A DNA stretch of 64,000 bases from Rikenellaceae bacterium (GTDB taxonomy: Bacteria; Bacteroidota; Bacteroidia; Bacteroidales; Rikenellaceae): assembly GCA_020860245.1 (NCBI GenBank), contig JAJBUQ010000009.1, positions 133,773 to 197,772 on the forward strand, given 5' to 3'. The notes under the pieces are model-generated. The model saw only the letters and a program-made list of their open reading frames with translations. It had not been told where the DNA came from and did no database searches. Made by a program: the position numbers and the translations under genes. Each line of letters opens with the position of its first letter. Position 1 is the stretch's first letter. This document shows, piece after piece, positions 1-64,000 of the stretch.

Positions 1-21
1 TGAGATTTTATAAATTTTTTA

Positions 22-29
22 TACATTTG
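22..29 (+). promoter_or_regulatory. -7 promoter box for the pgm operon
   Basis: TACATTTG matches the Bacteroidota -7 consensus TAnnTTTG exactly and lies 49 bases before the pgm start. The -33 region would fall at the window edge, so it cannot be judged. Placement at the head of a four-gene co-directional run supports it. Confidence 0.6.
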
Positions 30-77
30 TAAACGGTGAAATTTAAGGTATTGTTATTTTAATAATAAACAATTTAG

Positions 78-1841
78 ATGAAAAAATTATTAGAGAATAA
101 AATGAAAAACGAAGTGGATATTTTGGTCGAAAAGAGAGCTTATGAGTGGTTGTCTCCTGAGTATGATGAAGTTACGCGTGAAAAAGTAAAATGGATGATT
201 GACAATGACCACAAGGAGCTTGTAGAATCATTTTACAAAAATCTCAAATTTGGAACAGGAGGCCTCAGAGGCATCATGGGAGTAGGTACCAATAGAATGA
301 ACGAGTATACGGTTGCTATGGCAACTCAGGGATTAGCTAATTATATAGTGTCACAATTCAAAGGTCAGGACATAAAAGTGGCGGTCGCTTACGATAGCAG
401 GAACAATAGCTCGTCATTCGCAAGGAAGACCGCTGAAATTTTTGCTGCCAACGGATTTACCGTTTACTTATTCGATTCTTTAAGGCCTACCCCGGAACTA
501 AGTTTCACTATAAGGGAATTGGGGTGTAAAAGCGGAGTTGTCATTACGGCATCGCACAATCCTAAAGAATACAACGGATATAAAGCATATTGGGAGGACG
601 GTGCGCAGGTAACAGCACCACACGATGCCAACATTATTAATGAAGTGAACAAGATCTCTTCCCTGACTCAGGTTAAGACAAGCGGAGGAGAAGAGAATAT
701 AATAACGATTGGCGAAGATATAGACAGAATTTATATCGATAAACTCAAGACACTCATGCTGTCTCCTGAAGCAGTAGCTCGGTATGGAGATATGAAGATC
801 GTCTATACACCAATTCATGGTACTGGCTATAAACTTCTTCCAAAGTTCCTCGAAGAGGTCGGATTTACGAATGTTGCAATTGTTCCTGAACAGGCTGTGC
901 CGGACGGAGACTTCCCGACAGTAAAATCTCCTAATCCTGAGGAGCAGTCAGCATTGCAGATGGCAATAGATCTTGCTGTTAAGGAGAATGCGGAATTAGT
1001 GCTCGCTACCGATCCCGACGCTGACAGAGTAGGAATTGCGATCCGGAACGATAAAAACGAGTTTATCCTTGTGAATGGCAACCAGACCGCTTCCCTTCTT
1101 ACCTATTATTTACTGAGAAGATGGAGCGATCTTGGGAAGTTGCAGGGCAAGGAATATATTGTTAAAACCATTGTCAGTTCGGAAATAATAGAGAAAATAG
1201 CGGATTCATTTAATGTAAAATATTATAATGTACTTACCGGATTCAAGTTCATCGCGGAGATAATCCGTGAACAGGAAGGTAAAACCACCTTTATCGGAGG
1301 AGGAGAGGAGAGCTATGGATTCCTTGTCGGAGATTACGTTCGCGACAAAGATGCGATTATTAGTTCCGCAATCATTGCGGAAGCAGCTGCGTGGGCAAAA
1401 TCACAGGGTATGACGTTGTATGATCTATTGAAAGAGATGTATGTGGAGTATGGATTCTTTAAAGAGTCCCTTATTTCGATAGTCAAAAAAGGCAAGGAAG
1501 GTAATGAGGAGATTCAAAAAATGATGGCAGATCTCCGTGCAAATCCCCCGAAATCGATTTTAGGAGCTCCGGTAATCGAGATCCGGGATTGTCAAACACA
1601 AAAAATAATAGATTGCAGGACCGGATTTGTCAAAGAGACCGGATTGCCAAAGAGTAATGTGTTACAATTCCTTACCGAAGACAACACTATCGTTTCAGCG
1701 CGTCCTTCGGGAACCGAACCGAAAATTAAATTCTATTTCGGAGTTAAAGAGGAATTATGCTGTAAAGAGAAATTTGAAGAAGTGAATACATTGCTTGATC
1801 GGAAGATCGAGGATATTAAAATAGAAATGAACCTTATTTAA
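78..1841 (+). CDS. pgm: Phosphoglucomutase/phosphomannomutase (alpha-D-phosphohexomutase)
   Basis: Cytoplasmic enzyme that interconverts hexose 1- and 6-phosphates, feeding nucleotide-sugar and envelope synthesis. All four family loops are visible: the phosphoserine loop TASHNPKEYNGYK near residue 158, the metal-binding loop DPDADR near 312, the sugar-binding loop GGGEESYG near 408, and the phosphate-binding RPSGTEPK near 541. The length of 587 residues is normal for the long bacterial form similar to PgcA/PGM2. A second ATG at 102 (residue 9) is an alternative start, since the first eight residues are poorly informative. Heads an apparent operon with the three genes downstream (gaps of 5 and 12 bases, then a 1-base overlap). 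Whether glucose or mannose phosphate is preferred cannot be read from the sequence. Confidence 0.95.
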   Translation: MKKLLENKMKNEVDILVEKRAYEWLSPEYDEVTREKVKWMIDNDHKELVESFYKNLKFGTGGLRGIMGVGTNRMNEYTVAMATQGLANYIVSQFKGQDIKVAVAYDSRNNSSSFARKTAEIFAANGFTVYLFDSLRPTPELSFTIRELGCKSGVVITASHNPKEYNGYKAYWEDGAQVTAPHDANIINEVNKISSLTQVKTSGGEENIITIGEDIDRIYIDKLKTLMLSPEAVARYGDMKIVYTPIHGTGYKLLPKFLEEVGFTNVAIVPEQAVPDGDFPTVKSPNPEEQSALQMAIDLAVKENAELVLATDPDADRVGIAIRNDKNEFILVNGNQTASLLTYYLLRRWSDLGKLQGKEYIVKTIVSSEIIEKIADSFNVKYYNVLTGFKFIAEIIREQEGKTTFIGGGEESYGFLVGDYVRDKDAIISSAIIAEAAAWAKSQGMTLYDLLKEMYVEYGFFKESLISIVKKGKEGNEEIQKMMADLRANPPKSILGAPVIEIRDCQTQKIIDCRTGFVKETGLPKSNVLQFLTEDNTIVSARPSGTEPKIKFYFGVKEELCCKEKFEEVNTLLDRKIEDIKIEMNLI

Positions 1842-1846
1842 TTACT

Positions 1847-2809
1847 ATGCCGGCATACAAAAAAGCCTTATTATCAGTAATATTATTATCGGGATCAGCA
1901 TTACTGTCATTTTCGCAGAGAATTTCTCGGGAAGAGTATATTCTGAAGTATAAAAATATTGCGATCGAACACATGGAAATTTACGGAATTCCGGCAAGTA
2001 TAAAGATGGCCCAGGCGATCCTCGAATCAGATAGTGGCAACAGTTATCTGGCAAAACAAGCTAATAATCATTTTGGAATAAAATGCCGTAATGACTGGAA
2101 TGGAGAAACTGTATATCGTGACGATGATGCCAGAAATGAATGCTTCCGTTCGTACGATTCTGTGGAGGAGTCGTTTCAGGATCATTCGGATTTTCTCGAT
2201 AATTCTTCACGGTATAACTTCTTATTCGATCTTGCCCCGGACGATTATAAAGCTTGGGCACATGGTTTGAAGCAGGCAGGATATGCGACAAATCCTAAGT
2301 ATCCGGAATTGCTTATAAATCTGATTGAAGACAATAAACTTTATCTGCTCGATAAAGGGGTAGATGTAGCTTATAGCGATATTAGAAGGAGACGTGAAAA
2401 AGTTTCCGGAGATTTCGGATCTGCAAAGGTAAATGTGGATAATTATACGGTATCGATAGACCGTTCCAGCGGATTGAGGACGGGATACAATAACGGAGTA
2501 CCCTATGTCCTTGCCAACGAAGGAGACAATACACGCTCCATTGCAAAGGCAGTGGGACTAAGAGAGAAGAAATTATTAAAATTTAATGATCTGCCTTATT
2601 CTATTCCGATATCCGAAGGGGACGCTCTTTATATAAAACAAAAGAAAAAAAGGTCTGAAAACGGATATATAATGTATCAGGTCCAGGAAGGCGATACCAT
2701 GTACGGCATATCCCAGAAATTCGGCATAAGGTTGAAAAACCTTTATAAGATTAACGGAATGAAAGAGGCGGACAGAATAAATCCGGGATTACAGATAAGG
2801 TTGAGGTAA
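1847..2809 (+). CDS. Exported N-acetylglucosaminidase with two LysM domains
   Basis: Predicted peptidoglycan hydrolase. Residues 1-23 form a signal peptide (KKALLSVILLSGSALLSFS), so it acts in the periplasm. A glucosaminidase domain (lysozyme-like fold) follows at about residues 30-170, with the expected catalytic glutamate E60 in AQAILESDSG. Two LysM glycan-binding repeats close the protein, at roughly 221-265 and 277-320; the last (YQVQEGDTMYGISQKF) is a textbook match. It starts five bases after the pgm stop, so the two are surely cotranscribed. This domain order is common in Bacteroidales and resembles FlgJ/AcmA-type hydrolases. The precise bond cut is inferred from the family. Confidence 0.9.
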   Translation: MPAYKKALLSVILLSGSALLSFSQRISREEYILKYKNIAIEHMEIYGIPASIKMAQAILESDSGNSYLAKQANNHFGIKCRNDWNGETVYRDDDARNECFRSYDSVEESFQDHSDFLDNSSRYNFLFDLAPDDYKAWAHGLKQAGYATNPKYPELLINLIEDNKLYLLDKGVDVAYSDIRRRREKVSGDFGSAKVNVDNYTVSIDRSSGLRTGYNNGVPYVLANEGDNTRSIAKAVGLREKKLLKFNDLPYSIPISEGDALYIKQKKKRSENGYIMYQVQEGDTMYGISQKFGIRLKNLYKINGMKEADRINPGLQIRLR

Positions 2810-2821
2810 ATAGTAATTAAT

Positions 2822-3508
2822 ATGGATAACGAAACAAGTTTACGGGAGGAAATACTGCAAAAAATAGAGGTAAAATCGAATTTAGAGCAAAAAATTTTCG
2901 ACAATACCTTCAATGTGCTGCTTCAATTGAAAGAAATTCTCCATGAAATGTCCTCTGAGATAGATAATGATTTAAAGGGGCGCGATAAGAGAATAAAAAT
3001 AGAATACAGGGATAGAGGTAAATTCGAGGCCCAATTACAGATTGCCGGAGATACATTGATTTTCAGCATGCACACCAATGTATTCCGTTTTAACCGGGAG
3101 CACTTGATCTGGCAGAATTCTTATGTTGCAAACGAACAGTTAAACGGATACTGCGGTATCATTAACATATATAATTTCTTGTCGGATTCTTTCAAGTATA
3201 ACAGGAATGGCGATGAAGGCTATTTGATAGGACGTATCTTTGTAAACCGCGACAACCATTACTGCGTGGAAGGCAAACGTCAGTTGCACTATAAACACAG
3301 TGACTTCGGATCAAGAACCATAGACCGCGAAGCACTTATAAATATAGTTGAAATGGCCTTATGTTATACCATCGAGTTTGACTTGCTCGTTCCGCAGTAC
3401 GACTCCATAAAAATTGTTTCAGTCGATCAGCTCAATACTAAAATTGAAAATTCCAAGATGCAGACAGGTAAAAGACTTGGGTATAAATTTAATTCGGACG
3501 ACATATAA
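2822..3508 (+). CDS. Conserved hypothetical protein, function unknown
   Basis: I do not recognise a named family. The 228-residue product has no signal peptide or membrane segment, so it should be cytoplasmic. The first 45 residues are charged and likely helical (EEILQKIEVKSNLEQKIF...LKEILHEMSSEID); the rest looks like a mixed alpha/beta fold with many aromatic and charged residues and no catalytic motif I can name. It is real: codon use matches its neighbours, it fills the gap in an operon, and its stop overlaps the next start by one base (TAATG). That overlap ties it to the membrane DUF362 protein, a possible functional partner. Confidence 0.8.
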   Translation: MDNETSLREEILQKIEVKSNLEQKIFDNTFNVLLQLKEILHEMSSEIDNDLKGRDKRIKIEYRDRGKFEAQLQIAGDTLIFSMHTNVFRFNREHLIWQNSYVANEQLNGYCGIINIYNFLSDSFKYNRNGDEGYLIGRIFVNRDNHYCVEGKRQLHYKHSDFGSRTIDREALINIVEMALCYTIEFDLLVPQYDSIKIVSVDQLNTKIENSKMQTGKRLGYKFNSDDI

Positions 3509-5028
3509 TGAAGAAATTGTATGTATTTTTTCAAGGAAAATACAATCAGAATATAGACAGGATACTTGTCGGTAAATTTATGTTCGTATTAATGTCGGTA
3601 GCAGCTACGGTATGGTTTCTTGTCAGGGTAATTCCGAAGCCTTCGCGGGCCGTTTACCCATGCATGCAGGCAGCCGCACCGTTGATGTCTTCCTTTGTGA
3701 TCTGGCTGTTATCAATATCCGGAACCTATGTGACATATAAAAAAGCAGGGAAATATTTAAGAGAGAAAAGATATGTTATGGGGGGAATTTTTTCCATAAT
3801 ATTTTTGTCCGGAATTATATTCTTTACGGTGCATAATTCAGGAATACTTTATTCGCAGGACGGATCGAGATCTCCTAAAAAGCACAATCCTCCGAACACC
3901 CCTCTTGGAACAGGCAAAGGGATATTTCCGGGAAGAGTGGTATGGACCCATGCTCCCGGAGCAGCGCAATGGGACGGAGAGAACGGTTTCTGGTTCGATG
4001 ACGCATGGAACGATCAGTATAAAGCTGATAAACTTATAAGTGCGGCAATTCTTACCTTAACAGATACTGTTGAAGAAAAAGACGGATGGAATAAATTATT
4101 CTGTTACTTCAATAATTCATGCGACAGAGGAGATCGTGGATATATTCGCGGAGAAAACATCGCTATTAAGATAAATCAAAATAATACTGAATCCCATAAA
4201 GACAGTGAAGAATACAATACATCGCCGCATATATTGTTGTCGTTACTGAGGAGTCTGGTTTACGGAGCGGGAATCCCACAGGAGAATATTACCGTTTGCG
4301 AACCCAGCCGGTTTATAACGGATTTTATGTTTGCAAAGTGTTTTGCAGAATTTCCTGAAATAAAATATGTCGATTTCGAAGGGGGCAGCGGCCGTATTAA
4401 AACCGGTTATGTTTCTGAGGCTATCAAATACTCTCAAGATAACGGCAAGATGGCTCAGGCAATTGCCGACTGCGTGATGGAAGCGGATTATCTGATAAAT
4501 TGTGCATTGTTAAAAATTCATAATGGCCCCGGCGTCACCTTGACAGCTAAGAATTGGTATGGAGTTACCAGTATCGATAAATATTGGAGAAATAATTCCC
4601 ATGCAGGTTTTAATCAGGATCGCGGAGGAAAAATGGCTTACAGAACCTTTGTCGATTTCATCGGGCACAAAGACCTCGGACAGAAGACACTCCTTTATAT
4701 AATCGACGGACTCTATGGTTCCGGAGATGTAAATGGTATTCCGTCGCCGAAGTGGAATATGGATCCGTTTAACGGTGACTGGGCAAATTCGGTTCTTATG
4801 TCGCAGGATCCACTTGCCGTAGATGCAGTGGGACTTGATTTGCTTGCTGCCGAATGGCCGCAAACGCCGAGTCTTAATTACTGCGATGCTTATCTCGTGG
4901 AGGCAGCAACGATACCCAATTCTCCTTCCGGAGTAATTTATGATCCTGAACGTAACAATAAACCCCTTACGGAACCTCTCGGAGTGATGGAACATTGGAA
5001 TAATCCTGTGGATAAACAATACAGTTGA
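3508..5028 (+). CDS. Membrane-anchored DUF362 domain protein
   Basis: 506 residues. Three N-terminal membrane segments are visible at about 23-42, 57-76 and 90-108, followed by a large soluble part. The soluble region carries DUF362 features: GENIAIKINQNN near 213, and an NTSPH segment followed by a leucine-rich helix and VYGAGIPQENITVCEPSR. DUF362 proteins often accompany Fe-S or maturation systems, but this one lacks the ferredoxin-type cysteine clusters of some relatives. The reaction is unknown. Start overlaps the preceding gene's stop, and a bidirectional hairpin follows at 5085-5105. The DUF assignment is by motif resemblance, so the family name is less certain than the gene itself. Confidence 0.75.
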   Translation: MKKLYVFFQGKYNQNIDRILVGKFMFVLMSVAATVWFLVRVIPKPSRAVYPCMQAAAPLMSSFVIWLLSISGTYVTYKKAGKYLREKRYVMGGIFSIIFLSGIIFFTVHNSGILYSQDGSRSPKKHNPPNTPLGTGKGIFPGRVVWTHAPGAAQWDGENGFWFDDAWNDQYKADKLISAAILTLTDTVEEKDGWNKLFCYFNNSCDRGDRGYIRGENIAIKINQNNTESHKDSEEYNTSPHILLSLLRSLVYGAGIPQENITVCEPSRFITDFMFAKCFAEFPEIKYVDFEGGSGRIKTGYVSEAIKYSQDNGKMAQAIADCVMEADYLINCALLKIHNGPGVTLTAKNWYGVTSIDKYWRNNSHAGFNQDRGGKMAYRTFVDFIGHKDLGQKTLLYIIDGLYGSGDVNGIPSPKWNMDPFNGDWANSVLMSQDPLAVDAVGLDLLAAEWPQTPSLNYCDAYLVEAATIPNSPSGVIYDPERNNKPLTEPLGVMEHWNNPVDKQYS

Positions 5029-5084
5029 AATCAGGGGAAAGGCGAGGGAATAGAATTGATATACAAATTAATTGAATAAAAATA

Positions 5085-5105
5085 AAGCCGGATCTACTCC
5101 GGCTT
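5085..5105. terminator. Bidirectional terminator between DUF362 gene and yitT
   Basis: Perfect 8-bp stem AAGCCGGA (5085-5092) with TCCGGCTT (5098-5105) and a 5-base loop. On the minus strand it is followed by TTATTTTTATT; on the plus strand by CATTTTG. It sits between convergent genes and serves both, with the better T-tract for yitT. Confidence 0.8.
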
Positions 5106-5989
5106 CATTTTGTCCTGAGAATTTCGAAACCCTCTCCGTAAACACTGCTTACGCTTCCGACCGATATGAACGCGTTATGGTCGTACTCCTTTATAATTTT
5201 ATATATCGTTGAAGTTTCGCTTCTTCTGCACAGTATCATCAATACTTTTTGCGGATTTTTAGTATACCATCCTTTGCCTTCGAATACTGTCACGCCTCTT
5301 CCGAGTTGAGAAATTACTTGGTCTGCAATTTTATCGTAATGCTTCGAAATAATAAATATCTGAGAAGATTGTTTATTACCAGCCATCACGTAGTCTATCG
5401 TGTAGCTGTATACGGCAACGAGTATAAAACCGTAAATTATTACCGATATCTCGCGGAATACAATATAAGACGATAGGATAATTACCGTATCACAGACCAT
5501 TATAATACGTCCGAAACTTATATTCCGGTATTTATTAACAATCATAGCCACAATGTCGCTTCCTCCTGTACTGCCACCGCGCGTGAAGCACATTGCCACA
5601 CCTGTTCCGGATATTGCTCCGCCGAGAATCGCGGAGAGCAATTTATCGTCCGTCAATCCCAAAAATCCGGGATCGGGTATGAGCTCCTGGAGCAACGACA
5701 TAATAATGGATATCCCGATTATTCCGTATATTGTCTTGGCTCCGAAATGAAATCCGATAAGTATAGAAGCCACCGTTACCAATATCGCGTTAATTATAAA
5801 GAACAAAACACCTACGGGAATTATTCCGGTAGCGTAATATATTACCGACGCAAGTCCGATAGCTCCTCCTCCTACAAGATTCGCAGGTATAATAACTGCG
5901 GTCCATGCAAAAGAATAAAGAAACAATCCGACTGTTATAATCAAATAAGATTTAAATTCACTTACAAAAATATTCTGAGAAGAATCCAT
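5105..5989 (-). CDS. YitT family membrane protein (YitT_membrane + DUF2179)
   Basis: 294-residue integral membrane protein. About five to six hydrophobic segments occupy residues 15-205, with glycine-rich stretches such as NLVGGGAIGLASVIYY and RGGSTGGSDIVAMIV that are typical of the YitT/DUF161 family. The C-terminal 85 residues form the soluble DUF2179 domain (VFEGKGWYTKNPQKVLMILCRRSE). Function is not established for the family; transport has been suggested. It follows ddl by seven bases and is probably cotranscribed with it. The stop codon overlaps the edge of the terminator hairpin. Confidence 0.88.
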   Translation of the reverse strand: MDSSQNIFVSEFKSYLIITVGLFLYSFAWTAVIIPANLVGGGAIGLASVIYYATGIIPVGVLFFIINAILVTVASILIGFHFGAKTIYGIIGISIIMSLLQELIPDPGFLGLTDDKLLSAILGGAISGTGVAMCFTRGGSTGGSDIVAMIVNKYRNISFGRIIMVCDTVIILSSYIVFREISVIIYGFILVAVYSYTIDYVMAGNKQSSQIFIISKHYDKIADQVISQLGRGVTVFEGKGWYTKNPQKVLMILCRRSETSTIYKIIKEYDHNAFISVGSVSSVYGEGFEILRTK

Positions 5990-5996
5990 TAATTTA

Positions 5997-6974
5997 TTAT
6001 TTCCAAGTAGCTTCGATTATGATATTAAACAGTTCCGTCATACTCATTCCGTACTCCGCAGCCTGCTTCGGGATAATGCTTCCGCTACTCATTCCCGGTA
6101 CAGTATTGATCTCGATGAAACAGGGAGTTCCGTTTTTAATGATGAAATCTATTCTCGCTATTCCCCTGCAACCTAAATGCCGATAAATTTTCAAAGTCTC
6201 GTCATTCAGGATTTTTTTTATTTTTTTGTCAATTCTGGCCGGTGTTATTTCTTCGGATCTTCCTTCTGTATATTTAGCCTCATGATCGAAAAATTCATTC
6301 CTGGACACTATCTCGGTTATCGGGAATATATAGCTTTTACCTCCTGCTTCCATCACTCCGCAGCTAACTTCAGTACCTTCGATAAATTCTTCTACAAGAA
6401 TCTGTCCGCTCTCGGTAAATGCGTTGTTAATAGCTGGCATAAGTTCCTCCATTGTTTTTACTTTCGAAACACCGAAACTGCTTCCACTGGCGTTTGGTTT
6501 GACGAAAACCGGAAGACCGAGAGCGTTTACTATTTCTTCGTTGTTCACAGTTTCTCCTTTATTGATAACTATTCCTTTTGCCATAGTAACTCCCGTACCC
6601 TCCAATACTTTTTTACAAATCGCTTTGTCGAATGTTAATGCCGAAACAAGGAAGTCGGATGAGGAATACGGTATCTCCATTAATTCGAAGTAGGCTTGTA
6701 AGAGTCCGTTTTCACCCGGGTTACCGTGGATAAGGATAAGGGCATATTCGAGTTGGATTTTTTCCCCTTTTACAGTCAGGGAGAAGTCGTTTTTATCGAC
6801 ATCGTACTCGGTTCCGTCACTGTCTGCGTAGAACCACCGTTTACCTTTAACAAAAATTTTATACGGATTGTACTTATCTGTGTCTATCGCTTTTTCTACC
6901 TGTTCCGCGCCATTTACGGAAATATCATATTCGGAAGAGTTACCTCCCGCCATAAGAGCTATATTCTTTTGCAT
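5997..6974 (-). CDS. ddl: D-alanine--D-alanine ligase
   Basis: ATP-grasp ligase that joins two D-alanines for the peptidoglycan stem peptide; cytoplasmic. The N-terminus QKNIALMAGGNSSEYDISVNGA is the family's glycine-rich start. The central ATP-grasp region includes VFVKPNASGSSFGVSKV, and the C-terminal FIEINTVPGMS contains the metal-binding Glu and Asn. I place the start at ATG 6974 (325 residues). An upstream in-frame TTG at 7001 lies inside the promoter -7 box, so it is very unlikely to be in the mRNA. Operon with yitT downstream. The pairing with YitT has no obvious biochemical logic. Confidence 0.95.
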   Translation of the reverse strand: MQKNIALMAGGNSSEYDISVNGAEQVEKAIDTDKYNPYKIFVKGKRWFYADSDGTEYDVDKNDFSLTVKGEKIQLEYALILIHGNPGENGLLQAYFELMEIPYSSSDFLVSALTFDKAICKKVLEGTGVTMAKGIVINKGETVNNEEIVNALGLPVFVKPNASGSSFGVSKVKTMEELMPAINNAFTESGQILVEEFIEGTEVSCGVMEAGGKSYIFPITEIVSRNEFFDHEAKYTEGRSEEITPARIDKKIKKILNDETLKIYRHLGCRGIARIDFIIKNGTPCFIEINTVPGMSSGSIIPKQAAEYGMSMTELFNIIIEATWK

Positions 6975-6998
6975 ATCTTTTGGTTTTAAATGAAGAGA

Positions 6999-7006
6999 CA
7001 AATATA
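6999..7006 (-). promoter_or_regulatory. -7 promoter box for ddl
   Basis: On the minus strand the sequence is TATATTTG, an exact TAnnTTTG match 25 bases before the ddl ATG. It covers the TTG that would otherwise extend the reading frame, and so decides the start. No clear -33 element is seen. Confidence 0.6.
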
Positions 7007-7039
7007 TTATAAAAGAATAATTATATAAAAACGGAATAT

Positions 7040-7975
7040 TTAAAACTGCTGGTAATTTTTTACAGGAATTTCGAATGTTTCTCCTTCAATGGCAAGCGAA
7101 GTATTCGGGAATATAGTCCGAGCCTCGGATTCGAATAATTCGAGATCTTCGTAACGAGATGAAAAGTGTCCGAGAAGAAGTCGTCCTGCGTCTGCTTTCT
7201 CCGCTATCTTTGCCGCCTGTAAGGCAGTTGTATGACCGCTTTGTTTTGCAAGTTTACGATCTACCTCCAGATAAGTCGATTCGTGGTATAAAAGATCGAC
7301 GCCATGAACGATATCCGCAACTTTTGCAGAGTAGGAAGTGTCGCTGCAATATGCATAGGAGCGGGGAGAGTATGGATAATATGTCGCATCGGTGTTTTTC
7401 AAAATTTCACTGCCTTGCAAGAAAATATCTCCTCCCTGTTTCAGTGCGTGCATCTGAGGGATAGTGAGATCGTATTTTTCCGGAATATTTTTTTTGATAT
7501 TCAAGGCGGGGTGTTTTTCCTTGAATAGAAATCCGGACGACGGTACCCTGTGGCGCAACGGTATAGTATAAACTTCCATCACTTTATTCTCAAAAATAAT
7601 CTCCGATGACCGGGCATTGATTTCTTTGTATATAATCTCGAAATTCAGTTCCGGTTCGAAATATTGTATATGAAAATCCAAAATATCTTCCAACGGCCGG
7701 ACGCCGAAGACATACAGTGGAGTTGCCCTTTTAAGAAAATTCATTGTAGAGATAAGTCCCTGAAGACCGTATACATGGTCTCCGTGCAGATGGCTGATAA
7801 ATACGGCCCGTATCTTCATAGGATTAATGCCGTATTTACGCATTTGTATCTGGGTTCCCTCGCCGCAGTCGATTAAATAAAACTGCTCATATACATTGAG
7901 TATATGAGCAGAATTATGTTTGCCCGCGGTAGGCATTGCCGAACCGCTGCCAAGTATGGTAACCTTAAAGGTCAT
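7040..7975 (-). CDS. rnz: Ribonuclease Z (tRNA 3'-processing endonuclease)
   Basis: Metallo-beta-lactamase nuclease that trims the 3' trailer of tRNA precursors. The signature HxHxDH is SHLHGDH, with H62, H64, D66 and H67, followed by further ligand motifs (YCSDTSYS near 210, YHESTY near 229, LLGHFSSRY near 269). At 311 residues it is the usual short bacterial form. Its ATG overlaps the rpsA stop by one base (TAATG on the minus strand), so it is translated from the rpsA message. The link between S1 and tRNA maturation is one of shared translation function only. Confidence 0.95.
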   Translation of the reverse strand: MTFKVTILGSGSAMPTAGKHNSAHILNVYEQFYLIDCGEGTQIQMRKYGINPMKIRAVFISHLHGDHVYGLQGLISTMNFLKRATPLYVFGVRPLEDILDFHIQYFEPELNFEIIYKEINARSSEIIFENKVMEVYTIPLRHRVPSSGFLFKEKHPALNIKKNIPEKYDLTIPQMHALKQGGDIFLQGSEILKNTDATYYPYSPRSYAYCSDTSYSAKVADIVHGVDLLYHESTYLEVDRKLAKQSGHTTALQAAKIAEKADAGRLLLGHFSSRYEDLELFESEARTIFPNTSLAIEGETFEIPVKNYQQF

Positions 7976-9807
7976 TATTCGTTTTTAGCGTCCTCTTCAA
8001 GTTGAGCTTTGAGAGCTGCAAGTCCGGAAATATCCCCTAAAGTAGTTTTCTCAACTTGTGAATTTAATTTTTTAACTGCACTTTGAGTAGATTGGTCTTT
8101 AGATCTTTTTTCCGCTTTTTCTTCGCGCTCCTCCGCTCTTTTAGCGTCGTCAGCTATTCGAGAATGAGAAAGAAGAATTCTTTTCGTTCCTTTGGAGAAC
8201 TCAACGACCTTAAACGGAAGCGTTTCACCTGCTTTAGCCGGAGTTCCGTCCTCCTTGGTAAGATGCTTGGTTGGTACGAATCCTTCCACACCGCCTTCAA
8301 GTGTTACAATAGCTCCTTTGTCCGTAATCTCGCTTATAGTTCCTTCATGGATAGAATCTACGGTGTAAGTTCCTTCGAGTTCGTTCCATGGATTATCTTC
8401 GAGTTGTTTATGGCCAAGGCTCAGACGACGGTTATCTTTGTCGATCTCAAGAACGACAACATCTATATCGGCGCCTATCTGCGTGAATTCCGCAGGGTGT
8501 TTAACTTTTTTAGTCCAGCTCAGGTCAGAGATATGGATAAGTCCGTCTACACCCTCTTCGATCTCGACGAATACGCCGAAGTTAGTGAAATTGCGCACTT
8601 TAGCAGTATGTTTCGAACCCACAGGATATCTTGTTTCGATATTTTCCCATGGATCAGGGGTTAGCTGTTTGATGCCGAGAGACATTTTGCGTTCTTCCCT
8701 GTCGAGAGTCAGGATAACAGCTTCCACTTCGTCGCCCACTTTCATAAACTCCTGAGCAGAACGAAGATGCTGAGACCATGACATTTCAGATACGTGGATA
8801 AGTCCTTCTACGCCCGGAGCGATCTCTACGAATGCTCCGTAATCAGCCATAACTACAACTTTGCCTTTAACTTTATCTCCGACTTGGAGTCCCTCGCTGA
8901 GCGCGTCCCATGGGTGAGCGGTAAGTTGTTTCAAGCCGAGAGCAATACGTTTTTTAGTATCGTCGAAGTTGAGGATGACGACATTGAGTTTCTGGTCGAG
9001 CTGAAGAATTTCTTCAGGATGATTGACGCGTCCCCAAGAGAGGTCGGTTATATGTATAAGTCCGTCCACTCCGCCGAGATCGATGAAGACTCCGTAAGAG
9101 GTGATGTTTTTAACCGTACCTTCGAGAATCTGGCCTTTTTCGAGTTTAGAGATAATGTCAATCTTCTGTTGTTCCAGTTCAGCTTCGATAAGAGCTTTAT
9201 GGGAAACAACCACGTTGCGGAATTCCTGATTGATCTTAACGACCTTGAATTCCATTGTTTTGCCTACATATATATCGTAGTCGCGGATAGGTTTAACATC
9301 GATCTGAGAACCCGGAAGGAATGCCTCGATTCCGAATACGTCCACGATCATACCGCCTTTAGTACGGCATTTGATGTAGCCTTTGATAATTTCGTCTTTA
9401 TCGAGAGCTTCATTAACCCTATCCCAAGACCTTAACTGACGTGCTTTTTTGTGTGAAAGGATAAGCTGGCCTCTTTTATCTTCAGCGCTTTCTACGTAAA
9501 CTTCTACTTTTTCGCCTATGGCAAGTTCCGGATTGTAATGGAATTCGGTAATAGGAATGATGCCTTCGGATTTATATCCGATGTTCACTACAACCTCTCT
9601 TTTGCTGAGAATTACCACGGTACCTTCTACAACTTCTCCGACTTCAATGTTCGAGAGTGTTTTGTCATACTGTTCCGCGATAGCCTCCTTAGGTTCGCTG
9701 TAAAGTCCTAAATCGTTTTCGTAGGCGTTCCAATCGAAGTTTTCAACCGGAACAGATGCGTTCGAAGGAGTAAGATCCTTTTCAACAATTTCGTTTTCTG
9801 TACTCAT
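7975..9807 (-). CDS. rpsA: 30S ribosomal protein S1, six S1 domains
   Basis: RNA-binding ribosomal protein that helps the 30S subunit bind mRNA, important in a phylum with weak Shine-Dalgarno use. Six S1 repeats are visible, each opening with a VGxxVxGxV-type strand and four of them carrying the GVDGLIH-like core; they run from about residue 55 to 560. Domains 1, 2 and 6 are more divergent, as in other S1 proteins. The C-terminal tail of about 50 residues is charged (EEREEKAEKRSKDQS...). Length of 610 residues is normal for Bacteroidota. It has two promoter boxes and a structured leader upstream, and shares its message with rnz. Confidence 0.97.
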   Translation of the reverse strand: MSTENEIVEKDLTPSNASVPVENFDWNAYENDLGLYSEPKEAIAEQYDKTLSNIEVGEVVEGTVVILSKREVVVNIGYKSEGIIPITEFHYNPELAIGEKVEVYVESAEDKRGQLILSHKKARQLRSWDRVNEALDKDEIIKGYIKCRTKGGMIVDVFGIEAFLPGSQIDVKPIRDYDIYVGKTMEFKVVKINQEFRNVVVSHKALIEAELEQQKIDIISKLEKGQILEGTVKNITSYGVFIDLGGVDGLIHITDLSWGRVNHPEEILQLDQKLNVVILNFDDTKKRIALGLKQLTAHPWDALSEGLQVGDKVKGKVVVMADYGAFVEIAPGVEGLIHVSEMSWSQHLRSAQEFMKVGDEVEAVILTLDREERKMSLGIKQLTPDPWENIETRYPVGSKHTAKVRNFTNFGVFVEIEEGVDGLIHISDLSWTKKVKHPAEFTQIGADIDVVVLEIDKDNRRLSLGHKQLEDNPWNELEGTYTVDSIHEGTISEITDKGAIVTLEGGVEGFVPTKHLTKEDGTPAKAGETLPFKVVEFSKGTKRILLSHSRIADDAKRAEEREEKAEKRSKDQSTQSAVKKLNSQVEKTTLGDISGLAALKAQLEEDAKNE

Positions 9808-9867
9808 TTAATAATTAATTGTTTTTATTAATGGGTTATACAATATGTATAGAGCCTTCGAAAAGGC
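9808..9867 (-). promoter_or_regulatory. Structured 5' leader of rpsA mRNA (candidate)
   Basis: Downstream of the proximal promoter box, the minus strand has two consecutive hairpins. The first is GCCTT-TTCG-AAGGC (9854-9867), a UUCG tetraloop at the predicted 5' end. The second is TATAC-ATATT-GTATA (about 9838-9852). An A/T-rich single-stranded stretch rich in ATTAAT and AACAATTAATTATTAA then leads to the ATG. S1 autoregulates its mRNA in enterobacteria, so a regulatory leader is plausible; this is inference from structure only. Confidence 0.35.
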
Positions 9868-9871
9868 GTGG

Positions 9872-9879
9872 CAAAGGTA
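9872..9879 (-). promoter_or_regulatory. Proximal -7 promoter box for rpsA
   Basis: Minus-strand TACCTTTG is an exact TAnnTTTG match 65 bases before the rpsA start. Transcription would begin at about 9867, exactly at the base of the first leader hairpin. Confidence 0.65.
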
Positions 9880-9920
9880 ATAAATTATTTCTGATTAATT
9901 ATAAGGCAGATACGATTTTT

Positions 9921-9928
9921 CAAAGATA
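9921..9928 (-). promoter_or_regulatory. Distal -7 promoter box for rpsA
   Basis: Minus-strand TATCTTTG is a second exact TAnnTTTG match, 49 bases upstream of the proximal box, inside the 141-base gap between mltG and rpsA. It suggests tandem promoters for this highly expressed ribosomal gene. A chance match in AT-rich DNA is possible. Confidence 0.45.
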
Positions 9929-9948
9929 TTCGTTGTTTTTTAGATTTA

Positions 9949-10980
9949 TCATATTCCTCTCTGGTTGAGAGCGTTGATATAGGCATTCCTGTTTCGTATA
10001 TGCTGTGCGTGATTTACAGCAAAATTATGGTACCCTGAGAAATCGTCTTTGGCGCAGAAATAAAGGTAATTATGCTCTTCCGGTTCGAGTACTGCATCTA
10101 TTGCTGCGACAGGTGGAACGCAGATCGGTCCCGGAGGAAGTCCGGAATACATATATGTGTTATATGGCGAATCGGTTTCAAGGTGTTTATTCAATATCCG
10201 CCTTAAGGTGAAGTCTCCTACGGCATATTTGACGGTAGGGTCCGCCTGTAATAACATCCCTATTCTGAGCCTGTTTAGATAAACGCCTGCGACTCTGGGC
10301 ATCTCGTCCTTCATTACTGTCTCCTCCGCCACGATAGAGGCGAGGATAGAGACTTGTTCTCTGGTCAATCCCGAATTTTTCAGTTTTTCCATACGGGAGT
10401 CGTTCCAGAATCTGGTATATTCTTTAAACATACGGTCTATAAAACCCTCTGCGTCGGTATTCCAGTATAATTTATATGTATCGGGGATAAACATAGACAT
10501 GAAATTCGCCTCGTCGAATCCGTATGAATATGCGATATCTTTATTATGCAATGCGTTAATTAGCGACAGAGAATCCGCCTCAATATATTTTGACACTACT
10601 CCGGCGAGTTTCTCCCTGGTACGTATATTGTTAAAAGTTACATTTACGGCATCTTGATTACCCGTCCGTAATTTTATTCCCAGCTCGTTATATGTCATAC
10701 CCTTAGGAAGAGCATAACGTCCCGGTTTAATATTATTTACCTTGCGCAGATTCAAATATTTGACGAGTCTGTCGAAATTTTCGATATTACCGTTGGCGCG
10801 TAAGGTATCGAGTTGTTGGTCGAAGGTCGATCCAGTAGGGAAAAATAACACACCGGCTTCGTGGACCGCGACAGACGTATAATTCTTGAAGGTAACAAAG
10901 CAAGCCACACCGATAATCACGGTAACGGCAATAAGTGAAAATAATAAGTACTTGATTTTCTTGTTTTTCAACAGATTCAT
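9949..10980 (-). CDS. mltG: Endolytic murein transglycosylase MltG
   Basis: Inner-membrane lytic transglycosylase that cuts nascent glycan strands and is thought to set strand length. An N-terminal membrane segment is clear (KYLLFSLIAVTVIIGVACFV). The YceG core includes the catalytic glutamate region SILASIVAEET, then PRVAGVYLNRLRIGMLLQADPTVKYAVGDF and the C-terminal PYNTYMYSGLPPGPICVP. I choose ATG 10980 (343 residues). The frame stays open 33 bases further to an ATG at 11013, but a perfect -7 box lies between them at 11001-11008. Probably its own unit, with possible readthrough into rpsA. Confidence 0.95.
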   Translation of the reverse strand: MNLLKNKKIKYLLFSLIAVTVIIGVACFVTFKNYTSVAVHEAGVLFFPTGSTFDQQLDTLRANGNIENFDRLVKYLNLRKVNNIKPGRYALPKGMTYNELGIKLRTGNQDAVNVTFNNIRTREKLAGVVSKYIEADSLSLINALHNKDIAYSYGFDEANFMSMFIPDTYKLYWNTDAEGFIDRMFKEYTRFWNDSRMEKLKNSGLTREQVSILASIVAEETVMKDEMPRVAGVYLNRLRIGMLLQADPTVKYAVGDFTLRRILNKHLETDSPYNTYMYSGLPPGPICVPPVAAIDAVLEPEEHNYLYFCAKDDFSGYHNFAVNHAQHIRNRNAYINALNQRGI

Positions 10981-11000
10981 CGGAATTCTTTTTGCAGGGT

Positions 11001-11033
11001 CAAAAATAACCATAATACTTTATTTAACGCAAA
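11001..11033 (-). promoter_or_regulatory. Promoter for mltG (-33 and -7)
   Basis: The minus strand reads TTTG (11030-11033), 21 bases, then TATTTTTG (11001-11008). Both elements match the Bacteroidota consensus. The -7 box ends 21 bases before ATG 10980, which fixes the mltG start. Confidence 0.7.
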
Positions 11034-11046
11034 AAAACAGCCAATA

Positions 11047-11077
11047 TTTGGAATTATACAAATTATTTATACTTTTG
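11047..11077 (+). promoter_or_regulatory. Promoter for the SRP RNA gene
   Basis: TTTG at 11047-11050, a 19-base spacer, then TACTTTTG at 11070-11077. This is a full match to the Bacteroidota promoter. The RNA's first paired base at 11082 is five bases after the box, the expected distance to the start site. Confidence 0.8.
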
Positions 11078-11081
11078 TGCC

Positions 11082-11185
11082 CGGGTAAGTCTTACACGAC
11101 CAGCTCCTGTTTAATCCCCCAGGACCGGAAGGTAGCAAGGGTATAATGGTCGAGCGGTGCGATGTAAGTAGCTTACCCGTTTTTT
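11082..11185 (+). ncRNA. ffs: Signal recognition particle RNA, small bacterial type (4.5S)
   Basis: RNA scaffold that binds Ffh and targets membrane proteins to the translocon. The conserved domain IV tip is present: ACC-GGAA-GGT at 11124-11133 with its GGAA tetraloop (11127-11130), followed by the AGCA internal-loop strand. The arms pair in order: CGGGTAAG (11082-11089) with CTTACCCG (11172-11179), CTTACA (11091-11096) with TGTAAG (11163-11168), and CGACCA (11097-11102) with TGGTCG (11147-11152). No Alu domain is present, as expected for the short form. The closing stem runs straight into six T residues, so it doubles as terminator. Exact ends are inferred from promoter and T-tract. Confidence 0.93.
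11172..11185 (+). terminator. Intrinsic terminator of ffs
   Basis: The 3' half of the SRP RNA closing stem (CTTACCCG) is followed directly by TTTTTT at 11180-11185. It separates ffs from the yrdC promoter 18 bases downstream. Confidence 0.75.
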
Positions 11186-11202
11186 ATTACGGAAAATCCA
11201 TT

Positions 11203-11210
11203 TATATTTG
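11203..11210 (+). promoter_or_regulatory. -7 promoter box for the yrdC operon
   Basis: TATATTTG is an exact TAnnTTTG match 16 bases before ATG 11226. It contains the in-frame TTG at 11208, ruling that codon out as the start. The predicted leader is about ten bases long. Confidence 0.6.
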
Positions 11211-11225
11211 AAGATAAAAAACGTA

Positions 11226-11828
11226 ATGAAAATTAAAATATTTCCCCGGAATCCTAATCCGAAAGCTCTCCAGCAGGTTGTAGATATTCTTGAGAATGAC
11301 GGAGTAATCGTATATCCGACAGACACGGTTTATGCAATAGGGTGCTCTCTGAAAAGCCTTAAGGCGATAGAGCGGATTAAATCTATTAGAGGAAAAAAAG
11401 ATGCTGAAATGTCTATAATTTGTCCCGATATCAGCAGTATTTCGAAATATGCGAAATTTGATACTCCTATATTTAAGGTTCTTAAACAGAATCTTCCGGG
11501 ACCGTTTACGTTTATACTGAAGGCTTCGGGTAAAATTCTAGATAAATTTCTCGAAAAAAGAAAAAATATAGGTGTAAGAATGCCGGATAACGACATTACT
11601 ATGTCGATTGTAAGGACACTCGGTTATCCGCTTGTCACGACTTCCGTTAAGGACGACGATGAAATAATAGAATACACCACGGATCCGGAACTTATCGAGG
11701 AGAGATATTCTTCGGTCGTGGATCTTATTGTGGATGGAGGATACGGTAATAACGAACCGTCCACTATCGTGGATTGCACTGGCGATGAAATAATAGTTAT
11801 CAGGGAAGGAATTGGCGAATTAAGATAA
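11226..11828 (+). CDS. YrdC/Sua5/YciO family protein (threonylcarbamoyl-AMP synthase-like)
   Basis: Family members make threonylcarbamoyl-AMP from threonine, bicarbonate and ATP, the first step of the tRNA t6A modification. Visible motifs are DGVIVYPTDTVYAIGCSLKS near residue 25, with the family's YPTDTVYGLG-like substrate loop, then KSIRGKKDAEMSIICPD and GVRMPDNDITMSIVRTLGYPLVTTSV. At 200 residues it is the short form without the C-terminal Sua5 domain. The RGKK..MSI pattern is closer to YciO than to TsaC, so activity in t6A synthesis is likely but not certain. I use ATG 11226. Its stop overlaps the next start by one base. Confidence 0.88.
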   Translation: MKIKIFPRNPNPKALQQVVDILENDGVIVYPTDTVYAIGCSLKSLKAIERIKSIRGKKDAEMSIICPDISSISKYAKFDTPIFKVLKQNLPGPFTFILKASGKILDKFLEKRKNIGVRMPDNDITMSIVRTLGYPLVTTSVKDDDEIIEYTTDPELIEERYSSVVDLIVDGGYGNNEPSTIVDCTGDEIIVIREGIGELR

Positions 11829-12349
11829 TGATGGATAATAATAATTATAGAAAAGTATTGATTCAGGAGGCTTCTAAGTGGGGGCTGATTCTCGGTATTA
11901 CGGTTTTTGCACTCAGCCTTGTAGGAAATTCTTTCGGAACTGTTCTTGCCATAGTCAGTTCTCTATTACAGGTTGCGGTAATGTTTGTAATCAATATGAA
12001 CGTGGGACGGATAATGGCTCCATTAAGAGATAAATACACGTTTGGGAATTCCATGGGCACCATATTACTTACTATGGTTTTTGCAGGCGTAATAATCGGA
12101 GCAGGGGAGTATATAATTCAATTGAATACTCCGGATTACTTCGATAAGATATTCGAACTTCAACTTGAACGGTTCAAAAATAACGCGGAATATACGCAGA
12201 TTATTACCGAGAATCGCGGAATGATCGAACGAATAATGGGAAATCCGCTAACCATGCTGATATCAGGCGTAATCAATATGGTATTATTCGGAGGAATAGT
12301 TGGTCTCGTTAACTCCGCATATTTACGCAATGACCGCAAAATCGATTAG
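11828..12349 (+). CDS. DUF4199 family membrane protein
   Basis: 173-residue integral membrane protein with four hydrophobic segments: about residues 15-34 and 37-55, one near 72-92, and one near 145-165. The charged loop between segments three and four (DKIFELQLERFKNNAEYTQIITENRGMIERIMGNPL) matches the arrangement of DUF4199 proteins, which in Bacteroidota sit beside a glycosyltransferase and a dihydroorotase or DUF4293 gene. Function is unknown. ATG 11828 overlaps the yrdC stop; a second ATG directly follows at 11831 and could equally be used. Confidence 0.85.
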   Translation: MMDNNNYRKVLIQEASKWGLILGITVFALSLVGNSFGTVLAIVSSLLQVAVMFVINMNVGRIMAPLRDKYTFGNSMGTILLTMVFAGVIIGAGEYIIQLNTPDYFDKIFELQLERFKNNAEYTQIITENRGMIERIMGNPLTMLISGVINMVLFGGIVGLVNSAYLRNDRKID

Positions 12350-12351
12350 AT

Positions 12352-13329
12352 ATGGATATATCAGTAATTGTTCCTGCATTTAATGAAGCCGATTCGATAC
12401 CGGAATTATCCTCGTGGATCGAGAAGGTCATGGATGATAACAGTTTCAGTTATGAAATAATTTTCATTAACGATGGCAGCAGCGATAAAACATGGAATAC
12501 GATAGAAAATCTTCACGTTAAAAATAAATGTATAAAAGGGATTGATTTTCGCCGCAATTACGGTAAATCTGCCGCATTATACAGCGGATTCGAAGCTGCG
12601 CAGGGCGATGTAGTAATAACGATGGATGCCGATCTTCAGGATTCTCCGGACGAGATACCGGAGCTGTACCGGATGATAACCGAGGAGGGATATGATATGG
12701 TTTCCGGATGGAAGAAAAAACGATTCGATCCGAAGGGCAAGACTATTCCGAGTAAATTTTTCAATTCCACTGCAAGATTGGTATCGGGGATCAAACTCCA
12801 CGATTTTAACTGTGGATTGAAAGCCTATAAAAAAAAGGTGGTGAAGAGTATAGAAGTATATGGCGAGATGCACCGCTTCATTCCGATAATCGTTAAAAAA
12901 GCCGGATTTACACAAATTGGAGAAAAAGTTGTAAACCACAGTGCCCGTAAATACGGTTGCTCCAAATACGGATGGGAGAGGATGATAAAGGGATATCTGG
13001 ACCTACTGACCGTTCTATTTATCACGAGATTCGGCAAGAGCCCCATGTATTTATTCGGCGGTGGCGGAACATTTATGTTCCTACTCGGAGGGGTGATCGC
13101 AATATGGCTTATAGCCGAGAAGCTCTCGATCCAGGGGCAGGGATTGGCAGTGCGTCCGGTAACTGACCAACCATTGTTTTTCCTGAGCCTTACGAGTGTT
13201 ATTATCGGAGCACAGATGTTCCTGGCAGGATTTTTAGGCGAACTTATTTCGCGGCAGTCCAGCGACCGGAATACCTACCTCATAGACGATGTTATAGATA
13301 TTGATAATATTAAAATTTCAAAGAAATGA
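12352..13329 (+). CDS. Family 2 glycosyltransferase, polyprenyl-phosphate type (DPM1/GtrB-like)
   Basis: Predicted to move a hexose from a nucleotide sugar to a polyprenyl phosphate at the inner membrane. The N-terminal GT-A domain shows ISVIVPAFNEADSIPELS, IFINDGSSDKTW and the metal-binding DADLQDSPDEIPE near residue 88. Two C-terminal membrane helices follow, at roughly 233-258 and 275-300, the GtrB/DpmA-like arrangement. 325 residues is typical. It lies two bases after DUF4199 and overlaps DUF4293 by four bases (ATGA), so it belongs to a tight operon. The sugar and acceptor cannot be read from the sequence. Confidence 0.92.
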   Translation: MDISVIVPAFNEADSIPELSSWIEKVMDDNSFSYEIIFINDGSSDKTWNTIENLHVKNKCIKGIDFRRNYGKSAALYSGFEAAQGDVVITMDADLQDSPDEIPELYRMITEEGYDMVSGWKKKRFDPKGKTIPSKFFNSTARLVSGIKLHDFNCGLKAYKKKVVKSIEVYGEMHRFIPIIVKKAGFTQIGEKVVNHSARKYGCSKYGWERMIKGYLDLLTVLFITRFGKSPMYLFGGGGTFMFLLGGVIAIWLIAEKLSIQGQGLAVRPVTDQPLFFLSLTSVIIGAQMFLAGFLGELISRQSSDRNTYLIDDVIDIDNIKISKK

Positions 13330-13808
13330 TACAGAGAATTCAATCCGTTTATCTTTTTGTTACAGCAATACTGATGTCATTGTTGTGTTTCTTCCCTCTG
13401 GCTGAATTCGTTTTTTTCACGGACGGTGGAGAGGGCGGCGTAAACAAATTGTTTGCATGGGGAATTATAGAGGTTACTACGGGGAATATAATTCCTGTAT
13501 GGTATACTGCGATTCTTTTAGGGCTGACTATTCTCCTCCCTCTGGTAATTATTTTTCTCTATAAAAAAAGATGGCTCCAAATGAGGCTTTGCATAGTCCA
13601 GATTATTTTACTGCTCGGTATGCAGATTTATGTGGTTATGTATCTTCTGAAGATATGGAAAATAGTTAAAGGTATGGAACCTGTAAATATTCCGGTATTA
13701 TCCATAATGGATATGGTCCCGTTAGTATCTATAATACTGGTTATTCTTGCTTTAAGAGGAATTTTTAAAGATCAGACTCTTATAAAATCGCTTAATAGAA
13801 TAAGATAG
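13326..13808 (+). CDS. DUF4293 family membrane protein
   Basis: 160 residues with four hydrophobic segments (about 8-26, 52-77, 86-107 and 124-143). The opening MIQRIQSVYLFVTAILMSLLCFFPL is the characteristic start of DUF4293 proteins. Its role is unknown. It overlaps the glycosyltransferase gene by four bases. Its TAG stop directly abuts the stop of the convergent rlmH with no base between them. Confidence 0.88.
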   Translation: MIQRIQSVYLFVTAILMSLLCFFPLAEFVFFTDGGEGGVNKLFAWGIIEVTTGNIIPVWYTAILLGLTILLPLVIIFLYKKRWLQMRLCIVQIILLLGMQIYVVMYLLKIWKIVKGMEPVNIPVLSIMDMVPLVSIILVILALRGIFKDQTLIKSLNRIR

Positions 13809-14282
13809 TTATCGATGATGGTAGGGCTCTCCGTTGATTATTGTGAATGCCCTATACAACTGCTCGGTGAATATCAATCGCACCATCTGATGGGAGAATG
13901 TCATTTTTGATAAGGATATTTTCTCATCAGCTCTTTTATATAGATCAGCAGAAAATCCGTACGGTCCGCCGATAACGAAAACGAGCCTTTTAATTCCAGC
14001 GTTCATTTTTTTCTGTACCCATACTGCAAATTCCACCGAAGACATTTGTGTGCCGTCCTCGTCGAGGAGAATGAGCCAATCGGAGTCGGATATATGGGAC
14101 AAAATCACTTCTCCTTCTTTTATTTTTTGTACGTCCTCAGGAAGTTTTTTCGAAGTTTTAACATCGGCGATCGTTGCGATATTAAAACGTGTATAACGGT
14201 TTATTCTCTTGAAGAATATATCAATACCCTCCGCTATGTATGAGAGATCGGTTTTGCCGACTGTCAGTAGAGTAATGTTCAT
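13809..14282 (-). CDS. rlmH: 23S rRNA (pseudouridine-1915-N3)-methyltransferase RlmH
   Basis: Methylates pseudouridine 1915 in helix 69 of 23S rRNA using SAM; an SPOUT (trefoil-knot) enzyme that works as a dimer. Seen are LLDEDGTQMSSVEFA near residue 72, FVIGGPYGFS near 103 (the SAM-binding knot) and the conserved C-terminus with RAFTIINGEPYHHR. 157 residues is full length. Last gene of the truA operon, eight bases after birA. The C-terminal HHR confirms the stop is authentic even though it touches the neighbouring stop. Confidence 0.96.
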   Translation of the reverse strand: MNITLLTVGKTDLSYIAEGIDIFFKRINRYTRFNIATIADVKTSKKLPEDVQKIKEGEVILSHISDSDWLILLDEDGTQMSSVEFAVWVQKKMNAGIKRLVFVIGGPYGFSADLYKRADEKISLSKMTFSHQMVRLIFTEQLYRAFTIINGEPYHHR

Positions 14283-14290
14283 TATGAATA

Positions 14291-15058
14291 TTATATGATA
14301 AATTCTACATCGCGGAACAGATAACTGTTTAAGGTTCCGTCGCTGTGTTCGAGAAGCAGCTCTCCAGTCTCTTTTACATCTCTTAAAGTTGCTTTAAAAA
14401 CAGTTCCGTCCGACAGTAAATAACTATGGACTTCGTCCTTACGGTATAGATTGCTTCGATAATCGGTATCGATAGCTGTCAGGCAGCCGTTATTCACGTT
14501 CTCATAATAAACACTTAAGTGTCCGATAAATTTACCGAGTACTTCAGCCCTGTCGTATTTCCTTCCCGATATTTGAAACATGGATACGGGATTCGGAAGA
14601 GAAGATTCAAATGAGGATTGGTTGATATTTATTCCGATGCCGGCAAGACTTCTGATTACATAAGCACCCATAATATCGTTTTCTATAAGAATACCCGCAA
14701 TCTTCTTATCTCCTACATACACATCGTTAGTCCATTTTATTTTTGCCGGTGTTCCGTAATGTTCCAGTGTTTTTACGAGCGCTAATGGAATTATTTTGGA
14801 TATATAAAATTGCAGTTCCGCAGGAAGTCTTTGAGGTTCCAATACAACGGTAAGCATTAAATTTTCTCCCTTGCAGCTCTCCCATGTGTGTCCGCGCTGG
14901 CCGCGTCCGTGAGTCTGAAATTCCGCAATAACAATATCTCCGTTACGGAATCTTCCGTCCGAAGCAATGTCGTTTGTCGAAGTTGTTTCATCCAGATACT
15001 CAATATAAATGGAATATTTTTCAGAAACGCTGGTTAATTTTTCCCGGAAATTTTCCAT
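14291..15058 (-). CDS. birA: Biotin--[acetyl-CoA-carboxylase] ligase
   Basis: Attaches biotin to carboxylase carrier domains via biotinyl-AMP. Conserved blocks are YLDETTSTNDIA near residue 21, the biotin/ATP loop GRGQRGHTWES near 51, and KWTNDVYVGDKKIAGILIE near 104. There is no N-terminal helix-turn-helix, so this is the class I enzyme without repressor function. A small C-terminal domain ends the 255 residues. It sits five bases after the Na/Pi transporter gene and eight before rlmH in the same operon. Confidence 0.95.
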   Translation of the reverse strand: MENFREKLTSVSEKYSIYIEYLDETTSTNDIASDGRFRNGDIVIAEFQTHGRGQRGHTWESCKGENLMLTVVLEPQRLPAELQFYISKIIPLALVKTLEHYGTPAKIKWTNDVYVGDKKIAGILIENDIMGAYVIRSLAGIGININQSSFESSLPNPVSMFQISGRKYDRAEVLGKFIGHLSVYYENVNNGCLTAIDTDYRSNLYRKDEVHSYLLSDGTVFKATLRDVKETGELLLEHSDGTLNSYLFRDVEFII

Positions 15059-15063
15059 GTTGG

Positions 15064-16773
15064 TTATTCGGGCTTGGAATGAGGAGCAATGTTCATTATA
15101 TGGGCAGAAACTTTTTTTACAGTATCCGCAAGGCGCTCCGTTTCACTTATTATTTCCGCGAAGATTACACCAGAAGAGTACTTGAAGTCACGTTCATCTG
15201 TATTATATACGTATTTTTGTTTCAACTCAATCTCTAAATTGTTAATTTGTTCCTCGATTTCGTACACTTCGTTCAGAGAGGTATTTTTATTCTCCTCCAT
15301 TACGCTGTTTACGTTTGACGTCATGACCTTGATGGCTTTTTCTACGAGATCGAACATTTTATTTACGCCGTCTCTCAGGTCCTGATTAAACCAGATGCCG
15401 TTGTCTCTCTTCGTTTTAATGATTTTAGCAAGGCGGAAGTTTCTGTCCGACATGGTCTCTATATCTGAAATAACTTTGAATAAAGTTTCTATTCTCCTGA
15501 AGCTCTCGCTTCCCATGTCGTCACTGGTAGTTTGATCCAGGTAATGGTATATTTCGGATTCGATTGAGTCGCTGATATTTTCGTATTTTTCGATACGCTG
15601 GTATATACGGTCGAATTCATCCTGATTTGTCTCTTTAAACAGGTTCCTTACAAATCCGAACATTTTTGACGACCGTTTGCTGTATATACTCAATTCGTTG
15701 TAAGCCTGCACTATCGATAATTCAGATGTAGAGAGCATTCCGGATTCCATGTGGGTAAGCCTCGATATTGGCGATTCTTTCGTTTTTACCAGTTTAGAGG
15801 AAAATTTTGCAATCTGTGGAGTGAACCCGACAAGCAACAGTGTGTTTATAATATTAAATAATGTATGGAATAATGCGAGTGCGACCGGACGCGATGTAGG
15901 GTTATCAATAGGGGAAGCTCCTCCGAAAAGTTCTAAAATTCCGACTATCATTTTTATAAATGCAGGGAATATCATTAACATCCAGAAGACTCCTATGATA
16001 TTGAAAATCAAGTGTGCCCTTGCTGCCTTCTGGGCTTCCGAGTTGGCCACGAATGCAGCTATGTTGGCTGTAACGGTAGTCCCTATATTTTCACCAAGTA
16101 CCATTGCCGCGGCGCAATCGAAATTTATCCAGCCGTTGTTGCACATTATAATGGTGAGCGCCATAGTCGCGCTGGATGACTGTATAATAATCGTAAGTAC
16201 GGTTCCGATAAGTACGAAAAGAAGTACCGATGCAAAGCCGTTGTTACTGAAATCGGCCAGAAAGCTCAGAATAGCAGGATCTTGTTGAAGACCGTTCATG
16301 GAATCTTTAAGAAGATTAAGACCCATAAACAGTATGGAGAACCCTATTATCATTTCCCCTATCGACTTTGTCCGGCCTCTTTTAGCGAACATTAACGGGA
16401 AGCCTATAGCTATCAAGGGTAATGCGGCCATTCCGAGATCGAACTTAAATCCGAACAAACTGATAAGCCAAGCGGTCGAAGTAGTCCCGATATTGGCCCC
16501 CATTATCATTCCGATAGATTGTACAAGGGATAGCAATCCGGCATTGACAAAACTGATTATCATAACCGTCGTTGCGCTGGACGATTGAATAACTGCAGTT
16601 ATAAGAGCCCCGACCAGTATCCGCTTGAACGTATTCGATGTCATTGCAGCCAGAATATCCCTTAGTTTATTTCCTGCTACTTTTTGCAGCGATTCACTCA
16701 TAAGTTTCATCCCGAACAGGAATAAACCCAACGAACCGATTATTGTCAGGGCTTGAAGTATAGTGTGACCCAT
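15064..16773 (-). CDS. Na+/phosphate cotransporter with C-terminal PhoU-like domain
   Basis: Inner-membrane Na/Pi-II family transporter. The inverted-repeat QSSSATT motifs diagnostic of the family are present twice: VIQSSSATTVMIISFVNAG near residue 62 and IIQSSSATMALTIIM near 197. About eight to nine membrane segments lie in residues 1-325. Residues 340-560 are a helical PhoU-like cytoplasmic domain with two halves, a common fusion thought to tune transport to phosphate status. The length of 569 is normal. It may draw on the sodium gradient made by the Nqr complex encoded in this window; that is inference. Confidence 0.93.
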   Translation of the reverse strand: MGHTILQALTIIGSLGLFLFGMKLMSESLQKVAGNKLRDILAAMTSNTFKRILVGALITAVIQSSSATTVMIISFVNAGLLSLVQSIGMIMGANIGTTSTAWLISLFGFKFDLGMAALPLIAIGFPLMFAKRGRTKSIGEMIIGFSILFMGLNLLKDSMNGLQQDPAILSFLADFSNNGFASVLLFVLIGTVLTIIIQSSSATMALTIIMCNNGWINFDCAAAMVLGENIGTTVTANIAAFVANSEAQKAARAHLIFNIIGVFWMLMIFPAFIKMIVGILELFGGASPIDNPTSRPVALALFHTLFNIINTLLLVGFTPQIAKFSSKLVKTKESPISRLTHMESGMLSTSELSIVQAYNELSIYSKRSSKMFGFVRNLFKETNQDEFDRIYQRIEKYENISDSIESEIYHYLDQTTSDDMGSESFRRIETLFKVISDIETMSDRNFRLAKIIKTKRDNGIWFNQDLRDGVNKMFDLVEKAIKVMTSNVNSVMEENKNTSLNEVYEIEEQINNLEIELKQKYVYNTDERDFKYSSGVIFAEIISETERLADTVKKVSAHIMNIAPHSKPE

Positions 16774-16806
16774 CTTTAAAAGTGTAATAACTTCAGTTAG
16801 TTATAA

Positions 16807-17628
16807 TTATACCGAAACACCGAAGTCCCGCAATGCGTCGTTTAGCGATGTTTTTTTGTCTGTCGATTCTTTTCTTTTCCCGATAATCAATGCACATGGA
16901 ACATTATATTCCCCCGCCGGAAATTTCTTTGCATAAGCCCCAGGTATAACTACCGATCTTTCAGGAACCAAACCAGTATACTCTACGGGAATTTCCGATG
17001 ATACGTCGATTATTTTCGTGGAACCGGTTATTACCACGTTAGCGCCAAGCACAGCTTCTTTACCTATTCGTGCTCCTTCTACGATGATACACCGCGAACC
17101 GACAAAACATCCATCCTCGACGATAACAGGCGAGGCCTGCACAGGTTCAAGAACACCGCCTATGCCTACACCGCCGCTCAGATGAACGTTCTTACCGATC
17201 TGAGCGCAAGAACCTACCGTAGCCCAGGTATCGACCATCGTTCCTTCGTCCACATAAGCTCCGATATTTACATAAGATGGCATCATAATAACTCCTTTGG
17301 CTAAGAATGCACCGTAGCGTGCCACTGCGTTAGGAACGACTCGTACACCGAGTTTATCGTAACCGTGTTTTAGCTCCATCTTGTCGTGGAATTCTACCGG
17401 TCCTGCTTCCATCACTTTCATCCTCTGGATAGGGAAGTAGAGAATTACCGCTTTTTTTACCCATTCGTTTACCTGCCACTCTCCTTTAGGAAGCGGTTCT
17501 GCGGTTCTCAGTTTACCTTTGTCAAGAAGTTCGATCACTTCGCGAATCAAATCCTCGGATTCCTGTTTTTTCAGTAATTCGCGGTTCCCCCAAATCTCTT
17601 CTACTTTACTTCTAATCTCTTCAAACAT
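16807..17628 (-). CDS. dapD: Tetrahydrodipicolinate N-succinyltransferase
   Basis: Succinylates tetrahydrodipicolinate with succinyl-CoA, the committing step of the succinylase branch toward meso-diaminopimelate and lysine. The protein is a left-handed beta-helix trimer; hexapeptide repeats are plain from MMPSYVNIGAYVDEGTMVDTWATVGSCAQIGKNVHLS... to AVLGANVVITGSTKIID. The N-terminal helical domain and GGVLEPVQASPVIVEDGCFVGSR are typical. 273 residues is full length. Together with dapB in this window it shows the succinylase route rather than direct transamination by DapL, unless DapL is encoded elsewhere. A terminator-like hairpin precedes it. Confidence 0.95.
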   Translation of the reverse strand: MFEEIRSKVEEIWGNRELLKKQESEDLIREVIELLDKGKLRTAEPLPKGEWQVNEWVKKAVILYFPIQRMKVMEAGPVEFHDKMELKHGYDKLGVRVVPNAVARYGAFLAKGVIMMPSYVNIGAYVDEGTMVDTWATVGSCAQIGKNVHLSGGVGIGGVLEPVQASPVIVEDGCFVGSRCIIVEGARIGKEAVLGANVVITGSTKIIDVSSEIPVEYTGLVPERSVVIPGAYAKKFPAGEYNVPCALIIGKRKESTDKKTSLNDALRDFGVSV

Positions 17629-17635
17629 GGTGTAT

Positions 17636-17677
17636 TAAATAAAGGGCTGCCGTTTAGTGAACAGTAACCCTATGGTT
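17636..17677 (-). promoter_or_regulatory. Terminator/antiterminator-like hairpin between galK and dapD
   Basis: On the minus strand GGGTTACTG (17662-17670) pairs with CGGCAGCCC (17643-17651) over nine positions with two G-U pairs and one mismatch, loop of nine bases, followed by TTTATTT. The four bases GGTT at the start of this stem can instead pair with AACC just upstream (17674-17677), an alternative fold that would break the terminator stem. It fills most of the 52-base gap and could lower or regulate dapD expression within the operon. Confidence 0.35.
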
Positions 17678-17680
17678 ATA

Positions 17681-18826
17681 CTACAATTTACGTGCTCCGT
17701 CGCTTATGACCACGTCTATAACTCTCGGTGGTCTTCCGAACTGACTATTATATCGGTCGGTTATTTGATGTATAAATCCATCGTAATCGGATTCTTTTAC
17801 TATATTTATTGTACATCCTCCGAATCCGCCGCCCATCATTCTGGAACCGATAACTCCTTCGTAATTTTTTGCATATTCGGCAAGAAAATCGAGTTCCGGA
17901 CAGCTGACTTCATAGTCTTTGCTTAATCCTTGATGCGAACCGAACATTTTTTCGCCCATTGTTTTAGAATCTCCTTTTTCCAGTGCTGAACACGCATCGA
18001 GAACCCTCTGATTTTCATCAATAACAAATTTGCACCTTCTGTAAACGATCTCTTCCATTTCGTTTTTATATGTATTCAACATATCCAGATTTACATCTCT
18101 GAGAGATTCTATGCCGTTCACATGTTTTTGTATAGTTATAACCCCTTCTTCACACTGGGCTCTTCTTACATTATACTCCGACGATGCGAGTGAATGTTTG
18201 ACCTGCGAGTCGAGGAGAACGACTTTATACCCTTCCAGGTTGAACGGATATAATTTATAATCTAATGTACGGCAGTCCAATTGGATGACTTTATCTTTTT
18301 GACCGAAGAGAGACGCGAATTGATCCATTATGCCACACCGGACTCCTACGTAATTATGCTCGCACATCTGACCTACCTTGGCTAACTGAAACCTACTTAA
18401 TCCGAGTCCGAATGCTTCGCTGATGGCAAATCCCACGACACTCTCCAATGCGGCGGAGGAGGATAGACCTGCCCCGAGAGGGACATCGCCTCCGAATGCA
18501 AAATCAAACCCTTCTACTCGTTTGCCTAATTTCTGTATCTCCTTTATTACGCCATATATATATTGACCCCATTGTTTCTTGGGTAATTCGTTTGAATCAA
18601 CACTAAATTCCGCGCTGTCATTATAATCTACGGAATAAATCCGGCAATTCCTCTCTCCGTTAGGTTTGATCTTGGCATAAATAGCTTTATCTATTGCTCC
18701 CGGAAGAACATAACCGAAATTGTAATCCGTATGTTCGCCGATAATGTTTACCCTTCCAGGCGACGTATAAAGCTCCCCTTCACTTCCATAATACTTTTTA
18801 AAAGCATCATTAATTTTCTCGATCAT
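17681..18826 (-). CDS. galK: Galactokinase
   Basis: GHMP-family kinase that phosphorylates galactose to galactose 1-phosphate in the Leloir pathway. The galactokinase signature GRVNIIGEHTDYNFGYVLP lies near residue 24, the ATP-binding GHMP motif PLGAGLSSSAALE near 116, and the C-terminal GGGFGGCTINIV near 333. 381 residues is standard. It is not next to galT or galE but sits between truA and dapD, so its regulation by galactose is unlikely to be operon-specific. The window's LacZ could supply its substrate. Confidence 0.96.
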   Translation of the reverse strand: MIEKINDAFKKYYGSEGELYTSPGRVNIIGEHTDYNFGYVLPGAIDKAIYAKIKPNGERNCRIYSVDYNDSAEFSVDSNELPKKQWGQYIYGVIKEIQKLGKRVEGFDFAFGGDVPLGAGLSSSAALESVVGFAISEAFGLGLSRFQLAKVGQMCEHNYVGVRCGIMDQFASLFGQKDKVIQLDCRTLDYKLYPFNLEGYKVVLLDSQVKHSLASSEYNVRRAQCEEGVITIQKHVNGIESLRDVNLDMLNTYKNEMEEIVYRRCKFVIDENQRVLDACSALEKGDSKTMGEKMFGSHQGLSKDYEVSCPELDFLAEYAKNYEGVIGSRMMGGGFGGCTINIVKESDYDGFIHQITDRYNSQFGRPPRVIDVVISDGARKL

Positions 18827-18846
18827 TATTAAGTTTAAGTTTTAAG

Positions 18847-19596
18847 TTATATTGTCGTTTTAATTTTCTCTTTATAAGTTATATCCGTAAGAAATAATCC
18901 CTTTGCCGGAGCCGATGTACCCGCCATCTGGCGTGATTTAGATGCTATTATTTTCTGCAAGGAATCTAAGTCTTTTTTGCCTTTGCCGATATCGAAAAGT
19001 GTTCCTACAATTGCCCGCACCATATTCCTCAGAAAACGGTCTGCACGTATGGTGTAAATCAAGACATCTCCGTTCTGCTCCCAAAAAGAGTCGTAAATAT
19101 GGCAAATATTTGTCTTATTATCCGAATGTAATTTACAAAAACTTGTAAAATCGGTATAATTTTTAATAATCGAGGCCCCTTCGTGCATCGTTTCGATATT
19201 AAGCGGAGCGGTATATTCTAACGATGTTTCTGTTAGAAACGGATTTTTTGACCGTGTGATATAATATTTATACTCTCTCGATACAGCGTCGAAGCGGGCA
19301 TGTGCATCGTCTGCGACCCTGACTATATCGCGGACTGCTATATCCTTCGGAAGCATACAGTTCAGATGATAGCAAAAATTTTCGGGATTTATTTGAATAT
19401 TCGTATCGAAGTGGGCAACGTAATACGAAGCGTGTACTCCCGTATCGGTCCTTCCGGCACCGGTTATTTCGGTTTTTTCTTTGGTCAGCATGGAGATACA
19501 GTTTTGTAGGGCCTCTTGGACCGAAGGTGCGTTTTTTTGTATCTGCCAGCCGTTATATGCCGTACCTTTGTAAGAAAGATATAGAAAAAACCTCAT
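18847..19596 (-). CDS. truA: tRNA pseudouridine(38-40) synthase TruA
   Basis: Isomerises uridines 38-40 in tRNA anticodon arms. The catalytic aspartate motif is GAGRTDTGVHASYYVAHF near residue 47, preceded by the N-terminal LSYKGTAYNGWQIQKNAPSVQEAL. The C-terminal FLRNMVRAIVGTLFDIGKGK is also conserved. 249 residues is full length. First gene of the six-gene minus-strand unit, with a strong promoter directly upstream and a 20-base gap to galK. Confidence 0.96.
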   Translation of the reverse strand: MRFFLYLSYKGTAYNGWQIQKNAPSVQEALQNCISMLTKEKTEITGAGRTDTGVHASYYVAHFDTNIQINPENFCYHLNCMLPKDIAVRDIVRVADDAHARFDAVSREYKYYITRSKNPFLTETSLEYTAPLNIETMHEGASIIKNYTDFTSFCKLHSDNKTNICHIYDSFWEQNGDVLIYTIRADRFLRNMVRAIVGTLFDIGKGKKDLDSLQKIIASKSRQMAGTSAPAKGLFLTDITYKEKIKTTI

Positions 19597-19617
19597 TTAC
19601 TATAAACATATTTCTTA

Positions 19618-19649
19618 CAAAGATACCAAGTAGAGACGTATTTTTCAAA
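19618..19649 (-). promoter_or_regulatory. Promoter for the truA operon (-33 and -7)
   Basis: On the minus strand TTTG (19646-19649), a 20-base spacer, then TATCTTTG (19618-19625). Both elements are exact. The box ends 22 bases before the truA start, giving a leader of about 17 bases. Confidence 0.75.
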
Positions 19650-19679
19650 TGGAATATACTTTTTTGGTTAAAAAAAGTG

Positions 19680-19687
19680 TAGATTTG
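19680..19687 (+). promoter_or_regulatory. -7 promoter box for dapB-lepB
   Basis: TAGATTTG is an exact TAnnTTTG match 26 bases before the dapB ATG. No TTTG is found at the right -33 distance; the nearest is only 13 bases upstream. Confidence 0.55.
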
Positions 19688-19712
19688 TGAAATTTTAAAA
19701 TTACGTAGAATA

Positions 19713-20429
19713 ATGAAAGTCGCGTTAATAGGATACGGTAAAATGGGTAAAGAGATCGAAAAGATCCTGTTGTCGAAAAATCATAGTGTGGAACTTATTA
19801 TCGATATTAATAATCCGGAAGACTTCAATTCGGAGAATTTAAAAAAAGTCGATGTCGCGATAGAATTCTCCGCTCCTGACGCTGCGTATAGCAACATTGT
19901 AAAATGTATTGAATGTGGAACCCCTGTTGTTTGCGGAACAACTGCGTGGCTTGACAAGTATGAAGACGTGGTGAAGTTATGTAAAGAAAAGAACGGAGCG
20001 TTCTTTTACGCGTCGAATTACAGCATTGGGGTAAATGTATTCTTTAAAATTAATCGGGAACTGGCACGTTTGATGAATAAATTCAATGAATATGACGTTA
20101 CGGTCGAAGAAGTTCACCATACGCAGAAAAAGGATGCTCCGAGCGGAACTGCGATTACGATCGCAGAAGGGATTCTGGAAAATCTGGACAGAAAAGAGAG
20201 GTGGATCTGCGGAACGACCACGGAACCGAACGAACTGGAGGTATGCGCTATAAGAAGAAGTGTTGTTCCAGGCATACACACTGTCACTTACGAATCGGAA
20301 ACCGACCTTATTACGATAGACCATAACGCTAAGAGCAGGAGAGGGTTTGCGGTGGGTGCAGTGGCGGCAGCTGAATTCCTTTGCGGAAAAACAGGAATAT
20401 ATACTATGGATGACTTAATGAACGAGTAA
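19713..20429 (+). CDS. dapB: 4-hydroxy-tetrahydrodipicolinate reductase
   Basis: Reduces the DapA product to tetrahydrodipicolinate, the substrate of DapD. The Rossmann start IGYGKMGKEIEKIL is at residue 5; the catalytic and substrate-binding block is EEVHHTQKKDAPSGTAITIAEGI near 136; HTVTYESETDLITIDHNAKSRRGFAVGAV lies near 190. At 238 residues it is the compact form seen in Bacteroidota. It heads a two-gene run with lepB (gap of three bases) and is divergent from truA. DAP synthesis and signal peptidase have no direct link beyond envelope growth. Confidence 0.96.
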   Translation: MKVALIGYGKMGKEIEKILLSKNHSVELIIDINNPEDFNSENLKKVDVAIEFSAPDAAYSNIVKCIECGTPVVCGTTAWLDKYEDVVKLCKEKNGAFFYASNYSIGVNVFFKINRELARLMNKFNEYDVTVEEVHHTQKKDAPSGTAITIAEGILENLDRKERWICGTTTEPNELEVCAIRRSVVPGIHTVTYESETDLITIDHNAKSRRGFAVGAVAAAEFLCGKTGIYTMDDLMNE

Positions 20430-20432
20430 ATA

Positions 20433-21782
20433 ATGGCGAAGGTTAAGAATTTCTTTAAAAATAAATGGTTTAAATTTATTACCGTATCGGTAATTTATCT
20501 TTTGATATTCGTTGTATGGACCGGTAATTTATGGTGGTTGTTGGGGATTCCGTTTATTTTCGATATTTATATTTCGAAATTTATGTACAGGTCCTTCGGT
20601 TATAAACATACCGAACTGAGGCGGAAAAATAAAACTTACAATTACATTTACGGTTGGGTTGATGCAATAATTTTCGCAGTTGTCATCACTATGATCGCAA
20701 GGATATTCTTTTTCGGAATGTACGTTATACCGACGCCATCAATGGAGAAATCACTTCTCGTCGGAGATCATTTGGTCGTGAGCAAGGTAACCTATGGACC
20801 TCAGATGCCTAATACGCCTTTGTCGTTTCCGCTCGTACATCATACCCTTCCGCTATCGCAGACTAAGAGATCGTTCGTAGAATGGATAAAACGTCCATAT
20901 CACAGGTTAAAGGGAACAGGACAAGTTGAGAGGAACGACGTGGTGGTATTTAATTTTCCGGCAGGTGATACGGTTGCTCTCGCAGATCAGGCATCCAGTT
21001 ATTACGATCTTGTTAAAATGTACGGACGTAATAATGTTTGGAGAAATTCGGAAGTGATATACCGCCCTGTGGATAAACGCGAGAATTATGTTAAGCGTTG
21101 TATAGGAGTTCCGGGCAACACGGTACAGCTCATACATTCCAAGGTTTATATAGACGGAGTGCTTCAGGATCCTATCGAGAATGAACAGCATATTTACTTT
21201 GTCAAAACCAACGGTACACCACTAAATACCGAGACTCTTCGCAATATGGGTGTCTCGAATGCAGATGTTTTAAACTACGACCGCAATACGTCTACTTACT
21301 GGCTTCCGTTGACTGTGGAGAATGCAGGAAGGATAGAAGAATTCGGAAATGTAGTGGATGTGGTTAAATATGAAGCCACTGCCCCTCAATACGACGTATT
21401 CCCTCAGAGTGAAAATTTTCCGTGGAACGTGGATAATTACGGACCACTATGGGTTCCGTACAAAGGTGCTACGGTAGATTTAACAATGGAGAATCTGCCT
21501 TTATACGAGAGGATAATAGAGATTTACGAGTGTAACGACCTTATGGTAAAAGACAGCATTATATACATAAACGGAATACCTTCTGATAGTTATATCTTCG
21601 ATATGGATTATTACTTTATGATGGGAGATAACAGGCATAATTCCGCAGATTCCCGATTCTGGGGATTTGTTCCGGAGGACCACATTGTAGGTAAGGCGAC
21701 GTTTGTCTGGCTGTCGTTGGATAAAGAGAGGCGGTTCCCAGCTAATATACGATGGGGCAAGATGTTCCGTAAAGTTAAATAA
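20433..21782 (+). CDS. lepB: Signal peptidase I (long Bacteroidales form)
   Basis: Inner-membrane serine protease that removes signal peptides during export. Two N-terminal hydrophobic segments lie near 14-45 and one near 75-98. The catalytic serine is S103 in PTPSMEKSLLVGDH, and the general-base lysine is K221 in NYVKRCIGVPG. The C-terminal GDNRHNSADSRFWGFVPEDHIVGKA is the conserved box E. An inserted stretch of about 140 residues between the lysine and box E enlarges the protein to 449 residues, a feature known from Bacteroidales enzymes. A strong terminator follows four bases after the stop. Confidence 0.95.
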   Translation: MAKVKNFFKNKWFKFITVSVIYLLIFVVWTGNLWWLLGIPFIFDIYISKFMYRSFGYKHTELRRKNKTYNYIYGWVDAIIFAVVITMIARIFFFGMYVIPTPSMEKSLLVGDHLVVSKVTYGPQMPNTPLSFPLVHHTLPLSQTKRSFVEWIKRPYHRLKGTGQVERNDVVVFNFPAGDTVALADQASSYYDLVKMYGRNNVWRNSEVIYRPVDKRENYVKRCIGVPGNTVQLIHSKVYIDGVLQDPIENEQHIYFVKTNGTPLNTETLRNMGVSNADVLNYDRNTSTYWLPLTVENAGRIEEFGNVVDVVKYEATAPQYDVFPQSENFPWNVDNYGPLWVPYKGATVDLTMENLPLYERIIEIYECNDLMVKDSIIYINGIPSDSYIFDMDYYFMMGDNRHNSADSRFWGFVPEDHIVGKATFVWLSLDKERRFPANIRWGKMFRKVK

Positions 21783-21785
21783 TAT

Positions 21786-21811
21786 AAGAGAGGTTTTATC
21801 CTCTCTTTTTT
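21786..21811 (+). terminator. Terminator after lepB
   Basis: AAGAGAGG (21786-21793) pairs perfectly with CCTCTCTT (21800-21807) around a 6-base loop, followed by further T residues to 21811. It separates dapB-lepB from the yigZ unit. Confidence 0.85.
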
Positions 21812-21833
21812 ATGTATTCTGGCGATAAAAATA

Positions 21834-21841
21834 TAAATTTG
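21834..21841 (+). promoter_or_regulatory. -7 promoter box for yigZ-pyrBI
   Basis: TAAATTTG is an exact TAnnTTTG match ending only eight bases before the yigZ ATG at 21849. With the usual 4-7 base offset the mRNA would start within about four bases of the start codon. Confidence 0.6.
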
Positions 21842-21848
21842 TTATTGG

Positions 21849-22463
21849 ATGGAAGCTAATGATACCTACTATACCATAACCGGATATACGGAAGGCTATT
21901 TGAGGGAAAAGGGTAGTAAATTCCTTTCTTACGCATGGCATGTTGAGAGCGAGGAAGATATTAAAGTAATAGTTGACGAAATGCGGAAAAAGTTTTACGA
22001 TGCGACTCATCGGTGCTATGCCTGGAGGCTCGGTCCCAAAGGAGAGCAATTTCGTGCCAACGACGACGGAGAACCCTCAGGAACAGCAGGCAAACCTATA
22101 TTGGGACAATTGTTATCAAGAGGGCTCACTTATACTATGATAATGGTAGTGAGGTATTTTGGAGGAACCAAGCTCGGGGTACCAGGTTTAATAGCTGCCT
22201 ATAAGGATTCCGCTGCCGCTGTTCTTGACAACTGCGAGGTGGTTGCCAGAACAGAGAATGCGCATTATGATGTCGGATTCGGATATCTTGTTATGAACGA
22301 TGTTATGAAAGTGATAAAAGAATTCTCCCCTGAGATTAAAGAGCAGGTATTCGATAACACTTGCAGGGTAATTCTGTCGATAAGGAGAAACCGTGAGGAG
22401 CAAATGATAGCGAAGTTAAAAGATATAGAAGGAACCAGTATAGAATTTACCGGATATAAATAA
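21849..22463 (+). CDS. YigZ/IMPACT family protein
   Basis: 204 residues. The N-terminal UPF0029/IMPACT domain shows the conserved [38 protein letters not shown], then [14 protein letters not shown] and [24 protein letters not shown]. The C-terminal domain (DUF1949-like) is a small ferredoxin-like fold. The biochemical role is unclear; relatives are linked to translation and ribosome binding. It is followed by pyrB after 13 bases and probably shares its message. The start at 21849 is supported by the promoter box just before it. Confidence 0.9.
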
Positions 22464-22475
22464 AACTTATTTATA
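22455..22475. repeat. Perfect 9-bp inverted repeat abutting the pyrB start
   Basis: TATAAATAA (22455-22463), AAC, TTATTTATA (22467-22475). It contains the yigZ stop codon and ends one base before the pyrB ATG. All pairs are A-T, so the RNA hairpin would be weak; it could also be a protein-binding site. Function is unproven. Confidence 0.4.
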
Positions 22476-22476
22476 C

Positions 22477-23385
22477 ATGAAGAAAAACTTAGTATCCATT
22501 ACCGATTTCTCCAAAGAAGAGATGTTGCGGATCATGGACCTTGCAGCGGATTTTGAAAGCAATCCCCACCAGAGAATTCTCCTTGGGAGTGTGGTTGCTT
22601 CGTTGTTTTTCGAACCGTCCACGAGAACCAGACTCAGTTTCGAAAGCGCCATAAACCGGTTGGGCGGACGTGTTATCGGATTCTCTGATACATCCAACAC
22701 AAGTGTTTCCAAAGGGGAGACATTTCATGATACTATCAGCACTATATCGAATTATTGCGATATGATAGTGATGAGGCACTCTCTGGAAGGCGCGGCAAGA
22801 TATGCGAGCGAGGTTTCCCGGCTGCCGGTCATAAACGCAGGAGATGGAGCGAACCAGCATCCCAGCCAGACCTTGTTAGATATGTATTCTATAATGAAAA
22901 CACAGGGCGGACTTGACGGAATTAATATTATGATGGTCGGAGATCTTAAATACGGACGAACAGTGCATTCTCTACTGCAGGCTATGTCTCAATTCAAGAC
23001 GCACTTCACATTTGTCGCCCCCCCTGAACTTGCTATGCCGGACGAGTACAAAGAGCACCTTATCGAGTTGGGTATTCCTTACACCGAAACAACGGAAATG
23101 GAAAAATATATCGACGATGTAGATATTATTTATATGACGCGCGTACAACGCGAAAGATTCTCGGATCTTATGGAGTACGAGAAGGTGAAAAATGCGTATA
23201 TACTTCGCAACAACATGCTCGCAGGCACTAAGGATAACATGAAGATACTTCATCCGCTGCCGAGAGTAAATGAAATCGCCACAGATGTGGATAAAAATCC
23301 CAAAGCTTATTACTTCAACCAGACTGAGAACGGAGTGTACGTTCGTATGGCGATCATAAGTTATTTGCTCGGAGTAAAAAAATAA
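22477..23385 (+). CDS. pyrB: Aspartate carbamoyltransferase, catalytic subunit
   Basis: Condenses carbamoyl phosphate with aspartate, the first committed step of pyrimidine synthesis. The carbamoyl-phosphate signature [15 protein letters not shown] lies near residue 47, [16 protein letters not shown] near 124 and the aspartate loop [15 protein letters not shown] near 260. 302 residues is normal. Followed seven bases later by the regulatory subunit gene, so the enzyme is the class B (catalytic plus regulatory) dodecamer. An AT-rich perfect palindrome lies one base before the ATG. Confidence 0.97.
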
Positions 23386-23392
23386 TAAAAAA

Positions 23393-23854
23393 ATGGACAG
23401 TAAAAATTTGAATGTAAGAGCGATAGAGAACGGTACGGTTATAGACCATATTCCGTCCGATGCTTTGTTCAAGATCATTAATATATTGGAGCTGGAAAAA
23501 GAGATGAACCAGATAACGTTAGGCAGTAATTTCGAAAGCAAACGTATGGGTTCCAAAGCTATAATCAAGATTGCGAACAGGTATTGCGCCGACGATGAGA
23601 TAAATAAAATTGCTATTGTTGCCCCTATGGCGTGTGTTAATACCATTAAAGACTATCGTGTGGTGGAAAAAAGGAACGTCGAGGTTCCGGAAGCTATCGA
23701 AGGTTTTGTGAGGTGTGCAAATCCTGCATGTATTACTAATCACGAAAAAATAACTACTAAATTTCTTGTTCGGAAAAAGAATAACGAGCTAAATCTGCGA
23801 TGCCGTTATTGTGAAAAAACTACTACTCAGGATAATATGGTGCTGTTAAAATAG
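23393..23854 (+). CDS. pyrI: Aspartate carbamoyltransferase, regulatory subunit
   Basis: Binds CTP/ATP and transmits allosteric control to PyrB. The N-terminal nucleotide-binding domain includes AIENGTVIDHIPSDALFKIINIL near residue 10. The C-terminal zinc domain has the four expected cysteines: CANPAC near 112 and CRYC near 136, with a GFVRCANPACITN context. 153 residues is full length. Its presence implies feedback control of pyrimidine synthesis by CTP. Followed by a bidirectional terminator. Confidence 0.97.
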   Translation: MDSKNLNVRAIENGTVIDHIPSDALFKIINILELEKEMNQITLGSNFESKRMGSKAIIKIANRYCADDEINKIAIVAPMACVNTIKDYRVVEKRNVEVPEAIEGFVRCANPACITNHEKITTKFLVRKKNNELNLRCRYCEKTTTQDNMVLLK

Positions 23855-23855
23855 G

Positions 23856-23883
23856 AAACTCCCCATTTTAAAATGGAGAGTTT
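23856..23883. terminator. Bidirectional terminator between pyrI and fmt
   Basis: A long stem: CCATTTT (23863-23869) with AAAATGG (23870-23876), one C-A mismatch, then AAACTC (23856-23861) with GAGTTT (23878-23883). T-rich flanks occur on both strands. It lies between convergent genes. Confidence 0.8.
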
Positions 23884-23884
23884 T

Positions 23885-24856
23885 CTATACAAATTTAGAA
23901 TTACCGATATTTTTGAAACCGCGTAAGAATTCCTCCGCCGACATTCTTCTTTTCCCGGCAGGCTGTAATTTGTTTATCGCAAGAATTCCTCCGCCGCAGA
24001 CTACGTGTAATTCTTTTTTTTCATCCGATATTATATCTCCGGGGTTTTTCCCGGATATTTCATCTGACCTATGAACGGCAACTTCGAATACTTTGAATTG
24101 AACAATAGTTCCTTTTACTTCGAGTTCTGTCCATGCTCCAGGATATGGACTGAGCCCCCTTACAAGATTGCGGATTGATTCAGTATCTTGGTTCCAATTT
24201 ATTTTGCAGGTCTCCTTGAATATTTTAGGGGCAGTTTTAAGTTCATCCTCCGGGAAATTTTGCACTCGCGCTTTGTAAGTGTCTGAGAAGATTGCATCGA
24301 CAGTTTTCAGTACCGCATCCGCTCCCAAGAACATTAATTTATCATGTAGGGTTCCTGCAGTATCTTCGTAAGCTACGGCAACTTCCTTCTGAAGAATGAT
24401 GTCTCCTTTGTCGATCTCGCTGTTGAGCATAAATGTAGTGACACCGGTTGTTTTTTCCCCGTTGATTATCGCCCAGTTTATCGGAGCAGCACCGCGGTAT
24501 TGGGGTAGTAATGAGGCATGAAGGTTAAAAGTTCCGTATTTAGGCATGGACCATAAAATCTCCGGAAGCATTCGGAAGGCAATCACGATTCCGATATCCG
24601 GCGCAAGATCTTTAATTTCTTTAAGAAACGACTGATTTTTGAGTTTCTCCGGTTGGTAAATTCGGAGACCTTGTTCTGCTGCATATTTTTTCACTGCGCT
24701 CTCATGAACTTTTAGGCCTCTTCCTGCCGGTTTGTCAGGGGCTGTTATAACACCTACGACATTATAACCGCCCTCTACAAGGCATTTGAGGGGGAGAACA
24801 GCAAAATCCGGTGTCCCCATATACAATATGCGCATATCTTTTACAGACTCCATCAT
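23885..24856 (-). CDS. fmt: Methionyl-tRNA formyltransferase
   Basis: Formylates initiator Met-tRNA using 10-formyl-THF. The N-terminal Rossmann block MRILYMGTPDFAVLPLKCLV is followed by the formyl-donor site NLHASLLPQYRGAAPINWAIINGE near residue 113. The C-terminal OB-like tRNA-binding domain starts near 212. The start is uncertain: ATG 24856 gives seven extra residues (MMESVKD) before the usual MRILYMG at 24835. Since the gap to ribBA is two bases with the first choice, either is possible. Initiator formylation is consistent with standard bacterial translation. Confidence 0.94.
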   Translation of the reverse strand: MMESVKDMRILYMGTPDFAVLPLKCLVEGGYNVVGVITAPDKPAGRGLKVHESAVKKYAAEQGLRIYQPEKLKNQSFLKEIKDLAPDIGIVIAFRMLPEILWSMPKYGTFNLHASLLPQYRGAAPINWAIINGEKTTGVTTFMLNSEIDKGDIILQKEVAVAYEDTAGTLHDKLMFLGADAVLKTVDAIFSDTYKARVQNFPEDELKTAPKIFKETCKINWNQDTESIRNLVRGLSPYPGAWTELEVKGTIVQFKVFEVAVHRSDEISGKNPGDIISDEKKELHVVCGGGILAINKLQPAGKRRMSAEEFLRGFKNIGNSKFV

Positions 24857-24858
24857 CT

Positions 24859-26094
24859 TTATTTTTGAAAAAGACCGAGATCGTGTCCCATCAATTTCTC
24901 TTTTGTCTCAAGATATTTCTCATTATACTTGTTAGGTTTAATCACTATCGGTACGTTCTCGGTAATATGTAATCCATAACCTTCGAGGGCCGCTCTTTTG
25001 AGGGGATTGTTCGTCAGTAGCCGGATATTCTTAACCCCTATTTCCCTAAGAATGCTCGCCCCCACACCGTAATCTCTTTCATCCACTCCGAATCCGAGTT
25101 TAATATTAGCTTCTGCAGTGTCATATCCTTCCTCCTGCAGTTTGTAAGCACGCATTTTGTTAAGGAACCCTATTCCGCGGCCTTCTTGGTTGAGATAAAC
25201 GACCGCCCCCTTGCCTTCTTTCTCGATGAGTTTCATGGACTCGTGAAGCTGTTGTCCGCAATCGCACCTGCATGATCCGAGAATATCGCCGGTAATACAC
25301 GAGGAATGCATTCTTACGAGTACAGGTTCGTCTTCCGTCCATTCACCTTTTGTGAGGGCAAAATGTTCGAAGCCATTGCTTTTCTGAATGAACGGCGTGA
25401 GTTTAAAAGTTCCCCATTCGGTAGGCATGTTTACCGTTACATCTCTTTCAACTATCGACTCTTTTTGAAGTCTGTATGCGATGAGATCCGCAATGGTAAT
25501 GATTTTAAGTCCGAATTTTTGGGCGATGTCCACAAGTTGCGGCAGCCTTGCCATAGTACCGTCTTCGTTCATAATTTCAACCAATGCACCTCCGGGTTTC
25601 AGTCCTGCGAGCGCGGTGAGATCTACGACTGCTTCCGTGTGTCCCGGACGTCTTAGAACACCTTTCTCTTTAGCATATAAAGGGAAGATATGTCCCGGAC
25701 GTCCGAATTCTTCCGGCTTTACATTTTCATCTACCAGTGCGTTTATTGTTTTTGCACGGTCTGCAGCCGAGATACCGGTAGTGCATCCACGTGTAAGAAG
25801 ATCGACGGACACTGTGAATGGAGTAGAATGGATCGACGTGTTGTCTTTGACCATCGGAGGAAGTTCCAGTTCCGCGCAACGTTTTTCCGGAAGGGGAGCG
25901 CAGAGCAGACCGCGTCCGTGGGTTACCATAAAATTTACGATCTCAGGGGTGACTTTTTCAGCCGCCACAATAAAATCCCCTTCGTTTTCTCGATCTTCGT
26001 CGTCTACTACTATCAGTATTTCACCGTTCTTGATCGCCTCGATACCTTCTTCAATGGTATTAAGTTTATATTTATTTTGTTGCGGTTTCATCAC
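24859..26094 (-). CDS. ribBA: Bifunctional riboflavin enzyme RibBA (DHBP synthase / GTP cyclohydrolase II)
   Basis: Supplies both precursors of riboflavin: 3,4-dihydroxy-2-butanone 4-phosphate from ribulose 5-phosphate, and the pyrimidine from GTP. The N-terminal RibB part has [18 protein letters not shown] near residue 31 and [12 protein letters not shown] near 152. The C-terminal RibA part has the zinc motif [11 protein letters not shown] near 276 and [10 protein letters not shown] near 301. 411 residues is normal for the fusion. The start overlaps the end of the permease gene by 23 bases. No FMN riboswitch is seen upstream. Confidence 0.96.
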
Positions 26095-27529
26095 TTTTTT
26101 TATTTTTCATGAAAAATCCTTTGATTTTCTTATATTTATTCAAATACCATTCGGCATTAAACAGGTTAGAATCGTTGGTTGCTTTGTAAGTAAGGAAGAC
26201 AGCTATTGGAGTTAATATGAAGGTAGCGAGCCACATTCCTCTGAAACTGTCCAATGCACCCTCGCGAGCCATTTTTTCTCCGGTTATGCTTATTATGTAG
26301 TAGACTACAAAGAATATTACCGATATTACGATAGGCATTCCCATGCCGCCTTTTCGTATTATGGCTCCAAGAGGGGCGCCGATGAGGAAAAATATCATTA
26401 TGGATACAGGAAGGGCGAGCATTCGGTGCCACTCAATCTGGTATCTGTAAAGTTGCGATATATTATTTTTGGTAGATTCCTCGTCGAAATTGGTATAGGA
26501 TCTGGCATTGGTAGCTATTTTCAATGCGTTATCAACAACCTTAGCCATATTGTCCCTGTTTAGCAACGGTATGGAATCCATCACATTTATGATATGCCGT
26601 TCATTCCGATCGAGAGAATCGTAAGCCAGTTCTTTGTTGTAGGTGAACACCGAGTTGGCTAAAAAACGATTATTGAACGTAGAAAGAGATTGGTCCACGA
26701 GATTTTGTATGGAATCGATATCGACTGTAAGTTCTTTGATATTTTTGGTTTTACTGGACGATAATCCGGAGGTGTCTGAGCGTTCCATGCTGAATCCTTC
26801 CAACGGAATAACCCCGTCCTGGCGGTCGAATATATGATGCCTCAGAGAACTCATTTTGTTCCATGTTACATTTCTGGATTCCTCGTAAGTTTCACCGTGG
26901 TACAGAGTTACGAGAAGATATTTTTTATCGTCGGAGATACGTATATAACCGGAATCGGCAATGGTCGTTGTCATGTCGCCGTTGGTCTTTCTATTGTCAT
27001 ATATAAGTACATTCTCCAAGAGTCCGGTTTTAGCATGTTGTTTCTCTATCCTGATGCTCATATCGTCGATACTGTTGAAGAATATTCCGTCTTTAAATTC
27101 GATCGTCTGTTTTTGCTTGCGGATATCGTTAATGATACCATACATTTTTTTTTGGGAATAAGGTACGTAGTTGTTTGCAACGAAAAAACTTCCTATCGCC
27201 ACAAGGGAAACCACGACTATGAGGGGTCGGAGAATGCGTGGAAGTGATATTCCCGCAGCTTTGAGGGCTAAAAGTTCATAGTTTTCACCGAGACCTCCGA
27301 GTGTCATAATCGCAGCGAGCAAAGTGGCAAGTGGAAGCGCGGTGGGAATGATAGTTCCGGAAACATACATCATCAACTCCAGTATCACGCTGAATTGAAG
27401 CCCTTTACCGACGAGTTCATCGATATATCTCCACATGAAGTTCATAAGAAGTACGAACATGACGATAAAAAATGTCAGGAACATAGGCCCCAGATACGAC
27501 TTTAATATCAACTTGTGTACTGTCTTCAT
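26072..27529 (-). CDS. LptF/LptG-family permease (YjgP/YjgQ)
   Basis: Inner-membrane component of the LPS export machine. Hydrophobic helices occur near residues 10-35, 58-80 and 99-120, with three more at about 370-460, flanking a long periplasmic part of about 250 residues: the jellyroll architecture of LptF/G. At 485 residues it is longer than the enterobacterial proteins, as usual in Bacteroidota. I cannot say whether it is the F or G partner; the second permease and LptB must lie elsewhere. First gene of the permease-ribBA-fmt run. Confidence 0.9.
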
Positions 27530-27551
27530 TATAGTTTATTTATGTAACTCG

Positions 27552-27559
27552 CAAATTTA
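27552..27559 (-). promoter_or_regulatory. -7 promoter box for the LptF/G permease operon
   Basis: Minus-strand TAAATTTG, exact TAnnTTTG, 23 bases before the permease start. It overlaps the stop codon of the upstream metal permease gene, so it is a promoter embedded at a gene boundary. Confidence 0.55.
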
Positions 27560-28378
27560 ATGTTTTTTAATTAAAAAGATTGTGGATTTTACTACAATAA
27601 GAATTACGGTCAAAACCACAATTGTCGATGCTCCTGACGGAAAGTCGGTTAAATAACTCAGATACAACCCAGATAAGGTTCCGAATATTGAGACAAATAC
27701 CGAATACAATGCTATCTTTTTAAAAGATTTCGTCACGCTGTTCACGATCACCGCAGGCATTGTAAGCAGAGATATAAGCAGCACTATCCCAACCAGTCTT
27801 ATAGATAAGACGATCGTAAGGGAGATAAGGATCATCATCAGGTATCCAATGAAATTTACCGGAAGATTTTGCGTAACCGCATAATCCCTGTCGTAGGCTA
27901 TGTTAACTATCGGACGATAGAGGAGAATGGCTGTTGTTATTACCAACACATCCAATGCCGCCATTGCGAGAAGATCCGTCTTGGTGACCGTGAGAATGTT
28001 TCCGAACAGGAAACTCATGAGATTGGGAGCATAACCGGGCGTCATTGTTACGAATATTATCCCTACGGCCATCCCTACCGACCATATGATTCCGACTGCC
28101 GAATCGTCCCTTACCTTCCATTTTGAGGTTATGGCTTCCATGCCTATGCTGGATAATACTGCGAATACGAGGGCGCCTGCAATGGGATTCTGCCCAAGAT
28201 AATACGCGATCCCTATTCCTCCGAAAGAGGAGTGGGTGATGCCTCCGGTCAGGAATACGAGGCGCCGACAGACAATATATGAACCCACGAGTCCGCATGC
28301 TATTCCTGATAAAATGCAGGATATCACGGCATTGCTTAAGAATTTATACTGGAAAATCTCGTTAAAAAAATCTAACAT
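27557..28378 (-). CDS. Metal ABC transporter permease, ABC-3 family (ZnuB/MntB-like)
   Basis: 273-residue membrane protein with about eight hydrophobic segments. It carries ABC-3 family marks: GLVGSYIVCRRLVFLTGGITHSSFGGIGIAYYLG near residue 30 and RLVGIVLLISLLTMPAVIVN near 194. The family imports zinc, manganese or iron as a dimer with an ATPase and a binding protein. Neither partner is encoded beside it in this window, which is unusual. It has its own promoter box upstream. The metal cannot be predicted from the sequence. Confidence 0.9.
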   Translation of the reverse strand: MLDFFNEIFQYKFLSNAVISCILSGIACGLVGSYIVCRRLVFLTGGITHSSFGGIGIAYYLGQNPIAGALVFAVLSSIGMEAITSKWKVRDDSAVGIIWSVGMAVGIIFVTMTPGYAPNLMSFLFGNILTVTKTDLLAMAALDVLVITTAILLYRPIVNIAYDRDYAVTQNLPVNFIGYLMMILISLTIVLSIRLVGIVLLISLLTMPAVIVNSVTKSFKKIALYSVFVSIFGTLSGLYLSYLTDFPSGASTIVVLTVILIVVKSTIFLIKKH

Positions 28379-28403
28379 TTCTCGAAGTGTGGGATAATAT
28401 CGG

Positions 28404-28411
28404 CAAAATTA
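28404..28411 (-). promoter_or_regulatory. -7 promoter box for the metal permease gene
   Basis: Minus-strand TAATTTTG, exact TAnnTTTG, 26 bases before the permease ATG. No zinc- or iron-repressor palindrome is obvious around it. Confidence 0.55.
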
Positions 28412-28439
28412 ATAAAGTATAAGCGGCTATCATAAATAA

Positions 28440-28463
28440 AAAAGGGGAATGGATCCCCCTTTT
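28440..28463 (-). terminator. Terminator after dnaJ
   Basis: AAAAGGGG (28456-28463 read on the minus strand) pairs with CCCCTTTT (28440-28447) and is followed by TTATTTATG. Located 15 bases past the dnaJ stop. Confidence 0.8.
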
Positions 28464-28477
28464 CGGCTTATATCGTC

Positions 28478-29644
28478 CTATCTGAAGAATTTCCTCATTT
28501 TATCGAATATATTCGGTTCCTTGCTTTTTATGTTGGGTTTAAAGTTCGTCGAATCCTGAAGTTGCTGCATGACCTTTTTCTCCTCTGCGGAGATATTCTT
28601 AGGGACGAATATGTCTACAATGGCAAGAAGATCACCTTTGCCGTATCCGTTTACATCAGGTATGCCTTTGCCTCTCAGCCTTAGCACCTTCCCCGGATGG
28701 GTTCCCGGTTCTATCTTTATTTTTGCTTTGCTGTCCACTGTCGGAATCTCGATACTGCCTCCCAGAACTGCTTGAGGGATCGATAACTTCAAATTGTAAA
28801 TCAGATCATTACCGTCCCTCTCGAAATTCGGATCCCGTAATTCCTCGATTACCACGAGAAGATTCCCGTTTACTCCTCCGTGGCGTGCAGCGTTGCCTTT
28901 GCCTGTAACTGATAACTGCATTCCTTCGCCTACTCCGGCAGGTATTTTTATTTCTACTATTTCCTCACCCTTAACTGTTCCTTCACCATGACATTTTGTA
29001 CACGGATTGGTTATTATCTTGCCTTCGCCGTGACATGTGGGGCATGGCTGTGTGGTTTGAGTACGTCCGAAGAATGTATCCACGACCTGAGTTACGTATC
29101 CGGAACCGTTACACGTGGTACAGGTTGTAATATCGTTCGGTGTGTTCGCACCTGAGCCTCCGCATTTATCGCAAGCAACCTGTTTGTTTATCTTTAATTT
29201 TTTAGTGGTGCCGTGTACGATTTCTTTAAGATTAAGCTTGACTTTAACTCTCAGGTCAGAACCTCGGTTTACTCTCTGGCGTGTGCTTCCACCTCCGAAT
29301 CCTCCACTGCTGAATCCGCCGAAGTGTCCACCGAATATATCGCCGAAGCGGCTGAAGATATCATCCATAGTAAAGCCACCACCGAATCCGGCATCTCCAC
29401 CGCCATAACCTGCCGAACCGCTCATTCCTGCATGTCCGAACTGGTCGTAGCGAGCCTTCTTATCCGGATTGCTCAGAACATCGTACGCTTCCGCAGCCTC
29501 CTTGAATTTTTCTTCCGCCTCCTTGTCTCCCGGATTTTTATCAGGATGGTATTGGATCGCGGCTTTTCTATAAGCCTTTTTTATCTCGTCCGCACTGGCG
29601 TTTTTGTTTATACCCAGCACTTCATAATAATCTCTCTTAGCCAT
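28478..29644 (-). CDS. dnaJ: Chaperone protein DnaJ
   Basis: Hsp40 co-chaperone that delivers clients to DnaK and stimulates its ATPase. The J domain carries the HPD tripeptide at residues 33-35. A Gly/Phe-rich region follows (about 78-125), then four zinc-binding CxxCxGxG repeats: [24 protein letters not shown] and CTKCHGEG. The C-terminal substrate-binding domains reach to 388 residues, full length for a type I protein. Starts five bases after grpE, so the two are one operon; dnaK is not in the window. Confidence 0.98.
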
Positions 29645-29649
29645 AAAAT

Positions 29650-30222
29650 TTACTCTCCAACTACCACTTTTGCAAATCGTATAACTTTATCCTTAAGTTT
29701 ATATCCTTTTTGCAATACATCTATGATCTTACCTTTTTTATCTTCGGAGGGGAATTTTGCTACTGCCTCGAATAGATCTGTATCCATATCCTGGTCCATA
29801 GCCTCTATTTCAGACACCCCTTTGGTTTTAAGGACGTCAATAAGTTTCTGTCGGATAAGTTTCATTCCTGTGCGGGCAGATTCGATATCGTCCGATTTTT
29901 CGACCGCGTCCTCAGCCCGATCCATATCGTCCATTACGGGAAGAATGGATTTGATAACGTCTTCGCCCCCGGTTGATATAAGATCCATTTTTTCTTTAAG
30001 GATCCTTTTTCTGAAATTATCGAATTCCGCGGACAACCTGATATATTTATCCTGCCATACGGCTGCATCGTCTGCCAATGACGACGTATTGCCAGGATTG
30101 TTGTCCGCTTCACCTGTCAGGTTGTCATCATGATTCTCGGTTCCACGTTCTGACTGAATCGTTTCTTCACTCATAACCTCCTTATTTTCAAAGTCTTTGG
30201 ATTTGTCTTTATTTTTTGCCAT
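29650..30222 (-). CDS. grpE: Nucleotide exchange factor GrpE
   Basis: Releases ADP from DnaK. The acidic, disordered N-terminus (about 50 residues) leads into a long helix, [23 protein letters not shown] near residue 56, then the beta-wing with [19 protein letters not shown] and the conserved end [18 protein letters not shown]. 190 residues is normal. The ATG at 30222 lies only five bases after the -7 box, so either the message is leaderless or translation begins at M17 (30174). The tail of the protein is unaffected by that choice. Confidence 0.96.
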
Positions 30223-30226
30223 GGTA

Positions 30227-30234
30227 CAAAAGTA
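30227..30234 (-). promoter_or_regulatory. -7 promoter box for grpE-dnaJ
   Basis: Minus-strand TACTTTTG, exact TAnnTTTG, ending five bases before ATG 30222. No CIRCE element is seen. No good -33 at the right distance. Confidence 0.5.
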
Positions 30235-30320
30235 ATTTTTTATTTTTTATTTATAATATTTCTTCAAATAATGTACCATCGATATACCTGTATTTTTTAC
30301 TTAAATGAGATAAATTTCGG

Positions 30321-30328
30321 TAAATTTG
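30321..30328 (+). promoter_or_regulatory. -7 promoter box for the NimA-like gene
   Basis: TAAATTTG, exact TAnnTTTG, 19 bases before ATG 30347. It contains the in-frame TTG at 30326, which is therefore not the start. Confidence 0.6.
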
Positions 30329-30346
30329 CGGTTTATTAGTACGATT

Positions 30347-30817
30347 ATGTTTAAAGAGATAAGGAGAAAAGACAGAATCTGGGATTCCGAAGAAGCGATA
30401 GAATTGTTAAGAAAAGGAGAGTACGGTACGTTGTCAATGTCAGGAGCAAACGGTTACGGTTACGGTATTCCCATGAGTTATGTTTATGATGAAGACAAAC
30501 TGTATTTTCATTGTGCTCCAGACGGATTCAAAATAGATTCTCTGGCACTCAACAACAAAGCGAGTTTCTCGGTCGTAGGTAAAGCAAATATACTTCCAGG
30601 ACAATTCTCCACGGAATACCGGAGTGTAATGGTTTTCGGAATCGTTGAGCTTGAAATTACGGATGAGGAGAAAAGATACGCATTGAAGTTAATTGTGAAT
30701 AAGTACAGCCATGAATTTAAGGAAGTTGCGAGCCAGTATATAAACCAATTATTTAACAGAACACGAATTTTAAGGCTCGACGTAGAACATATCAGCGCTA
30801 AGCACAGAGAAATTTAA
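30347..30817 (+). CDS. NimA-like pyridoxamine 5'-phosphate oxidase-family flavoprotein
   Basis: 156-residue split-barrel flavoprotein. The N-terminus MFKEIRRKDRIWDSEEAIELLRKGEYGTLS closely follows the pattern of Nim nitroreductases (MFREMRRK...), and YGIPMSYVYDEDKLYFHCAPDGFKIDSLALNNKASFSVVG is the FMN-binding core. Nim proteins can reduce 5-nitroimidazole drugs to inert amines, but many chromosomal relatives are housekeeping proteins of unknown role; resistance cannot be claimed. Start chosen from the promoter box. The next gene begins immediately after the stop. Confidence 0.87.
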   Translation: MFKEIRRKDRIWDSEEAIELLRKGEYGTLSMSGANGYGYGIPMSYVYDEDKLYFHCAPDGFKIDSLALNNKASFSVVGKANILPGQFSTEYRSVMVFGIVELEITDEEKRYALKLIVNKYSHEFKEVASQYINQLFNRTRILRLDVEHISAKHREI

Positions 30818-31342
30818 ATGGAACGCATACAGATAAAAAATACTGAAGACCAATACTTCCAGTCCGCTTGGGAGATATATAATTACAGCTTCCCAGAGAA
30901 CGAAAAACGGGATTTGGAGCATCAGAGGATCGCATTTTCTTCGAAAGAATACAGAATGTACGGCTATCTCGACGGTGAAAAATTTGTGGGATTTATTGGA
31001 TGCTGGAACTTTGACGAATATTTATACATCGAACATTTTGCCATTAACCGTGAGATTCGCGGAGGCGGATACGGATCGATGATCCTCGCAGAACTTGAGG
31101 CTTCAATCGATAAAACGATTATTCTGGAGATTGACGAGGTTGTCGATGAAATCTCTGCTAAGCGATTGAGATTTTATAAAAACCTCGGATTTAATGAGAC
31201 CGGAATCATTCATGATGGTCATTCCTACCATGCCGGAGATATCCTTCCGCGTCTGGAGATTTTGTCTTACCCTACTGCTATAAATCGAACTTTATATGAA
31301 AAATTCAATGAGGATCTTAGAAATACGGTTATGAAACGGTAA
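30818..31342 (+). CDS. GNAT-family N-acetyltransferase
   Basis: 174 residues. The acetyl-CoA binding motif A is FAINREIRGGGYGSMILAELE near residue 74, with the expected R/QxxGxG/A pattern (REIRGGGYGS). The later KRLRFYKNLGFNETG near 107 is the usual motif B helix. Substrate is unknown. Its ATG directly follows the stop of the NimA-like gene with no spacing, so the two are translated from one message. The 77 bases downstream hold the suf promoter. Confidence 0.88.
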   Translation: MERIQIKNTEDQYFQSAWEIYNYSFPENEKRDLEHQRIAFSSKEYRMYGYLDGEKFVGFIGCWNFDEYLYIEHFAINREIRGGGYGSMILAELEASIDKTIILEIDEVVDEISAKRLRFYKNLGFNETGIIHDGHSYHAGDILPRLEILSYPTAINRTLYEKFNEDLRNTVMKR

Positions 31343-31368
31343 TAACCGAGTATTTTAATGGTTTTATT

Positions 31369-31400
31369 TTTGTAGTATTATTGACTTAAGCTTAACTTTG
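31369..31400 (+). promoter_or_regulatory. Promoter for the suf operon (-33 and -7)
   Basis: TTTG at 31369-31372, a 20-base spacer, then TAACTTTG at 31393-31400. Both match the Bacteroidota consensus. The box ends 20 bases before the sufB ATG. No IscR/SufR-type operator is recognisable. Confidence 0.75.
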
Positions 31401-31419
31401 CAGATCGAATCAGCATAAA

Positions 31420-32865
31420 ATGGAAGAACAGGATAGGATCTTGTCGGAAGCAACTTCCGGCGAATATAAATACGGATTCGTTACCGATATCGAGACGGAG
31501 ACCATCCGCAAAGGGCTCGACGAGAATGTGGTCCGGACGATATCGGAGAAAAAAAACGAGCCGCAGTGGATGACCGATTACCGCCTTAAGGCGTTCGAAT
31601 GCTGGAAAGATATGGCCATGCCCACATGGGCGCATCTGGATATACCTGATATCAACTATCAGGACATAATATATTACGCCGCCCCTAAACAGAAGGATGG
31701 ACCTAAAAGTATGGATGAAGTCGATCCCGAGCTGATAGACACATTTAACAAGTTGGGTATTCCGCTCGAAGAGCAGCTTGCTCTTGCAGGAGTCGCGGTA
31801 GACGCCGTAATGGATTCTGTATCAGTAAAAACAACATTTAAAGAAACTCTCGCGGAGAAGGGAATAATCTTCTGTTCATTCTCCGAAGCCTTGCAGGATC
31901 ATCCGGAACTCGTGAAAAAATACATGGGATCGGTAGTTCCTTATAAGGATAATTATTTTGCGGCATTGAACGCCGCCGTATTCTCCGACGGATCGTTTTG
32001 TTACATTCCAAAAGGCGTCCGGTGTCCGATGGAGCTATCGACATATTTCCGTATAAATGCGGCAAATACAGGACAATTCGAGAGAACCCTGATAATTGCC
32101 GACGAGGGTTCTTATGTCAGTTATCTCGAAGGTTGTACGGCTCCGAGAAGGGATGAAAATCAACTTCACGCCGCAGTGGTGGAGATAGTTGTCCATAAGG
32201 ATGCGGAAGTCAAATATTCGACCGTACAGAACTGGTATCCCGGAGATAAGGAGGGGCGGGGAGGCATTTATAATTTCGTTACCAAGCGCGGGATATGCCA
32301 AGGAGATAATGCAAAATTATCGTGGACTCAGGTGGAGACCGGATCAGCTATTACTTGGAAGTATCCGAACTGTATTCTGCTGGGCGATAACAGTGTGGGA
32401 GAATTTTATTCGGTTGCACTTACCAATAATTACCAGCAGGCAGATACCGGAACCAAAATGATCCACATAGGCAAAAATACACGCAGCAGAATTGTTTCTA
32501 AAGGTATATCTGCCGGTAAAAGCCAGAATAGCTACCGCGGTCTCGTAAAAGTCGGTAAGAAGGCTTATAACGCGCGTAATTTCTCTCAGTGCGATTCTTT
32601 ATTAATTGGTGATAAATGTGGAGCGCACACATTCCCGTATATCGAGGTAACGAATAAATCAAGCGTTGTGGAACATGAGGCTACGACTTCCAAAATAGGC
32701 GAAGATCAGTTATTTTACTGTAATCAGCGTGGAATTTCGACCGAAGATGCAGTAGGCCTTATCGTGAACGGATATGCCAAAGAGGTGTTGAACAAATTAC
32801 CTATGGAGTTCGCGGTTGAAGCACAAAAATTATTGTCGCTGAGTCTTGAAGGGAGCGTCGGTTAG
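31420..32865 (+). CDS. sufB: Fe-S cluster assembly scaffold protein SufB
   Basis: Core scaffold of the SufBCD complex on which Fe-S clusters are built. Family blocks include [23 protein letters not shown] near residue 148, [26 protein letters not shown] near 188, [25 protein letters not shown] near 230 and [26 protein letters not shown] near 386, which holds the candidate assembly cysteine. The beta-helix core ends in [35 protein letters not shown]. 481 residues is full length. First gene of sufB-C-D-S-maf. Confidence 0.97.
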
Positions 32866-32904
32866 CGGAGGAATTAAAATTTTGTTGAGTTTAAAAAATA
32901 AAAT

Positions 32905-33654
32905 ATGCTTAAAATAAATAATCTTCATGCAGTAGTTGGAGATAGGGAGATACTGAGAGGAATAAATCTGGAGGTAAATGCCGGAGAGGTTCATGCCATA
33001 ATGGGCCCTAATGGCTCAGGTAAAAGTACACTCGCTTCGGTACTTGCAGGAAGCGACAGATATGAAGTAACAGAGGGTACCGTTACATATAACGGCAAAA
33101 ATCTTCTCGATATGAGCATCGAAGAGAGGGCTTGTGAGGGGTTATTTCTGGGCTTCCAGTATCCTGTCGAAATTCCCGGAGTCAGTATGGCTAATTTTTT
33201 AAGGCATGCGGTGGACGAACAGAGAAAATGCAGGGGAGAAGAACCGCTTAGTGCTGCGGAATTTCTTAAGATGATGAGAGAAAAAGCCAAGATAGTTGAA
33301 ATCGAAAACAAGCTCACGAATCGTGCGGTAAACGAAGGATTCTCCGGAGGGGAGAAAAAGAGGAACGAGATTTTCCAAATGGCTATGCTGGAACCTAAAT
33401 TAGCGATACTCGATGAAACGGACAGCGGACTCGACATAGATGCGCTGAGAATTGTCGCGACAGGCGTAACTAAATTGAAACGTCCGGACAATGCAACCAT
33501 AGTGATAACACACTATCAGCGTCTTCTTGATTATATTGTTCCAGACTTCGTACATGTACTCTATGACGGCCGGATAATAAAAACTGCCGGGAAGGAGCTT
33601 GCTATGGAATTGGAAGAAAAAGGCTATGATTGGCTTATTAAAGAATACCGGTAA
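32905..33654 (+). CDS. sufC: Fe-S cluster assembly ATPase SufC
   Basis: Cytoplasmic ABC ATPase that drives the SufBCD scaffold. Walker A is GPNGSGKST near residue 34, the Q-loop segment is LFLGFQYPVEIPGVSMANFLR near 81, the signature is FSGGEKKRNEIFQM near 146 and Walker B is LAILDETDSGLD near 166. 249 residues is standard. The 39-base gap after sufB has no promoter box, and the stop overlaps the sufD start by one base (TAATG). Confidence 0.97.
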   Translation: MLKINNLHAVVGDREILRGINLEVNAGEVHAIMGPNGSGKSTLASVLAGSDRYEVTEGTVTYNGKNLLDMSIEERACEGLFLGFQYPVEIPGVSMANFLRHAVDEQRKCRGEEPLSAAEFLKMMREKAKIVEIENKLTNRAVNEGFSGGEKKRNEIFQMAMLEPKLAILDETDSGLDIDALRIVATGVTKLKRPDNATIVITHYQRLLDYIVPDFVHVLYDGRIIKTAGKELAMELEEKGYDWLIKEYR

Positions 33655-34946
33655 TGAAAACGATCGAAAATAAATTAACCGATCTCTATCTGTACAACAC
33701 CGACCTGATAAACGAGGGTCTTCCATCGTTTATCAAAAATAACAGAAGGGAAGCGCTGGAGGCATTCAATATATTAGGGCTTCCCGATACCGGAAACGAA
33801 AAATATAAATACAGCAATATAAAATCGAGATACGGACTTCATAATTATGAAAAATATTTTTCCGTAACCGATTCATGCTGTGAAGATGTCTGTAAGCTAC
33901 CGGTGGAAAGCTATGAAATAAATATTATTAACGGGTTCTGTATCAGCGGGTTGACTGTGCTTTCGGACGGTGTTGTTTATGGAAGTCTCAAGGAGGCTTC
34001 CAATCAATATCCCGAATTGGTTGAGTCCGGATACAACAAGATCGCAGATAATAAAAACGATTCCGTCTCCGCGTTGAATACAATGTTCGTACAGGACGGA
34101 GCATTCATATACATTCCCAAAGGAGTATCGGCACAATTACCGATCTCTATTGTAAACTGTTACAATGCGATCGAGAATATTTACATATTTGCAAGAAATC
34201 TAATAATTATCGAAGAAAATTCTTCTTTGAAACTCATAATCGATTCGCATACGATAGGAGAGAGTGCGTATATGATAAATAACCTTACGGAAGTTATTTT
34301 AGGGAAAAACGCATTTGCGGAGATCGTAGAATTTCAGAAAGAGAATGATAAATCTACTCATCTCAATAATTTTTATGCCTCACAGCCGGAGAACAGCAAT
34401 CTTAAGGTTGTCGTAATATCTACCGACGGAGGATTCATTCGCAATAACTGGAATGTAAACCTTGAAGGTGGGAATGCAGAGACTCATAATTACGGACTTT
34501 ATATTGCCGGATGCGGACAATCGATAGACAATTATACAAATACGGAGCATCGCGTGGCAGACTGTACGAGTTTTGAGAAATACAAAGGAATTGTCGCTTG
34601 CAGCGGAAAAGGAATTTTCAACGGACGGATACTGGTTGAGAAGGATGCTCAGCGTACACGCGCCTTCCAGGAGAATCACAATCTTGTTTTGGATGATAAT
34701 TCTATCGTAGACTCCAAGCCTCAACTGGAGATATACGCAGACGATGTTAAATGCAGCCACGGAGCGACCGTAGGACAGTTGGATGAAAACGCTGTATTTT
34801 ATATGCGGCAGAGGGGGATCAGTGAAGAAGAAGCGAAAAAACTCCAGATGTACGGTTTTATGAACGACATTGTAGGAGAAGTAAAGATTGCCGGTTTACC
34901 TGAAATAATCAACCGTATTGCCGGAGAAAAAATAGAGAGTTTATAA
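33654..34946 (+). CDS. sufD: Fe-S cluster assembly protein SufD
   Basis: Partner of SufB in the SufBC2D complex, needed for iron entry into clusters. The C-terminal half shows the shared SufB/D signature: GIFNGRILVEKDAQRTRAFQENHNLVLDDNSIVDSKPQLEIYADDVKCSHGATVGQLDENAVFYMRQRGISEEEAKKL, with the functional CSHGAT histidine. The N-terminal helical domain is divergent, as is typical. 430 residues. Translationally coupled to both sufC and sufS by one-base overlaps. Confidence 0.96.
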   Translation: MKTIENKLTDLYLYNTDLINEGLPSFIKNNRREALEAFNILGLPDTGNEKYKYSNIKSRYGLHNYEKYFSVTDSCCEDVCKLPVESYEINIINGFCISGLTVLSDGVVYGSLKEASNQYPELVESGYNKIADNKNDSVSALNTMFVQDGAFIYIPKGVSAQLPISIVNCYNAIENIYIFARNLIIIEENSSLKLIIDSHTIGESAYMINNLTEVILGKNAFAEIVEFQKENDKSTHLNNFYASQPENSNLKVVVISTDGGFIRNNWNVNLEGGNAETHNYGLYIAGCGQSIDNYTNTEHRVADCTSFEKYKGIVACSGKGIFNGRILVEKDAQRTRAFQENHNLVLDDNSIVDSKPQLEIYADDVKCSHGATVGQLDENAVFYMRQRGISEEEAKKLQMYGFMNDIVGEVKIAGLPEIINRIAGEKIESL

Positions 34947-36166
34947 TGTTTGACGCAGATAAAATAAGGAAAGATTTCCCAATTCTCAATCTTAAGGTAC
35001 ACGGTAAACCTCTTGTATATTTCGACAATGGTGCAACTGCCCAGAAACCATTGAGGGTGATAGAGAAAATAAATTCACTACACCTCGAATCGAATGCTAA
35101 CATCCATCGAGGGCTTCATTACTTAAGTGAAAAAATCACTTCAGAATATGAAGAAGCTCGCAAAACGATCGCCGGATTCATTAACGCCCGTTCAGGTAAA
35201 GAGGTAGTTTTTACCTCCGGAGCCACGATGTCGATAAATACGGTCGCTTACAGTTATGGAGAAAAATTTGTCAGTGAGGGAGATAACGTCATAGTATCCG
35301 AAATGGAGCACCATTCTAACATAGTTCCGTGGCAGATGCTGTGTCAGCGGAAAAATACGGAATTGCGAGTCATTCCTTTCGACGACGAAGGTTATCTGCG
35401 GGAAGATCGGTTAGAGGGGCTTATTGACAATAAAACGCGTATTGTCGCGGTCACTCAGGCTTCCAATGTGCTCGGTACAATGCCCGATCTGGATAAAATT
35501 ATAAAATTGTCGCATAATGCCGGAGTTCCTGTACTCATAGACGGATGTCAGGGAATCGTCCATGCCGATGTGGATGTTCAGGCTCTGGACTGCGATTTTT
35601 ACGTATTTTCAGGCCATAAGCTCTACGGACCTACCGGGATAGGAATTCTCTATGCCAAAGAGAAATGGTTGGAAGAGATGCCCCCTTTTATGGGTGGGGG
35701 AGATATGGTAAAAACAGTATCTTTTGAAAAAACCGAGTATGCGGATATACCTCTGAAATTTGAAGCTGGGACCTCAAACTTTATTGGAGCCATAGGCATG
35801 GCAGAGGCTGTAAAATATCTTTCATCTATTGATTTCAATGCGGTTCGTCTGCATGAATATGAATTGACGAACTACGCATCGGACCAATTACAAAATTTAG
35901 ACGGAGTTAAGATTTACGGGAACGTTCCGGATAAATGCAGTATAATCTCTTTTACTGTGGAAGGCACGCATCCTTATGATATAGGAATGATATTGGATAA
36001 AATGGGTGTGGCGATCCGTACAGGAACCCACTGTGCGGAACCTGTAATGGCACATTACGGATTACAAAGTATGGCAAGGGCGTCCTTTGCCATGTATAAT
36101 ACCTTCGGTGAGATCGATATTTTTGTAGACTCTCTTGAGAAGACAATCTCGATGTTAAGAGGATAA
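34946..36166 (+). CDS. sufS: Cysteine desulfurase SufS
   Basis: PLP enzyme that takes sulfur from cysteine for Fe-S assembly. The PLP lysine is K225 in FSGHKLYGPTGIG; the persulfide-carrying cysteine is C363 in RTGTHCAEPVMAHYG. The N-terminal PLVYFDNGATAQKPLRVIE and HRGLHYLSEKITSEYEEAR are group II marks. 406 residues is full length. No sufE or sufU partner is next to it. Five bases separate it from maf, which probably shares the message. Confidence 0.97.
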   Translation: MFDADKIRKDFPILNLKVHGKPLVYFDNGATAQKPLRVIEKINSLHLESNANIHRGLHYLSEKITSEYEEARKTIAGFINARSGKEVVFTSGATMSINTVAYSYGEKFVSEGDNVIVSEMEHHSNIVPWQMLCQRKNTELRVIPFDDEGYLREDRLEGLIDNKTRIVAVTQASNVLGTMPDLDKIIKLSHNAGVPVLIDGCQGIVHADVDVQALDCDFYVFSGHKLYGPTGIGILYAKEKWLEEMPPFMGGGDMVKTVSFEKTEYADIPLKFEAGTSNFIGAIGMAEAVKYLSSIDFNAVRLHEYELTNYASDQLQNLDGVKIYGNVPDKCSIISFTVEGTHPYDIGMILDKMGVAIRTGTHCAEPVMAHYGLQSMARASFAMYNTFGEIDIFVDSLEKTISMLRG

Positions 36167-36171
36167 TAACT

Positions 36172-36786
36172 ATGCTTCAGGAAATTATAGCCGGATACAA
36201 TGTTATTCTCGCGAGTAATTCTCCGAGGAGAAAGGAATTGCTGAAAGGTTTAGGGATAAATTTTTCCATACCGTCAAATTTCGATGTCGACGAATCGTTT
36301 CCTGCGGATATGAACCCTGAATATGTTCCTGTTTATCTCTCCGCAAAAAAATCGGACGGTTATCCGCAAGCATTGTCCGATAAGGATATTTTACTCACTG
36401 CCGATACGGTAGTTATCAAAAACGGAATAATTCTGGGCAAACCGGAGAACGCCTCTCAAGCCTTCGATATGCTATCGATGCTGTCGGATGGAATGCATAA
36501 AGTCGTTACCGGTGTGACTTTGAAGAGCAGCAAACATCGGAAATCTTTTTCATGTATTACGGAAGTCGAATTCGATTTTCTCTCGGAGGAAGAGATATAT
36601 TATTACATAAATAAGTATTCTCCTTATGATAAGGCCGGAAGTTATGGTATTCAGGAATGGATCGGATATGTGGGAATTAAAAGTATTCGCGGATCATTCT
36701 ACAATGTCATGGGTTTGCCGGTACAGATGTTATACAGGAATTTGAAAGAATTTGTTAAAAATTCCATAAATGATAATTATTTATAA
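36172..36786 (+). CDS. maf: Maf-family nucleoside triphosphate pyrophosphatase
   Basis: Hydrolyses non-canonical or excess dTTP/UTP-type nucleotides, limiting misincorporation. The N-terminal VILASNSPRRKELLKGLGI and the central LTADTVVIKNGIILGKPENASQAFDMLSMLSDGMHKVVTGV are family motifs; SYGIQEWIGYVGIKSIRGSFYNVMGLP closes the fold. 204 residues is normal. Last gene of the suf unit. No terminator of its own is seen in the next 90 bases; the first is at 36911-36952. Confidence 0.94.
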   Translation: MLQEIIAGYNVILASNSPRRKELLKGLGINFSIPSNFDVDESFPADMNPEYVPVYLSAKKSDGYPQALSDKDILLTADTVVIKNGIILGKPENASQAFDMLSMLSDGMHKVVTGVTLKSSKHRKSFSCITEVEFDFLSEEEIYYYINKYSPYDKAGSYGIQEWIGYVGIKSIRGSFYNVMGLPVQMLYRNLKEFVKNSINDNYL

Positions 36787-36844
36787 ATCAACTTTAAAAT
36801 GGTGTTTGAACGGTAAAATTGAGGAAAAATAATTATTGTCAGTA

Positions 36845-36874
36845 TTGTTTTTTATAAAATTTCATCTATCTTTA
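36845..36874 (+). promoter_or_regulatory. Promoter-like pair in front of the candidate small transcript
   Basis: TTG at 36845-36847, a 19-base spacer, then TATCTTTA at 36867-36874, one base off TAnnTTTG. The same final-A variant stands before parA and the prolyl oligopeptidase gene. Start would be at about 36879. Confidence 0.4.
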
Positions 36875-36878
36875 CAAT

Positions 36879-36952
36879 ATGAAGTTATGCCAATTGCTTC
36901 ATAGTAATGAGGGCATAGAATAATCTTTTTTAGGATGTTCTATGCCCTTTTT
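36879..36952 (+). ncRNA. Candidate small transcript with a 14-codon ORF and terminator
   Basis: Between the -7-like box and a strong terminator lies a 74-base unit. It begins with TATGAAG (36878-36884) paired with CTTCATA (36897-36903). The same bases encode a 14-residue ORF, MKLCQLLHSNEGIE, from 36879 to the TAA at 36921-36923. TATGCC in the first loop (36886-36891) could pair with GGCATA of the terminator stem, giving an alternative fold. No co-directional gene follows directly. Whether it is an sRNA, a leader peptide remnant or chance is open. Confidence 0.35.
36911..36952 (+). terminator. Intrinsic terminator 3' of the maf region
   Basis: GGGCATAGAA (36911-36920) pairs perfectly with TTCTATGCCC (36938-36947), 17-base loop, then TTTTT. 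It works only on the plus strand; the minus-strand flank has no T-tract. It may end both the suf-maf message and the candidate small transcript. Confidence 0.8.
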
Positions 36953-37409
36953 ATTTGATTATCGGGAAAAAATCTATTTTTTCCATTATCCTTTTTTCCG
37001 GAGAGTATCTAAAGCAGAAATGTGTGATTCCATTGGTTACACCGACATAAGGAGCCTTTATAATCATGTTGTATTTACAGACCTGATTGATTATTTTCTC
37101 TGTTAATTTGATATGGGGGGCTTTGCATTCTATGAGCAGAAATGGTTTTGCCGTAGAATCATAAACCACAATATCGGCCCTTAATGACGTATTATTTAGT
37201 TTTATAAGATGTTCCTGTTTGATAAATAGTGCGTTAGCGTTTTTGTAATCGATAAGATAGCGGATAAAGTTTTGCCGTACCCATTCTTCCGGAGTGCATA
37301 CGAGCCCTCTTCTTCGGATATCGTCCCATATTTCTCTTTTTCCGTTATTAATCCTGGTAATCAAATCCGGTTGGGGGATTTTATAAATTTCCTTTTTGTC
37401 TTGTGGCAT
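36951..37409 (-). CDS. Standalone HsdR N-terminal-like nuclease-fold protein
   Basis: 152-residue protein of the type I restriction HsdR_N family seen widely in Bacteroidota without any restriction partners. The putative PD-(D/E)xK core is RADIVVYDSTAKPFLLIECKAP near residue 80-100, with Asp, Glu and Lys (ECK) in the expected order. The N-terminus EEWVRQNFIRYLID is typical. No hsdM, hsdS or HsdR helicase part is present, so classical restriction is unlikely; the role is unknown. I choose ATG 37409 because the frame's earlier codons lie upstream of a -7 box. Its stop overlaps the T-tract of the convergent terminator. Confidence 0.82.
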   Translation of the reverse strand: MPQDKKEIYKIPQPDLITRINNGKREIWDDIRRRGLVCTPEEWVRQNFIRYLIDYKNANALFIKQEHLIKLNNTSLRADIVVYDSTAKPFLLIECKAPHIKLTEKIINQVCKYNMIIKAPYVGVTNGITHFCFRYSPEKRIMEKIDFFPIIK

Positions 37410-37424
37410 TCGGTATGATTTAGA

Positions 37425-37432
37425 CAAAATTA
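37425..37432 (-). promoter_or_regulatory. -7 promoter box for the HsdR_N-like gene
   Basis: Minus-strand TAATTTTG, exact TAnnTTTG, 16 bases before ATG 37409. It makes an upstream extension of the reading frame improbable. Confidence 0.55.
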
Positions 37433-37493
37433 ATAAAATATATTCATTAAATTCGCAGGAGTATATCATATAAATATTCAAATAAAATTACTT

Positions 37494-39803
37494 ATGGAAG
37501 AAATAAAAAGTAAGAGAGATGAGGCTCTGGAATATCATTCCAGCGGAAGAGCGGGTAAAATAGAGGTTGTACTAACCAAACCATATAATACACAGAAAGA
37601 TCTGTCACTGGCATATTCTCCGGGAGTTGCGGAACCGTGTCTCGAAATTGAAAAAGATCCGGATAATGCCTATAAATATACGGCCAAAGGTAATTTGGTC
37701 GCTGTTATTTCTAATGGCACGGCAGTTTTAGGTCTCGGAGATATAGGTGCCCTCGCAGGTAAACCCGTAATGGAGGGTAAAGGACTTCTGTTCAAAACCT
37801 TTGCGGATATAGACGTATTCGATATTGAAGTGGATACGAAAAATGTGGATAATTTTATTCAAACAGTAAAAAATATATCGCCGACATTCGGTGGAATAAA
37901 TCTCGAAGACATAAAAGCACCGGAGTGTTTTGAAATCGAAGAACGTCTCAGGGAAGAACTCGATATCCCTGTAATGCATGACGACCAGCACGGTACGGCT
38001 ATTATTTCCTCTGCGGCACTTTTAAATGCTTTGGAAATCGCAGGTAAAGATATATCCGAGGTAAAAGTCGTAGTGAACGGTGCCGGAGCTGCGTCCATAG
38101 CCTGTTCCAAACTTTATATTTCTTTGGGAGTCAGGAAGGAGAATCTTGTAATGTACGACAGTAAGGGAGTGATAACGCGGGATCGTAATGATCTGAACCC
38201 GATGAAACAAATTTTCGCCACCGACAGGAATATCAGAACTCTTGCGGATGCTATAAAGGGTGCGGATGTATTTCTCGGACTGTCTGTTGCGAATATTCTT
38301 TCGCAGGACATGGTTCGTTCTATGGCAGATAATCCGATCGTGTTTGCTCTGGCAAATCCTGATCCGGAGATATCCTATGACGATGCTATGGCATCGCGGA
38401 AGGATATAATTTTTGCAACCGGACGCTCGGATTACCCAAATCAGGTAAATAATGTTTTGGGATTCCCTTACATATTCAGAGGGGCGCTCGATGTTCGTGC
38501 CACTAAGATCAACGAAGAGATGAAGATCGCGGCCGTGAAGGCTCTTGCCAAGTTGGCGAAAGAACCGGTTCCGGATATCGTATTAACAGCTTATAACGGA
38601 GCTAATATCTCGTTCGGCAGGGACTATCTTATTCCCAAGGCTCTGGATCCGAGGCTTATTACCGAGATATCCGCCGCCGTGGCCAAGGCTGCGATTGATT
38701 CCGGCGTGGCACGAAAAGAAATTATCGATTGGGAGTCTTACCGTTTCGAACTTCAGAAAAGGATGGGGCGGGATAATAAACTTCTGAGAGCTATTAGAAA
38801 TAAAGCGAGAAGCTGCCCTGCAAAGAGACTGGTATTTGCTTATGCTGAAAATATTAATACCTTAAAGGCGGCTTCCGATATACTTCACGACAAGATAGCA
38901 TTCCCGATTCTAATCGGCAACAAGGAGAGGATATCCGCGATAATTAAAGAAAATAATCTGGAGATAGATAAAAGTCATATTATCGACCATACAAGCGACA
39001 GCGAATCCCAAAGGAGACGGGAATATGCCGATGTTCTGTATAGTAAGCTGAACCGTAAGGGATTGTCCAGAGAGGATTGTCTAAAGAATCTTAGTAAAAA
39101 CAACTGGTTCAGTCTTATGATGGTATATTGCGGCGATGCGGACAGCGTTATCCTGAATTATAGTCGAAGATATACCACCGCGCTCGAACCTGCGCGTAAG
39201 ATCTTCCAGAGCATCAACCGCTCTACTTTGGCTGCAATGGTGATTGTTATGACTAAAAACGGACCTATGTTCTTCGTGGATATGGCAGTGAATACCAATC
39301 CAGGGGTTGCGGAACTTGTAGATATAACGATTCTTGCAACTAAAACGATCCGCAAGCTCGGTATCGAACCTGTAACGGCAATGTTGTCATACTCTAATTT
39401 TGGAACCGATACTGAGCGTGATGCGACGACTGTTGCACAAGCAGTTAAAATTATCCACGACCGTTACCCGCAGTTAGTTGTAGACGGGGAGATGAAGGTA
39501 GATTTTGCTTTGGATAAAACAGCGAGAATGGAAAAATTCCCGTTCTCCAAACTTCGGGATAGGGAAGTAAATACTTTTATCTTTCCTAATCTGTCCGCGG
39601 CCAATATATCATATAAACTTGTCGAGGAGATAGGAGGGAATGAAGTTACAGGACCTATCTTACTTGGACTCAACGGAGCTCCGGGAGTCCATATAATTTC
39701 AGAGTCGGCATCGGTAATGTCGATCGTAAACCTTGCTACACTATCTGTTTTGGATGTCTGCGACGCAGGAGATAGGTGTAATGTCGAAGAGATAAACTAC
39801 TAA
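37494..39803 (+). CDS. maeB: NADP-dependent malic enzyme with phosphotransacetylase-like domain
   Basis: Decarboxylates malate to pyruvate, making NADPH. The N-terminal malic domain (about 1-420) shows [19 protein letters not shown] near residue 38, the metal-site [21 protein letters not shown] near 160, the Rossmann [16 protein letters not shown] and [11 protein letters not shown] near 282. The C-terminal third is a phosphate acetyltransferase-like domain, regulatory in this enzyme class. 769 residues is typical of MaeB. A good promoter box was not found; TAAATTCG at 37450-37457 is one base off. lacZ follows after ten bases. Confidence 0.95.
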
Positions 39804-39807
39804 CTGA

Positions 39808-43005
<3,198 letters not shown>

Positions 43006-43010
43006 AATAA

Positions 43011-43037
43011 AAAACCTCCCATTATGGGAGGTTTTTT
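43011..43037. terminator. Bidirectional terminator between lacZ and the prolyl oligopeptidase gene
   Basis: AAAACCTCCCA (43011-43021) pairs with TGGGAGGTTTT (43025-43035), then T residues to 43037. The minus strand also ends in a T-rich tail. It lies between convergent genes. Confidence 0.88.
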
Positions 43038-45051
43038 ATTTATTCAAATGATACAAAATAAACGAATACATATCTGTCATTTCGACTATTATCTTATCGC
43101 GTGATTTACCCGCACCGTGTCCTGCATCCCTGTCAATCCTTATAATTACCGGATTCTCTCCGCTTTGGGCGTTCTGCAGTGCAGCGGTAAATTTAAAGGA
43201 GTGCGCAGGAACAACTCTGTCATCATGATCCGCTGTCATTACAAGAGTAGGAGGGTATGGAGTTCCGTTTTTTATGTTGTGTAACGGAGAATATTTATAC
43301 AGATATTCAAAATCGTTTTTATTATCGCTGCATCCGTATTCCACGATCCATCCCCAACCGACAGTGAATTTATGATAACGCAGCATATCCAATACTCCGA
43401 CTCGCGGTATTACAACTGCAAATAATTCCGGTCTTTGAATCATACACGCAGCGACGAGTAATCCTCCGTTAGAACCTCCCGATATGGCAAGTTTAGAACT
43501 GTTGGTGTATCCCTGGTCTATAAGATATTCCGCAGCAGCGATAAAGTCATTGAATACATTCTGTTTGTTCTCCAACATTCCCTGCCGATGCCATTGTTCT
43601 CCGTATTCACCTCCTCCTCGTATATTTGCGACGGCATAGACTCCCCCCTGCTCCATGAAGAACAGATTTGCAGGGCTGAATTCAGGGGTTAGACTGATAT
43701 TAAATCCCCCATAACCATATAAATGAAGAGGGTTGCTGCCATCTGTCTTTATATCCTTTTTGTGAGAGATAAACATAGGGATCTTTGTTCCGTCCGGACT
43801 ATCATAAAAGATCTGTTTAGTTATGAAATCTTCCGGATTAAATGGCAATTCAGAGGTTTTGAATTTATAAGGTGCAATATTTTTATCGGTAGCCAGATAC
43901 ACCGTTGCGGGATTCAGGTAATTTTTTACTGAGAAAAAGACTGCCGAAGAGTCTGTTCCTTTATGTAAAAAGATACTTCCATTGTGCGGTGTAAAAATTT
44001 CTTTTTCAATTCCTGTCTCAATATCCTGATAAATAAGACAGTTATTTACATCTTTGACATATTTCAGAATAAACCCTTTATCGAATATAACGGCATCTTC
44101 GAGAACAATATCTTTTTCTGGAACAATTTCGGTAATTTTCTTGGTTAGTAAATTGACTCCGATGATCCGTCCGTTGCTGGCACTCTCATTTGTTATGAGC
44201 ATAAGAATATCGTTTCTGCATGAAATATAACGGTAGTCCGATGAGAATTCCTCTATGAGTCGCTCTGTGGAACCATCGGTAAGATTTATTATAATTATTC
44301 CATCTCCGGAAGTACCCTCGGAAGCAATTATCACGAGATACTTGCCGTCTTCGCTGATATGCGGATGGAAGTATCTCAGAGGATGTGCGGTATCTTCGAA
44401 TATGATTTTATCGTTTTCTTGCGGGTATCCCAGTTTATGATAATAAATTTTTTGAGATGAATTTATTCCCGAGAATTCATGACTTTTAGGTTTATCGAAG
44501 CCACTGTAATAGAATCCGTTCCCCCGCCATTGCGGCTGACAGAATTTGGTCCATTTTATTTCGTCGGATAATACCCTGCCGTCAGTCGTATTTATGATTT
44601 TTACTGTATTCCAGTCGGAGCCTGCATCTGCTAAAAGATATGCCATGTATTTGCCGTCGGAAGAGAATTTAATGCCAGAAATATAAACTGTTCCTTCTTC
44701 CGACAATTTATTCGGATCGATAAAAATTTCAGACTGTCCGTCAAATCCGAATTGCCTGTAAAGAATGTCTTGTTTAACACAACCGTTATTTTTGAAAAAA
44801 TAGATGTAGTCTCCGCTCTTTTGGAATTGTCCGTAGGATTCGTAATTGTACAACTCCGATAGTCTTTTTCTTATTTCTTCCCGGTATGGTATTCTGGAGA
44901 AATATTCTTCTGTAACTTTTCTTTGGGTCTCGATCCATATTGAGGTCTCTTCCAATGTAACATTCTCAAGCCAGCGGTACGGATCAGCAATCTTGACTCC
45001 GAAGTAATCGTCTACGCAATCGTTATCTTTTCTGGTAAACGGATATTTCAT
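43036..45051 (-). CDS. Prolyl oligopeptidase (S9A family)
   Basis: Serine peptidase that cleaves short peptides after proline. An N-terminal seven-bladed propeller (about 70-400) gates the alpha/beta hydrolase catalytic domain. The catalytic serine is S527 in ISGGSNGGLLVA; the aspartate lies in TADHDDRVVPAHSFKF near 612 and the histidine in DRDAGHGAGKS near 650. 671 residues is full length. It starts MKYPFTRKDND without a signal peptide, so it is predicted cytoplasmic, unlike the many exported S9 peptidases of this phylum. A -7-like TACCTTTA lies 14 bases upstream. Confidence 0.94.
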   Translation of the reverse strand: MKYPFTRKDNDCVDDYFGVKIADPYRWLENVTLEETSIWIETQRKVTEEYFSRIPYREEIRKRLSELYNYESYGQFQKSGDYIYFFKNNGCVKQDILYRQFGFDGQSEIFIDPNKLSEEGTVYISGIKFSSDGKYMAYLLADAGSDWNTVKIINTTDGRVLSDEIKWTKFCQPQWRGNGFYYSGFDKPKSHEFSGINSSQKIYYHKLGYPQENDKIIFEDTAHPLRYFHPHISEDGKYLVIIASEGTSGDGIIIINLTDGSTERLIEEFSSDYRYISCRNDILMLITNESASNGRIIGVNLLTKKITEIVPEKDIVLEDAVIFDKGFILKYVKDVNNCLIYQDIETGIEKEIFTPHNGSIFLHKGTDSSAVFFSVKNYLNPATVYLATDKNIAPYKFKTSELPFNPEDFITKQIFYDSPDGTKIPMFISHKKDIKTDGSNPLHLYGYGGFNISLTPEFSPANLFFMEQGGVYAVANIRGGGEYGEQWHRQGMLENKQNVFNDFIAAAEYLIDQGYTNSSKLAISGGSNGGLLVAACMIQRPELFAVVIPRVGVLDMLRYHKFTVGWGWIVEYGCSDNKNDFEYLYKYSPLHNIKNGTPYPPTLVMTADHDDRVVPAHSFKFTAALQNAQSGENPVIIRIDRDAGHGAGKSRDKIIVEMTDMYSFILYHLNK

Positions 45052-45064
45052 ATAATTTTTGTTA

Positions 45065-45072
45065 TAAAGGTA
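45065..45072 (-). promoter_or_regulatory. -7-like box for the prolyl oligopeptidase gene
   Basis: Minus-strand TACCTTTA matches TAnnTTTG except for the last base, 14 bases before the start codon. It sits next to the nqr terminator. Confidence 0.4.
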
Positions 45073-45079
45073 AAAATAA

Positions 45080-45103
45080 AAGAGAGGATCTATATCCTCT
45101 CTT
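45080..45103 (-). terminator. Terminator of the nqr operon
   Basis: AAGAGAGGAT pairs perfectly with ATCCTCTCTT (arms 45080-45089 and 45094-45103, 4-base loop). On the minus strand it is followed by TTATTTTTA. It lies about 30 bases past the nqrF stop. Confidence 0.85.
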
Positions 45104-45107
45104 CATT

Positions 45108-45139
45108 TTATTCATGTTACGCGTTATTCATGTTACGCG
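45108..45139. repeat. 16-bp perfect tandem duplication over the nqrF stop codon
   Basis: TTATTCATGTTACGCG occurs twice in a row (45108-45123 and 45124-45139). The second copy contains the last nqrF codon and the stop (45133-45135); the first lies in the 3' untranslated region. Probably a slippage duplication. Confidence 0.9.
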
Positions 45140-46377
45140 CCAAAGTTGTCGTACATTATATTTTCCGGCGGTACACCGAGATTATCCAGCATCACCGTTA
45201 CAGCAGCTGTCATCATCGGAGGACCGCAGAGATAATACTCTATATCTTCCGGAGCATCGTGGTTTTTAAGATATTGGTCATAAATAACCTGATGGATAAA
45301 TCCTATATAGCCAGTCCAGTTATCCTTCGGTTTAGGTTCGGATAAAGCGATATTAAATTTAAAATTAGGAAATTCTTTCTCGATCTTTTCAAATTGTTCC
45401 TCATAGAAAATTTCGCGTTTAGAGCGTGCACCATACCAAAACGTTACCGGAATGTCTGTTTTTTCAGTATGGAACATGTGGAAAATATGCGATCTCATAG
45501 GAGCCATACCTGCACCGCCGCCTATGAACATTTTCTCATTTTTGGTGTTTTTAATGAAAAATTCGCCGTAAGGTCCTGAAATAGTAATTTTGTCGCCCGG
45601 TTTTCTTGAAAATATATATGAAGAGCAAATTCCCGGATTCACGTTCATGAAGGCTCCGGCAGCCCTGTCCCAGGGCGGAGTAGCAATACGGATATTAAGC
45701 ATGATAATATTACCTTCCGCAGGGTGGTTAGCCATCGAGTAAGCCCTGAATGTATCTTCCGGATTATTGGTAACCAGGCCCCAGAGCTTCATGCTGTCCC
45801 ATTCATCGTGATATTCTTTTTCTATATCGAAATCGCTGAATTTGATCCCTTCGTATTTAGGAATATCGATCTGAATATATCCTCCTGAACGGAAGTTAAG
45901 ATTTTCTCCTTCCGGAAGCTTTACTACAAACTCTTTAATATATGTGGCAACATTTCTGTTGGAGACTACTTCGCATTTCCATTTCCTTACGCCGAGTACG
46001 CTCTCAGGAACTTTAATCTTCATGTCCGATTTAACTTTAACCTGACATCCGAGCCTCCAGTTTTGCTGCTGCTGCTTGCGTGTAAAGAAATTTACTTCAG
46101 TAGGGAGTATTTCTCCGCCACCCTCGACAACCTGACATTTACACATGCCGCATGACCCTCCGCCGCCACAGGCCGAGGGGAGGAAAATTTCATTATTGCT
46201 CAGTGTAGTAAGCAGGGTGTTGCCCTGTTCCGCGATGAGTTCTTTTTCACCGTCGTTTATATCCAACGTCACATTTCCTGACGGTATAAGTTTTGCTTTT
46301 GCATAGAGTAGCACCGCTACGAGCAATAGAGTGACTAAAAGAAAAGCAATTATTGATGTTATTATTGATAAGCCCAT
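45133..46377 (-). CDS. nqrF: Na+-translocating NADH:quinone reductase subunit F
   Basis: Entry subunit: takes electrons from NADH through FAD to a [2Fe-2S] cluster. One N-terminal membrane helix (about 5-26), then a ferredoxin domain with the cluster cysteines in SACGGGGSCGMCKCQV near residue 69 and the fourth in WRLGCQV near 110. The FAD/NAD(P) reductase part carries FRAYSMANHP near 210 and MFIGGGAGMAPMRSHIFHM near 284. 414 residues is normal. Last gene of nqrABCDEF. The C-terminus ends within a 16-bp tandem duplication. Confidence 0.97.
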   Translation of the reverse strand: MGLSIITSIIAFLLVTLLLVAVLLYAKAKLIPSGNVTLDINDGEKELIAEQGNTLLTTLSNNEIFLPSACGGGGSCGMCKCQVVEGGGEILPTEVNFFTRKQQQQNWRLGCQVKVKSDMKIKVPESVLGVRKWKCEVVSNRNVATYIKEFVVKLPEGENLNFRSGGYIQIDIPKYEGIKFSDFDIEKEYHDEWDSMKLWGLVTNNPEDTFRAYSMANHPAEGNIIMLNIRIATPPWDRAAGAFMNVNPGICSSYIFSRKPGDKITISGPYGEFFIKNTKNEKMFIGGGAGMAPMRSHIFHMFHTEKTDIPVTFWYGARSKREIFYEEQFEKIEKEFPNFKFNIALSEPKPKDNWTGYIGFIHQVIYDQYLKNHDAPEDIEYYLCGPPMMTAAVTVMLDNLGVPPENIMYDNFGA

Positions 46378-46388
46378 TTCCTGATCTT

Positions 46389-47006
46389 TTATATTTGAAT
46401 TCCGAGGAACGACATAAATGCAATTCCCATTAATCCGGTAATAATAAATGTTATTCCTACACCTTTTAGCGGAAGCGGTACGTTAGAATAAGTGATTTTC
46501 TCGCGGATCGCAGCCATCATTATAATAGCCAGCCACCATCCGATTCCTGAGCCGAATGCGAAAGTCGCAGCTTCCCCGATGTTAGCGTATTCCCTTTCAG
46601 GAAGGAACAGGGATGCACCCATGATGGCACAGTTTACCGCGATAAGCGGAAGAAATATCCCGAGCTGGTTGTAAAGAGCAGGTGCAAATCTTTCGATTAT
46701 CATCTCCACTAATTGTACGATCGAAGCTATTACTGCAATGAAAACAATGTATCGTAAAAAATCGAGATCTATGTGTGCATATTCTGGAGAAATCCAAGAT
46801 AACGCACCGGGCGATAAAACGTACTTAAGCAGCAGATAATTCACGGGGACAGTTATCAGCATTACGAAAATAACTGCAATACCGAGTCCCATCGCTGTTT
46901 TGACTGTTTTCGATACGGCAATATACGAACACATTCCGAAAAAGAATGCAAACACCATATTGTCTACGAAAATAGAACGTATAAATATACTTAATATATT
47001 TTCCAT
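46389..47006 (-). CDS. nqrE: Na+-translocating NADH:quinone reductase subunit E
   Basis: Integral membrane subunit of the sodium pump with six helices over 205 residues. Conserved segments are VDNMVFAFFFGMCSYIAVSKTVKTAMGLG near residue 14 and AVNCAIMGASLFLPER near 123, with the paired half-channel cysteines at C26 and C125 that hold an Fe centre between NqrD and NqrE in this enzyme class. Eleven bases upstream of nqrF and homologous to NqrD by internal pseudo-symmetry. Confidence 0.96.
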   Translation of the reverse strand: MENILSIFIRSIFVDNMVFAFFFGMCSYIAVSKTVKTAMGLGIAVIFVMLITVPVNYLLLKYVLSPGALSWISPEYAHIDLDFLRYIVFIAVIASIVQLVEMIIERFAPALYNQLGIFLPLIAVNCAIMGASLFLPEREYANIGEAATFAFGSGIGWWLAIIMMAAIREKITYSNVPLPLKGVGITFIITGLMGIAFMSFLGIQI

Positions 47007-47024
47007 AATATTTTAACTTAAATG

Positions 47025-47675
47025 TTACGCTTTCTTTTTAGAATTTGTGATCCATATTATGATGCCTACACATATCAAAGCCATCGGAGGAAGCAGCATA
47101 AGTCCGTTGTCGCTATAAAATCCTCCGTTGGATATGTACCATGAATCGGGAATTATCTTTACTCCCCAGATGCTTCCCGCCCCGAACAATTCTCGTACGA
47201 ATCCTAATATAATTAAGATAAGTCCGTAACCCAAACCGTTGCCGATTCCGTCGAGAAAAGACGGCCATGGGTTATTTGCTAAAGCGAATGCTTCGAGACG
47301 TCCCATGATTATACAGTTAGTTATTATTAAACCTACGTAAACAGACAATTGTTTGCTTACGTCATAAACATAGGCCTTGAGAATTTGATCCACAAGAATT
47401 ACCAGGGCCGCTACCACTACGAGCTGGACGATAATCCTAATGCGGGCAGGAATGGTATTTCTTAAAAGAGACACTATGAGATTTGCCATTGTAGTAACCG
47501 CAATAACTGACAATGCCATAACGAAGGCAGGCTTTAATTTTGCCGTAACGGCCAGAGCAGAACATATCCCAAGTATTTGGATAGTAATAGGGTTATTGCT
47601 TCCGAGAGGACTCAAAAAAATATTTCTGTTTTTAGCCGAAAATAAAGGCTCCTTTTCTGTATTATTCATCTTCAT
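47025..47675 (-). CDS. nqrD: Na+-translocating NADH:quinone reductase subunit D
   Basis: Membrane subunit that pairs with NqrE around the intramembrane Fe site and takes part in sodium translocation. Six hydrophobic segments; conserved blocks include [24 protein letters not shown] near residue 27 (with the half-channel cysteine) and [37 protein letters not shown] near 116. 216 residues. Its start overlaps the nqrC end by 14 bases, suggesting translational coupling. Confidence 0.96.
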
Positions 47676-48444
47676 TCGTATTTAACGGTTCAGATTCGAT
47701 TTCATTAACAGAAACAGCTATTTCTTCGTGTCTCTGCTTCGCTATGTACTCACCATAGTTCTTAAGACAATTTGCCAGCATGGTTTCTATTGCGCGGCTC
47801 GTTATCGTACCCCCTGAGATGGCGTCTACCGCATGAGCGTTGCCTTCCGCCCCTCCTTTAAGGACCGTGATCCCTACGAATCTGTCTCCGGAATAAATTT
47901 GCTTTCCTTTGAACTGGTTCTGGAATGCAGGCGTGGTAATTTCTGCCCCAAGCCCCGGCGTTTCGCTGGCATGATCGAGAATTATACCATAAATCGTGCT
48001 CCAATCCTCTTCAAGAGCCACATAGCCCCATACTGGCCCCCATAAACCGGACCCCCATGTTGGAAGTATGTAATATTTTTTGCCATCGACCGTCCCTTCG
48101 AAAACAGGAAGATTTCTTCCGGATTCAGGTTTATCGTATTCGGCTTTAAGATTAAGGAGAATTTCAAATGCATCGCCATTCGATACATTGCCGTCCGGCG
48201 TTACAGTGTAGGTATTCGAGATATAGCTATCATATTCTTCCGTTATATAAACGAATTTATCCTTAACTGAATTCGCTTCTTCGCCTTTACCGATGGACCG
48301 GAGTATATCACCCATTTTTTCCATCCTGACATTACTCGCCTGACGGTCTTTTAACTGCAGGGCTGCAAAGGAGAGAACCGCTGCCACGATTATAACCATG
48401 ACCGACGTATAGGTTATAATGTATTTATTACTGTTCTTATTCAT
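47662..48444 (-). CDS. nqrC: Na+-translocating NADH:quinone reductase subunit C
   Basis: Periplasm-facing flavoprotein anchored by one N-terminal helix (about 9-27). FMN attaches covalently to a threonine in the motif SGGTITS; here it is T213 in [15 protein letters not shown], with a Gly where many relatives have Ala. [18 protein letters not shown] near residue 130 and ETPGLGAEI near 160 are further family blocks. 260 residues. Covalent attachment needs an ApbE flavin transferase, which is not in the window. Seven bases after nqrB. Confidence 0.96.
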
Positions 48445-48450
48445 CTTTAC

Positions 48451-49665
48451 TTAATTTACAGCGGTTTTTAAACGTTTTTTTCTTTTATTGACATTAGCCT
48501 GGACCACATAATGGTCGATAAGCGGAGTCATCGCATTCATAAACAGTATAGAGAGCATCATTCCTTCGGGGTAGCCCGGATTTAAAACCCTTAGTAATAC
48601 GGCAAGAACCCCGATGGAGAATCCATATATCCATTTGCCTGTATTGGTTTGTGAACCTGTAACCGGATCTGTCGCCATAAATACCGCTCCAAAGGCAAAT
48701 CCTCCTATTATAAGGTGGTAATAAGCAGGCATATCCATAATCGCATTCAAACCTATAAGGTTAAAAATCAAGCCCATTATATATCCTCCGGCGAACACAG
48801 ACAGCATTATCCTCCAACTTGCGACGCCAGTGAATAAAAGAAATAACGCACCTAACAGTATGGCAATAGTGGATGTTTCACCGATCGATCCCGGAATAGT
48901 TCCTATAATCCAATCGATAGGCGAACTTCCATTACTCCAATTTACTATTTCTGCCCCTTCACTGATAGTTGTCGTGACATCCGCTAACGGAGTTGCACCC
49001 GAATATGAATCCACAATATTTTCAGGTGCCTTGTTCAAGCCTGCTACCCAAACCTTATCTCCAGATATATAAGGAGTGTATGCGAAAAATATAAATGCAC
49101 GGGCGAGAAGGGCAGGGTTGAAAATATTCATTCCCGTCCCTCCGAATACTTCTTTGCCGATTATCACAGAGAATGCCGTAGCAACAGCAACCATCCAGAG
49201 CGGTACTTCGACAGGCATTACCAATGGAATAAGGAATCCTGTAACGAGGAAGCCTTCATTAACTTCGTGCCCCCTTATTTGGGCAAAGATAAACTCAATA
49301 CCTAATCCGACTACATAGGATACTATTATTATCGGTAATACCTTAAGCAATCCGAACCAGAAACATTTCCAGATGAGGTCGAAAGTATATGGATCACCCA
49401 CACTTATTTCTCCGAATACCCTGTAATGCTGTAAACCCACATTAAACATTCCGAATAAAAGCGCAGGAAGCAGCGCCACAATAACCATTGACATGGTCCG
49501 TTTGAGATCGATACTGTCTCTTATGTGACTGCCTGTATGTGTAACCGTATCCGGGACGAATAGAAACGTCTCGAATGCATCGAATGTCGCGTGGAGTTTT
49601 TCAAATTTTCCTCCTTTTTCGAAATTCGGTTTAACTCTATCTACTAAATTTCTTAGTGCTTTCAT
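48451..49665 (-). CDS. nqrB: Na+-translocating NADH:quinone reductase subunit B
   Basis: Large membrane subunit with about ten helices, a covalently bound FMN and riboflavin, and the quinone site. The flavinylated threonine is T225 in DSYSGATPLADVT. Other marks are HIRDSIDLKRTMSMVIVALLPALLFGMFN near residue 46, FGGTGMNIFNPALLARAFIFFAYT near 172 and FMATDPVTGSQTNTGKWIYG near 336. 404 residues is full length. 13 bases after nqrA. Confidence 0.97.
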   Translation of the reverse strand: MKALRNLVDRVKPNFEKGGKFEKLHATFDAFETFLFVPDTVTHTGSHIRDSIDLKRTMSMVIVALLPALLFGMFNVGLQHYRVFGEISVGDPYTFDLIWKCFWFGLLKVLPIIIVSYVVGLGIEFIFAQIRGHEVNEGFLVTGFLIPLVMPVEVPLWMVAVATAFSVIIGKEVFGGTGMNIFNPALLARAFIFFAYTPYISGDKVWVAGLNKAPENIVDSYSGATPLADVTTTISEGAEIVNWSNGSSPIDWIIGTIPGSIGETSTIAILLGALFLLFTGVASWRIMLSVFAGGYIMGLIFNLIGLNAIMDMPAYYHLIIGGFAFGAVFMATDPVTGSQTNTGKWIYGFSIGVLAVLLRVLNPGYPEGMMLSILFMNAMTPLIDHYVVQANVNKRKKRLKTAVN

Positions 49666-49678
49666 GTTTAAACTGCTA

Positions 49679-51040
49679 TTAGTTAAGCTCTTTGATCATG
49701 GCATTTATACCTTCTCTCAAAATAGCCTGCATTTCGGTTTTGGAAGGGTCGACAAACTCACAAAGAGCGATATCTTCTTCGATAACCTCATAAATCCCGA
49801 GATTTTCCATTTTATCGATATCTCCGGCCATAATAGCCTTTAGAAGATAAATAGGATATATATTCATGGGAAAATACTTTTCGTATATCCCTGTCATAAC
49901 AAGGGCTCTCTCGCCTCCGTTCATGTTGGTATCCAGGTCGTACTTTTTTTTAGGCCTCAGCCACGAGAAGTAGCTTCGCGAAGTCGAGAATTTATTGAAT
50001 CTCGGAGCTATCCAGCCCAGCATTTCGTATTTATCTCCTTCGGGAATTACCGTTATCTGATTGGAGTAGAATCCGATATAGCCGCTTTCTTCAACCTTTT
50101 GTCCGGTAAGAACGTTCCCGCTGATTATTCGGACGGAATCGCCGCTTTTTTGTGGTTTTATCCGTCCCTGTACAATGCTGCTTATGCTTGCGCCTCCGAT
50201 GATCGTGTAATATTGCGGATTTTCAATCTGTGACCCGGTAAGGGCTATAGTTTTAGTCATATCCACCTTGCCGGTTTTAATGAAGCGTCCTAATATGGCG
50301 AGATTCTGAATATCTATCGTCCACACGACCTCGCCCTTATTGATTGGAGAGAGATTATTAATCTGAACCCCTACGTTGCCCGTTGGATGAGGACCTTCGA
50401 ATAAATGAATTTTAGCTCCTTTGACCTTATTCAGTACTCCGGTCTCGCTGTCGGCATTGAGGCTTAAATTAACCTCGCCTGAGGTTAGTTTTGCCAGAGC
50501 TTCCAGACCCACTTGAATGTTGTCACCCTCTTTTTTTAACACGAAGTTCATATCCGGAGCAAGAGGCGCGGTGTCGAACCCTGAAATAAAAATGGACTTG
50601 GGAGAATCTTCCGGATTTGCAACGATGCCGTAAGGTCGTTGAATGATGAAGTTCCATAATCCCGAGTCCAACAGAAGTTTTGTGAGTTCTTCTTTTTTTA
50701 GATCCCTTGTGGGTTTTACAGGGAACTCTTTAGATTCGTTTTTACCGTCAGACGTTACTACGACTTCGAGTATTTTCCTTTTTTCTCCACGATTAATCGA
50801 CGATACGGTACCGCTTACAGGGGATGTTACTACCCATTCCGGACGGTATTTATCGAAGAGCAGAGGAGAACCCGCAGCAACTACATCTCCTTGTTTGACC
50901 AGCAGTTTCGGGGTAAACCCCTTGAAGTCGTCCGGTTTTACGGCGTACTTGTCTGCTGTCGGCAGCTGCATGACCGATTCCGTCGCAGCACCTTCAAGAG
51001 AAATGTCGAGACCTTTTTTGATTCTAATCACGTTCGACAT
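49679..51040 (-). CDS. nqrA: Na+-translocating NADH:quinone reductase subunit A
   Basis: Cytoplasmic subunit that helps bind quinone. The N-terminal biotinyl-lipoyl-like region with IKKGLDISLEGAA and KQGDVVAAGSPLLFDKYRPEWVVTSPVSGTVSSINRGEKRKILEV is characteristic, and the central part has FEGPHPTGNVGVQINNLSPINKGEVVWTID near residue 213. 453 residues is normal. First gene of the six-gene operon; the promoter box is 37 bases upstream. There are no TM segments, as expected. Confidence 0.97.
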   Translation of the reverse strand: MSNVIRIKKGLDISLEGAATESVMQLPTADKYAVKPDDFKGFTPKLLVKQGDVVAAGSPLLFDKYRPEWVVTSPVSGTVSSINRGEKRKILEVVVTSDGKNESKEFPVKPTRDLKKEELTKLLLDSGLWNFIIQRPYGIVANPEDSPKSIFISGFDTAPLAPDMNFVLKKEGDNIQVGLEALAKLTSGEVNLSLNADSETGVLNKVKGAKIHLFEGPHPTGNVGVQINNLSPINKGEVVWTIDIQNLAILGRFIKTGKVDMTKTIALTGSQIENPQYYTIIGGASISSIVQGRIKPQKSGDSVRIISGNVLTGQKVEESGYIGFYSNQITVIPEGDKYEMLGWIAPRFNKFSTSRSYFSWLRPKKKYDLDTNMNGGERALVMTGIYEKYFPMNIYPIYLLKAIMAGDIDKMENLGIYEVIEEDIALCEFVDPSKTEMQAILREGINAMIKELN

Positions 51041-51076
51041 AATTATACTAATAATTTTAATTGAAAATCAGATTCG

Positions 51077-51084
51077 CAAAGGTA
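51077..51084 (-). promoter_or_regulatory. -7 promoter box for the nqr operon
   Basis: Minus-strand TACCTTTG, exact TAnnTTTG, 37 bases before nqrA. The divergent gap of 193 bases to parA is very AT-rich, with long T runs at 51107-51155; no further gene or clear parS site was found in it. Confidence 0.6.
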
Positions 51085-51204
51085 ATCTTTTCTGAAATTA
51101 TATGGATTTTTTTTATTAACTTTTTTTAATAATTTATTATATTTTTTAACCCGCATGATAACGCCGAATTTCAGTAAAGGATTTTTTATAAAACATATTT
51201 CCTA

Positions 51205-51212
51205 TATATTTA
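51205..51212 (+). promoter_or_regulatory. -7-like box for the parA operon
   Basis: TATATTTA, one base off TAnnTTTG, ends 22 bases before the parA ATG. A T-run about 20 bases upstream could serve as a weak -33. Confidence 0.4.
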
Positions 51213-51233
51213 CATATTAATTATAAGCAGATC

Positions 51234-52001
51234 ATGGGTAAAATTATTTCCTTTGCAAACCAGAAAGGCGGCGTTGGCAAGACTACTACGACTATAAATC
51301 TTGCAGCCAGTCTGGCGGTATTGGAAAAGAAGGTGCTTATCGTGGATGCCGACCCTCAGGCTAATGCCACGTCGGGGCTCGGATTCGAAATAAATGAAAA
51401 TAATATATATAGCTGTCTGGTCGGGACATGTTCCGTACCGGAATCCGTTATGCAGAATAAAGACATCGAAAACCTCTACTTGATACCGTCGAGCATAAAT
51501 CTTGTTGCGGCGGAAGAGGATCTACGCAATATGGAGAACGGACAATTCCGCATGAAGACCATTCTGGAAGAAATAAAAGGGGATTACGACTATATATTCA
51601 TAGACTGTTCGCCGTCTTTGGGGTTACTTACCCTAAATTCTATTATTGCTTCCGACAGCGTTATAATACCGGTTCAGTGCGAATATCTTGCATTGGAAGG
51701 GTTAGGGAAGATACTTAACACGATAAAAATGACTAAAGACCACCTTAACCCTAATCTGGATATAGAAGGATTTTTACTCACTATGTACGATTCGAGACTT
51801 AAACTTGCGAATCAGGTCGTGGATGAAGTAAGAAAACATTTCGGTCCGCTGACCTTTGAAACGGTGATACAAAGGAATACCCGTCTGAGCGAAGCTCCGA
51901 GTTATGGTAAGCCCGTTCTTCTTCACGATGCCTCATGTACCGGTGCGGTCAATTATCTGAATCTCGCAAGGGAATTTTTAAGAAATAACAACATAAACTG
52001 A
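51234..52001 (+). CDS. parA: Chromosome-partitioning ATPase ParA (Soj)
   Basis: Walker-type ATPase that moves ParB-bound origins over the nucleoid. The deviant Walker A motif is KGGVGKTTTTINLAASLA at residue 11, then VDADPQANATSGLG near 38 and YIFIDCSPSLGLLTLN near 115. 255 residues, the chromosomal short form with no N-terminal helix-turn-helix. Followed one base later by parB. Its partners suggest the replication origin may be not far away, but none is visible in the window. Confidence 0.96.
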   Translation: MGKIISFANQKGGVGKTTTTINLAASLAVLEKKVLIVDADPQANATSGLGFEINENNIYSCLVGTCSVPESVMQNKDIENLYLIPSSINLVAAEEDLRNMENGQFRMKTILEEIKGDYDYIFIDCSPSLGLLTLNSIIASDSVIIPVQCEYLALEGLGKILNTIKMTKDHLNPNLDIEGFLLTMYDSRLKLANQVVDEVRKHFGPLTFETVIQRNTRLSEAPSYGKPVLLHDASCTGAVNYLNLAREFLRNNNIN

Positions 52002-52002
52002 T

Positions 52003-52881
52003 ATGAAGACAAAACCTAAAGGTTTAGGACGCGGTCTGGAGTCGATTTTTGACATGGAAAAACTAAATATTCCGGATAAATTGAAAGAATCCGGAATAGA
52101 CGAAATAGATATAGAAAAACTAATACCGAACGCACAACAGCCGAGAACTGACTTTAACGACGAGAGTCTGAATGAACTTGCGGAATCCATTAAATATTTA
52201 GGAATAATACAGCCCTTAACCGTTAAAAAAGAAAAGGACGGGAAATATTTAATTATAAGCGGGGAACGGAGATACCGCGCATCCAAGCTTGCTGGATTGA
52301 AAAAAATTCCTGCCTATATCAGGGATGTGAACGACCAGACTCTTCTTGAAATGTCGCTGGTGGAAAACATTCAGCGTGAGGATCTTAACGCAGTAGAGAT
52401 CGCTCTCAGCCTCCAGCGTCTGGTAGATGAATGCGGTATGACGCAAGAGGGACTTGCCGAACGTGTAGGCAAAAAAAGATCAACTGTGGCTAATTATCTT
52501 CGTCTTCTTAAATTGCCTGCGGAAGTCCAGCTTGCCGTTAAGCACGATCTTATATCGATGGGACATGCGAGGGCACTGGTAAATATCGAATCTAAAGCCA
52601 AGCAAATAAATATATTGAACCGGATTATCAAAAATAATCTCCCCGTAAGACAGGTCGAAGAGATTATCGCCAATCTACGAAGTAAGAAGTCCGGTAAAAA
52701 AGAGATAGTTGAAGAGGATTATCCTCAGGAGTATATACGCTTGATTGAGCATCTCGAAACGTTCTTCAATCAGGATATCTCCATAAAACGCGGAAGCAGA
52801 GGTAAAGGAAAAATTATAATAGAATTTAAATCCGACGAGGACATTCAGAATTTTCTGGAAAAATTTGACAGTATAAGATAA
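52003..52881 (+). CDS. parB: Chromosome-partitioning protein ParB (Spo0J)
   Basis: CTP-dependent DNA clamp that loads at parS. The N-terminal KPKGLGRGLESIF is the ParA-contact peptide. The ParB/Sulfiredoxin domain holds the C-box ISGERRYRASKLAGLKKIPAYI near residue 86, then the NIQREDLNAVEIA segment and a helix-turn-helix (GLAERVGKKRSTVANYLRLLKLP near 150). The C-terminal dimer domain ends at residue 292. Standard length. Tightly coupled with parA and DUF5683. Confidence 0.96.
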   Translation: MKTKPKGLGRGLESIFDMEKLNIPDKLKESGIDEIDIEKLIPNAQQPRTDFNDESLNELAESIKYLGIIQPLTVKKEKDGKYLIISGERRYRASKLAGLKKIPAYIRDVNDQTLLEMSLVENIQREDLNAVEIALSLQRLVDECGMTQEGLAERVGKKRSTVANYLRLLKLPAEVQLAVKHDLISMGHARALVNIESKAKQINILNRIIKNNLPVRQVEEIIANLRSKKSGKKEIVEEDYPQEYIRLIEHLETFFNQDISIKRGSRGKGKIIIEFKSDEDIQNFLEKFDSIR

Positions 52882-52885
52882 TTTT

Positions 52886-53842
52886 ATGAAATTTAGATAC
52901 CTGAAAATACTGCTTATATTTTTTTTGGTAAGTTCCGTAACCATTAATTTGTGTTATTGTCAAGAGCGGGGGTTGGTATCCGGAGGAGTCCTTCAGCAGG
53001 AAGACAAATCCGGCGATACATTATTGATAAATGAAATCCGCCTTCAGTCGCCCATATTTAAGGATACCATGGGGCTCTCGCGTATGTCCGCGATATCGAT
53101 AGTGGCTCCCGGTTTCTCTCAACTCTATAATAAACAATACTGGAAAATACCGGTGCTCTATGGAGCCGTAGGGGGATTCTCTCTTCTTTATGTAGATGCT
53201 AACAAGAATTACAAAAAATATAAAAGGCGGTATGACGACATTCGTTTTACCGAAGGAGCTACGCGGCAGCAGATCGATCCAGTTCAAACTAAAATGATAA
53301 ATTACAATACCCAGAGGCAGGTATATATGATAGGTGCAGCCTTCACATATCTCTATTTTTTGGGTGATGGAGTAATAAATTATCCCCATATGACTACTCC
53401 GGCTAAACGCGCTACAACTCTTGCCATGATTTTTCCCGGTGCGGGTCAAATGTATAATAAGAGTTACTGGAAGGTTCCGATCGTTATAGGGGCGTTCGCT
53501 ACCATGGGTTATATTATCGACTTCAACAGTAGGGGATATAACAGGTTTAAAGAGGCATACAACCGTTATCCGAATGATGAATTCAGTGGAAGGTATCCCC
53601 AGAGTACGTTGCAGAACCTAAGGGATCAATATAGACGAAACCGAGATTTAAGTATTATACTTACTTGTGCGGTTTATATTCTCAGTGTGGTTGAAGCCCA
53701 TGTGGATGCATATATGAAGGATTACGATATAAGCGATGACCTGACTCTCCGTGTGGAACCTACCTTAATAGATGTTTCGGGATTAAAAGCGAGTAACGGA
53801 TCATCGTCTGGATTCGGATTGGCAATGAGAATTAATTTTTAA
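52886..53842 (+). CDS. DUF5683 family membrane protein
   Basis: 318 residues. A signal peptide or anchor occupies residues 4-25 (LKILLIFFLVSSVTINLCYC). Family marks are MSAISIVAPGFSQLYNKQYWKIPVLYGAVGGFSLLYVDAN near residue 67 and the internal repeat AMIFPGAGQMYNKSYWKVPIVIGAFATMGYIIDF near 177, each with a PGxxQxYNKxYWK motif followed by a hydrophobic helix. Function is unknown. In Bacteroidales this gene regularly lies between parB and mltD, as here, so a link to cell cycle or envelope is plausible. Confidence 0.88.
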   Translation: MKFRYLKILLIFFLVSSVTINLCYCQERGLVSGGVLQQEDKSGDTLLINEIRLQSPIFKDTMGLSRMSAISIVAPGFSQLYNKQYWKIPVLYGAVGGFSLLYVDANKNYKKYKRRYDDIRFTEGATRQQIDPVQTKMINYNTQRQVYMIGAAFTYLYFLGDGVINYPHMTTPAKRATTLAMIFPGAGQMYNKSYWKVPIVIGAFATMGYIIDFNSRGYNRFKEAYNRYPNDEFSGRYPQSTLQNLRDQYRRNRDLSIILTCAVYILSVVEAHVDAYMKDYDISDDLTLRVEPTLIDVSGLKASNGSSSGFGLAMRINF

Positions 53843-53855
53843 AAGAAACAGCATA

Positions 53856-55112
53856 ATGAAAAGAATTACTTTTTGCTTGTTAATTTTTATAGTAACAGCA
53901 GCAGTTGCTATTGGTTCTGATAACGAGATGCTTTACGGACAGCTCAATATTAAATATACTCCGGAACAATACGATTCTCTGCTGTCTAATTATTATGAAA
54001 CCAGTATTTTGAGCTCTTATGACGAATATTTTGAAAAATTTATAGATATAGATCTCGACTCGGTGGTCGATACCGGCAATATTGCGGATTCCATATACGA
54101 GGCAAGACTTAAAATGATAGCTTCGGTAATTCCGCTGCCTTATAACGATATTGTCCGTAAGTATATAATAACCTATACTACGAGGCTTAACCGTAATATG
54201 TCCAATATTCTCGGACTTGCCAAATATTACTTCCCACTGTTCGAAGAAGAATTGGACAGACAGGGATTGTCGGAAGAGTTAAAAATATTGCCTGTAATCG
54301 AATCCGCACTTTATCCTAAAGCCGTATCGCGTGCCGGAGCAACAGGTCTGTGGCAATTTATGCTTGCGACCGGTAAAGGCGTAGGACTTGAAATAAACTC
54401 GTTTGTGGACGAGAGAATGGATCCGATTGCCTCCACTAAAGCGGCATGTTTATATCTGAGCCAATTATATTCTATATACGAAGATTGGACGCTGGCGTTA
54501 GCTGCATATAACTGCGGACCGGGGAATGTAAACAAGGCATTGAAGCGAGTTCCTAACGCACAGACATTCTGGGATATTTACGATTATCTACCTCGTGAGA
54601 CACGGGGTTATATTCCCAGCTTCATAGCGGCGACATACGCATATACATTCCATAAGGTGCATAATATCGACCCTGTACTACCGGTATTACCGATAACGAC
54701 AGATACCGTGTCGGTGAAAAAGATGCTTCACCTTGAACAAATCGCCTCTACAATAGATATATCTATAAACATATTAAGGGAATTGAATCCGCATTATAAG
54801 ATGGATATAATTCCTAATCCGGTAGAGAAAAACTACGCAGTCATATTGCCGCAGCAAGGAATTTCGGCCTTTATAGAAAAAGAAAACGAGATATATTCGA
54901 AAGATACGTTATATCTGAAAAAGTATATCGATACCAAAACCGGTAAATTTGTTGATCCGGTAAAAACCCAACGCACGTATAAAGTAAAAAAGAATGATGT
55001 TCTCAGTAAAATCGCAAGGCAGCACGGGGTTACGGTTGCAGCGATAATGAGAGAAAATAATCTTAAAAATGCCAATTTCCTACGAATAGGGCAGGTGTTG
55101 AAGATCCCGTAA
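53856..55112 (+). CDS. mltD: Membrane-bound lytic transglycosylase MltD-like with LysM
   Basis: Cleaves peptidoglycan glycan strands to anhydro-muropeptides. A signal peptide (residues 1-20) precedes an SLT domain with the catalytic glutamate in VIESALYPKAVSRAGATGLWQFM near residue 149 and the LALAAYNCGPGNVNKAL block near 211. A LysM repeat (YKVKKNDVLSKIARQHGVTVAAIMRENNL...GQVLKIP) ends the 418 residues; a second, weaker one may lie near 290-330. Last gene of the parA operon. It converges on glsB with a seven-base gap. Confidence 0.93.
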   Translation: MKRITFCLLIFIVTAAVAIGSDNEMLYGQLNIKYTPEQYDSLLSNYYETSILSSYDEYFEKFIDIDLDSVVDTGNIADSIYEARLKMIASVIPLPYNDIVRKYIITYTTRLNRNMSNILGLAKYYFPLFEEELDRQGLSEELKILPVIESALYPKAVSRAGATGLWQFMLATGKGVGLEINSFVDERMDPIASTKAACLYLSQLYSIYEDWTLALAAYNCGPGNVNKALKRVPNAQTFWDIYDYLPRETRGYIPSFIAATYAYTFHKVHNIDPVLPVLPITTDTVSVKKMLHLEQIASTIDISINILRELNPHYKMDIIPNPVEKNYAVILPQQGISAFIEKENEIYSKDTLYLKKYIDTKTGKFVDPVKTQRTYKVKKNDVLSKIARQHGVTVAAIMRENNLKNANFLRIGQVLKIP

Positions 55113-55119
55113 AAATAGT

Positions 55120-56022
55120 TTATATATTTACGTGCCTGTCGTATTTTTTTGGATATATATCCTGTCGTGTGATTAGAATTCCTGTTTCTTCTACGTCTCC
55201 GAAGTCCGGATTTCTAACTGTGGAAAAAACTCTCATAGAGGGAGAAAGATTCATATAAGCATTTATCATCGGAGGGATATTCTCGTGATATTTTCTTATT
55301 TCTCTTATAAGAATCCTGTAATTATCGGCAAAACTCTCGGCAGTAAAAATATCCCTCATTTTTTTTGTATCTATGTCGAGTTCCACCGGATATAATGGTT
55401 CTACTAAGTTATCCTTGTCCGGAAAATATTTTCGTAAAAAATAGATCAGCATATTCCTGGCCTCTTTATTATAATTTCCGTACATAGTCACTTTTCCGAA
55501 TAGATATCTGACCTCAGGATTTTTCACTAATAATCCGCCTAATCCGTCCCATAGATTATCCAAAGAATATATTCCTTTGGAATTTTGACGAGTCCCCTGA
55601 TACTTGGGCTGAACAAACGAACGCCCTAATTCTAAAGTGTGGGGAAGATATTCCTTGCGGAATTTTTCACTGAAACGAAAATAATGTTCGGTAGAAAAAT
55701 GTTTAGGGTGAGAACTATTAGAAATTATATATCTATACCCCCCTACGATTTCTTCGTCTTTAGGATCCCAAACGATTATTTGTTTATAACCGTCTGCAAC
55801 GGTATCAAGTTCATCTATATCGACGGATTTTCCAGTTCCTCCTCCGGCATCTCTGAACGACACTTCGCGCAACCGTCCTATTTCCCTCATAATATTAGGA
55901 CTATCCTGAGCTGTGATTATATAAATTTCATTGCCTGCATTATTCGTAGCACGCAGGAATTTATGTGATATAAGTTCTTTTTTTATTAATTCTTTATCGA
56001 TAGGACTACTAATAGGCTCCAT
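55120..56022 (-). CDS. glsB: N-acyltransferase, glycine-lipid synthase subunit GlsB-like (OlsB family)
   Basis: Predicted to acylate the amino group of glycine (or ornithine) with a 3-hydroxy fatty acid from ACP. The GNAT/hemolysin-type fold shows IGRLREVSFRDAGGGTGKSVDIDELD near residue 47, then IVWDPKDEEIVGGYRYIIS and ELGRSFVQPKYQGTRQNSKG near 132, matching the OlsB/GlsB pattern. 300 residues. It follows the O-acyltransferase gene by 58 bases, the same pair arrangement known for glycine lipids in Bacteroides. Head-group specificity is inferred from the phylum. Confidence 0.8.
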   Translation of the reverse strand: MEPISSPIDKELIKKELISHKFLRATNNAGNEIYIITAQDSPNIMREIGRLREVSFRDAGGGTGKSVDIDELDTVADGYKQIIVWDPKDEEIVGGYRYIISNSSHPKHFSTEHYFRFSEKFRKEYLPHTLELGRSFVQPKYQGTRQNSKGIYSLDNLWDGLGGLLVKNPEVRYLFGKVTMYGNYNKEARNMLIYFLRKYFPDKDNLVEPLYPVELDIDTKKMRDIFTAESFADNYRILIREIRKYHENIPPMINAYMNLSPSMRVFSTVRNPDFGDVEETGILITRQDIYPKKYDRHVNI

Positions 56023-56080
56023 AAAAATATAAAACGGTTTTCCGGCGAAAATATAAAATTTATTTTAATAAATAATATTT

Positions 56081-56893
56081 TTATATATCGTCTTTTAACG
56101 AATAAGTAATTGTACGTATCTCCTCTGCGCATTGTTTGTAGTCCTTTTCCCGCAGACTTTGCCATGGTATAGGCTTCCCGAAATATATGTTTATACAAGA
56201 ATTCCTTTTTTTAAAGAACTCCTTTGGCAGTAAGATCATTTCGAAATTAACTTTTATCCCCATGCGCTTCCTAAAACGTGCAAGATTATAGAAAAAAGGT
56301 GAATTCTGGGAATCGACAAATACAGGAACAATATCCCGTTCCGATTCTATGGCCTTAGCGACAAAATTTTTTTTCCATTCCCCGTCCTGTATTTTGCCGT
56401 TAATTCTTCTGGAACAAAGTCCGTAAGGGAAAAATATAATCTGTTCCTGTGAAGAGAATAGTTTGTTTATGGATTTTGCATAATCGGTCGACTGTCTACC
56501 GAATTTATTCACGGGTACAAAAATAGACGTTAACGGTGCGAGATTCATTAAGAGATCGTTTACCACAAGTTTCACACTCCCGAATCTACGTGCGATTTCA
56601 TAGGCCAGCAACATCCCGTCCAACCCTCCTAAAGGATGATTGGATGCAAACACATATCTTCCGCCAACAGGAATATTCTTCACCCCGTAAGAATTATGGC
56701 ATACATTTATGTAGCCGAGTATCTCTCCGATAAATTCTGTACCTTCCTTATCCGAGTATTCTTTCAGAAAAAAATTTATTTCATCCTGATGAATTAACTT
56801 TTTCAGCGAATTTAACAGGAATTTTGGTAAAAACTTCGCGATTTTCGGATTTTTGGATATTATAACTTTTTCTAAATCAATTTCTAAATCCAT
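56081..56893 (-). CDS. glsA: O-acyltransferase, glycine-lipid synthase subunit GlsA-like (PlsC family)
   Basis: Predicted to add the second fatty acid to the hydroxyl of the N-acyl amino acid. The PlsC catalytic motif HxxxxD is NHPLGGLD near residue 84, and the later block is IIFFPYGLCSRRINGKIQDGEWKKNF near 155 (the FPxG-like element, here FPYG). 270 residues. First of the two-gene unit, with a perfect -7 box upstream. It could alternatively be an ordinary lysophosphatidate acyltransferase, but its adjacency to glsB favours the lipoamino-acid role. Confidence 0.8.
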   Translation of the reverse strand: MDLEIDLEKVIISKNPKIAKFLPKFLLNSLKKLIHQDEINFFLKEYSDKEGTEFIGEILGYINVCHNSYGVKNIPVGGRYVFASNHPLGGLDGMLLAYEIARRFGSVKLVVNDLLMNLAPLTSIFVPVNKFGRQSTDYAKSINKLFSSQEQIIFFPYGLCSRRINGKIQDGEWKKNFVAKAIESERDIVPVFVDSQNSPFFYNLARFRKRMGIKVNFEMILLPKEFFKKRNSCINIYFGKPIPWQSLREKDYKQCAEEIRTITYSLKDDI

Positions 56894-56916
56894 TAGATTT
56901 TTTTATTGCTTGACTA

Positions 56917-56924
56917 CAAAGATA
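56917..56924 (-). promoter_or_regulatory. -7 promoter box for glsA-glsB
   Basis: Minus-strand TATCTTTG, exact TAnnTTTG, 24 bases before glsA. It is back to back with the rsmH promoter, 20 bases away. Confidence 0.6.
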
Positions 56925-56944
56925 AAACTAATAAATGAAAATAT

Positions 56945-56952
56945 TATTTTTG
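56945..56952 (+). promoter_or_regulatory. -7 promoter box for the dcw cluster
   Basis: TATTTTTG, exact TAnnTTTG, ending 29 bases before the rsmH TTG start. It is the only promoter seen for the cluster; no MraZ operator repeats (TGGGN) are visible here. Confidence 0.6.
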
Positions 56953-56980
56953 TATCTTTACCGAATATAATTAAAAAATT

Positions 56981-57889
56981 TTGGAACACCAAGAATATCA
57001 TATACCCGTACTTTTGCATGAAAGTATTAATTTGCTGAATATCAATGAATCTGGTATCTATGCAGATATGACCTTCGGAGGCGGAGGCCATTCCCGTGCT
57101 ATTCTGAAAAAATTGGGACCGGATGGCAGATTGTTGTGCTTCGACCAGGATTCGGATACTTTTAACAACATACCCGACGACGAGAGACTGATATTTGTAC
57201 ATAACAATTTCAAGTATTTGCGAAATTGTTCCCGTTACTTCGGATTTGACCGTCTGGATGGTATTATTGCGGATTTAGGTGTTTCTTCACACCATTTCGA
57301 CGATGAAACGCGGGGATTTTCTTACAGGTTCGATACCCGTTTGGATATGAGAATGAACAGGAGTGCAGGATTAACGGCAATGGATGTAATAAATAATTAT
57401 GACGAAACGCAGTTGAAAAATATTTTTAAATATTACGGCGAACTCGATACTCCGGGAAGAATAGCACGAAATATAGTTAACGGCAGGGAAAATAAGACGA
57501 TAGAAACAGTGACCGATTTGATCGAATTAGCAGGCAGACCTGCGATAAAAGCTGAGCAGAATAAGTTTCTTGCGAAACTATTTCAGGCTCTGAGGATTGA
57601 AGTGAACGGAGAAATGGAGGCGCTTAAAATGATGCTTGAACAATCTTTGAAGATGTTAAATTCCGGAGGACGGTTGGTTGTAATAACTTATCATTCTTTG
57701 GAAGACAGGCTCGTGAAAAATTTTATGAAGCACGGCAATGTGGAAGGTATCCCCGAAAAAGATTTTTTTGGAAATTCCCACTCTTACTTTAAATTGATAA
57801 CGAAAAAAGCTATTGAACCCAGTGCCGAAGAAATTGAAAAGAATAGTCGTTCCAGAAGTGCAAAACTAAGGGTTGCTGAAAAATGGTAA
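56981..57889 (+). CDS. rsmH: 16S rRNA (cytosine-1402-N4)-methyltransferase RsmH
   Basis: Methylates C1402 of 16S rRNA; traditional first or second gene of the dcw cluster. The SAM-binding block is YADMTFGGGGHSRAIL near residue 27, the N-terminus EYHIPVLLHESINLL is the family start, and the end has VVITYHSLEDRLVKNFMK near 229. The initiator must be TTG (56981): an in-frame stop lies at 56972-56974, so no ATG is available upstream. 302 residues. mraZ, usually directly before, is missing. Overlaps ftsL by seven bases. Confidence 0.95.
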   Translation: MEHQEYHIPVLLHESINLLNINESGIYADMTFGGGGHSRAILKKLGPDGRLLCFDQDSDTFNNIPDDERLIFVHNNFKYLRNCSRYFGFDRLDGIIADLGVSSHHFDDETRGFSYRFDTRLDMRMNRSAGLTAMDVINNYDETQLKNIFKYYGELDTPGRIARNIVNGRENKTIETVTDLIELAGRPAIKAEQNKFLAKLFQALRIEVNGEMEALKMMLEQSLKMLNSGGRLVVITYHSLEDRLVKNFMKHGNVEGIPEKDFFGNSHSYFKLITKKAIEPSAEEIEKNSRSRSAKLRVAEKW

Positions 57890-58224
57890 AAATTAAGAAC
57901 AGGACCTTGCAGACTATCGGAGAATACGCTAAAGGGGTGATCTCCGGCAATATTTTGAAGAGGGAAGAGGTTCGCAGAAGAATCCCTTACATAACTTTCA
58001 TTGCATTTCTGATGTTTCTCTATATCGCAAACAGTTATCAGACCCAGCGTCTCCAGCGGAAATATATAAGGATGAACAGAGAAGTCCAGGAATTAAGGGC
58101 TAAATCACTCTCGTTTACTGAAAAAAGAATGACATCCACACGGCAGAGCCAGATAATTAAAGAATTGAACGAAAGGAATATCGATTTGGAAGAATCTGTA
58201 ATACCGCCATTTAAGTTAGAGTAA
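57883..58224 (+). CDS. ftsL: FtsL-like cell-division protein
   Basis: 113-residue bitopic membrane protein. One hydrophobic segment at about residues 38-52 (ITFIAFLMFLYIANSY) is followed by a coiled-coil-like stretch (QRLQRKYIRMNREVQELRAKSLSFTEKRM) that would lie in the periplasm. FtsL proteins are poorly conserved, so the call rests mainly on size, topology and its place between rsmH and ftsI. It would bind FtsB and FtsQ to activate septal synthesis. Starts inside the rsmH stop region (overlap ATGGTAA). Confidence 0.85.
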   Translation: MVKIKNRTLQTIGEYAKGVISGNILKREEVRRRIPYITFIAFLMFLYIANSYQTQRLQRKYIRMNREVQELRAKSLSFTEKRMTSTRQSQIIKELNERNIDLEESVIPPFKLE

Positions 58225-58230
58225 TTTGTA

Positions 58231-60378
58231 ATGAAACAGGAATCTCCGGTTAAGAAAGAAATAATAAAACGGGCGTGGCTGATTTACGCTCTGTTTTTTC
58301 TTTTCGGGATAGCCATAGTCGTAAAAATATTATATATCCAATATGGTCCGCAGAGCGCCGACCTGAAAAAACGGGCGGAAGGCCCCCGAACTTTCCGGAC
58401 TGATATTATCGAAGCCGAAAGAGGAGATATTTACTCTTTCGACGGACGACTACTGGCGACGACACTTCCGATGTCCGACCTGAAAATGGATTTTAGGGCT
58501 ACGGGGCTTACCGATTCGGTTTTTTCTGCGAATCTGGATTCGTTGTCTATCCTGCTGGCAGGATTCTTCAACGATAAAACCTCAGCGCAGTATCGCAATA
58601 TGTTGAACGATTACCGTAAAACGGCTAAAACCGGGCAGCAAAGGGTATTCCGGATAGCTCCACGGAAAGTAACATACTTCGAATTAAATAAAATATACGG
58701 ATTCCCCCTCTTCCGTAAAAAGAATTCCAATATAAGCGGATTCATTCCGGAAAAAAGCGCGGAGAGAGTCCTGCCGTACGGCACTATTGCAAGCCGCACT
58801 ATCGGAAGGCGTGTGAACGACAGTCTTATGTGGGGCGTCGAAGGCGCATTCGACGAATACCTCAAAGGCCAGGACGGAATAACCAAGATGCAGAGAATAT
58901 CCGGCTCCTTCTGGATGCCCATTGCGGACGATTCAAACAAGGAACCTTTGAACGGTATCGACGTAATCACTACTATCGACATCGAACTACAAGACGTTGC
59001 CGAGAGAGCGCTAAAAGAACAATTACAAAGTCAGGGAGCAGACTGGGGTACGGCAATACTTATGGAGGTAAATACCGGAGAGATAAGGGCAATGGCTAAT
59101 CTTACCCGTAGGAGCAACGGAGATTGTGTCGAAGATCTCAATCACGCTATAAGCCAGCGAATAAATCCCGGCTCAACCTTTAAACTTGCTACTCTTATTG
59201 TGTTGCTGGAAGATGCTAAAATGTCTCTCGACGATGTTATCGACATCGACGGAGGTGATGTTATGATCTACGGCAAGAGGGTGCGCGATTCGCATTTGGG
59301 TTACGACAAATTGACTCTTAAAGAGGTCTTCGAGGTCTCCTCGAACGTGGGATTTGCCCGGGCTGTTAATGATAAGTATCGTCAGAATCAACAGCGGTTT
59401 GTGGATCAGTTGATTAAAATCGGAATAAACGATACTATTCCTTTTCAGTTAGAAGGATACCGGGGACCGTATATTCATACCGACGCTAAAAAATGGAGCG
59501 GATTGACAATGACTTCCATGTCTTACGGATATGAACTCGAAATGACTCCGATGCAGACACTGGTGCTTTATAACGCTGTAGCTAATAACGGAAAAATGAT
59601 AAGTCCGATAATTGTTAAGGAGCTAAGTCAGTACGGACAGACCGTGCGGACCTTCAGGAGTACTGTTTTAAGAGACAGGATTTGTTCCCCTTCCACTCTA
59701 AAAAAAGTCAAGGAGAGCCTCGAAGGGGTAGCGACCGACGGCACGGCAAAAAGATTACAAATTGACGAATTGAAGATCGCAGTCAAAACAGGTACGGCGC
59801 AGATGCCTAACAACAATAAAGGTTACGGCACACAGGGTGGTATGGATTATCTTGCTACAATTGTGGGCTACTTCCCTGCGGATAATCCTAAATATACATG
59901 TATCGTGGCCGTGAAGACTTTCCGTGGGGCAGGAAGGGGAGCCAACTACTACGGAGGTTCTTTGGCTGGTCCTGTTTTTAAGGCCATCGCAGAGAGAGTT
60001 TATGGAAGCAATATCGATTGGAGACAGCCTGTAACGGAGAAAGAAAAAAAGAACGAGATCCCTGTGGTAAAGAGCGGGGATATTAAATATATAAACACAG
60101 TACTTAACGATCTGACTCTTCCTTACGAACAGCGAAGAGGCTTGAGAGGCGACGCAGCTGTGATAAAGGACAGTCTCGGTATTAAGGTCGATACGGTCGC
60201 TTACAGACCCGATCTTATTCCGGATGTAAGGAATTACGGATTAAGGGACGCCATAAACGTACTGGAGGGGATGGGACTCAAGGTCTCGTTTACCGGTAAG
60301 GGTAAAGTATCGAAACAGTCGCTGCCGGCAGGATCTCCTGTTAAAAAAGATCAGAATATTCATTTAACCCTGAACTAA
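58231..60378 (+). CDS. ftsI: Septal peptidoglycan transpeptidase FtsI (PBP3) with PASTA domain
   Basis: Division-specific class B penicillin-binding protein that crosslinks septal wall. One N-terminal membrane helix (about 12-32), a pedestal domain, then the transpeptidase with the active serine S315 in NPGSTFKLAT, SSNVGFA near 370 and the KTGT triad from K519. A single PASTA domain (PDVRNYGLRDAINVLEGMGLKVSF) ends the 715 residues, common in Bacteroidota PBPs. Six bases after ftsL and two before murE. Confidence 0.95.
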   Translation: MKQESPVKKEIIKRAWLIYALFFLFGIAIVVKILYIQYGPQSADLKKRAEGPRTFRTDIIEAERGDIYSFDGRLLATTLPMSDLKMDFRATGLTDSVFSANLDSLSILLAGFFNDKTSAQYRNMLNDYRKTAKTGQQRVFRIAPRKVTYFELNKIYGFPLFRKKNSNISGFIPEKSAERVLPYGTIASRTIGRRVNDSLMWGVEGAFDEYLKGQDGITKMQRISGSFWMPIADDSNKEPLNGIDVITTIDIELQDVAERALKEQLQSQGADWGTAILMEVNTGEIRAMANLTRRSNGDCVEDLNHAISQRINPGSTFKLATLIVLLEDAKMSLDDVIDIDGGDVMIYGKRVRDSHLGYDKLTLKEVFEVSSNVGFARAVNDKYRQNQQRFVDQLIKIGINDTIPFQLEGYRGPYIHTDAKKWSGLTMTSMSYGYELEMTPMQTLVLYNAVANNGKMISPIIVKELSQYGQTVRTFRSTVLRDRICSPSTLKKVKESLEGVATDGTAKRLQIDELKIAVKTGTAQMPNNNKGYGTQGGMDYLATIVGYFPADNPKYTCIVAVKTFRGAGRGANYYGGSLAGPVFKAIAERVYGSNIDWRQPVTEKEKKNEIPVVKSGDIKYINTVLNDLTLPYEQRRGLRGDAAVIKDSLGIKVDTVAYRPDLIPDVRNYGLRDAINVLEGMGLKVSFTGKGKVSKQSLPAGSPVKKDQNIHLTLN

Positions 60379-60380
60379 AA

Positions 60381-61841
60381 ATGAAGAAGACGCTCAAAGA
60401 CCTTATAAAAAAATTAGATGTAATTGATATTTATGGAACTTCGGACGGAGATATAGAATCAATAGAATTCGATTCGCGTAAGGTGGGCAATAACAGTATG
60501 TTCGTGGCTCTTGCAGGAGTCGAGACCGACGGACATGGATTCATAGCGGATGCTGTCGGCAAGGGAGCAGCGGTAGTAGTTGTGGAGAAGATTCCGGAAG
60601 ATTCGATAGGGAATGCTACATACGTAGTCACACCGGATACCCACAAGGCTTTAGGAATTATGGCATCGGAATTTTACGACAACCCGAGCGATAAACTTAA
60701 ACTGGTCGGAGTTACCGGAACCAATGGCAAAACCACCACTGCTACATTATTGTATGAAACTTTTAAAAAGTTGGGATACGCGGTGGGGTTAATTTCGACC
60801 GTGGTATATAAAATAGTAGACAGAGAGATCGAATCTTCTCACACAACACCGGATCCTATACGATTGAATCAGATGCTCTCGGAGATGGTTCGTACAGGAT
60901 GCGAGTATTGTTTCATGGAGGTAAGTTCGCACAGTATTGTCCAGAAAAGAATAGAGGGTCTTAAATTTACCGGAGGTATTTTTACTAATATAACCCACGA
61001 ACATCTCGATTACCATAAGACGTTTGCCGAATATATTAAGGCGAAGAAGATCTTCTTCGATCTGCTGCCAAAGAATGCGTTCGCGCTCACAAATACGGAC
61101 GATAAGAACGGCATAGTGATGATTCAGAATTCCAAGGCAGCTACATATACTTACGGATTAAAAAATAATGCGGACTATAAGGCTAAGGTCATTGAAAAAC
61201 TATTCGATGGAATGTTGCTGTCCATTGACAATGTCGATGTCTGGGTAAAATTCACAGGCGGATTCAATGCTTACAATCTTCTTGCTGTTTACGGAGCATC
61301 GATTCTTCTCGGCGCCGATAAAAATGAGATTCTGAGAATTCTGAGCGGACTCGATTCTGTGTCAGGACGCTTCGAATCTATACGTTCTACCGATGGCATC
61401 ACTGCCATTGTCGATTACGCCCATACACCTGATGCCCTGGAGAATGTAATTAGCGCGATCAACGATATTAGAACCGGAGGGCAGAAACTCATTACCGTAG
61501 TAGGATGCGGAGGAAACCGAGACAAGACAAAACGCCCGGTTATGGCAGGAATTGCTTCTCGGAACAGCGATATATCTATATTTACGTCCGATAATCCGCG
61601 AATGGAGGATCCGGCCGTGATATTATCCGAGATGGAGACCGGTGTGGAAAAGAGTTCTAAATATCTGATAATACAAGACAGGCGCGAAGCGATAAAAACA
61701 GCGGCAATGATGGCTGCCAAAGGGGATGTTATACTGATTGCCGGTAAAGGCCACGAAGATTATCAGATCATCGGTAAAGAAAAACATCATTTTGACGATA
61801 GGGAAGAAATACGTAAAATCTGGAATTTAGAATATAATTAA
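60381..61841 (+). CDS. murE: UDP-MurNAc-L-Ala-D-Glu:meso-DAP ligase MurE
   Basis: Adds the third stem-peptide residue. The ATP site is [19 protein letters not shown] near residue 110, the UDP-binding segment [15 protein letters not shown] near 152 and the C-terminal domain shows the DNPRMEDP motif near 409. DNPR marks DAP-adding enzymes rather than lysine-adding ones, in keeping with dapB and dapD in this window. 486 residues is normal. One base before mraY. Confidence 0.97.
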
Positions 61842-61842
61842 T

Positions 61843-63087
61843 ATGCTGTACCACTTCGCACAATACTTATCCAAACATTTCGATATTCCCGGAATAGGGG
61901 TCTTTCAGTATCTCTCGTTCAGGGCGTCGATTGCTCTTATTGTAGCTTTGCTCGTAGCCCTATTATTCGGACTGAGAATAATAAAATTCCTCCAGCGTAA
62001 ACAAATAGGAGAGGAAATCCGTAACCTTGGACTGGAAGGTCAGATGCAGAAAAAAGGAACCCCTACCATGGGAGGGATAATTATACTGACTTCGGTATTG
62101 GTCCCTATATTTCTTTTAGGTGATCTGACTAATATTTACATTATTTTGATTATTATTTCCACTTTTTGGTTGGGCACATTAGGTTTTCTTGATGACTATA
62201 TAAAAGTTTTCAAAAAAAATAAAGAGGGGCTTAGTGGTAAGTTCAAAATAATAGGACAGGTAGGGTTGGGGGTTATCGTGGGCGCTACAATGTGGTGCAG
62301 TAGCGATATCGTAGTTCGTGAAAAAACCGATCAAATTAATTCGGATCAGGTTATTACCGTCAGCAATTACGGTGAGAACGATGTCGTATATGTAACGAAT
62401 CCGGAAAAAACCACTAAAACAACTATTCCGTTCGTAAAAAATAATGAATTCGACTACTCTATGCTGGTCCCCGGCAGCTGGGACGTGGATCATATTCTGA
62501 GTTGGCTGATATATGTTTTAGCTGCGATATTTATTATTACAGCAGTATCCAACGGTGCGAATCTCACAGATGGGCTCGACGGATTGACATCCGGTGTATC
62601 CGCAGTCATAATTATTGTTTTGGGCGTACTGGCGTATCTATCCGGGAACGTTATCTATTCCGGCTATCTTAATATAATGTACATTCCGAACAGCGGAGAG
62701 CTTGTGGTTTATGCCGCTGCATTCGTAGGGGCATTATTGGGATTTTTGTGGTATAACGGATATCCTGCGCAGGTATTTATGGGCGATACCGGAAGTTTAT
62801 CGATAGGAGGGATTATTGCCGTATTTGCACTGTTGATCCGAAAGGAATTACTGCTTCCGATTTTATGCGGAGTTTTTTTAATCGAGAGTCTGTCCGTAAT
62901 AATACAGGTAACGTATTTTAAGTATACGAAGAAGAGGTACGGAGAGGGTAAAAGAATATTTTTAATGTCACCTCTGCATCATCATTATCAGAAAAAAGGT
63001 TATTTCGAATCTAAAATAGTTTTGAGATTTTGGATAATCCAGCTGCTGCTCGCGGCGATTACATTGGTAACCCTTAAAATTAGGTAG
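61843..63087 (+). CDS. mraY: Phospho-MurNAc-pentapeptide translocase MraY
   Basis: Forms lipid I from undecaprenyl phosphate at the inner membrane. About ten hydrophobic segments. Conserved loops are [12 protein letters not shown] near residue 68, [25 protein letters not shown] near 112, [19 protein letters not shown] near 239 and the catalytic [11 protein letters not shown] near 312, with [18 protein letters not shown] near 374. An extra extramembrane stretch of about 60 residues (155-215) is the insertion seen in Bacteroidota MraY. 414 residues. Confidence 0.97.
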
Positions 63088-63088
63088 G

Positions 63089-64000
63089 ATGTGTAAAAAA
63101 AGAATAGTGGTTCTCGGCGGGGGCGAGAGTGGTTTCGGGTCCGCTGTTTTAGCCAAAGTTAAAGGATTCGATGTGTTCCTCTCCGATTTCGGAAAAATTT
63201 CGGAAAGATATAAAAATAAACTTGTCGAATGGGATATTGAATTCGAAGAGAACGGACATACCGAAGAGAAAATATTGAATTCCCATGAAATAATAAAGAG
63301 TCCCGGAATTCCGGATACAGCGGCTATTGTCAGATCTGCAAAATCAAAAGGTATTCCGGTCATATCCGAGATCGAATTTGCCGGAAGATATAGTCAGGCC
63401 AAAACTATCTGTATTACGGGTAGTAATGGCAAGACGACAACCACTACTTTGATTTACAATATTCTCACCAATGCCGGATATAACGTAGGGCTTGCCGGAA
63501 ATATCGGTATAAGCTATGCGTATCAGGTTGCGACTGCGGACAAGGATTGGTATGTGATCGAACTGAGTAGTTTTCAACTCGACGGAATGTACGATTATAG
63601 AGTCGATATTGCCGTGCTTTTGAATATAACTCCGGACCATTTAGACAGGTATGACTATGATATGAAGAATTATATCGCAAGTAAATTCAGAATATTACGG
63701 AATCAAACTTTAGAGGATGCTTTAATATACTGTTACGATGACAAATTTATTTCGGAGAGTATAACAAAATATGAAACGCAGGCAAAACTTCTTCCGTTCA
63801 GTGTTAAAAATAGGTCTGTTTCAGGAATTTTATCAAATGGGAATATAATCATTCGTGTTTGTAATAAGGAGTTCATAATTAATAGAGAAAATATTAAGCT
63901 GGCAGGGCTTCATAATGTTTATAACGTAATGGCGTCAGGACTTGCCGCCTCTATTGCAGGCGTTGATTCCGGTGTGATTATAGATACCGTATATACTTTT
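63089..64000 (+). CDS. murD: UDP-MurNAc-L-Ala--D-Glu ligase MurD (partial, runs off the right edge)
   Basis: Adds D-glutamate to UDP-MurNAc-L-Ala. Only the first 304 codons are present; the frame is open to the last base. The start is ATG 63089, one base after the mraY stop. The N-terminal Rossmann motif is RIVVLGGGESGFGSAVLA, and the ATP site TGSNGKTTTTTLIYNIL lies near residue 112. VIELSSFQLDGMYDYRVDIAVLLNITPDHLDRYD near 158-190 and LAGLHNVYNVMASGLAA near 272 are Mur ligase blocks. Position after mraY is the usual one. Confidence 0.95.
   Translation, partial: MCKKRIVVLGGGESGFGSAVLAKVKGFDVFLSDFGKISERYKNKLVEWDIEFEENGHTEEKILNSHEIIKSPGIPDTAAIVRSAKSKGIPVISEIEFAGRYSQAKTICITGSNGKTTTTTLIYNILTNAGYNVGLAGNIGISYAYQVATADKDWYVIELSSFQLDGMYDYRVDIAVLLNITPDHLDRYDYDMKNYIASKFRILRNQTLEDALIYCYDDKFISESITKYETQAKLLPFSVKNRSVSGILSNGNIIIRVCNKEFIINRENIKLAGLHNVYNVMASGLAASIAGVDSGVIIDTVYTF

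Follow-up and report, generated by a model that had tools for sequence, protein, structure and literature searches.

A putative small RNA gene between maf and an HSDR_N_2 gene in a Rikenellaceae genome

Layout of the locus and of the element

The window, a 64-kb stretch of a Rikenellaceae genome (G000), contains a run of genes on the suf side that ends with maf (36172–36786, plus strand), which encodes a Maf-like nucleotide pyrophosphatase. It is followed on the plus strand by a putative small RNA unit (36845–36956), identified from sequence and folding and consisting of a Bacteroidota-type promoter, a hairpin in the 5′ part and, at its end, a strong intrinsic terminator, and then on the minus strand by a gene for an HSDR_N_2 protein (36951–37409; Pfam E-value 7.5e-33), the start of which would more likely be the ATG at 37409 than the TTG of the listed ORF that reaches 37481. 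The next sense gene (37494–39803, plus strand) codes for a maeB-like malic enzyme with a C-terminal phosphotransacetylase domain. It starts at 37494, 538 nt beyond the element and past the minus-strand gene, in agreement with the original prediction, which placed maeB over 500 bases away behind a gene on the opposite strand.

The predicted promoter (36845–36874, plus strand) is sigma-ABfr-like, as judged from its sequence, its identity to the related genome G001 and the TAnnTTTG box consensus given in the excerpt of PMC7366714 used here. It consists of TTG at 36845–36847, a spacer of 19 nt and the box TATCTTTA at 36867–36874, which is one base from the consensus, as originally proposed. From the position of this promoter, we infer that the transcript would start at the A of the ATG at 36879 or at an adjacent base; together with the position of the terminator and the retention of the unit in G001, this predicts a small transcript of ~75–78 nt (36879–36956, plus strand). 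A 14-codon ORF, MKLCQLLHSNEGIE, occupies 36879–36923 of the plus strand and reads ATG AAG TTA TGC CAA TTG CTT CAT AGT AAT GAG GGC ATA GAA TAA. The 5′ hairpin (hairpin 1; 36878–36903, plus strand), which was delineated by folding and by sequence comparison with G001, is formed by the arms TATGAAGT (36878–36885) and GCTTCATA (36896–36903) around the loop TATGCCAATT. The core TATGCCAATTGCT (36886–36898, plus strand) is a candidate seed that is also found 11 nt past a TAnnTTTG box in the genome G020. The intrinsic terminator (36909–36952, plus strand), supported by its sequence and by the pair changes in G001, has a 14-bp main stem between GAGGGCATAGAATA (36909–36922) and TGTTCTATGCCCTT (36936–36949), with the T-run after it. 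The promoter pair, the ATG at the start, the 14-codon ORF, the hairpin and the strong terminator of the original prediction were therefore all present in the sequence.

Both window strands were scanned for TTG-N17-21-TAnnTTTR with a terminator of at least seven ungapped pairs 20–100 nt further on. By this rule the 64 kb contained one promoter-plus-terminator unit on the plus strand and none on the minus strand, and the single one is 36845–36956. The 36909–36952 terminator was absent from the output of a standard terminator scan of the window because that scan is limited to loops of at most 8. The fold of the element has a z-score of −7.8, with none of 200 shuffles equally stable, and the terminator accounts for most of this. 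The stability of hairpin 1 is matched by 0.3% of 1000 shuffles in the window and by 17.6% in G001. TATGCC at 36886–36891 is complementary to GGCATA at 36912–36917, a weak complementarity that is equalled by 1.8–2.5% of mononucleotide shuffles.

Conservation in the second genome of the genus

The genus is sampled by two genomes, that of the window and G001 (Rikenellaceae bacterium MI.7_1, a metagenome-assembled genome). The window and contig C34 of G001 are collinear over ~56 kb at ~75% identity, and the element occupies the same place with the same neighbours in both, the gene order being suf genes, maf, element, HSDR_N_2 (minus strand) and maeB. Positions 36843–36911 are identical to G001 at 67 of 69 sites (97.1%); the corresponding values are 53.6% for the 56-nt gap that separates the element from maf, 65.5% for maf, 67.3% for the HSDR_N_2 gene and, on average, 76.3% for aligned non-coding sequence. 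At this last identity the binomial probability of 67/69 is ~2e-6, a figure that describes one genome pair because the clear element is carried by two genomes only. Among 705 aligned non-coding 60-mers (~56 kb), the element ranks second, behind the locus of the Bacteroidales small SRP RNA that served as a yardstick of conservation (RF04183, window 11076–11182, 99.1 bits in Rfam). An element nearly as conserved between two species as the SRP RNA locus is a concrete candidate for a Rikenellaceae small RNA.

Within the promoter, 36867–36874 is wholly identical in G001, and 36843–36866 contains two mismatches. Other non-coding stretches of the window also contain runs of 32–37 bases that are identical to G001 (e.g. 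37424–37458), so conservation of the promoter alone is unremarkable; the run in the element extends into the transcript, passing the promoter, covering the first 20 transcribed bases and resuming after one insertion to 36911. Hairpin 1 is unchanged in G001 except for this 1-nt insertion, which bulges its 3′ arm, and no covariation was found in it between the window and G001. In the terminator stem, six letters differ and 18 of 18 pairs are kept, with two double-sided changes, two one-sided changes and none that breaks a pair. As good a result was obtained with 107 of 500 shuffles, in a control that has little power with two sequences, and sliding the partner breaks the structure. At the level of sequence, the two genomes thus show a terminator stem under selection and a strongly conserved promoter and 5′ part. 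The identity to G001, the 60-mer rank and the single unit in the window scan together rule out a chance overlap of signals, which the original prediction had considered as an origin.

That prediction also considered a relic left by insertion of the HsdR_N-like gene. This gene was found in 96 of the 101 Rikenellaceae genomes searched, and in 58/58 family genomes when completeness of ≥90% and contamination of ≤5% were required. Judged by eye from ORF patterns, it adjoins a divergent maeB in G020 and G006, and a convergent acetyltransferase-like ORF follows. It is therefore probably an older neighbour of maeB and not an insert into an attenuator–maeB unit, and it probably lay next to maeB before the present neighbourhood of the element arose; an origin of the element as a relic of such an insertion is ruled out. 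A tree of the HSDR_N_2 gene from 19 of 30 loci, with the rows of G112, G008 and G122 in a wrong frame, had a backbone without resolution and is given no weight here.

Several other conserved non-coding stretches were observed. The run at 37424–37458, 35 bases identical to G001, lies between HSDR_N_2 and maeB, which are divergently oriented, and probably reflects overlapping divergent promoters. The stretches 51041–51100, 51167–51226, 21786–21845 and 31358–31417 are 87–93% identical to G001, and 21786–21807 contains a terminator.

Interpretation of the conserved unit

With moderate confidence, we read the element as the gene of a stand-alone small RNA in one genus of Rikenellaceae, most likely from a lineage-specific family; the RNA would act by base pairing, and its terminator would be shared with suf–maf. 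Its own housekeeping-type promoter would start the transcript at ~36879, and the transcript would end ~75–78 nt on, at the intrinsic terminator, which probably also ends the upstream suf–maf mRNA. By analogy with FopS and GibS of Bacteroides, the invariant 5′ stretch GUUAUGCCAAUUGCU, located partly in the hairpin loop, may base-pair with mRNAs in trans. Retention in two related bacteria at nearly the level of an essential RNA makes an ordinary type of small regulatory RNA the probable identity of the unit. Of the options in the original prediction, a small RNA is the best supported, by the conservation in G001 and by the bounded unit.

In the excerpt of PMC7366714, a stand-alone intergenic small RNA is one with a transcription start site and a Rho-independent terminator outside coding sequences; at 36845–36956, a promoter and an intrinsic terminator enclose a short non-coding unit. 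The closest architecture described is that of FopS from Bacteroides thetaiotaomicron, which according to the excerpt of PMC11697453 has 14 paralogs and combines a conserved 5′ stretch and a terminator with a sigma-ABfr promoter. The 5′ stretch of FopS is described there as single-stranded and the family as multicopy, whereas the element may form a 5′ hairpin and has one clear copy per genome. GibS, as presented in the excerpt of PMC7366714, is likewise intergenic, with its own promoter and terminator and a highly conserved 5′ sequence, but it is ~145 nt long, has hairpins in its middle part and is open at the 5′ end, in contrast to the ~75 nt predicted for the element. The papers on Bacteroidota small RNAs consulted here (PMC7366714, PMC11697453 and PMC10861873) concern one species, B. 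thetaiotaomicron. In titles and abstract starts among the listed literature matches for Rikenellaceae and small RNA, no small RNA made by these bacteria was recognised.

The conserved stretch could also be a promoter or a site of protein binding that precedes a plain terminator of the suf–maf operon, with any short RNA as a by-product. A terminator scan detected no other terminator between maf and 36909, and identical runs of similar length occur elsewhere in non-coding sequence, as described above, which would fit this explanation. Nevertheless, we regard it as unlikely, as the identity includes the first 20 bases of the predicted transcript and, beyond one insertion, reaches 36911, and terminators need none of that. 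Translation of the 14-codon ORF as a leaderless micro-protein (MKLCQLL...) is highly improbable, the least probable of the readings considered. The ATG sits at the expected start, and LCQLL can be read in the window, G001 and G020. However, the one-base insertion in G001 changes the ORF from the 14 codons of MKLCQLLHSNEGIE to eight (MKLCQLLS*): the 20 bases from the ATG to the insertion are identical, with the third positions of codons 1–6 all kept, and the frame breaks in codon 7. Retention of all silent sites in the first six codons is RNA-like. The corresponding frame in G020 has GTG where the ATG would be and lacks a stop ahead of the terminator. The break in G001 and the lack of a stop in G020 indicate that the peptide is not the conserved part, and the function of the element probably does not lie in the overlapping ORF.

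These changes also bear on the attenuator layout recognised in the original prediction. In a translation- or ligand-controlled attenuator, the leader would pair with itself (1:2) or with the 5′ arm of the terminator (2:3), or the terminator would form (3:4), and read-through would yield a long transcript that crosses the HSDR_N_2 gene in antisense and extends to maeB. When the leader and the terminator 5′ arm were folded without the 3′ arm, they paired at −12.0 kcal/mol in the window and −12.9 kcal/mol in G001, energies that were matched by 2.4% and 1.0%, respectively, of 1000 dinucleotide shuffles of the leader. The insertion in G001 lies opposite the base that would be bulged in the 2:3 pairing of the window, giving nine perfect pairs (TGCTCTCAT/ATGAGAGCA, by eye), which is suggestive. 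In these folding models the layout is feasible in physical terms, as parts of the leader could pair before the 3′ arm of the terminator is made. On the other hand, the optimal alternative pairing differs between the two genomes (TTATGCC with GGCATAG in the window, TGCTCTCAT with ATGAGAGCA in G001), and the fraction of the arm that is paired is ordinary (at least as high in 34.5% of shuffles for the window and 16.1% for G001). With the terminator formed, the complete structure is ~13–16 kcal/mol more stable than that with an enforced TATGCC pairing (−32.4 versus −16.0 kcal/mol in the window and −24.1 versus −10.7 kcal/mol in G001). The TATGCC/GGCATA pairing put forward originally can form in the window, but it is weak relative to shuffles, is one pair short in G001 and does not occur in the G020 cousin, whose terminator arm pairs little with upstream sequence (a level equalled or exceeded by 88.9% of shuffles). 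A conserved leader ORF was not found in G001 (14 versus 8 codons) or G020 (no stop before the terminator), the following gene is antisense, and the sense gene maeB is 538 nt off, with the same gene order in G001.

Leader-peptide attenuators of the trp/his type have a short ORF over leader hairpins and end in an intrinsic terminator. The element resembles them in that its short ORF overlies leader hairpins and ends in an intrinsic terminator, but it differs in having no regulated sense gene, no conserved ORF and no run of codons for one amino acid. We therefore consider an attenuator rather unlikely: in both genomes the leader can pair with the terminator 5′ arm, but at different positions and with mixed outcomes against shuffles, the ORF is not kept, and no sense gene directly follows. 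The original prediction named as refuting evidence, among other things, relatives that share the terminator but not the upstream hairpin, the ORF or compensatory changes, and about half of this was observed, as the ORF is not kept, the TATGCC pairing is weakened, and compensatory changes occur in the terminator only and not in the upstream hairpin. The leader-peptide reading of such units can thus be tested, and is here weakened, through a single relative.

Possible relatives and pairing partners

Among genome contigs, a set that may not include the window's own genome, the 20-mer ATGAAGTTATGCCAATTGCT was found in G001 only. In 268 family genomes, GAAGTTATGCCAATTGCT with at most two mismatches was exact in G000 and G001 only, and the core was present within 600 nt 3′ of maf (246 nt for one locus) in 0/28 other family loci. 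A covariance model built from the window and G001 sequences, the search suggested in the original prediction, gave matches at E ≤0.1 in 5 of the 268 genomes (G000, G001, G020, G017 and G066). The same genes follow the element in G001; beyond the genus, only the G020 match exceeds a terminator, and those in G017 and G066 were rejected as relatives because they comprise terminators only.

The candidate in G020 (genus g20; covariance E-value 0.06) is intergenic, between two protein genes, and has the box TATGTTTG, the same 11-nt spacing, TATGCCAATTGCTCCAT / TATGCCAATTGCTCCATAAT and then a strong unrelated terminator. It is the sole exact match outside the genus to TAnnTTTR-N11-TATGCCAATTG among the matches listed for the 268 family genomes. 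On folding, the 5′ hairpin of the element is not formed in it. The pattern TATGYCAATTGCTNCATARTNNA with at most two mismatches occurred in 8/268 genomes, compared with 0 for the reversed control: it is exact in G020 and at a second G001 locus, has one mismatch in the window and two in five others, and does not cover the G001 element itself because of its insertion. From the five two-mismatch cases, ~0.003 exact matches would be expected, although the true surprise is smaller because the degenerate letters were chosen after viewing G020 and the second G001 site. Judged by its sequence, the G020 locus is probably, or at least possibly, a cousin of the element.

Wider searches were less informative. 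A looser order-wide pattern matched 164/393 genomes, too many to be of use, and two exact order-wide matches outside G000, among the matches listed, had no terminator in the stretch viewed (by eye). Rfam 15, which may not include FopS, detected only the SRP RNA in the window at the gathering score and nothing on the element, for which the best match at E ≤10 was RF00238 (28.2 bits, cut-off 45). On the G020 element, a weak match to L20_leader with 30.9 bits, below the cut-off of 58.7, was not accepted as real. A phage or plasmid origin was considered and set aside: the element had no match in a phage sequence search and eight weak partial matches in a plasmid search (E 0.09). Some viral contigs match core patterns.

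Pairing partners were sought as long sites, namely 12-mer complements of the core (GCAATTGGCATA, at most one mismatch), with the element included in the scan. There were 11 in G000, 9 in G001 and 8 in G020, fewer than with reversed-pattern controls (22, 26 and 11, respectively). One site, on contig C35 of G000, is an exact 13-base complement of the core located 17 nt past a stop codon. A blastn comparison of 10 G000 site loci with 8 from G001 gave no match, which leaves the two genomes with no known long target site in common.

The second core copy in G001, TATGTCAATTGCTCCATAATAAA, lies on the minus strand of contig C43 at 127286–127308 (locus L216; positions 4787–4809 of locus L219). The opposite strand is inside a terminator hairpin, and an RNA made from it would complement the core of the small RNA. 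The transporter gene that neighbours this site was not found in G000. A broader reading, which we hold to be very doubtful, is a new Rikenellaceae small RNA family with the core UAUGYCAAUUGCUYCAUA, which in one genus would be fused to an attenuator-like switch with read-through antisense to HSDR_N_2, and for which the complement at C43:127286–127308 would be a sponge or target. On the plus strand of the same contig (L219, ~4300–4570), an intergenic stretch of ~250 nt, which had no Rfam match at E ≤0.5, contains a number of long arms that are complementary to one another and ends in a hairpin with a T-run, and from its sequence it looks like a large structured RNA.
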